IMG/VR virus record: IMGVR_UViG_3300036770_004502
Location: 1 to 26,622 of that record
DNA from: a virus
Reading direction: 5' to 3' (one strand)
Length of the DNA stretch: 26,622 nucleotides
Of the stretch, positions 1 to 26,622 are shown in pieces. Positions within the stretch are counted from its first letter, which is position 1. Each line of letters begins with the position of its first letter. A program made the translations under genes and the position numbers. The notes below the pieces were generated by a model. It saw only the letters and a program-made list of their open reading frames with translations, was not told the origin of the DNA and searched no databases.

Positions 1-56
1 AGCGGCCTGAGAACGATCCGGCCAGGCCGGAGCCCTACGCTGCAACCTATGCCTGA
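1..56 (+). CDS. 3' end of a probable host gene (partial)
   Basis: Plus-strand frame 3 is open from the window edge to a TGA at 54-56 and reads RPENDPARPEPYAATYA. A strong hairpin terminator starts about 25 bases later, which fits the end of a real gene. The fragment is too short to identify. It lies outside the proposed prophage end at 116, so it would be bacterial. Frame 1 is also open through this stretch, so the call is tentative. Confidence 0.3.
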   Translation, partial: RPENDPARPEPYAATYA

Positions 57-76
57 GCCGCCAGGCGGACAGGCAC

Positions 77-103
77 AAAAAAGCCGCCCTCGGGCGGCTT
101 TTT
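77..103. terminator. Bidirectional intrinsic terminator
   Basis: A perfect 7-bp GC stem (GCCGCCC, loop TC, GGGCGGC; 83-98) is flanked by an A-run at 77-82 and a T-run at 99-103, so it can work on either strand. It follows the possible host gene ending at 56 and lies just outside the proposed phage end, so it probably belongs to the host. It could also stop phage late transcripts that run out of the prophage. Confidence 0.85.
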
Positions 104-115
104 GCTTTGACCTGC

Positions 116-165
116 TGTAGCGCCGCGCGAAAAATCGAGCTGCGCTGCGCGATATTGAACGATGC
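116..165. other. Prophage right end with probable transposase-binding sites
   Basis: Reading inward from 116 the sequence is TGTAGCGCCGCGCGAAAAA. The Mu right end read inward, from memory, is TGAAGCGGCGCACGAAAAA, with 16 of 19 positions identical including the terminal TG. A second, weaker copy of the GCGCGA block begins near 147, where a second transposase site would be expected. The five bases before the end (CCTGC, 111-115) are the candidate target duplication. No phage gene lies to the left of this point. Confidence 0.7.
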
Positions 166-173
166 CTAGCTGT

Positions 174-206
174 TGGCTCTATGGCAATGGAATTACCATA
201 GAGCCA
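174..206. repeat. 11-bp perfect inverted repeat after the last tail gene
   Basis: TGGCTCTATGG (174-184) and CCATAGAGCCA (196-206) are perfect inverted copies around an 11-base spacer. The dyad lies about 20 bases beyond the stop codon of the tail tip gene and inside the proposed phage end. There is no clear T-run on the minus side. It may be a 3' mRNA-stabilising hairpin, a weak terminator or a protein site near the end. Confidence 0.7.
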
Positions 207-225
207 CACCCCTCCCGACCGCCGA

Positions 226-3021
226 TCAAGGCTGCTTGATCTCCGCAACCCACAGCGCTGAATGCGGCCCCACTGCGTTCGGGTAAGAAGTAGTGACGGT
301 ATTAGCCCCGGCCGGAGCTGCCTGTGCATCGGCGAAGAGGCCGAAGTAATGCAGGCTGCTGAGGAAGTAGGAGTACCCCTTGTACTTGTACCCCGCCACT
401 CTCGGCCCTGTAGGTGTTACCGCGCCATAAGAGTTATCGCAGGTCACTGCCAGTATGTAGGAGGAGGTAGTTTCCTTCGTAAGAGATGCGCTGGCGCTGC
501 CCAGGCTTAGTGCACTTCCACCTAGCACCCCACGAACCAACAGCAACATGCCAGAGCAGGCAGCATTGACGCTCTGCGTGAAGGTGTAGGACGTCTCGCC
601 GGAGACCCACAGCTTCCGTAGGACGTACAGACGTGTGCCACTGCTATCGGTTGTCCCAGCCGGCACTGCTGTATCCAGCACACTTGTCCAGCCGCTCGGC
701 ACTGCAAAGGTACGATCCGACCGGCAGCGCAGCAGCGCGAGAACGGTGTCACCCGCTGCTGCTCCTGCAGGGACACTCATGGCCAGACTCGCCGCGGTCA
801 CACTTGCAGTGCTGGTCACGGCAACAACCGGATCAGGGGAACCTGCACCAGCGGTGTAATCAAAACTCGCGCTGAGTGCCTGTAGCGACCGAAGGCCACC
901 ACGCCGCGAGTAGACACGCACGGTGAGCCGGGTTGCAGTAGAAAAAAGCCCAGAGGGAGCTGTATAGGTGGTCGCAGAGATCCCCGTCTGAGAATGCACC
1001 AGAGCATTCGATTGGTTGTAAACCTCTACCTCATAGGTGGTGCCAGGCTCTGGCCCGATCGAACCCTGGACGGTATCAACCACCTGGTCTGCCTGAAGCA
1101 ATCGGTCGCGATGTGCCCATGTCAGTACAACGTCACCAGTAAACACCCCTGGATAAGCAGCCCCACCTATTTGCAGCTTGCCTGGCGGGTATGGGCGCGC
1201 ACTTCGACCGGTCAAGGTCAGCGAGATAGTTGATGCCAGCACCGGATCGAGCAGGCCGGATGAGGTATGCGTAAGAAGGCGAGCCTCAACCGCAGTCCCG
1301 GACGTGTACTCGGTGGGATCGACGCCCGAGAAGTCGTCGAAGAACCAAATTCGCGCCCCAGCGACGTGGTCTGCTGGGACGCTGTCCACACATCCGCGCG
1401 CCAGGGTGACAGTCATGGCACCGACATCGAGAGCGTCGACCCGCACCACTTCGCTGTCCACCAGTGCCGTGCTGCCAACCCTAACAAGGTCCAGATCGAC
1501 GCCCGAACTGAGACCAATGGTGACCGCCCCGGCCGCTTGAGGAAGCGCGGCTACCAGAACCGCTGTCGGGCAGAAGTCACCCCCGGCGCGAGTCTCGAAA
1601 GCCGCGCTGCCCACCCGAGTCTGCAACTGGTAGCCGAGCGACAGACCGGTTGGCCGCGCCGCCAGCACGCCGAGGAAGCAGGTACTGGCATCGAGCAGCT
1701 GCAGGTTCGCGGCGTCCATGGACTGCACCAGGTCGCGCCAGGTGACCTCGGCCAACGCCCTGGTAGTTACCGCCTGGGGGGTTGAGTTCGGCGGTACCCA
1801 ACCGGAAGGCGGCGGTGCCGAGAAGGTGGTGGCCGGCATGCCGAACACATCGAGCACCGCTGTAATGGTGATGGCTCCCCTTTCAAGGGTGCCGTCATCC
1901 GCTCGGCCGGCCCGCACCACGATGTTGCTCAACCCCCTGGAAGGTGCAGAGAAGCGGAAGGCGGCGCCTGGCTCGATGTCACGTCCACGCCGATCCAACA
2001 CCAGTTTCCAGCGCTTGGCTGACACCTTGGCCCGCAGATCGCGTTTGGCAATGCGGGCCGCCAGGGAATAGGTCGGCAAGCCGATGTACTCGGTCGCCAC
2101 GCTGATCACTCGACCGCCGGCCGCTCTGATCGCCGCCAGGTTGCGTTCGCGGGCCGGCCGCTTGGAGTTGTCGATCGGGTTGCGCCAGATAACCACGACC
2201 TCGTTGGCCGCATCCGCGCCCGCAGAGTTGTCATCCTCCTGGATCTCCAGCAGGCCGTTATCTGGGGAGAAGTGCGGCAGGTTGTCGACCACGTAGTCGC
2301 TGCGCACCAGGGTCAACTTGCGCAGGCCAGTGTTCCGACTGGTAAACAAGTTGCCGGCGATGTGATCGAGCACGCTGCCGGCGAAGCTGTCGATGGAGTC
2401 GGTGCGAACCCAGCGCAGACACAGGCCTAGGCCCTCGGAGTACAACTGGTCAGCTGCTGCGCGGAATGCAGCGTCATCGAGCCGGGAGCGATCCTTGCCG
2501 CGCCCCCAGTCATGGTTGGTCTCCAGCTCGTAGAGGATGTGGGCCGGGTTCATCGCCTTGATGATGCCGCCGGTCTCCGGGTCAGTCAGGGTGATAATCG
2601 CCTTCTCTGGGTACCAGACGGGACCATCCCAGCCCATCAAGGCCCGGCGCACCCGCATGGTCCAAGGCTTCGGGTAGGGGTTCATGCTGGTAACCAGGCC
2701 GTCGTAGAACAGCGTGAACATCCCCCTGAAGGCAGGCACCAAGCCGCCCAACATAGATGCCAGCGCAGCATTTACCGACTGGGCTGGGCCGCCCATCATT
2801 ACATCCAGGCGCCCTTGGATGCCGCCTTCGCCATCGTCACCGCCGAACAGCTCAGGGGCATCGATCTGGATAGATGCATTACTGGTTACGCTGCCGCTCC
2901 AGGCTGTCTTGCCGCCCACCTTGATCTCAACCAGTTCGTCCACCTCGCCACGGCTCACCAGCATGTGGATGCCGAAGAAATACCGATAGCCGACCTTTAC
3001 GCTCTTACTCCCGCTGCTCAC
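226..3021 (-). CDS. Tail tip hub / receptor-binding protein (lambda J/GTA hub-like)
   Basis: A 931-residue protein, last gene of the tail operon. The chosen start is the GTG at 3021, because AGGAGG sits 6 bases upstream; an in-frame start further upstream at 3138 would overlap the preceding gene and lacks this site. The N-terminal part (YRYFFGIHMLVSRGEVDELVEI and the following VGGKTAW) resembles the tail proteins that follow DUF2163-type hub genes in B3/D3112-like phages. Middle regions look beta-rich, with a fibronectin III-like stretch near residues 650-725. Residues about 728-931 form a separate beta-sandwich-like module (AGDTVLALL, PSGWTSV, YTFT, LLLVRGV) of a type found in tail fibres and adhesins, probably the receptor-contacting part. 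Function is inferred from position, size and architecture. Confidence 0.8.
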   Translation of the reverse strand: MSSGSKSVKVGYRYFFGIHMLVSRGEVDELVEIKVGGKTAWSGSVTSNASIQIDAPELFGGDDGEGGIQGRLDVMMGGPAQSVNAALASMLGGLVPAFRGMFTLFYDGLVTSMNPYPKPWTMRVRRALMGWDGPVWYPEKAIITLTDPETGGIIKAMNPAHILYELETNHDWGRGKDRSRLDDAAFRAAADQLYSEGLGLCLRWVRTDSIDSFAGSVLDHIAGNLFTSRNTGLRKLTLVRSDYVVDNLPHFSPDNGLLEIQEDDNSAGADAANEVVVIWRNPIDNSKRPARERNLAAIRAAGGRVISVATEYIGLPTYSLAARIAKRDLRAKVSAKRWKLVLDRRGRDIEPGAAFRFSAPSRGLSNIVVRAGRADDGTLERGAITITAVLDVFGMPATTFSAPPPSGWVPPNSTPQAVTTRALAEVTWRDLVQSMDAANLQLLDASTCFLGVLAARPTGLSLGYQLQTRVGSAAFETRAGGDFCPTAVLVAALPQAAGAVTIGLSSGVDLDLVRVGSTALVDSEVVRVDALDVGAMTVTLARGCVDSVPADHVAGARIWFFDDFSGVDPTEYTSGTAVEARLLTHTSSGLLDPVLASTISLTLTGRSARPYPPGKLQIGGAAYPGVFTGDVVLTWAHRDRLLQADQVVDTVQGSIGPEPGTTYEVEVYNQSNALVHSQTGISATTYTAPSGLFSTATRLTVRVYSRRGGLRSLQALSASFDYTAGAGSPDPVVAVTSTASVTAASLAMSVPAGAAAGDTVLALLRCRSDRTFAVPSGWTSVLDTAVPAGTTDSSGTRLYVLRKLWVSGETSYTFTQSVNAACSGMLLLVRGVLGGSALSLGSASASLTKETTSSYILAVTCDNSYGAVTPTGPRVAGYKYKGYSYFLSSLHYFGLFADAQAAPAGANTVTTSYPNAVGPHSALWVAEIKQP

Positions 3022-3244
3022 GATCAACCTCCTGCCTTGCGAATTCGACCAGGTGCAGAGCCAGGGCATCTCCAGTCGCCAGCAAGCGGCTGGCCTGGAT
3101 GCCTCCATCACGAACGATGTCTGCCCATTCGATGCCATAGCGGGCCACCAGCTGCCTGGCGCCCTTGTTGCAGAAGCCGACTCGCCCGCCCCACGCAGGA
3201 ACGCTGTGCAGGTGGTCGAGGGTGACCATGAAGTCGTCGCTCAC
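3005..3244 (-). CDS. Small tail-tip region protein, conserved in Mu-like siphophages
   Basis: A 79-residue soluble protein (MVTLDHLHSVP, GFCNKGARQLVARYGIEWADIVRDGG). Its start overlaps the preceding gene by ATGA, and its 3' end overlaps the GTG start of the tail tip gene, so translation should be coupled. It carries no membrane segment or known catalytic motif. In related phages a protein of this kind sits at the same position between the hub-type protein and the J-like protein. The position corresponds to the NlpC/P60 peptidase gene of gene transfer agents, but no such motif is visible here. Probably a tip assembly or structural protein; function unknown. Confidence 0.75.
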   Translation of the reverse strand: MSDDFMVTLDHLHSVPAWGGRVGFCNKGARQLVARYGIEWADIVRDGGIQASRLLATGDALALHLVEFARQEVDREQRE

Positions 3245-3483
3245 TTCTTGCCGCCCTTGGTCTTGATGGGTTGAGTCCTGAAGTTGCCCAGACCACCAAC
3301 CATCCAGTCCTCGCTCCAGCAGTCACCGAAGATCACGCACTGTGGCGTGCCCTCTTCGAACTGGGGGAACTCGAAGTCAGCGAAGGCCGCAGCCTTGGGC
3401 GCAGTGGCCTTGGGGCGATTCTTGTAAGAGACGTAGGCACTGATGACCATGATGGCGATGTATGCCCATGTGTACGGATCCAC
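3241..3483 (-). CDS. Small membrane-anchored tail assembly protein
   Basis: An 80-residue protein with one N-terminal hydrophobic helix (residues about 5-21), then a Pro/Ala linker and an acidic segment (FADFEFPQFEEGTPQCVIFGDCW). It starts with GTG, supported by AGGAGG about 6 bases upstream. The layout of one helix, a PKA-rich linker and then an EEG-x-P-x-x-VIFG motif resembles the N-terminal part of tail tip assembly proteins, in which the VIFG segment begins the tip domain. Function is not established. The Cys pair (C49, C55) may matter structurally. Confidence 0.75.
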   Translation of the reverse strand: MDPYTWAYIAIMVISAYVSYKNRPKATAPKAAAFADFEFPQFEEGTPQCVIFGDCWSEDWMVGGLGNFRTQPIKTKGGKK

Positions 3484-3492
3484 GGTTGCCTC

Positions 3493-4314
3493 CTAGAAAA
3501 CGGGGTTGCCATCGAAAGGCGATCGCCCAGGCAGGTGCCGGATGCCGCCGTAGTTGTCTTTGTTGCTGAAGCGGCTGTTGCAGGTGTCGATGGTCTGGTC
3601 GCAACCTGCATAAGCTCGCACCGTGACACCGAGGCTGAGCCCCGAGGTGCCCCCAAAGATCGTCAGCTGGGTTCCCATGTGGGCCTCGATCGCACGTCGC
3701 TCCCAGACCCCGGAGCCGACACTCCACTCGACGTAACCTGCCGTGAACCAACCATTTGGCTTGCTGGCAAAGGCGCTGCCGTTGATGACCGCACCGTCCA
3801 TCGAGATCACAGCGGCCTCGACGCGGAACAGATCCCGGTTCACCAGGCAGCCGCGCTCATACAGCGCATGCGGGCAGGGGCGCTCCCAGGCCAGGCGCAG
3901 TCCCTGCTGGCCCATGCTCACGCTCTCAGGGTTGCAGATGATCTGGCAGCGATCGGTAGCTGGCCACGTCACGTTCTGGATCTCGCCGACCCAGGACACC
4001 TTGAATTCGTTATCGCCGTGGTGGCGGTCGTAGATCACCAGGTCTATGGAGTCACTAGGCGGAATGCCGCGATAGAATTGCGCTACCTCCAGATCACCAG
4101 GGGCCTGGACACGGAGGTTGCGCACGCCATCGGAGCCACCCTGCCGGATGCCATCGTCGGAGATACCGCCGCGCAGCGTCTTGAAGGTCTGGCTCTGGTG
4201 CTCGATGTTGCGATCGCTGCTGTTGTAGGTCCAACGCAGCACGCCTCGGCTGAACTGGTAGAGCCGAACCGGCCGACCGTCGGCCAGGCTGAACTCTTTG
4301 CCGTTAAAACTCAT
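3493..4314 (-). CDS. DUF2163/BR0599-family tail hub protein
   Basis: A 273-residue protein of the DUF2163/BR0599 type, related to the gene transfer agent hub protein encoded just before the GTA peptidase and by function to lambda gpL. The C-terminal motif CNSRFSNKDNYGGIRHLPG (245-263) is characteristic. Four cysteines in two pairs (C147 and C156 in CPHALYERGC, C238 and C245 in GCDQTIDTC) are placed as in family members that hold an iron-sulfur cluster; cluster binding is inferred. The start ATG lies inside the end of the previous gene (11-base overlap). It should link the distal tail protein to the J-like tip protein. Confidence 0.85.
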   Translation of the reverse strand: MSFNGKEFSLADGRPVRLYQFSRGVLRWTYNSSDRNIEHQSQTFKTLRGGISDDGIRQGGSDGVRNLRVQAPGDLEVAQFYRGIPPSDSIDLVIYDRHHGDNEFKVSWVGEIQNVTWPATDRCQIICNPESVSMGQQGLRLAWERPCPHALYERGCLVNRDLFRVEAAVISMDGAVINGSAFASKPNGWFTAGYVEWSVGSGVWERRAIEAHMGTQLTIFGGTSGLSLGVTVRAYAGCDQTIDTCNSRFSNKDNYGGIRHLPGRSPFDGNPVF

Positions 4315-5998
4315 CGTCTCGAACTCCTCTGAAGGTCAGGCTGCAGTTGGCAACTCCCTCGCTATCCACCTGGTGGTCGATCTCAACCTCGTCGCCACTC
4401 AGCCGACTCAGCACCATCCAACTCACCCGAGCGATAGCGGCGGGCTCAACCACTGTCCCCAAGGCCGTGTCGAAGACCAGCCGTTCCACACTGGTACTGA
4501 GTTCGGTGCAGCCGGTGATGCGGCGATAAAAGACCGAGCCATTCCACAGCTGTATGCGGATGTCCCGGCGGCCGGCTCGTGCCTGGGCGAAACGGGTGTA
4601 GCCGATGTACTCAATGTCCATCACCGTCGAGAGCGCACCGATGGTGGCTACAACCGTAAGGTCGTCGGCGTGGGTCGGGAGCCAGATCGGTACCTGCTGC
4701 CCCCGCAGCCCATAAAGAAGTGCGCGTAGCTGTGCCCGCTGGGCCCGGCCCATTTCCAGCCAGCGCCAGCGAGTGATTGGCATGGGCTTGCCTGCAAGAT
4801 CGCTGATCAGAGGCAGCCCCATGCCGCTATCCAAGGTGGATAACAGGCGCTCATAGCTGGAGGTCAGATCCTCGGACTCTTCGGGTGGCTGCTCGAGCAC
4901 TGGGCGCCCGCGGTAGAGAACGGCCGGCAGGGTCTCGGGCCAGTCGCAGGTGTCCAGAAGCAGGAAACGCACCTCTGCCGATTGGAGGCGATCATGCAAC
5001 CGGGTGAGTTGCGGCGCCGACACCAGCTGAGCCGGGCGTGCGGGGTACAGACGCGAGCGAGCTGGCCAGGACTGCTGCGTGCCGCGCTTGAGGTTCAGGC
5101 CGTTGGGATCCAGGGTCAGGATCTCCACCACCTCGTAGGTGAAAGCATCCTCCCCCCTGAGCATCGCCAGGCCACCGGCCTCGAAGTCCAGATTGGCTGT
5201 CTGGCAGTTGATGCGCAGTGCTCCAGCTGCGGTTGACGACTGCAGCAGCTGAATCTCCGGCCAGATCGGCAGCGCCCAGACACGACTACCCCAGCCATAG
5301 AGCGCGAGATCGAGGAGCTGTCGCTCCCTTCCTTCGACATACATGCTTGCCTGCAGGAAGCGCCGAGGAGCGATTCGGAGGGCGCGCCGCTGCTCCACCA
5401 GGGTCTCGCTGCTCAGAACATCGGTCAGCCACTCCAGGGTCTCGCGCACCCCATCAGCCCAGTCGGGAGCAAACGACCAAGCGATGATGCGGTTGGCTGT
5501 TACGCGAATGCCGGCAGAACCTAGATCAAACTCCCACTCAATGTCTGTATCGAGGACCGGCTGGCCATCTGGCGTAACACTAAGCTGCCAGGTCAGCTCC
5601 TGGGTGGCGGCAAACAGGAATGGCGCCGCAGGCTGCCCACTCACCAGGATGCCCTCATCCAGGCCATCGATGGCCAGCAAGGTGCGAGGCCCCAGGTAGG
5701 CGTTCCACAGCATCACGTTGCTTGTCTGTACCGATACGACGTTGCCCAGATCCAGCTGTCGTGGGCTGATATGGATGCGGTAGTAGTACTCATCCAGGAA
5801 CGATCTCAAGCGGGTTCCGGTTATGGCTCGACCATTGGCCTCGACGGGCCAGTGGGTACTGAGCGCAGCTCCACCTGGGCGGCGAGTACCTTCAGCTGGA
5901 GAAGCGCCAGTAGTTCGGCGGTATAGATCCGCAGCGAAGAGAGGGCTGGTGAAGCCCCACTGAGTGGCAACAGTCAGGCGCGCATTCAGGACTGCCAT
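4304..5998 (-). CDS. Distal-tail/tip structural protein with internal repeat
   Basis: A 564-residue tail tip protein lying between two unrecognised tip proteins and the DUF2163 protein. The start at 5998 is one base beyond the previous stop; upstream in-frame codons would overlap that gene. No strong ribosome binding site is visible, so coupled translation is likely. The segment WLTDVLSSETLVEQRRALR (about 190-208), followed by RRFLQAS and a YGWGS...LPIW ending (to about 246), resembles Dit/DUF2460-type proteins that join the tail tube to the tip. A similar pattern recurs at 409-441 (RWRWLEMGRAQRAQLRALLY, then VPIWLP), suggesting an internal duplication. Exact role is inferred. Confidence 0.75.
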   Translation of the reverse strand: MAVLNARLTVATQWGFTSPLFAADLYRRTTGASPAEGTRRPGGAALSTHWPVEANGRAITGTRLRSFLDEYYYRIHISPRQLDLGNVVSVQTSNVMLWNAYLGPRTLLAIDGLDEGILVSGQPAAPFLFAATQELTWQLSVTPDGQPVLDTDIEWEFDLGSAGIRVTANRIIAWSFAPDWADGVRETLEWLTDVLSSETLVEQRRALRIAPRRFLQASMYVEGRERQLLDLALYGWGSRVWALPIWPEIQLLQSSTAAGALRINCQTANLDFEAGGLAMLRGEDAFTYEVVEILTLDPNGLNLKRGTQQSWPARSRLYPARPAQLVSAPQLTRLHDRLQSAEVRFLLLDTCDWPETLPAVLYRGRPVLEQPPEESEDLTSSYERLLSTLDSGMGLPLISDLAGKPMPITRWRWLEMGRAQRAQLRALLYGLRGQQVPIWLPTHADDLTVVATIGALSTVMDIEYIGYTRFAQARAGRRDIRIQLWNGSVFYRRITGCTELSTSVERLVFDTALGTVVEPAAIARVSWMVLSRLSGDEVEIDHQVDSEGVANCSLTFRGVRDDEF

Positions 5999-5999
5999 A

Positions 6000-6959
6000 T
6001 CAAGGGCCGTCGTACCGAATGGCATAGCCAAACGTGCCGGTGTGATCGGAGTCGCCCCAACCTCCAGTAGCTGGACCACCGTCTCGCTGCGTCACGTTTC
6101 TACGGTGCCAGGGGTATACCTTCCAGCGATCGCTTCCCAGCTCGATGATCTGACCAGGTACATAGTTGTCGATGCGGACATGCCGCATATTGACCAAATC
6201 CGCAACCAGCGAAGTCTTGAAGGATGGCCTTAGCTTGTAGGCGCGCATCGGAATCAGCGCCGCCTCGCTGTTCCATGCGCTGGGCTGCGTCTGAATCAGT
6301 TGAGAGAAGGAACGCACTCCTACCAGAGCAGCTGTCAGGCTTGCTTCATTGAGGTGCCACCCGTGGCCATCAAGGTTCGAGTGGACATAGATGTCGCGTA
6401 GCGCTGAGAAATCCCGAGCCACGCTTGTCCACCCCCACGCCCCGGAGATAAGCCCAGCTAAGCCACTCCGAGTGCTCCCCCCTTCGGCTGGCCTGATGAA
6501 AAACGGATTGAGCACTGTGCTGACGTCGTGGAACACCGGCTCGGGTCCACGAATCGCAGCTACCCACATACCGCTTCCCTCTAGCCCCGCGACAGCCGAC
6601 CCGCCGAAAGAGCACCACTGGTACCGATCGACGTCGTATCGAACAACGAACCAGACCTCGTCAGGGTTGGTGAAGACGAAGCACTCCCACTCGGCCGGAT
6701 AGGTCACATCGAGCGTTGCTGCGCCACTTTTCGCCATCAGGCGCCCCAGCTGAACCGCATTCGGCATATCGCCGGCCGTAGCAGAGGTTCTGCCGGTGAG
6801 CGACAGGTTCAGTGTGTCGTTGGTGAGCAGCAGGAACAGCGCGCCTTTGCTCAGCACATTGGTGGACGAGTTCCAGCTCCAGCCATGGTTGAGGCAGCTG
6901 TTGACGATCGCAGTGCGTAGCGCAGCCATGTTACTGGCCGCTCCGGTGTAGTAAGCCAT
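6000..6959 (-). CDS. Tail tip structural protein, function unknown
   Basis: A 319-residue protein starting at MAYYTGAASNMAALRTAIVN. The start ATG shares one base with the previous stop (TGATG), typical of coupled translation. The longer open frame extending to 7631 overlaps the preceding gene and is not used. The sequence is rich in Trp, Gly and Ser with no transmembrane segment or enzyme motif. Position between the tape measure and the distal-tail protein suggests a virion tail tip component. I do not recognise a named family. Confidence 0.75.
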   Translation of the reverse strand: MAYYTGAASNMAALRTAIVNSCLNHGWSWNSSTNVLSKGALFLLLTNDTLNLSLTGRTSATAGDMPNAVQLGRLMAKSGAATLDVTYPAEWECFVFTNPDEVWFVVRYDVDRYQWCSFGGSAVAGLEGSGMWVAAIRGPEPVFHDVSTVLNPFFIRPAEGGSTRSGLAGLISGAWGWTSVARDFSALRDIYVHSNLDGHGWHLNEASLTAALVGVRSFSQLIQTQPSAWNSEAALIPMRAYKLRPSFKTSLVADLVNMRHVRIDNYVPGQIIELGSDRWKVYPWHRRNVTQRDGGPATGGWGDSDHTGTFGYAIRYDGP

Positions 6960-8116
6960 CAGGTGTCGAGCCTCATTGCGTAGTAATCGGTGTGGCCCAC
7001 GCGGGATACGTCCTGGATGACCACGTAGGTCTTCCCATCGATCGCCAAGGTGTTCTCGACGGCGTTGTTGAAGCCGGTGATGTAGAACAACCCCTCCAGC
7101 GCGCCCCAGAGGTTGGTTGCGTCGTGCAGCTCCAGGGGCAACAGGTGATAGATCGCGCCGGTGTCGCGCAGGTTGGTGCTGGTAACCGACGTGCCAGCGC
7201 CGGCGATGAAGGGATTGCTCCAGGGATAGCACTTCGGGTTGGTCCAGCCATCGTTTCCACGCAATCCCATGCGGGCCGAACCGCCCTTGAAACCCAGGGT
7301 GTGGATGTCGGTGTTGTCGCTGAAACGCACCGCTGCGGCGCCGATGAGCATGCCGGCACACACCACCGGGTAGGGATACTGACTCGGACGGCCGTAGGGC
7401 AGCATCTTGCCGAGGTAGCAGGTCTCGTAGACCGGGGTGCCAACCTTCATGGCCAGGACGATGCGCTGGGCGTTGAGGGTCAGCCAGTAGTCGATGCGCT
7501 GGTTGTGCGCCGGCAGTCCTGTCAGGAACGCACCTGGTTGCGCGTCGAAGGTGTTGGCGGAGATGTAGCCGGTGAACACCCCCGCCAGCATGTTGTAGTA
7601 GTCGGCCGAGACGTCGTGATAGGTGCGCCAACCGAGGAAGATCTCCTCGAGCCCGGTGTATCCCTTGCCCTTCAGGATCAGCTGACGGTTGGCGCTGATG
7701 GTGTCGTAGCGCAGCACCTCCCAGGCAACCCCTGCTGCACTTGCCGCGCCTTGGGTGACCGGGATCTGGAACTGCTTGCCGACTGCGAAGTCGGTGCTGC
7801 CATCGTTGATGGTGAACTTGATCAGGCCGTTGTCGTAGGCAACCCCGACCGTCGCAGCGGGCTTCGCGCCCGATACCGAGCCCGTGACCGAGAAGGTTCC
7901 GCCATTGGCGGCGGCGGCCGTACAGGTGAGTGTCCAGGTCTCGGTGATCGAGGACGGGGATGCCTCGACTCCACTCAGGGTGCCGTTGCCGGTACCGGAC
8001 TGGGTGATGGCGCCGACGTCGCCGAAACCACCGCAGAAATGGCGCAGCAAGGCCAGCATGTTGTAGTGCGCCAGCTGGCCGTTGCTGTTGTCGACGTAGC
8101 CGATCTTGTGGGGCAT
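6959..8116 (-). CDS. Tail structural protein downstream of the tape measure
   Basis: A 385-residue protein starting MPHKIGYVDNSNGQLAHYNML, two codon positions beyond the tape measure stop with one base between. The apparent longer frame up to 8539 lies inside the tape measure gene and is rejected. Residues about 30-125 are Gly/Ser/Thr-rich and beta-like (GSGTGNGTLSGVE type composition, TFSVTGSVSGAKP), like an Ig or fibre domain; the rest is mixed, with a conserved-looking GMLIGAAAVRFSDNTDIHTL segment. Similar proteins follow the tape measure in D3112-type phages as virion proteins. Specific function unknown. Confidence 0.75.
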   Translation of the reverse strand: MPHKIGYVDNSNGQLAHYNMLALLRHFCGGFGDVGAITQSGTGNGTLSGVEASPSSITETWTLTCTAAAANGGTFSVTGSVSGAKPAATVGVAYDNGLIKFTINDGSTDFAVGKQFQIPVTQGAASAAGVAWEVLRYDTISANRQLILKGKGYTGLEEIFLGWRTYHDVSADYYNMLAGVFTGYISANTFDAQPGAFLTGLPAHNQRIDYWLTLNAQRIVLAMKVGTPVYETCYLGKMLPYGRPSQYPYPVVCAGMLIGAAAVRFSDNTDIHTLGFKGGSARMGLRGNDGWTNPKCYPWSNPFIAGAGTSVTSTNLRDTGAIYHLLPLELHDATNLWGALEGLFYITGFNNAVENTLAIDGKTYVVIQDVSRVGHTDYYAMRLDT

Positions 8117-8117
8117 G

Positions 8118-11100
8118 TCAGAGCTCCAGGAGTGAGCGAAATTTGCCGGGGTCGCGGGAGATGGCCACGAACAGCGCCTCCTGCCCCTGGCGAGAGTTGA
8201 AAGCCACGTCGGCGATCCGGCTGGGGTCGTCGACCAGGTAGAAGTTCTGAGCGTTCTGCAGCGTGGCGCTGAAGCTCTTCGCCGGGTCGGCCAGGCCCGC
8301 GCTTGCCAGCCCAGGTGCCGGCATGTCGGGCGCCGGAACGCCGGCCAGGCCACCGGTGGAGTGGTGAACCCGGCGGGCGTAGTCGTCCAGGGCGGCCATG
8401 CCACGTGCGTTGAAGTCGTGAAGGAATGGCAGCGCGCCTTCCTGCTGCACCACGGCGGCTCGGGTGACGAACTCCCAGTTGGAGAGCATCGCGGGGATGC
8501 TGTCGCTGGTACCGGTGCCGGGGCCTTGGATGTGGCCACCGGTGGCTGCGGCCACTGTTGCCACGGACGCTACGGAGCTGAGCGTGGATGTGGTTGAGCT
8601 GGCAGCACCTGCGGTGGCCATAGCAGTGGCCATGGCTGTTGCAGCAGCCGTGCCGGCTGAAGTGATAGCGGCCGCCATGGCCGTTGCAGCCGTGGTCCCC
8701 CCAGCGGTAATACCTGTACCCATAGCCGCTGCACCGGCAGTCGATGCGCTGGTGATGGCAGCAGCAGTGGCCGTCGCGCCAGCAGTCTCAGCCGCAGCCT
8801 CTGCCCCCGAGCTGAACAGCCCACCCAGGCTGTCGGTGGCCATCTGCGCCAGGTTCTGCGAAGCCACCTGAGCCATGGAGCTGGCGATGCTGGTGATGAA
8901 GCTGGTGGCAGCCTCCTGCAGCGTCATGGTGCCGGTCGCGAGCCCCTCCAGCGCGCCGGCCAGGCCGGTCTCGAAGCCGCTCTTCAGGGCATTGCTCAAC
9001 TCGTTGGCGGTGTACTTGGTCTGCTCCAGCTGGGCCTGCAGATCCTTGACTCGTTCGATGGCAGCCGGATCTCCGGTCACCTCGGCCAGCTGCTGCATCT
9101 GCGGCAACAGCTTTTCCACCTCGGTTGCAGTGCGGGCATGCAAGTCGATGATCTGCTGGCGCGCGCCGATCTCGCTGATCAGCCCTGCCTGCTGCTGTGC
9201 CTGGATGCTGCTCTCCTGGCGCGACTGCTCGGCGAACACGCGATCCACCTGGGCCTGCAGCTCACCAAGCTGGGCAGATGCTCGTTCGACGTTGATCAGG
9301 CTGTCGACCAGGCTGAGCCCGGCCTCGTCACCGCGCGCCTGCAGGCGCTCGATCAGCTCGCCATACTCCTGCTCGATCTGCATCGCGGCCGCCGCGGCCT
9401 GCTGACCCTGAGCGTTGAGCAGCTGAACTTGCAGGTTGGCCAGGGTCTTGCCATCGGCATCGGCCTGGCGCTTCTTCTCTTCCTGGTTGATGAGCTCCAG
9501 GGCCACGGCGGCACGCGCCTGCAGGGCACCGGTCAGCCCTTTCTCGGCCAGCTCGTACTGGCGCACCTCTTCGGTGTTCTTACCCAGGGTGGCGGCCTGG
9601 CGCTCCAGCTGAGCAACGTACTGCTCCTGTTGCTTTAGCTCCTGGTCCACCTTCGGCTTGGGCGTGCGGGGCTTCTTCACCCGTTCGGCGTAGCGCGCCT
9701 CGATGGCGGCGATGTCTTTGGTGATCTTGTCTTCGCTGATCAGCTCCGAGTCCGGGTTGGCCGTGCGGATCTTCTCCACGTTGGCCCGGTACTCGGCGAT
9801 CGCCTTTTCCTTCTGCTCGACCTTGCTCAGCGACTGCTCGCGGATCTTCGCCAGCTCCTGCTGGGCAGCGATGGAGTCCTCGTTGATTTTGGTCAGCTCG
9901 GCCGCCCAGGCCGCTTCCTGGTCGCGCTGCTGGATCTGCAGGTTGAGCCGCTGCTCTTCGGCATCGAGCGCCGCAGCTGTCTCCGGGTCGATGCTGGTCC
10001 CCAGGCGATCACCGCGCACGCCATAGCGGGCATCGGTGCGGCGGCGCTGCACATCGGCCAGCTGGTCTTCCAGGGTGGCATCACGACCGATGCCCAGCAT
10101 CTCGTCCCATGCCTCGGCCGCGACGTTCTTGATGCCCTTCCAGGCCGACTCGATCAGCCCCAGATTGCCGGCGATCTCCTGGGCCCGCTGCTGCATGGTG
10201 CTGGCCAGGGTATCCATGGCCAGCTGGGCGGCGGCGGCTTCATTACCCTGGGCTTCCAGAGCGGCGATCTGCTCATACACAGCCGCGGTGAGGAAGTTGT
10301 ACTGCTCGTTCAGCTCAGCAGCCGCCTGGGCCGGCTCATCGGCCAGGCGCTTGAACTCGGAGACGGTATCGCCCACCGCCTTGCCGATGGTGTTCTCCAT
10401 CACCACGGCGGTGGTCGCGATTTTCTCGATCTGCTCGGCGGTGAACTTGCCGGCATTGGTCACTTCGGCCAGCGCGGCGGCCGCCTGCCGCTGGGTACCG
10501 GAGATGCCATCGATGCGCGCGGCCATGTTGGCCAGCTGGTCGGCGCTGGTACCGGCCGAGTTGCCGGTCATGATGATGGCCTTGTTGAACTCGAAGCCTT
10601 CCTTGCCGCCTTGCTGGTAGGCCACAAGCAGGCCGGTGGTGGCCACAACGGCACCACCGATGGCCAAGGTCAGCGGATTCAGGGTGGACAGCAACGCCCG
10701 GCCAGCATTGCCGATGCCACCGAAGGAGTCCTTGATCTGCCCGCCTTGCTGGATGGCCACCATCCAGATGGGCATGCCACTGGCAATGCTGGTGGTGATG
10801 TCGGTGATCTGCATCGGCAGCTGGGCCATGGCCTGCTTGTACTGGCCAGCAGTGATGCCCGCTGCACGCATGGTCTCTTCACTGCCTGCCAGGCGAACGC
10901 GGTTCTCCTTGAGCTTGGCGTTGTAGAGGTCGAAGCCCTCGGCATCGATCAGGCCCTGGCTACGGTAGCCGCGCAGGCGCTGTTCCATGTTATCCAGCCG
11001 ATCCAGCTCGCGGACGACCGGGTCGATCTGGCCCAGCAACTCGGCCAGCTCTCGTGCCTGGCGCTGCGCTGCGTCCGCACCTTGATCCAGGCCGCCGGCA

Positions 11101-11327
11101 GACTCACGGGCACCGGCGCCTAGCTTCTTCGCGGCGGCAGCGGCAGCCTGGCTTTCACTGCCCAGCTGATCGGCAGCCTGGCTGGCGCCCTGCAGCTTGG
11201 TGCTGGCGACGTCGGAGGCGTCACCCACATCGCGCACATTCTGCTCAAGCGCCTGCAGGGCCTGCTGGCCCTGCTGCAGGTCGGCTTTCAGGCGGAGTGC
11301 GAGTTCGAGATCGGAGCGGTTGGCCAT
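8118..11327 (-). CDS. Tail tape measure protein
   Basis: A 1069-residue protein, the longest in the window, which sets tail length and probably helps DNA entry. Evidence: long Ala/Gln-rich helices and coiled coil (about 1-130 and 480-780); the tape-measure motif LPMQITDITTSIASGMPIWM and QQGGQIKDSFGG near residues 170-205; a hydrophobic stretch after it (about 215-235, LAIGGAVVATTGLLVAY); and an Ala/Thr low-complexity zone (about 860-935) followed by the usual C-terminal segment (GTGTSDSIPAMLSNWEFVTRAAV). By the usual rule of about 1.5 angstrom per residue the tail would be near 160 nm; this is an estimate. The Shine-Dalgarno sequence is weak. Upstream lies a 79-base gap with the dyad at 11387-11404. 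Confidence 0.93.
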   Translation of the reverse strand: MANRSDLELALRLKADLQQGQQALQALEQNVRDVGDASDVASTKLQGASQAADQLGSESQAAAAAAKKLGAGARESAGGLDQGADAAQRQARELAELLGQIDPVVRELDRLDNMEQRLRGYRSQGLIDAEGFDLYNAKLKENRVRLAGSEETMRAAGITAGQYKQAMAQLPMQITDITTSIASGMPIWMVAIQQGGQIKDSFGGIGNAGRALLSTLNPLTLAIGGAVVATTGLLVAYQQGGKEGFEFNKAIIMTGNSAGTSADQLANMAARIDGISGTQRQAAAALAEVTNAGKFTAEQIEKIATTAVVMENTIGKAVGDTVSEFKRLADEPAQAAAELNEQYNFLTAAVYEQIAALEAQGNEAAAAQLAMDTLASTMQQRAQEIAGNLGLIESAWKGIKNVAAEAWDEMLGIGRDATLEDQLADVQRRRTDARYGVRGDRLGTSIDPETAAALDAEEQRLNLQIQQRDQEAAWAAELTKINEDSIAAQQELAKIREQSLSKVEQKEKAIAEYRANVEKIRTANPDSELISEDKITKDIAAIEARYAERVKKPRTPKPKVDQELKQQEQYVAQLERQAATLGKNTEEVRQYELAEKGLTGALQARAAVALELINQEEKKRQADADGKTLANLQVQLLNAQGQQAAAAAMQIEQEYGELIERLQARGDEAGLSLVDSLINVERASAQLGELQAQVDRVFAEQSRQESSIQAQQQAGLISEIGARQQIIDLHARTATEVEKLLPQMQQLAEVTGDPAAIERVKDLQAQLEQTKYTANELSNALKSGFETGLAGALEGLATGTMTLQEAATSFITSIASSMAQVASQNLAQMATDSLGGLFSSGAEAAAETAGATATAAAITSASTAGAAAMGTGITAGGTTAATAMAAAITSAGTAAATAMATAMATAGAASSTTSTLSSVASVATVAAATGGHIQGPGTGTSDSIPAMLSNWEFVTRAAVVQQEGALPFLHDFNARGMAALDDYARRVHHSTGGLAGVPAPDMPAPGLASAGLADPAKSFSATLQNAQNFYLVDDPSRIADVAFNSRQGQEALFVAISRDPGKFRSLLEL

Positions 11328-11386
11328 GGCGTGCGGGGATCGAGGCAGTGTGAGCCCTGATCCTCGCGCGCGCGTGAGTGGCGGTC

Positions 11387-11404
11387 TTTTCGGCTGGCCG
11401 AAAA
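11387..11404. promoter_or_regulatory. TTTTCGGC-TG-GCCGAAAA dyad, copy 2
   Basis: A perfect 8-bp inverted repeat with a 2-base centre, immediately beyond the methyltransferase stop codon and about 60 bases upstream of the tape measure start. Nearly the same element occurs at 18372-18389 before the protease gene. The flank on the minus strand is also partly shared (GAAAAGAC then CGC). There is no T-run after the stem, so it does not look like a simple terminator; a binding site for a late activator or a promoter element is plausible. Confidence 0.6.
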
Positions 11405-11406
11405 AC

Positions 11407-12201
11407 TTAGAACAAGCCTGCCGGTTCGGCCTGGATATCCCAGGAGAAGATCAGCACCTCGCGGGCTTCCGAGCCCTTGCCTCCGCCCACCGTGTAGGTG
11501 ATGTCGGTGCTCTCGATGTGGTATCGGCCAAACACACGGCGGATGTCGGGGTGGTCATTCAGGCTGACGATGGCCTTGCCCTTGATCTGCCCCAGCACCT
11601 CGGCCATCTGCTCGTATTGCTCGAAGCCAAACGGCACGCCGTAGCCCTCGGTCTGCCAGTACGGCGGATCGCAGTAGAACAGCGTGTGCGGGCGATCGTA
11701 GCGGCGGAAACAGTCCTGCCAGGTCAGGTGCTCGATGTAGGTGTTGCTCAGCCGCAGGTGTGCAGCCGAAAGCGACTCCTCGATCCGCAGCAGGTTAAGC
11801 CCAGGCGGCTGAGTGGTGGCGGTGCCGTAGCTCTGGCCGTCTACTCGCCCGCCGAAGGCCGACTGCTGCAGGTAGTAGAACCGGGCCGCGCGCTGGATGT
11901 CGGTCAGGGTCTCCGGCCGGGTCTCCTGCAGCCACTTGAACACCTGGCGACTGCTCAGTGCCCATTTGAACTGGCGGACGAACTCTTCCAGGTGGTGCTG
12001 TACGACCCGGTACAGGTTGACCAGGTCGCCGTTGACGTCATTCAGCACCTCCACCTCCGCCGGCACTGGCCGCAGGAAGTACAGCGCGGCACCTCCGGCG
12101 AACGGCTCGACGTAGCAGGAGTGACGAGGAAACAGCGGGAAGATGCGGTCGGCTAGACGCCGTTTGCCCCCTATCCAGGGGATGATGGGTTGGGCCTGCA
12201 T
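11407..12201 (-). CDS. Adenine-specific DNA methyltransferase (Dam/D12 class)
   Basis: A 264-residue N6-adenine methyltransferase of the D12 class. Motifs in order: motif X PWIGGKRRL (8-16), SAM-binding motif I VEPFAGGAAL (31-40), catalytic DPPY (178-181). The start is the ATG at 12201, with GGAGG 4 bases upstream; the open frame continues upstream to 12282 but only this start has a good site and gives motif X at the expected place. It overlaps the 3' end of com by 31 bases, as com and mom overlap in Mu. It probably methylates phage DNA to evade host restriction, replacing the role of Mom. Target sequence cannot be read from the protein. Its setting between tail genes marks the cassette as an accessory insertion. 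Confidence 0.9.
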   Translation of the reverse strand: MQAQPIIPWIGGKRRLADRIFPLFPRHSCYVEPFAGGAALYFLRPVPAEVEVLNDVNGDLVNLYRVVQHHLEEFVRQFKWALSSRQVFKWLQETRPETLTDIQRAARFYYLQQSAFGGRVDGQSYGTATTQPPGLNLLRIEESLSAAHLRLSNTYIEHLTWQDCFRRYDRPHTLFYCDPPYWQTEGYGVPFGFEQYEQMAEVLGQIKGKAIVSLNDHPDIRRVFGRYHIESTDITYTVGGGKGSEAREVLIFSWDIQAEPAGLF

Positions 12202-12356
12202 GATGCCTCCGTGCGGGCGCTCGATGGCGCTTCGGGGAGGCTCTCGGCCTTCAGGTGATTCAAGGTCCGGCAGCGCGGACACTTGATCTGTAACGAGTCA
12301 AATCGGCTGGCTCTGGCCAGCAGGCGGCCACAGCCGCCACAACGAATGTCTTTCAC
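12171..12356 (-). CDS. com: Com-like zinc-binding translational regulator
   Basis: A 61-residue protein (Mu Com is of nearly the same length, about 62) with the Com fingerprint: IRCGGCGRLL at the N-terminus and IKCPRCRTLN, giving two CxxC pairs (C6/C9 and C26/C29) that bind zinc. The start chosen is the GTG at 12356, which puts the first residues KDIRC where Mu Com has KSIRC; an upstream in-frame ATG at 12431 would add an unconserved leader. In Mu, Com binds the mom mRNA and opens a hairpin that hides its ribosome binding site. Here the gene overlaps the adenine methyltransferase by 31 bases, so the same control of that gene is expected. Confidence 0.88.
   Translation of the reverse strand: MKDIRCGGCGRLLARASRFDSLQIKCPRCRTLNHLKAESLPEAPSSARTEASCRPNPSSPG
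12205..12241 (-). promoter_or_regulatory. Hairpin that could hide the methyltransferase ribosome binding site
   Basis: On the minus strand GCCTCC (12241-12236) is perfectly complementary to GGAGGC (12210-12205), which is the Shine-Dalgarno sequence of the methyltransferase starting at 12201. The 25-base loop contains a GCGC-N6-GCGC inner pairing. This is the layout of the translation-inhibiting stem of Mu mom, the target of Com. The pairing is seen directly; the regulatory role is inferred from the com gene that overlaps it. Confidence 0.6.
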
Positions 12357-12393
12357 TCTCGGCAACACCCTTTCCAATTTGCTAGGCTCGCCG

Positions 12394-12409
12394 CGCTCAC
12401 GCGTGAGCG
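12394..12409. promoter_or_regulatory. 16-bp perfect palindrome upstream of com
   Basis: CGCTCACGCGTGAGCG is perfectly self-complementary and lies about 40 bases upstream of the com GTG. Mu mom/com is switched on by the late activator C and controlled by host factors at its promoter, so an operator here is plausible. No convincing -10/-35 pair can be assigned. Confidence 0.5.
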
Positions 12410-12450
12410 GAGGGCCTTGGCTGGCTGGCACTGGTGTTGCCTGTTCGGCG

Positions 12451-12482
12451 CCAAGGTCTGGTGTTCCACCACCAGGCCTTGG
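12451..12482. promoter_or_regulatory. Long hairpin between tail gene and com
   Basis: The 32-base stretch folds into CCAAGG / CCTTGG plus CTGGTG / CACCAG with a single mismatch between the two helices and a 6-base loop (12 paired positions). It begins about 15 bases after the stop codon of the 85-residue protein. No T-run follows on the minus strand, so it is more likely an attenuator, mRNA-stability element or protein-binding structure than a plain terminator. Confidence 0.6.
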
Positions 12483-12496
12483 AGCCCTCTTTCTGA

Positions 12497-12754
12497 TTAC
12501 TGCAGCAGGGCGCGGATGGCCTGCACCTGCTGATACAGCTTGTTGCCTTCAGGCTCTGAGCAACCGAACTCGTTGACGAAGGTCGAGAAGCTGCTCCCGC
12601 GCCCATTTGCCTGAAGCCAGGCTTCATAGCGGTGGGCCAGATCCAGCAGCTTCAGCCGCAGAGCGAGGCGATCGCGCTCCTGCTGCTTGCGCTGCCGATG
12701 GGCGTACAAGATGGCTCGCTCTTCCTCGTCCAGGTCGAACAGCTGCTCGCTCAC
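12497..12754 (-). CDS. Small helical protein of the tail region, unknown function
   Basis: An 85-residue protein, mostly charged helix (residues about 9-45, LDEEERAILYAHRQRKQQERDRLALRLKLLDLAHRYEAW) followed by a compact C-terminal part. It overlaps the previous gene by ATGA. It has no membrane segment or recognised family. Position right after the tail chaperones and before the inserted com cassette suggests a tail assembly accessory role, but this is only positional. Alternatively it could be an extra gene brought in with the cassette. Confidence 0.7.
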   Translation of the reverse strand: MSEQLFDLDEEERAILYAHRQRKQQERDRLALRLKLLDLAHRYEAWLQANGRGSSFSTFVNEFGCSEPEGNKLYQQVQAIRALLQ

Positions 12755-12894
12755 TTCAGCAACTCCTTCAGATGCTGCTCGGCATCCTTACCGCCGGCGA
12801 ATGCCAGGTTGATGTCCTTCATTCGAGCGGCCCGCTCCCGCCGCTGGCGGCGCAGCTCGGCCTCGTAATGCAGCAGGATCTGCCGCTGGGTCAT
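12751..12894 (-). CDS. Tail assembly chaperone, downstream (T) part
   Basis: From the ATG at 12894 this reads 47 residues (MTQRQILLHYEAELRRQRRE...), overlapping the previous gene by ATGA. The same frame is open much further upstream (to 13089), and its upstream residues ARWSDVYATLVTAGYGQPGDIGR (split here only by the overlap) look like genuine chaperone sequence. It is therefore more likely made as the C-terminal extension of the preceding protein by a -1 frameshift, as with the G/GT proteins of long-tailed phages. The fusion would be about 210 residues if the shift occurs at the AAAAG site at 12978-12982. Both modes of expression are possible. Confidence 0.7.
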   Translation of the reverse strand: MTQRQILLHYEAELRRQRRERAARMKDINLAFAGGKDAEQHLKELLK

Positions 12895-13382
12895 CCGGCC
12901 GATGTCTCCGGGCTGTCCGTATCCAGCGGTGACGAGGGTGGCGTAGACGTCCGACCAGCGCGCACCGCCGCCGCTGCCTTTTCGGCCACCACCCGTGTCA
13001 GCACGCTGCGCATATAGAAAGGGCCGTTCACCGTCCACCATGTCATCAGCAGGCGATAGCCACTGTCCTGGTCGAGCGCGGCTACCCACTCAGGCTCAAC
13101 ATCGGCAGCCGCCGCCACCAGCTCCTGGATCGCAAGATGGTGCTTGCCCAGGATCACCAGGATCTGCTCCAGCTCCGGTACACCACCAGCACCGATCTGC
13201 GCGTGTAGGTCATCGAGGAACGGCTGGGCCAGCGGACGCAGGCCTAGTCCTTCGATAAAGCCGTACTCGCGGACGGTGACCTGGCGCCCGGCGATGATCG
13301 GCGAGCGCTCGGGGTGGAGCACCTGCAGGTCATCCGCGCCTGGCTCAGCCGGCTTGACCGGCTTCTCGACCTTCCTTGCCAT
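12891..13382 (-). CDS. Tail assembly chaperone, upstream (G) part
   Basis: A 163-residue protein directly after the tail tube gene and shortly before the tape measure, the position of G/GT chaperones that coat the tape measure during assembly. Residues 24-125 look folded (IIAGRQVTVREYGFIEGLG, LEQILVILGKHH, LLMTWWTVNGPFYM). The last 22 residues (AGRTSTPPSSPLDTDSPETSAG in part) are low-complexity Ser/Thr/Pro and overlap the more protein-like -1 frame, a sign that a fraction of ribosomes leave this frame before the stop. The start follows the tube stop by 3 bases. Confidence 0.8.
   Translation of the reverse strand: MARKVEKPVKPAEPGADDLQVLHPERSPIIAGRQVTVREYGFIEGLGLRPLAQPFLDDLHAQIGAGGVPELEQILVILGKHHLAIQELVAAAADVEPEWVAALDQDSGYRLLMTWWTVNGPFYMRSVLTRVVAEKAAAAVRAGRTSTPPSSPLDTDSPETSAG
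12978..12983 (-). other. Candidate -1 frameshift site
   Basis: In the upstream chaperone frame codons 134-135 read GAA AAG, giving an AAAAG run at which the AAG-decoding tRNA can re-pair on AAA after a one-base backward slip. It is the only A-rich stretch in the overlap before the downstream frame starts to look coding (WSDVY). It is not a classic heptamer of the X-XXY-YYZ kind, so this location is a guess. Confidence 0.35.
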
Positions 13383-13384
13383 GG

Positions 13385-14134
13385 CTATGCGCTCTTCTGG
13401 TCGATACGGCCGAAGCCACCCAGGTTCGCGTCGGCAGCATTCACCACGTCGTACAGGACGCTGCCGGTCAGGGCGAAGTTGCCGTACTCGTCGTTGATGA
13501 AGGCCAGGTCGCTCACCGGATCGAACTTGGTCCGGTACAGCGAGACGATCACCGGCTCGTTGTTCTCGGTGTTGATTCCGTCGATCAGCACGAAGCGCTC
13601 CGGCGGCGCATCGGTGAACATGGTGAAACTCTGGCGGTTGGCATAGGTGTATGCGGCCTTGAACGGCTGCACCAGGGCACCGGGGTCCAGGAGTTCGATC
13701 AAGCCGGCGTTGGCCGAATCCAGCTTGTAGTTGCCTGTCGGCAAGGTGGCCGGAGTACCCGCGCTGTCGGTGATGGCCAGGGAGGACACGAAGGGATGAT
13801 CCAGCTTCACCCGGTCACCAGCGATAAGGCCCGCCGGCAGGGGTTCGCCCGTCACGCTACCACCCGTCACATCCAGGACGGATGCCCAGATGGCCAGGGC
13901 GATGTTCTGCGGCAGCCACTCGTCGAAGGTCATGTTGAGTGTTGCCGTCTTGCCACGTTGCAAGCGGCCGTACTGAAGACGGTTGCCCGAGAAACTCTCG
14001 GTCTTATTGGTGCTGTCGGTCGCCAGCTGCAGGGTGGCGGCGGGTACGTTGCCGCACCAGGTCAGCTTGCCCGGCTTGCCGTTGGGCAGGCGCTCGCCAG
14101 CGAAGACTTTGCCCTGGAAGGAAAAGAGGCTCAT
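13385..14134 (-). CDS. Major tail tube protein
   Basis: A 249-residue beta-rich protein without membrane segments (FSFQGKVFAGERLPNGKPG, LTWCGNVPAATLQLATDST, TATLNMTFDEW, FTMFTDAPPERFVLIDGIN). It resembles the siphovirus tail tube proteins of B3/D3112-like and related phages, in which residues around N54-P... form the tube beta-sandwich. Position fits: terminator and connector genes before it, chaperone pair and tape measure after it. There is no sheath gene next to it, so the tail is non-contractile. GAGG about 10 bases upstream of the ATG is a fair ribosome binding site. Confidence 0.85.
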   Translation of the reverse strand: MSLFSFQGKVFAGERLPNGKPGKLTWCGNVPAATLQLATDSTNKTESFSGNRLQYGRLQRGKTATLNMTFDEWLPQNIALAIWASVLDVTGGSVTGEPLPAGLIAGDRVKLDHPFVSSLAITDSAGTPATLPTGNYKLDSANAGLIELLDPGALVQPFKAAYTYANRQSFTMFTDAPPERFVLIDGINTENNEPVIVSLYRTKFDPVSDLAFINDEYGNFALTGSVLYDVVNAADANLGGFGRIDQKSA

Positions 14135-14145
14135 GTGTCAGTCCC

Positions 14146-14319
14146 TCACTTGGCGGCCGGGGCCGCGATGATTTTCTGTTGGATCAGCCAGGCCTTGTCG
14201 ACCTCGTTGACCTCGATATCGGCGCCTTCCTTGAAGGGTTTCCCGCCATGGGTGTGATCCTTCAGGAGGGTTACTTTTTCCAGCTTCTGCTGTTCGGGCT
14301 TGGCCTCGGGCTTGCTCAT
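14146..14319 (-). CDS. DUF7210-like small protein
   Basis: A 57-residue protein that is easy to miss because of its size. It starts at the ATG overlapping the previous stop as ATGA and ends 11 bases before the tail tube gene. The core reads KVTLLKDHTHGGKPFKEGAD then IEVNEVDKAWLIQQKII, the pattern of DUF7210-type phage proteins (VTLLKDHTHxG, EIEV, WLI). It sits where Mu has gp38. Its frame is in phase with gene flow and codon choice is like its neighbours. Function unknown; perhaps a small tail-completion or assembly protein. Confidence 0.85.
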   Translation of the reverse strand: MSKPEAKPEQQKLEKVTLLKDHTHGGKPFKEGADIEVNEVDKAWLIQQKIIAAPAAK

Positions 14320-14756
14320 GGTGTTGCACCTATGAAGTGTTGGGTTTGGAACACGTCGGCCCAGAGCAGCATGCTGTCGTTGAAATCCAGCACATCACCC
14401 TGGAGCCACCAGCAGGGGCGGCCGCCGTTTACTGGCGGTGTCCAGCCCAAGATTGCGTCGCGGGCCTGGCCGATCAGCGGGCTGATCGCTTCCATCGCCT
14501 CATCACCGGATTGGTCGCGGTAGTTCTGCACGGCGATCACCACGCCGAAGGTCACCACCGCACGCTGCCGGCCTGTTCTGGGGCCATCGCTGTCACCCCG
14601 CTCGTTGGCCAGCAACACATAGGCGCTGTCCGGCCGGAACTCGCTAAAGGCTTTGATCCTGGAGTACTCCGCCGCGCCCTGGACCAGTTGGAGATCGGGC
14701 ACAAGCGCCTCCAGGCGAGCAATCACGGTGCTCACCGGGAACGGCGCCGAACTCAC
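14316..14756 (-). CDS. Tail terminator-like protein (Mu gp37 type)
   Basis: A 146-residue protein in the place of Mu gp37 (gene K). It starts with ATG overlapping the gp36-like stop by 4 bases. The mix of an N-terminal helix (VSTVIARLEALVPDLQLVQG), a strand-rich centre (SAYVLLANERG, AVVTFGVVIAVQ) and a helix (AMEAISPLIGQARDAILGW) fits tail terminator folds, which cap the tube and join it to the head connector. Assigned by order and fold pattern; sequence similarity to a named family is only moderate. Confidence 0.75.
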   Translation of the reverse strand: MSSAPFPVSTVIARLEALVPDLQLVQGAAEYSRIKAFSEFRPDSAYVLLANERGDSDGPRTGRQRAVVTFGVVIAVQNYRDQSGDEAMEAISPLIGQARDAILGWTPPVNGGRPCWWLQGDVLDFNDSMLLWADVFQTQHFIGATP

Positions 14757-15271
14757 CGGAAGCCCCTCAGTTGCTCGCGGCTGAACACGCTCTCATCCGC
14801 CTCGAAGCGCACGTCGATCGCACTCGGGCTGGTGGCCACCGGGTCGTTGCCGCCCAGGGAGAACTTGCCGGCTGCGATCAACTGCAGGAACTTCAGCGCA
14901 TCGCGATAAGCCCGCACGATCGGGTCAGTTTCTTCCTTGCCGCTGCGGTCCTTGTGCAGCAGGTAGCGGCCGATGTCGCGGGTCCAGCCCGTCACCAGCT
15001 CAGGCACTGGGCTGAGCGGTAGGTTGTAGCCACGTCGGGCCAGGTAGCCGTCGATCAGGCTTTCCGCCTGGGCAACGGCATCCTCAATTCGGCGCAGCGC
15101 ATCATCCGCCTCCGCCACCTGGTCGGCCGTCCAGGTGCTGCGATCGCCACCGCGCAGGGTGGCCTCCATCAGCTCCCAGGCAACCGGTTTCAAGTGGGCG
15201 GCCGTGGCCACCTGGGACAGTTCGCGCGCCCCAGGTCGTTCAGCCAAGTCGGTGGCGGTGATGTACTGCAT
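14753..15271 (-). CDS. Head-tail connector, Mu gp36-like (DUF1320)
   Basis: A 172-residue protein that begins MQYITATDLAERPGARELSQ, the usual opening of DUF1320/Mu gp36 proteins (YIT..DL..R.G..EL.Q). The helical body includes DDALRRIEDAVAQAESLIDGYLARRGYNLPL and DIGRYLLH. These proteins form an adaptor ring at the portal. GTGGAG lies 6 bases before the ATG. The C-terminal 40 residues are flexible in composition (SLGGNDPVATSPSAIDVRFE). Confidence 0.88.
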   Translation of the reverse strand: MQYITATDLAERPGARELSQVATAAHLKPVAWELMEATLRGGDRSTWTADQVAEADDALRRIEDAVAQAESLIDGYLARRGYNLPLSPVPELVTGWTRDIGRYLLHKDRSGKEETDPIVRAYRDALKFLQLIAAGKFSLGGNDPVATSPSAIDVRFEADESVFSREQLRGFR

Positions 15272-15274
15272 GGG

Positions 15275-15907
15275 TTACTCCACCAAGCCCGAGAAGGTGC
15301 CAGGCTCGACACGCAGGTTGGGCTCGTTCAGCAGCGCCTCGATCTGCTCTTGAGTCAGAGCCGACAGCGCGACGCCATGCCCCTCAGGGGTGAACTGCAT
15401 GCCGCAGCGCCGGAAGCCGGCCTCCGGTACCGAGCGAATGAATAGCCCCTCCACATCGACGTCGCCGAGCGAGTCAATGAGGGCTCGCATGGTGTCGCCG
15501 GGCTCGTTGTCCTGGAGCGGGCGCGGCAGTGTCACCACATACTCACCCTCGCCATTCAGGGAGCCAGTGAGTACGAGCGGAGACGGCGCCCCAGTGCCCA
15601 TCACCACAACGACAACCTGCTTGGCTGGCTGAGCAACCTCTTGGGGGTGGGCTTCCTGCCCGGCATTGCCCCCGGCGCCTTCAACGGCCGGGGCGGCACC
15701 CGCAGGTGCCTCGATCGCGGTGGTCTGATCGGAGGAGGCAGTGGCCGAAGCCGCTGCTCCCGTGGTGCCGGCCGGCGCCGAGGCGTCGACCTGGGTAGGG
15801 CCCGCCGGCTGGTTGGCCAGCTGTTCGGCGGGTGCAGCGGCAGCCGGCTGAGCGGCGTCCTTGCCTGCAACTGCGGGTTGGGGTGCGACATTACGCTTAG
15901 CAGCCAT
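15275..15907 (-). CDS. Mu gp35/HI1506-like head protein with Ala/Pro-rich N-terminus
   Basis: A 210-residue protein with two parts. Residues 1-95 are a low-complexity Ala/Pro/Gln/Thr stretch with no predicted fold. Residues about 95-205 are structured, and the C-terminal GFRRCGMQFTPEGHGVALSA followed by LTQEQIEALLNEPNLRVEP matches the FluMu gp35 pattern (x-G-R-x-F-T ... L-T-x-x-Q-x-x-x-L-x-x-x-P-x-L-x-V). A strong GGAGGTGA site precedes the ATG. Its place right after the major capsid gene matches Mu. Role unknown; perhaps capsid-surface or neck related. Confidence 0.75.
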   Translation of the reverse strand: MAAKRNVAPQPAVAGKDAAQPAAAAPAEQLANQPAGPTQVDASAPAGTTGAAASATASSDQTTAIEAPAGAAPAVEGAGGNAGQEAHPQEVAQPAKQVVVVVMGTGAPSPLVLTGSLNGEGEYVVTLPRPLQDNEPGDTMRALIDSLGDVDVEGLFIRSVPEAGFRRCGMQFTPEGHGVALSALTQEQIEALLNEPNLRVEPGTFSGLVE

Positions 15908-15919
15908 GGCTCACCTCCA

Positions 15920-16813
15920 TCAGGCCAGCCACGGGGTGACGAGCACGTCCACCACGTCGCGGTTGATGTTGGTGGCGCCGGCAGCATTGCGTTCGGCCTT
16001 GACCACTTCCAGGGCCTTCTCGCGCAGGCTCGGCGGCACTACCAGGAGCTTCGGTCGGATGCCCAGCGGGCGGCCGTTGTCGCCCTTCATGCTCTGCATG
16101 GCGGCATAGGCGGCGCCGAAGTTGGCGGCATCCAGGGTCTGCTTGCTTGCATACGCCAGCTGCCAGAGGCCGTAGCCGACGTTCAGGCGCGCATCCACAC
16201 CCCAGACGTATTCCTTGCGGTCGAAGACGTTGTCGTCGGTCTCGGCCGTCTTCGCCACGAAGTTGTAGGGCTTGCGCTTCTGCAGGATCAGCGGGCGGAT
16301 CATGCGGGTGGTGTCCAGCAGGTACCACGGCGTACCGCTGCCGCCCTGGAAGTTGCTCACCGAGGTTTCCTGACCGTTGGCGCCGATCACCGGGTGGTCG
16401 GTATCGAAGAAGTACTGGCCGTCGTAGCACTTGCCGGTGAAACCGCCTTGCAGCAGCGCATACACCAGCTCGGCCGGGTGTTCCTTGGCGTCCTGGCCCA
16501 GCTGAGCCATCAGCGGGGAGTAGATGCCGTACTGGTCGTCCTCGATCGCTTCGCGAGGCACGCCCACGGTGTTCTCGAACGACTTGTTCTTGATCGAGTA
16601 GTCGTGCAGGCCGAGGTTCTGCACCACGCGATCACCGATCCACTCGCGGAAGCGGGTCGTGGCGCCCAGCCAGCCATAGGTTTCGATGGCGGTACCGGAC
16701 TTCACCTCCAGCACAAGCTGGTCGTAGTCGATCGCAGCGCCGGCAAAGGCGTTGGCGAACGCGGCCTTGTAGCCGGTGTGGAGGATGGAAAGGTTGGCTT
16801 TGTTGATGATCAT
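15920..16813 (-). CDS. Major capsid protein (Mu gpT-like)
   Basis: A 297-residue protein of the Mu gpT family (HK97 fold). The N-terminus (MIINKANLSILHTGYKAAF), the E-loop region (TFREWIGDRVV type: RFREWIGDRVVQNLGLHDYS), the FENTVGVPREAIEDDQYGIY segment and the FFDTDHPVIGANG segment are typical. Length is close to Mu gpT (305). AAAGGAG about 10 bases upstream supports the start. It follows the protease/scaffold and decoration genes, as usual. No cleavage site is obvious near the N-terminus. Confidence 0.93.
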   Translation of the reverse strand: MIINKANLSILHTGYKAAFANAFAGAAIDYDQLVLEVKSGTAIETYGWLGATTRFREWIGDRVVQNLGLHDYSIKNKSFENTVGVPREAIEDDQYGIYSPLMAQLGQDAKEHPAELVYALLQGGFTGKCYDGQYFFDTDHPVIGANGQETSVSNFQGGSGTPWYLLDTTRMIRPLILQKRKPYNFVAKTAETDDNVFDRKEYVWGVDARLNVGYGLWQLAYASKQTLDAANFGAAYAAMQSMKGDNGRPLGIRPKLLVVPPSLREKALEVVKAERNAAGATNINRDVVDVLVTPWLA

Positions 16814-16828
16814 CTGAGTGTCGCTCCT

Positions 16829-17236
16829 TTAGATCTCGACCCAGACGCCATCGCTATCCACGTCGCGGATAACGCCAGCGGCCGATCGGGTGTTGGTGCC
16901 ATTGGTCTTGGCGACGGTCTGGTCATCGACGATGTAGGCCGTGGCGCCGATATCGGCGCGGGTGATCTCGTCGGCGGAAGCGCTGTTGGCGAACGGGAAA
17001 CAGCCGCGGTTGGTGTCGACACGCTTGTCACCAGCAGCACCGGTGGAGTTGTCCACCTGCTCCTGGGCGACACCGCGAGCCTTGAGGGAGGTAGAGGTGC
17101 TACCCGGCACGGCGTAGCCCGACGCGTTGATGCACACCAGCGCGCCGGCGTAGATCTTGGTGGTGCCGGCTACCGGGTCACTGAAGACCTTGGCGTCACG
17201 GCGTTTGGTGTTGCGATCCTTGGTGAGCGCGGCCAT
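16829..17236 (-). CDS. Head decoration / capsid cement protein (DUF2190-like)
   Basis: A 135-residue beta-rich protein between protease/scaffold and major capsid genes, where decoration proteins lie. It starts AALTKDRNTKRRDAKVFSDP and includes a short beta pattern (KIYAGALVCINASGYAVPG, ATAYIVDDQTV, GVIRDVDSDGVWVEI) as in DUF2190-type capsid cement proteins. AGGAGG occurs 9 bases before the ATG. Composition (Thr, Ala, Asp) is like secreted-style virion proteins. Role assigned by position and pattern. Confidence 0.8.
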   Translation of the reverse strand: MAALTKDRNTKRRDAKVFSDPVAGTTKIYAGALVCINASGYAVPGSTSTSLKARGVAQEQVDNSTGAAGDKRVDTNRGCFPFANSASADEITRADIGATAYIVDDQTVAKTNGTNTRSAAGVIRDVDSDGVWVEI

Positions 17237-17240
17237 GGCG

Positions 17241-17795
17241 TCAGGCCTCCTTCGCGGCTTTGAATTGGTCGGCGGTCAGGCCCAGCTGCGAGCAAACCGC
17301 CAGTTCCTCGGAGGTGAGGCCGGTTTTCTCGTCCGGTACCGGAGCCTTGCCGCGAGTCTGGCTGCCCAGCAGAGCAGCAAGCGGCTCGGCCTTGTCCAGA
17401 TAGGCAGTCAGGGCGGCGCGGTTAGACTTGCCGAGGTCACGCGCCCAGTCCTCCATGGACGTGTGCAGGCGACCGTCCTCCAGGGCGGCAGCGATCTCGC
17501 TGTCGAGATCCTTCTGGTCGCGCTCGCCGAGGCGCGCGGTGAGCGCGGCGATATCGCCCTTCAGGCCGTCGACGACCGAGACCGGCACGAACTTCGACGG
17601 GTCGACGCTGGTGGCCGCCTCGGCCTTGAGGCCGGTGCAGGCAGCCAGCACGGCTTCGCCATTGGCTTCGTCATCCAGGCCCAGCGCCTTGCGCAGGTTG
17701 GTGTTGTGAGCGGAGAGCGCAGCAATCGCCTGATCTTCGGTGGTGGCCGCGGCCAGGCCGAGGGCGGCAATTACCGCCAGGTGCAGTTTGTTCAC
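17241..17795 (-). CDS. Scaffold protein (Mu gpZ-like), internal in-frame start
   Basis: The GTG at 17795 (codon 182 of the protease gene) has AGAGGA 7 bases upstream and lies at the junction of the protease and helical scaffold parts. It would give a 184-residue protein starting NKLHLAVIAALGLAAATTED after the initiator. Mu makes its scaffold Z in the same way from within gene I. Seen: the site, start and domain boundary. Inferred: actual use. Confidence 0.65.
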   Translation of the reverse strand: MNKLHLAVIAALGLAAATTEDQAIAALSAHNTNLRKALGLDDEANGEAVLAACTGLKAEAATSVDPSKFVPVSVVDGLKGDIAALTARLGERDQKDLDSEIAAALEDGRLHTSMEDWARDLGKSNRAALTAYLDKAEPLAALLGSQTRGKAPVPDEKTGLTSEELAVCSQLGLTADQFKAAKEA

Positions 17796-18338
17796 GGGGT
17801 TTTCCTCTGAGGGTTCTTCGAACAAGCCGAACGACGCCGCAGCACGCAGACTGAGTTCCTGCATGCCGTCGATTGCCGGGGCATTGGTGAGCGCGCCCAT
17901 CTGTACGTCCAGGACGTCGCCAGTGGTCGGGTGGTAAAGGAAGACGGGAGAGAAGTACTGGTACTCGCCATCGGCGATGTACTGGGCGGCGCGGGCAGTC
18001 AGTTGCACCTTGGCGAACAGGCCCCGGCCTTCGCGCCACTCCAGCTCCTGATACCAACCAGCAGCCGGGGCGGGCTGGCCGTTCTCTTCCTTGAGCAAGG
18101 TCTGGTGCTCGTAGTCCACCACGCGTTTGTTCTTGCGAGCGTGGAAGCGCTCGATGACCTTGGTGGCCACCGCCTGGTCAATGTGCCAGCTCGGCACTTT
18201 GATCTCGCGGCCGTCGGAAGGCTTGAAGTGACCCACAGGTGTTACCTGCAGCCAGATGGTGTTGTCGGCATCGGGCTTGCCCAGCTCGAAGGAGCAGGCG
18301 GCGAGTGCAACAGCGAGGGGGAGGCGTTTGGTCTTCAT
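17241..18338 (-). CDS. Head maturation protease (Mu gpI-like) fused to scaffold
   Basis: A 365-residue protein. The N-terminal part (about 25-165) is the Mu I-type protease: VVDYEHQ (73-79) with H78, GWYQELEWREG, YQYFSPVF with S130 and GALTNAPAIDG (148-158) are the conserved stretches; H78 and S130 are the likely catalytic residues. The C-terminal half is a helical scaffold (Ala/Leu/Asp-rich). An internal start (GTG at 17795) can make the scaffold alone. As in Mu, it is followed by the decoration and capsid genes and preceded by a 214-base gap where Mu has a late promoter. The Shine-Dalgarno at 18338 is weak. Confidence 0.88.
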   Translation of the reverse strand: MKTKRLPLAVALAACSFELGKPDADNTIWLQVTPVGHFKPSDGREIKVPSWHIDQAVATKVIERFHARKNKRVVDYEHQTLLKEENGQPAPAAGWYQELEWREGRGLFAKVQLTARAAQYIADGEYQYFSPVFLYHPTTGDVLDVQMGALTNAPAIDGMQELSLRAAASFGLFEEPSEENPVNKLHLAVIAALGLAAATTEDQAIAALSAHNTNLRKALGLDDEANGEAVLAACTGLKAEAATSVDPSKFVPVSVVDGLKGDIAALTARLGERDQKDLDSEIAAALEDGRLHTSMEDWARDLGKSNRAALTAYLDKAEPLAALLGSQTRGKAPVPDEKTGLTSEELAVCSQLGLTADQFKAAKEA

Positions 18339-18371
18339 GCCGCCAGAGTGAGGCGGCTGCGGTAGCGAGTC

Positions 18372-18389
18372 TTTTCGGTGGGCCGAAAA
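18372..18389. promoter_or_regulatory. TTTTCGG-TGGG-CCGAAAA dyad, copy 1
   Basis: A perfect 7-bp inverted repeat with a 4-base centre, 33 bases upstream of the protease start. It matches the element at 11387-11404 in sequence and orientation, including part of the flank. In Mu the gene-I promoter lies at this place, so a link with late gene activation is plausible. Confidence 0.6.
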
Positions 18390-18462
18390 AATGCGGGGCG
18401 GGAGGTTGGAGCGGCTTTTCTACAAAAGCACGCCGAGGGGGGCAATGGCAATGCCGGAATAC

Positions 18463-18476
18463 GCGTTTATAAACGC
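18463..18476. promoter_or_regulatory. 14-bp AT-centred palindrome before the protease gene
   Basis: GCGTTTATAAACGC is perfectly palindromic and the most AT-rich point in the 214-base gap between the gpG-like and protease genes. TATAAA could serve as a -10 box on the minus strand, but no good -35 box is visible at the right distance. An activator or operator site for a late promoter is an alternative. Confidence 0.45.
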
Positions 18477-18522
18477 TAAAACAGGGGGTGATCGCCGCGT
18501 GGACGAACATCCGTGGCGGGTA

Positions 18523-18537
18523 GCCCCTCTCAGGGGC
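18523..18537 (-). terminator. Short GC hairpin after the gpG-like gene
   Basis: GCCCCT-GAG-AGGGGC on the minus strand is a 6-bp perfect stem within 30 bases of the gpG-like stop. It has no T-run, so it is at best a weak or factor-dependent terminator or an mRNA 3'-end stabiliser. Confidence 0.35.
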
Positions 18538-18552
18538 CTTCTACGGCCGTTT

Positions 18553-19110
18553 TCAGCGAGTGGGGAAAAGATACCTCATGGCGATTCCGGCAATGGCATA
18601 TCCATCCGATTCACTCACGCCCAGGAACGGACGCGCCGGGATGCGTATCTGGTAGGCGCCAATCGTCACCCACTGGGCGAAGTTGCTCTTGCGCTTGCTG
18701 ACAAAGCTGTTGCCCACCTCGCCATTCTTGCCCTGGCGGAAGTAGGCCTGCTGACTACGCGGGGCCACGTCGATGGTGCCGCCGAACTGGTGGATGGCTG
18801 CATAGGGTCGGTTGCTGCCGAACAGCAGCTCGTCACCGTTGACCTGGTAGCGCAGCGTGTTCTTCAGGTAGCCATCGAGCACCAGGATCTTGTCGCCATT
18901 CTTGCGCTTGCGCCGCTGGTAGCGTGGCGAAAGGGCCTGCCAGGGTGTGCCTTCTGGTGAGGTCTGGCTGGCGAAGCGCTGGTCATGGGCGATCATCAGG
19001 TACTCGCCGATATCGTGCAGCAAGGGCTCTGGCCGCCCCATGGCCTGGGCGACCTCGTTGATCACCGCCAGCGCGGCGGTGGCGTCAAACTCAAGCGTGG
19101 CGCCTGCCAT
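18553..19110 (-). CDS. Virion morphogenesis protein (Mu gpG-like)
   Basis: A 185-residue protein of the phage virion morphogenesis (gpG/tail completion) family. The family pattern is clear: helix then RFASQTSPEGTPWQALSPRY (45-64), LVLDGYLKNTLRY (77-89) and FGSNRPYAAIHQFGG (97-111). In this family the role is in joining head and tail. AGGAG is well placed before the ATG. It is separated from the gpF-like gene by 100 bases with a hairpin and from the protease by 214 bases, so it may be a short unit of its own. Confidence 0.9.
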   Translation of the reverse strand: MAGATLEFDATAALAVINEVAQAMGRPEPLLHDIGEYLMIAHDQRFASQTSPEGTPWQALSPRYQRRKRKNGDKILVLDGYLKNTLRYQVNGDELLFGSNRPYAAIHQFGGTIDVAPRSQQAYFRQGKNGEVGNSFVSKRKSNFAQWVTIGAYQIRIPARPFLGVSESDGYAIAGIAMRYLFPTR

Positions 19111-19186
19111 GTTCTGCTCCTATACTGGGGACAACCTGATCGAGTGAGAGAGCCCCTGCCAGGGCCTCCGACCCTACACTCGCGGG

Positions 19187-19212
19187 AAACCCGGTGTGGC
19201 AGCGCCGGGTTT
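19187..19212. terminator. Hairpin at the end of the gpF-like gene
   Basis: AAACCCGG (19187-19194) and CCGGGTTT (19205-19212) form a perfect 8-bp stem with a 10-base loop that includes part of the gpF-like stop codon. On the minus strand only three T residues follow, so it is a weak terminator or attenuator separating the F-like and G-like genes. Confidence 0.5.
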
Positions 19213-20458
19213 AGTCTTGCCTGCGATAAAGCCTGACACCCTGGCGTACTGTCTCCAGGTACTCGTCCTGGTGAGGCGGAAAAGTCGTTACGCCCAACCA
19301 GCCGTCGCTACCCACTTCAAACACCGCAACGGCGGGCACCTGCGAACCCTCCACCATGAATCGCGCCACATAGCGCCTGCGCACCACAGCCTGGCCAACA
19401 GCGCCCAGCCACTCCAGGCGCGTCCATACCTCATCGGGGGCTTTCAGGGCATCGGCAAGCAGGCGCAGCCAGCGGCCCCGTCCGTTCTTGTTGGCCTTCA
19501 GCTCGCCACTCTTGCGCTCAGTGAAAAGCGCTTTGCCCATCACCAAACGCTCGCCCAGCACATCACGGAATACCGCAGGGCGATCCAGGGTGGCGCCGAA
19601 ATCAGCCAGGTAGCTGCTGGCATAGGCTTCGTCAGTCAGCCCCTCGGGCAGCAAGCGCTCGGCCGGCATAACCCTGGGCACTGGCAGCGGATCGCCGGCC
19701 AGACGACTGGGCAGGCCCGGCGCGGAGGCCGGGATCATTTCCTCATCTGGCCGTGGGCGCGGCACCGCGCTCTCCAGCCTGGCCCGGCCTGGGGTGTACT
19801 CGAAACCGGGGTCAATCCCCTGCGGCACCGTCACCGTGCGCGGCCCGTTGGCGCTGCGTTGGCCGATGGTGCGTTCTTCCCAAATGATTGGCGGCGCGGT
19901 ATCCGGCCCGGTCTTGCCCATGCGCACCAGGTCGTCATAGCTCAGGGCCCGCACGCTGCATTGGCAGCCCCAAGCGTTGATCGGGAAGTGGTACTGCCAC
20001 CAGGGATCGTCCCAGCGCAGCACCATGCCGTTCCAGGCCTCATGCTCCGGGCGGGGGTGCTCCACTGCATCGCTGTGGATGTACTGCCAGTAAGGCCGCT
20101 GCTCGCGCACCGCCATCAGCTGCTCATACCGGCCAGCCATGTAGCTGCTCTGCAGGTTGGTGTCGTAGATCACCCGCGAGCGCCAGTTGCGGCCGCCGTT
20201 GTAGCTCCAGCCATACTTGGCCACGATCGTGTCGAAGTCGCGGCGGAAGTCAGCCAGGGTGCGGCCGTCCTCGATAGCCCTCTGCACGGCCTGGCGGAAG
20301 TCGCCCACCAGATCGCTACGGTTGGCGCCTGCGACCATGAAAGCCCAGTCATGCTCACGGCCGTACACATCCGTCCAGCCCTCGGTGGGCAGGTTGAGCT
20401 TGCGGCGCAGGAACTCGTTCTGCTCGCGGAACGGCAGCGAAACCGCGCTAACGGCCAC
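19211..20458 (-). CDS. Minor head protein (Mu gpF-like) with C-terminal PBECR2-like nuclease domain
   Basis: A 415-residue protein. Residues about 1-175 are the Mu F/SPP1 gp7-like minor head part: YDTNLQSSYMAGRYEQ (98-113), RPEHEAWNGMVL (136-147) and FPINAWGCQCSVRAL (158-172) with C165 and C167. Residues 175-280 are a Pro-rich linker. Residues about 285-413 (VFRDVLGERLVMGKALFTER, ANKNGRGRWLRLLADALKAP, VARFMVE, WLGVTTFPP) resemble the PBECR2 family, predicted RNase-like domains of the barnase/EndoU/colicin E5-RelE group that often occur fused to phage head proteins. It overlaps the portal gene by 11 bases. It may be packaged in the capsid; activity is not proven. Confidence 0.85.
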   Translation of the reverse strand: MAVSAVSLPFREQNEFLRRKLNLPTEGWTDVYGREHDWAFMVAGANRSDLVGDFRQAVQRAIEDGRTLADFRRDFDTIVAKYGWSYNGGRNWRSRVIYDTNLQSSYMAGRYEQLMAVREQRPYWQYIHSDAVEHPRPEHEAWNGMVLRWDDPWWQYHFPINAWGCQCSVRALSYDDLVRMGKTGPDTAPPIIWEERTIGQRSANGPRTVTVPQGIDPGFEYTPGRARLESAVPRPRPDEEMIPASAPGLPSRLAGDPLPVPRVMPAERLLPEGLTDEAYASSYLADFGATLDRPAVFRDVLGERLVMGKALFTERKSGELKANKNGRGRWLRLLADALKAPDEVWTRLEWLGAVGQAVVRRRYVARFMVEGSQVPAVAVFEVGSDGWLGVTTFPPHQDEYLETVRQGVRLYRRQD

Positions 20459-22019
20459 CGGCAGCCTCCTGCAGGATCTCCACGCGTCCTTGCAGGGCGG
20501 CGGCAGCCAGGGCCTGCGCCATGACCTCGGCGTACTGCTCCAGGCTCATGTCCGGCAGCAGCCGCTCCAGACCGTCGCGGATCTGTTCCAGGGACTCGGC
20601 CCCCTGCACCAGGTCACGGATGCGCTGAATCCACTGGCCAGTGCTGGCCTGCAGTTGATCGTCCAGCTGCTCCGCAGCAGTTGCCGGGGCCCTGGTTTGC
20701 GCGGTGGCCACCGCCTTGCCTGGCGCGGGCTCAGGCATGGCAGGTGGCGCCACCGGCTCGGCAGCCATCGCCAGCACCTCTTCATCACCATCCGGCTCAG
20801 GGATCGCCAGGCGCTCCTGGGCCCACTGGCGCGGAATCTTGATGCCCATCTTCACCAGCGAGGGCAACGCCTCGGCGTAGTGGGCCAGATCCTCCGGCTC
20901 CTGCGTGATGAACTTCAGGCGCGGGCAGCGGCGCCAGTCACTGGCCAGGCCGTTGAGCACGGCAATCGGATAGACCAGCTGCTGGCTGATCGTCATGGCG
21001 ATCTGCTTGGCGTCAGCGTCACGCAGCTCCTGGCGCACCTCGTTGTGCACGTTGCCCAGGGCATTGGTGCTGCTCTTGCCATCGGCCTGGCTGGTGAGCG
21101 TGCCACCCAGGATGGCCTTGCTCTGCGTGCGCTCGCACCACTCGATCATCAGCTGGAAGGCCGCCGGGTCGCCCTGGGCGGCATTGAGGAACTCCAGCTC
21201 CATGCCGATCGGGATGATGCCAGCGGCGTTGTGGCCCAGCGCGGCCAGGGCGCGCAGCAGGGTCAGCTTCTCCTTCTCGGTCGCGCCGGACGGGTATTTG
21301 CCCACGCGCATGGGGATGCCGTAGATCTCCAGGAACTCGGCCAAGTCGCCCACGCTGTAGTTCTTGAACAGGTACGGCCACACCAGCACCCGGAAAAGCG
21401 CCGAGCGCTCCAGGTACCCGGACTTGGCCCTGTGGGTATGCACGATCCAGCCGAACGGCTGCAGCGGCTCGCCACCGGCGGCGCCACGCAGGCGGATCTC
21501 CTGGCGCAGCCCCCGCACCAGCTGGAACCAGGACTGCGGGCGATGAATGGCGCTCTTCGGCAACCAGGTACCATCCGTGCGCTGCCAGCCATCGAACTCC
21601 AGGCAGGCAAAGCCCTTGCCGATGGCGTCGGTCAGGTCGAACACCAGGTCATCGAAGTCGTCCAGGCCATCGAGCAGGCTGCTCAAGGTCGCGGCAGCGT
21701 CCTTCTCGGCCTTGGTCGCGTTGTCTGGCGGCACGATCTGCCACTCCAGGCCCTGCACGGCGCGGCGGCGCTTGCCCATCTCGGCCATGATGTGGCCGTC
21801 CTTCTCCTCCATGTCCTCGAACAGCTCGTACTGGCCGATGATGTCGCCTTGCTCGGCGGCATCGAGGATCTGCGCCAGGCGCGATGGTGTGAGGCCGCGT
21901 GAGGGGTGGTTGCCCACCTCATGGTGCAGGCTGGTGAGATGGGCGGTCTGCGGCTCGCGCAGCTCGCCGATGCGGATGGGCTGGCCATCCGGGCCGAGGA
22001 TGCGGGACGTGGTCACCAT
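20448..22019 (-). CDS. Portal protein (Mu gp29-like, DUF935)
   Basis: A 523-residue portal protein of the DUF935 family, forming the ring for DNA entry at the capsid vertex. Conserved stretches include MEEKDGHIMAEMGKRRRAVQ, GLEWQIVPP, FDGWQRTDGTWLP, KNYSVGDLAEFLEIYGIPMR, GKYPSGATEKEK and ISQQLVYPIAVLNG. The start ATG at 22019 overlaps the terminase stop by 7 bases; the longer open frame up to 22334 lies inside the terminase gene. The C-terminal Ala/Pro-rich linker (about 420-460) leads to a helical tail. Length matches Mu gp29 (about 512). Confidence 0.93.
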   Translation of the reverse strand: MVTTSRILGPDGQPIRIGELREPQTAHLTSLHHEVGNHPSRGLTPSRLAQILDAAEQGDIIGQYELFEDMEEKDGHIMAEMGKRRRAVQGLEWQIVPPDNATKAEKDAAATLSSLLDGLDDFDDLVFDLTDAIGKGFACLEFDGWQRTDGTWLPKSAIHRPQSWFQLVRGLRQEIRLRGAAGGEPLQPFGWIVHTHRAKSGYLERSALFRVLVWPYLFKNYSVGDLAEFLEIYGIPMRVGKYPSGATEKEKLTLLRALAALGHNAAGIIPIGMELEFLNAAQGDPAAFQLMIEWCERTQSKAILGGTLTSQADGKSSTNALGNVHNEVRQELRDADAKQIAMTISQQLVYPIAVLNGLASDWRRCPRLKFITQEPEDLAHYAEALPSLVKMGIKIPRQWAQERLAIPEPDGDEEVLAMAAEPVAPPAMPEPAPGKAVATAQTRAPATAAEQLDDQLQASTGQWIQRIRDLVQGAESLEQIRDGLERLLPDMSLEQYAEVMAQALAAAALQGRVEILQEAAGGR

Positions 22020-23650
22020 GCTGAAGGCTCCGGTAGGTCGATATCGTCGTTGCTGCTCACGTTGTCGAAGCCACGGCTGTGGCGTGGTAAGGCTGTGAAG
22101 TCGATCAGGCCGCCTTCCATGAAGCTGGCCCGCACGGCCATGGCCAGGGAGATCGCCGAGTCGCCGTGGCGCTTGGCCTTGGAGCTGGCGCTCTCCAGGT
22201 CTTTGGTTCGGCCCTTGTCGATCACCGGCACGCCTTTCTCGACCTTGATCGAGAGCAGATCGTCCAGGGTGTTCTGGTGGCGCGGGATCTGGATGTTGAA
22301 GGCCTCGAACTCGCCCTTGAGCTTGGGCATCCACTCGGCGTACCAGGCCAGCGAGAGGTTCACCTGCTCGACCAGGCCGGTGCCGTAGCGCAGTGCCGCC
22401 TGCTCGGCCAGATAGCCGCCGTTGCCGGTGGCATCGAACGCCAGGCCGGTGAGACGCGGCAGGCGACCGCAGATGAAGAACATGATGTCGCGCTGCGCCT
22501 CGTAGGTGAGGTTGCGCAGCTCCACCTGGAACGGCACTCGCTTGCGCAGCATCGGGTCGATCTGCAGGGGCGTGAACACGGTCAGGTCGCCACGGCGGGC
22601 GAAGTCCTCACCGAAGGTGTGGCGGTTGCGATCGCTCAGGCGGGCCAGCTCGGGCAGCAGGTTCTCTTCGCACCAGGTGCGAATCTCGGCCGTGCGCATC
22701 TCCGGCGTCCAGCTCTCGAAGCCCTCCGGGGCCTCGTAGCGGTAAATGCGGATGGAGTGGTCGGCCACCATCGCCTGCTCGATCAGCGGCCGGGTCAGGT
22801 AGGCGCCGCCGCTCTTCTTCGGCACGCAGCCGTATTCCTCGTCGGCGCTCTCGATGTTCGGGGCGTTCTTGTACAGCCCGTCTCGCCACTTCTTCTCGGC
22901 CTCGGGCGACCACTCCTGGCCGGTGACATAGCAGATCCGCCTGTAGAGGCCCTGGGCGATCGCATTGTCCAGGGTGATGCGGTGGATGCTGTAATCCTTG
23001 CGGCCTTCGCGTGCGTCCTGGATGTAGGTGTTGAAGGGGTTGTCGACGCCATTGTGGGTACTGATCAGGCGCACCTTGTTGCCCCACATGGTCAGCGCCA
23101 GTGCGGCCTTGAGCAGCTCCTCCAGGGATTCATGGAAGGCCGCCTCGTCGATCACTACGTCGCCCTGCAGGCCGCGCAGGTTGCTCGGTCGGCTGCTCAG
23201 CGCCTGGATCTTCCGCCCCGACTTGGGGAAACGGATCATGTAGGTGAGGATCTCTTCCTTCTTGCCCGAGTCCCAGAAGGTCTGCTCGTAGACGTCCGCC
23301 TCGGCCAGCTCGTTGAAGGCCTTGGAAAACAGCGCGCAGGCGGCGATGTACTCCAGCGCCATCTCCTGCTTGCTGCCGACGTAGAAGGTATTGCAGCCAC
23401 CACGGCGGCGCGGTTTGGCGGCGTTGATCACGTTGCGCCCGGCCTCGGCCCAGGTCAGGCCGGTGCGGCGGGACTTCTCCGCGATCATGATCTGGCTCTC
23501 GTCCTCGAACCACTTCTGCTGGTACGGCAGGAACACCGCATCGCTGCCCGGCACGGCCTGGGCGATATCCTGCGGAACCTCCACGCCGTGCAGGGCCATC
23601 TCTTCCTGCAGATCGATCTTGCGGGCCGGGCTGGTGGCCTTGAGGCTCAT
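22013..23650 (-). CDS. Large terminase subunit (Mu gp28-like)
   Basis: A 545-residue packaging motor. ATPase: Walker A-like EKSRRTGLTW (58-67), Walker B VVIDEAA (165-171), coupling motif STHNG (197-201). Nuclease (RNase H fold): FGEDFARRGD with D349, AFDATGNGG with D406 and HGDSAIS with D497 are the likely metal-binding acidic residues. This is the Mu gp28 arrangement, in which packaging is by headful from the phage ends with host flanks. The gene starts one base after the small subunit stop. A basic patch KPRRRGG follows the Walker A region. Confidence 0.95.
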   Translation of the reverse strand: MSLKATSPARKIDLQEEMALHGVEVPQDIAQAVPGSDAVFLPYQQKWFEDESQIMIAEKSRRTGLTWAEAGRNVINAAKPRRRGGCNTFYVGSKQEMALEYIAACALFSKAFNELAEADVYEQTFWDSGKKEEILTYMIRFPKSGRKIQALSSRPSNLRGLQGDVVIDEAAFHESLEELLKAALALTMWGNKVRLISTHNGVDNPFNTYIQDAREGRKDYSIHRITLDNAIAQGLYRRICYVTGQEWSPEAEKKWRDGLYKNAPNIESADEEYGCVPKKSGGAYLTRPLIEQAMVADHSIRIYRYEAPEGFESWTPEMRTAEIRTWCEENLLPELARLSDRNRHTFGEDFARRGDLTVFTPLQIDPMLRKRVPFQVELRNLTYEAQRDIMFFICGRLPRLTGLAFDATGNGGYLAEQAALRYGTGLVEQVNLSLAWYAEWMPKLKGEFEAFNIQIPRHQNTLDDLLSIKVEKGVPVIDKGRTKDLESASSKAKRHGDSAISLAMAVRASFMEGGLIDFTALPRHSRGFDNVSSNDDIDLPEPSAW

Positions 23651-23651
23651 G

Positions 23652-24200
23652 TCAGGCTTTCCCCAGCAGAATGCCGCGGATACGGTTTTCGAGCTGCTCG
23701 CTCATGCCGTCGCTGCCGCGCAGCTCTTCCAGGCGTTGCTCCTGCTCGGCCAGCAGGGCTTCGCGGGCCTCCTTCTCGATGGCGCGGCGTTCCTCGCGGC
23801 TCACCTTGCGGGCAGCCAGCACATCCTTGGCGGCGCGGGCCAACTTGCGCACGTCGTCGACGGTGGTCTCTTCGTCGATCTGCGCACCCAGGGCGGCATG
23901 GGTGGTCAGGGTGGTGATGGACTGCACCATCAGCGCGCCAGCCTTGTCGTCGGGGTTCTCGCCCAGCTCCTCGACCAGCAGGCTGGCCATGGCCTGCTGC
24001 TCGCGCAGACGCCGTGCCATCTCGTCGAAGCTCACCTTGTACCGGCCCACTGCCGAGCGGCTGGGCTTCTGCTCGCTGGGAAAGTGCGAGTGCAGATCCT
24101 CGATCAGTTCGTCGAGTGTCAGGCGGTTCTCACGCAGGCGCCGCTCAATGTGCGAGCGAACCTGCGGATCGAGTTTGTCGATGCTGGACTTGCGGCCCAT
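23652..24200 (-). CDS. Small terminase subunit (Mu gp27-like, DUF3486)
   Basis: A 182-residue DUF3486 protein. It begins with the family signature MGRKSSIDKLDPQVRSHIER, then a helix-turn-helix-like region (LTLDELIEDLHSHFPSEQKPSRSAVGRYKVSFDEMA, about 27-62) for DNA recognition and a long coiled coil to the C-terminus (EEERRAIEKEAREALL type). It recognises phage DNA and recruits the large subunit. The stop touches the large subunit start; the upstream gene ends 2 bases before it. Confidence 0.9.
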   Translation of the reverse strand: MGRKSSIDKLDPQVRSHIERRLRENRLTLDELIEDLHSHFPSEQKPSRSAVGRYKVSFDEMARRLREQQAMASLLVEELGENPDDKAGALMVQSITTLTTHAALGAQIDEETTVDDVRKLARAAKDVLAARKVSREERRAIEKEAREALLAEQEQRLEELRGSDGMSEQLENRIRGILLGKA

Positions 24201-24202
24201 GG

Positions 24203-24505
24203 TCAGGGCCTCGGCTTGCTGACGCCTGGTACCGAAGCGCGGCCTGCAGCCACGTCGGCGCCACGCTCGGTCAGGGTGACCACCAGGACCGAACCGATGT
24301 CCTCGACCTTGATCAGGTTCTGCTCGCCCAGCCAGACCAGCTCGGTCTTCACCTGGTCGCGGCTCGGGTGGTGCCCGAACTCGCCCAGGAGGTTGGCCAT
24401 TACCGAGGAGTTGGAGCGGAACTGCGGCAGCTCCGAGAGGATGCGTAGCACCACCAGGCGCTGATCCTGGCGCAGATAGTCGGCAAAGGGTTGTTGGTTC
24501 ATCAC
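24203..24505 (-). CDS. Winged-helix-like phage protein (Mu gp26 position)
   Basis: A 100-residue protein (RLVVLRILSELPQFRSNSSV, MANLLGEFGHHPSRDQVKTELV, WLGEQNLIKVEDIGSVLVVTLT, ERGADVAAG). The helix, wing and terminal AGR tail match the small proteins called VpaChn25_0724-type in Mu-like phages, which have a winged-helix (ArsR-like) pattern. It lies between the DUF2730 gene (4-base overlap) and the small terminase. It could be a regulator or a packaging accessory protein; neither is established. Confidence 0.8.
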   Translation of the reverse strand: MMNQQPFADYLRQDQRLVVLRILSELPQFRSNSSVMANLLGEFGHHPSRDQVKTELVWLGEQNLIKVEDIGSVLVVTLTERGADVAAGRASVPGVSKPRP

Positions 24506-24843
24506 GGCCTCGCGTTGTTCAGCAGGTAGTCATTGATGCGGTCGACGCTGCGGGTCAAAGGGTCAAGCGCTTTGGCCACCCCCGCGAGCTCGACTTTGAT
24601 CGCTTTCATGTCCCCGGCCAGATCGGCGAGCTCACCAGCCAGCTCGGTCAGCTGCTCGCTGTCCGGCAGGTGCTTCATGCTCTGCTCCAGCATCAGGATG
24701 CGGTTGTCCTGCCCGGTCAGGCGGGTGGCCAGCTGCTCGGCCTCGGCCTTCGAGCTGGAGCGCCTGGCCGCCATCAGCGAGTAGAGGCCCACCATGGCGG
24801 TAAAGGCGAACTGGCCGGCGCGCAGCGCGAAGTCCATATCCAT
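24502..24843 (-). CDS. DUF2730-like membrane/coiled-coil protein (Mu gp25 position)
   Basis: A 113-residue protein with one N-terminal membrane helix (about 6-26, ALRAGQFAFTAMVGLYSLMAA), then a coiled coil (33-105) rich in Leu heptads (LATRLTGQDNRILMLEQSMK, LTELAGELADLAGDMKAIKV). It matches the DUF2730 layout found beside the spanin genes and the terminase genes in Mu-like phages. It overlaps Rz by one base and the next gene by 4. Possible role in lysis or superinfection control is not known. Confidence 0.82.
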   Translation of the reverse strand: MDMDFALRAGQFAFTAMVGLYSLMAARRSSSKAEAEQLATRLTGQDNRILMLEQSMKHLPDSEQLTELAGELADLAGDMKAIKVELAGVAKALDPLTRSVDRINDYLLNNARP

Positions 24844-25466
24844 CAGATCGATTCCTTGTCGTGCAGCTTCAGCAGTGCTTTCAGCTGCGCCAGGTTGGTG
24901 AGGGCCCAGGCGCCGTAGTCACGGGCATGGGCCAGGATGTCAGCCGCGCTGACGCCGCTTTCCAGTAGTTCGGCGTCAGAGCCGGCGGCGGGCCAGGCTG
25001 CCGACGCAGCCCCGGCGGCAGCTCGGCATCCGGCTGGGGCGGGCACACTGGCGCCAAGGGCGGCGTTGAAGTCGCGCAGCCAGCCGCAAGTGACAACGAA
25101 GCGAGGAACAGGCACAGGCGCAGCGCCTGGCGCGGGGCGGTACTGATTCGAGACATGAGCGATGCGCTCCAGGTTGAGTTGGTGCTGTAGCTGGCCGATC
25201 TCGCCCTGGGCATCCAGGTACTGCTGCTCGGCCTGATTGGCGCGCTCCACCTGCTGGCGGTAGAGCACCAGGTTCTCCTGGTCGGCACGGCGGGCCTGCT
25301 CGGCGTACTCCAGACGAAGGCTCTGCAGAGCGGACTCGCCCTCGGCCTGCGCTGTGCGGTAGCCGCGGTCATACATGCCCGAGCCATTCGCCCAGAAGGC
25401 CGCGGCGTAGACGATGAGCAGCAACAGCCAGATGTGGTCGCCGATCCAACGAATGAGGGCATTCAT
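24843..25466 (-). CDS. Rz: Inner-membrane spanin (Rz-like)
   Basis: A 207-residue protein with an N-terminal inner-membrane anchor (about 10-28, IWLLLLIVYAAAFWANG), followed by a periplasmic coiled coil (about 38-105, LRLEYAEQARRADQENLVLYR, EIGQLQHQLNLERIAHVSN). It is the inner partner of a two-component spanin that fuses inner and outer membranes in the last step of lysis. Its C-terminal half overlaps the Rz1 gene in another frame, and its last part (ILAHARDYGAWALTNLAQLK) looks conserved. AGGGG occurs before the ATG, after the transglycosylase stop. Confidence 0.85.
   Translation of the reverse strand: MNALIRWIGDHIWLLLLIVYAAAFWANGSGMYDRGYRTAQAEGESALQSLRLEYAEQARRADQENLVLYRQQVERANQAEQQYLDAQGEIGQLQHQLNLERIAHVSNQYRPAPGAAPVPVPRFVVTCGWLRDFNAALGASVPAPAGCRAAAGAASAAWPAAGSDAELLESGVSAADILAHARDYGAWALTNLAQLKALLKLHDKESI
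24881..25156 (-). CDS. Rz1: Outer-membrane spanin lipoprotein (Rz1-like), nested in Rz
   Basis: A 91-residue protein starting at the ATG at 25156 (MSRISTAPRQALRLCLFLAS), entirely inside Rz in another frame. It has a lipoprotein signal with lipobox LAAGC (C27 becomes the lipid-modified residue) and a Pro-rich mature part (STPPLAPVCPPQPDAELPPG, PGPPPALTP) as in Rz1 proteins. Together with Rz it forms the spanin complex. The frame is open upstream without a good start, so 25156 is chosen because the signal sequence begins there. Confidence 0.85.
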   Translation of the reverse strand: MSRISTAPRQALRLCLFLASLSLAAGCATSTPPLAPVCPPQPDAELPPGLRRQPGPPPALTPNYWKAASARLTSWPMPVTTAPGPSPTWRS

Positions 25467-25478
25467 CTGCGCTGCCCC

Positions 25479-26261
25479 TTACGCCTGTGCCTGCGGGCGT
25501 GCAGCCGCGGCGGTGGTTCGGGGTGCGGCGGCGAGGCGTACAGCTCGCTGGCAGCGAGCCAGTTCAGGGAACACGCGGCAGGTGATGTAGTGGCGATGCT
25601 CATCGCCAGACAGAGCAGTGGCACTTTCACGGCGGTACCTCTCGGCACACACGCCAGGGCCCCAGCCGGCAGCCGCGTACATGGGCTCCCAGCGCAGCAG
25701 GATGGCGCGCGGGTAATGGCGGTTCTCGCGGAAGTTGGCAGCCGAGCGGCCGGCGTTGTGCCGCTCGACGGAATCAAACCAGGCCAGCTTGTCGGCCCCT
25801 TTAGCCGAGGCCAGCTTGCGGTCGCGATTCACCCAGCCCTGGCCGCCGTTATAGGCCGAGAGCACGAACGCCCAGCGATCACAGTCGCTGGCGGCCTGGT
25901 TGCGGTCATACAGCCAGCGGTCGTAGGTCACCATGGCGCGCAGGGCCCAGCCAGGGTTGTACGGCTGCGCGGGGCCCAGGCTGTTGGGATACAGCTCGGC
26001 CATCCAGTCGGCCGTGGCCGGCATGAACTGAGCGATGCCCAATGCGCCAGCCGGCGAGCGCGCCTGGCTGCGCCACCGGCTTTCCTGGTGAACCTGGCCG
26101 GCCAGCGTGGCGATGGGTGCGTCCAGGCCCCATTCGGCGTGCGCAGCGCGCACCAGGACGCGCCGGTGCTGTTCGGCGGCGACTGGGATATTGCTGGCGG
26201 CAAATACCGGGTGGCAGGCGCCCAGGAGGCATGCAGCGACGAGAATGATCAGGGCTCGCAT
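25479..26261 (-). CDS. Lytic transglycosylase endolysin with export signal
   Basis: A 260-residue peptidoglycan-degrading enzyme of the SLT (lysozyme-like) fold. The N-terminus is a signal (RALIILVAACLLGACHPVFA); cleavage after VFA or lipid attachment at C16 (LGAC) are both possible. SLT motifs: catalytic E60 in HQESRWRSQARSPAGALGIA (58-77), QFMP (78-81), AYNGG (136-140). The C-terminal 100 residues hold a second part with cysteines (C127, and the C-terminal HYITCRVFPELARC) that may form disulfides, followed by an Ala/Arg tail. It starts one base after the holin-like stop. Export through a signal suggests holin-independent access to the periplasm or a pinholin system. Confidence 0.9.
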   Translation of the reverse strand: MRALIILVAACLLGACHPVFAASNIPVAAEQHRRVLVRAAHAEWGLDAPIATLAGQVHQESRWRSQARSPAGALGIAQFMPATADWMAELYPNSLGPAQPYNPGWALRAMVTYDRWLYDRNQAASDCDRWAFVLSAYNGGQGWVNRDRKLASAKGADKLAWFDSVERHNAGRSAANFRENRHYPRAILLRWEPMYAAAGWGPGVCAERYRRESATALSGDEHRHYITCRVFPELARCQRAVRLAAAPRTTAAAARPQAQA

Positions 26262-26262
26262 G

Positions 26263-26565
26263 TCACAGCCCCAGAGTAAGGCCGAGGATGCATGCCAGGG
26301 TGATTACTGCCCGGCGCATCCAGGCAGCGACCAGCGTCTGCCAGATCGTGCATTCATGCGGGCGATCACTCCCGGTGAAGAGGCCGCGGTCGATCCAGTA
26401 GCCCAGCACTGCCCCGAAGGTGACAAGCGCCGATTTGTAGAGCACGACCTGCAGCTGCTCCGGCCGGATGACGGCCAGCCCCAGCAGCAGTGCAAAGGTG
26501 ATGATGGTCCAGGTGGTCATGCGCGGCAGGCGGGTGCGCCGGCGGTAATCCGATTTGCGAGACAT
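26263..26565 (-). CDS. Small multi-span membrane protein, putative holin
   Basis: A 100-residue protein with three hydrophobic segments (about 19-34 TIITFALLLGLAVIRP, 43-58 SALVTFGAVLGYWIDR, 80-99 AVITLACILGLTLGL) and a basic N-terminus (SRKSDYRRRTRLPR). It lies first in the lysis cassette before the transglycosylase and spanins. The start at 26565 is chosen for the GGAGAG site four bases upstream; a start at 26589 would add 8 residues. Size, topology and position fit the 2/3-span holin type, but sequence alone does not prove it. Confidence 0.75.
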   Translation of the reverse strand: MSRKSDYRRRTRLPRMTTWTIITFALLLGLAVIRPEQLQVVLYKSALVTFGAVLGYWIDRGLFTGSDRPHECTIWQTLVAAWMRRAVITLACILGLTLGL

Positions 26566-26622
26566 GGGGCTCTCCGCGAGGTTGGCCATCCCTGGCCTGG
26601 CTTTTGGTCAGTCCTGCATCAG

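Follow-up and report, generated by a model that had tools for sequence, protein, structure and literature searches.

Known type III toxin-antitoxin (TA) systems mostly consist of repeated RNA units located upstream of a ToxN-family toxin, and their toxins both cleave and are inhibited by their own RNA. As for minor head proteins of phages, we know of no RNase domain or RNA partner in either SPP1 gp7 or 80alpha gp44. The former, a studied MuF protein, reaches the procapsid through targeting by the portal (PMC6316719), and the latter is an ejection protein (PMC7290940). PBECR domains were named by Iyer et al. (2017; PMC5512222), whose account of these families describes their fusion to MuF, Mu gp30 included, and names as catalytic residues a His/Arg in the N-terminal helix and a Thr/Ser in strand 4. 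The MuF-PBECR2 fusion is already published; the RNA that we found encoded beside the gene is the new and unexpected part.

In this study, we analyzed a viral record of 26.6 kb from a Mu-like phage (the window, that is, the whole stretch of 26,622 nucleotides). Its gpF-like minor head protein gene (F; 19211..20458, minus strand, GTG start) encodes 415 amino acids, in which a Phage_Mu_F core (PF04233, residues 54-169; 19952..20299, minus strand; Pfam, E 9.8e-14) is followed by a Pro-rich linker (approximately residues 224-262) and a C-terminal PBECR2 domain (PF18810, residues 284-412; 19223..19609, minus strand). The PBECR2 profile matched with an E value of 3.3e-29 and 102 bits against a gathering cut-off of 27.1, and these two families were the only Pfam matches of the protein at E up to 1. 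In addition, the whole protein was covered by PHROG 220, annotated as 'minor head protein and DNA pilot'. A sequence-only reading of this stretch had described the fusion of a gpF-like core, a Pro-rich linker and a C-terminal domain, which was confirmed by the Pfam matches of both domains and by the visible linker; the interval that it assigned to the domain (19211-19610, residues 283-415) agreed with the profile boundaries, and the family name that it gave proved to be correct. Mean column identity was 0.65-0.66 in the linker and about 0.8 in the core, and pairwise dN/dS values against the nearest relatives (0.03-0.13) indicated that the PBECR2 domain is under purifying selection. Mu-like phages, those of Pseudomonas among them, carry close relatives of the F protein. 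The cryo-EM study of JBD30 (PMC11445458) was considered as a source for the F protein and set aside, because its 'minor capsid protein' is an outer decoration protein. Pfam placed a Mu-type portal protein gene (PF06074; 20448..22334, minus strand) upstream of F and a gpG/Phage_tail_S gene (G; 18553..19110, minus strand) after it. Elsewhere in the window (11407-12431), a DNA adenine methylase-like ORF adjoins a short ORF with a zinc finger that is similar to Mu Com; as far as translations read by eye can tell, they likely form a DNA-modification module.

The sequence-only reading had also proposed a barnase/EndoU/RelE-like fold for the C-terminal domain, with structure prediction of residues 280-415 as a check. 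An AlphaFold model of residues 262-415, built from 21 sequences, was confident (pLDDT 90.6, pTM 0.86) and contained a helix (324-339), four strands (343-351, 356-369, 376-383 and 386-392), a second helix (397-404) and a final strand (408-412). This order of elements, an N-terminal helix, a four-stranded meander, a helix and a strand, is the published order of the BECR core. On the other hand, Foldseek and VIA searches of the PDB with models of 154 and 108 residues returned no significant match and none to BECR nucleases, and comparison of sequence profiles of the domain with PDB chains gave nothing useful. Among the weak matches to viral models in BFVD, several (TM-score 0.43-0.50) were phage polyvalent proteins. 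The order of elements in the confident model is compatible with the proposed fold, for which the searches gave no convincing counterpart among solved BECR nucleases; by fold, the domain is a candidate member of the BECR group.

The predicted active site comprises an N-terminal-helix part with K321, K324 and R327 (codons of residues 321-327, 19478..19498, minus strand) and the strand-4 Thr, T391 (19286..19288, minus strand), and the window protein retains all four residues. Among 149 distinct domains, residue 327 was Arg in 86 and His in 26, residue 391 was Thr or Ser in 124, and both positions were occupied in these ways in 111. K324 and K321 were the best correlates of position 327 among all domain positions (0.88 and 0.85, respectively), and across relatives K321, K324 and R/H327 were lost as a block, with T391 largely accompanying them. 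Seven other residues (P341, E343, W345, R361, Y363, R405 and G407) were invariant, also where the active-site block was lost, so that some lineages have evidently retained the fold after losing the site. A decay of PBECR2 to a mere scaffold in all these phages was considered and dropped, since the block was kept or lost as a unit. Pseudomonas aeruginosa phages such as JBD25 (L064, L013-clade F) have kept the PBECR2 fold, and both the predicted active site and the RNA described below are gone; judged by their residues, JBD25-type F proteins are natural dead versions of the domain.

Between F and G we identified a structured RNA element (19116..19213, minus strand; covariance model R1), which begins in the F stop codon and consists of two hairpins whose loops kiss over 6 bp. 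Hairpin 1 (19188..19211, minus strand) pairs AACCCGG with CCGGGTT around the loop CTGCCA (19197-19202). Hairpin 2 (19136..19185, minus strand) has an inner stem (19162-19165/19152-19155) closing the loop TGGCAG (19156-19161), which is complementary to the loop of hairpin 1. The F-G gap of relatives was conserved at approximately 90-120 nt (97 nt in the window), with the same two-hairpin fold and loops complementary over 6 nt. The window RNA scored 90.6 bits against R1 (E 1.4e-29), a score that is not independent because the window is among the 25 seeds of the model. In the 25-sequence alignment, 93.5% of cells were paired compared with 72% after shuffling, and 23 of 28 base pairs changed on both sides. 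The covariation score was 0.573 compared with 0.187 for shuffled alignments, and slid controls did not exceed 0.11; these controls favor the fold somewhat because this alignment, like that of the second subfamily, was made from sequence and the structure was read off it. The kissing helix was 95% paired, with both-side changes at 6 of 6 pairs, and RNAalifold recovered the nested helices unaided. A second sequence subfamily (15 sequences) had the same architecture (covariation 0.525 versus 0.181 shuffled). Rfam 15 contained no family matching the window at the gathering score and gave only chance-level matches on the element; a likeness of hairpin 1 to FsrA was rejected, being far below the FsrA threshold.

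The RNA was usually located directly upstream of the G ribosome-binding site, and F and G abutted in lineages without it. Intact RNA was also found where an insert separated it from F (L005, L044, L075 and L093) or from G (L161). Extra junction sequence with small ORFs, on either side of the RNA, was seen in these five loci as well as in L146 and L181, and the F-G junction is likely a moron insertion site.

We then compared the occurrence of the RNA with the state of the active site, which was called intact when K324, R/H327 and T/S391 were all present. R1 was applied to 285 loci; a second covariance model, R2, was applied to those left doubtful by R1 and to a sample of the rest. A first automatic count gave 146 loci with an intact site and RNA, 46 with a lost site and no RNA, and none crossed, with ten rows that could not be read automatically. 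Seven of these could later be assigned: four had an intact site and RNA, and three had neither, which raised the totals to 150 and 49 loci, respectively. The remaining three were a truncated locus (L205) and two distant relatives (L232 and L235), in which R1 and R2 found no RNA despite the presence of Arg and Thr; the 122-nt gap of L235 was read as a similar fold. Counts of distinct domains were preferred, because loci overlap in part (the same contig possibly having been fetched twice). With the two distant relatives kept apart, the 149 distinct domains of close relatives comprised 111 intact sites with RNA and 38 lost sites without RNA, and no crossed case; six rows of this count were assigned after the automatic reading. 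RNA was found in none of the 82 F loci without PBECR2. In a near-minimal case, L056 has kept K324 and R327, carries Asn at position 391 and has no RNA, and its near relative L046 keeps both site and RNA.

This association was also followed on trees. A tree of the MuF core contained 88 non-redundant rows, of which 65 had an intact site and 23 a lost one. Both traits changed 12 times on it, always jointly, and all eight of the eight independent pairs on supported branches agreed (p 0.008). A tree of the domain built without the active-site columns showed seven joint changes, only two of which were on well-supported branches; thus, block recombination of the adjacent F C-terminus and RNA may be behind some of the joint changes.

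Records outside the sample followed the same trend. RcapMu, RR1-B, EBPR siphovirus 4 and RcWaterboi (three with alphaproteobacterial hosts and one without a named host) had intact residues and F-G gaps of 92-103 nt. In each gap the first hairpin loop was complementary to a downstream stretch (5, 6, 5 and 7 nt, respectively), with a joint p of 0.0002 by mononucleotide shuffles for loops that were chosen by eye. R1 and R2 gave no detection on these four elements, which form a separate sequence family presumably homologous to the window RNA. In a fifth outside record, MT835710, the site was lost (Ala, Gln, Lys) and the gap was a few nt long. When viral contigs were scanned from the RNA side with a DNA pattern, 34 contigs matched and PBECR2 lay directly upstream in 32 of them; of the other two, one is known to be a PBECR2 contig, truncated in the stretch examined, and one ends just inside an F-like C-terminus. 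A second pattern scan, for the beta-proteobacterial form of the RNA, returned nothing.

In approximately 1,180 genomes searched, the RNA was rare and mostly linked to prophage F genes (L286-L290 and L292). A decayed PBECR2 piece preceded it in L302, and the tails in L300 and L301 were PBECR2-like in our reading. Weak matches of 22.9-28.1 bits (L294-L297) were discarded as lying in coding sequence or being chance-like. Four Pseudomonadaceae genomes (L291, L293, L298 and L299, at about position 1500) carried RNA copies without an adjacent gpF, followed in L291 and L293 by about ten degenerate gpG-start codons, as read by eye. These copies may be left over from prophages or may be RNA elements that stand alone. 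The copy in L293 (1501-1596, minus strand) abuts an upstream array resembling type I-E-like CRISPR repeats, and that in L298 lies near a tRNA gene. A further copy, in L303 (1501-1593, minus strand; 41.7 bits, kissing loop kept), immediately follows a DUF3800 gene (PF12686) in place of gpF, a hint that RNAs of this class may also have other enzymes as partners.

The C-terminal part of F proteins was found to be exchangeable. A shared core was joined to a C-terminus without a PBECR2 match in JBD67-like phages, two Stenotrophomonas phages and Mu, the JBD67 and Stenotrophomonas cores being close ones; some F proteins were short, ending approximately 20 residues after the core, and some relatives had a MuF_C-like or no C-terminal domain. 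Profile comparison revealed no similarity between the PBECR2 domain and the JBD67-type C-terminus. Inside the PBECR2 clade, two of the C-terminal swaps had moderate branch support (87-89); two further apparent swaps (L061 and L198) were discounted, reflecting a contig end and a probably broken frame. The F gene thus shows a feature of MuF polymorphic toxins, namely a packaging-module protein in which the C-terminal domain behind the MuF core can be exchanged. With regard to a small protein immunity ORF directly 3' of F, none was found in the window, where the 97-nt gap is followed by gpG, and in 79 of 86 relatives the F-G gap was at most 131 nt, too short for such an ORF.

Based on its linkage to an intact site, the constant gene order and the absence of a protein immunity gene, the RNA is very likely a dedicated partner of the nuclease. 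We propose, at about even confidence, that the F protein is an RNase of the virion to which the RNA belongs as a dedicated partner, in all likelihood as an antidote that replaces the protein immunity gene in a type III TA-like manner. Within the procapsid, the MuF core of the minor head protein is probably bound to the portal; the C-terminal PBECR2 domain would be a metal-independent endoRNase destined for the next host cell. The folded RNA of about 97 nt, encoded directly 3' in the late transcript, would be the partner of the active nuclease: as an antidote on the same mRNA, it would bind the domain and silence the RNase during virion assembly, and the ejected protein, reaching the cell without the RNA, could then cut host or rival RNA. 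Under this proposal, the PBECR2-bearing F protein would have RNase activity and would be packaged and ejected. Packaging and ejection are plausible by analogy, since the SPP1 portal brings gp7 into the procapsid and 80alpha gp44 acts as an ejection protein. Inhibition, rather than a role of the RNA as substrate or packaged cofactor, was chosen by analogy with type III systems, in which the RNAs likewise depend on pseudoknot contacts, and is what we infer. Counting against the proposal are the fold searches, in which solved structures yielded no BECR match, the possible share of block recombination in the joint changes, the two distant relatives L232 and L235, and the RNA copies that lie apart from F (L291, L293, L298 and L299) or behind the DUF3800 gene (L303). 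A wider generalization appears possible, with the balance tilting slightly against it: a phage toxin class in which a MuF-fused virion RNase is neutralized during assembly by a downstream kissing-hairpin RNA, the solitary genomic copies perhaps serving host or prophage immunity.

Among other explanations, the one that survives best, which we nevertheless consider unlikely, is that the RNA is the substrate: PBECR2 would cut its own late transcript, separating the F and G mRNAs or tuning gpG, and enzyme and site would be lost together. The same association between RNA and intact site fits this scenario, as does the usual position of the RNA directly upstream of the G ribosome-binding site; moreover, type III toxins cut and are inhibited by their RNA, so that substrate and antidote roles are compatible. 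However, the RNA remains intact despite inserts that separate it from G (L161) or from F (L005, L044, L075 and others), lineages without it simply have abutting F and G, and an enzyme that serves nothing but the processing of its own mRNA would be oddly placed in the virion. It is improbable that the RNA is a gpG leader with a cis-regulatory or stability function unrelated to the nuclease, its association with the site having arisen through block recombination of the F C-terminus and the intergenic region. Adjacency and the low support for independent events in the domain tree would agree with such a leader, but the association was without exception in 149 distinct domains and the 12 changes on the core tree were joint, the five outside records agreed, and L056, in which T391 is lost and K324/R327 are kept, has no RNA, in contrast to L046. 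We hold it to be just as improbable that the RNA is a packaging or cargo handle, which would enter the virion attached to the domain and there act as a cofactor or keep the RNase silent until ejection; the association data are compatible with this role, but nothing in this analysis pointed to RNA in the virion. Finally, the least probable alternative, a purely structural or DNA-end-binding role of PBECR2 without catalysis, like that of 80alpha gp44, which binds DNA ends (PMC7290940), would account for the fold kept in lineages without the active site and for relatives with a MuF_C-like or no C-terminal domain, but K321, K324 and R/H327, and for the most part T391 as well, disappear in step with one another and with the RNA, which resembles the loss of an active site and not of a scaffold.

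If the virion RNase with an RNA antidote is correct, capsid-delivered MuF effectors would be joined with RNA antitoxins, a pairing that we did not find in the literature searched; a structured RNA absent from Rfam would gain a likely partner, and the view of PBECR2 as a working nuclease would be supported. Cultured phages would then supply natural active (RcapMu or RcWaterboi) and dead (JBD25) versions, so that the role of the C-terminal part of Mu-type gpF, an old question, would become testable.

Compared with known systems, the F protein of the window belongs to the same PBECR2 family as described by Iyer et al. (2017; PMC5512222), with MuF and a C-terminal predicted BECR RNase, and our suggestion of packaging and injection is the one made there. 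The descriptions of the domains in that study do not mention an RNA partner, which was found here, and lineages that keep the fold without the active site are resolved here in comparison with those descriptions. SPP1 gp7 and 80alpha gp44 are, as here, portal-adjacent minor head proteins (PMC6316719, PMC7290940). MuF polymorphic toxins (Jamet et al., 2017, PMC5576092; Bxa, PMC11699363; Apk2) are likewise encoded in the packaging module, there of temperate phages, and likewise carry a C-terminal effector that can be swapped behind the MuF core; they mostly have small protein immunity genes at the 3' side (PMC5576092, PMC11699363), whereas a structured RNA takes this place in the window. Type III TA systems such as ToxIN, CptIN and TenpIN, as far as their published descriptions cited here go (PMC8860590, PMC5086642, PMC4627078), share an endoribonuclease, here a predicted one, and a co-encoded structured RNA with tertiary pairing. 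The present system is not a type III TA system as defined, since the RNA is a single element downstream of the gene and the toxin is of another family: no RNA repeats lie upstream of the toxin gene, the single element being 3' of F, and no ToxN, CptN or TenpN family matched F in Pfam at E up to 1. In place of these, one RNA follows the gene of a predicted BECR nuclease inside an operon of virion genes, and its tertiary pairing is a kissing hairpin, in contrast with the H-type pseudoknot of type III TA systems.
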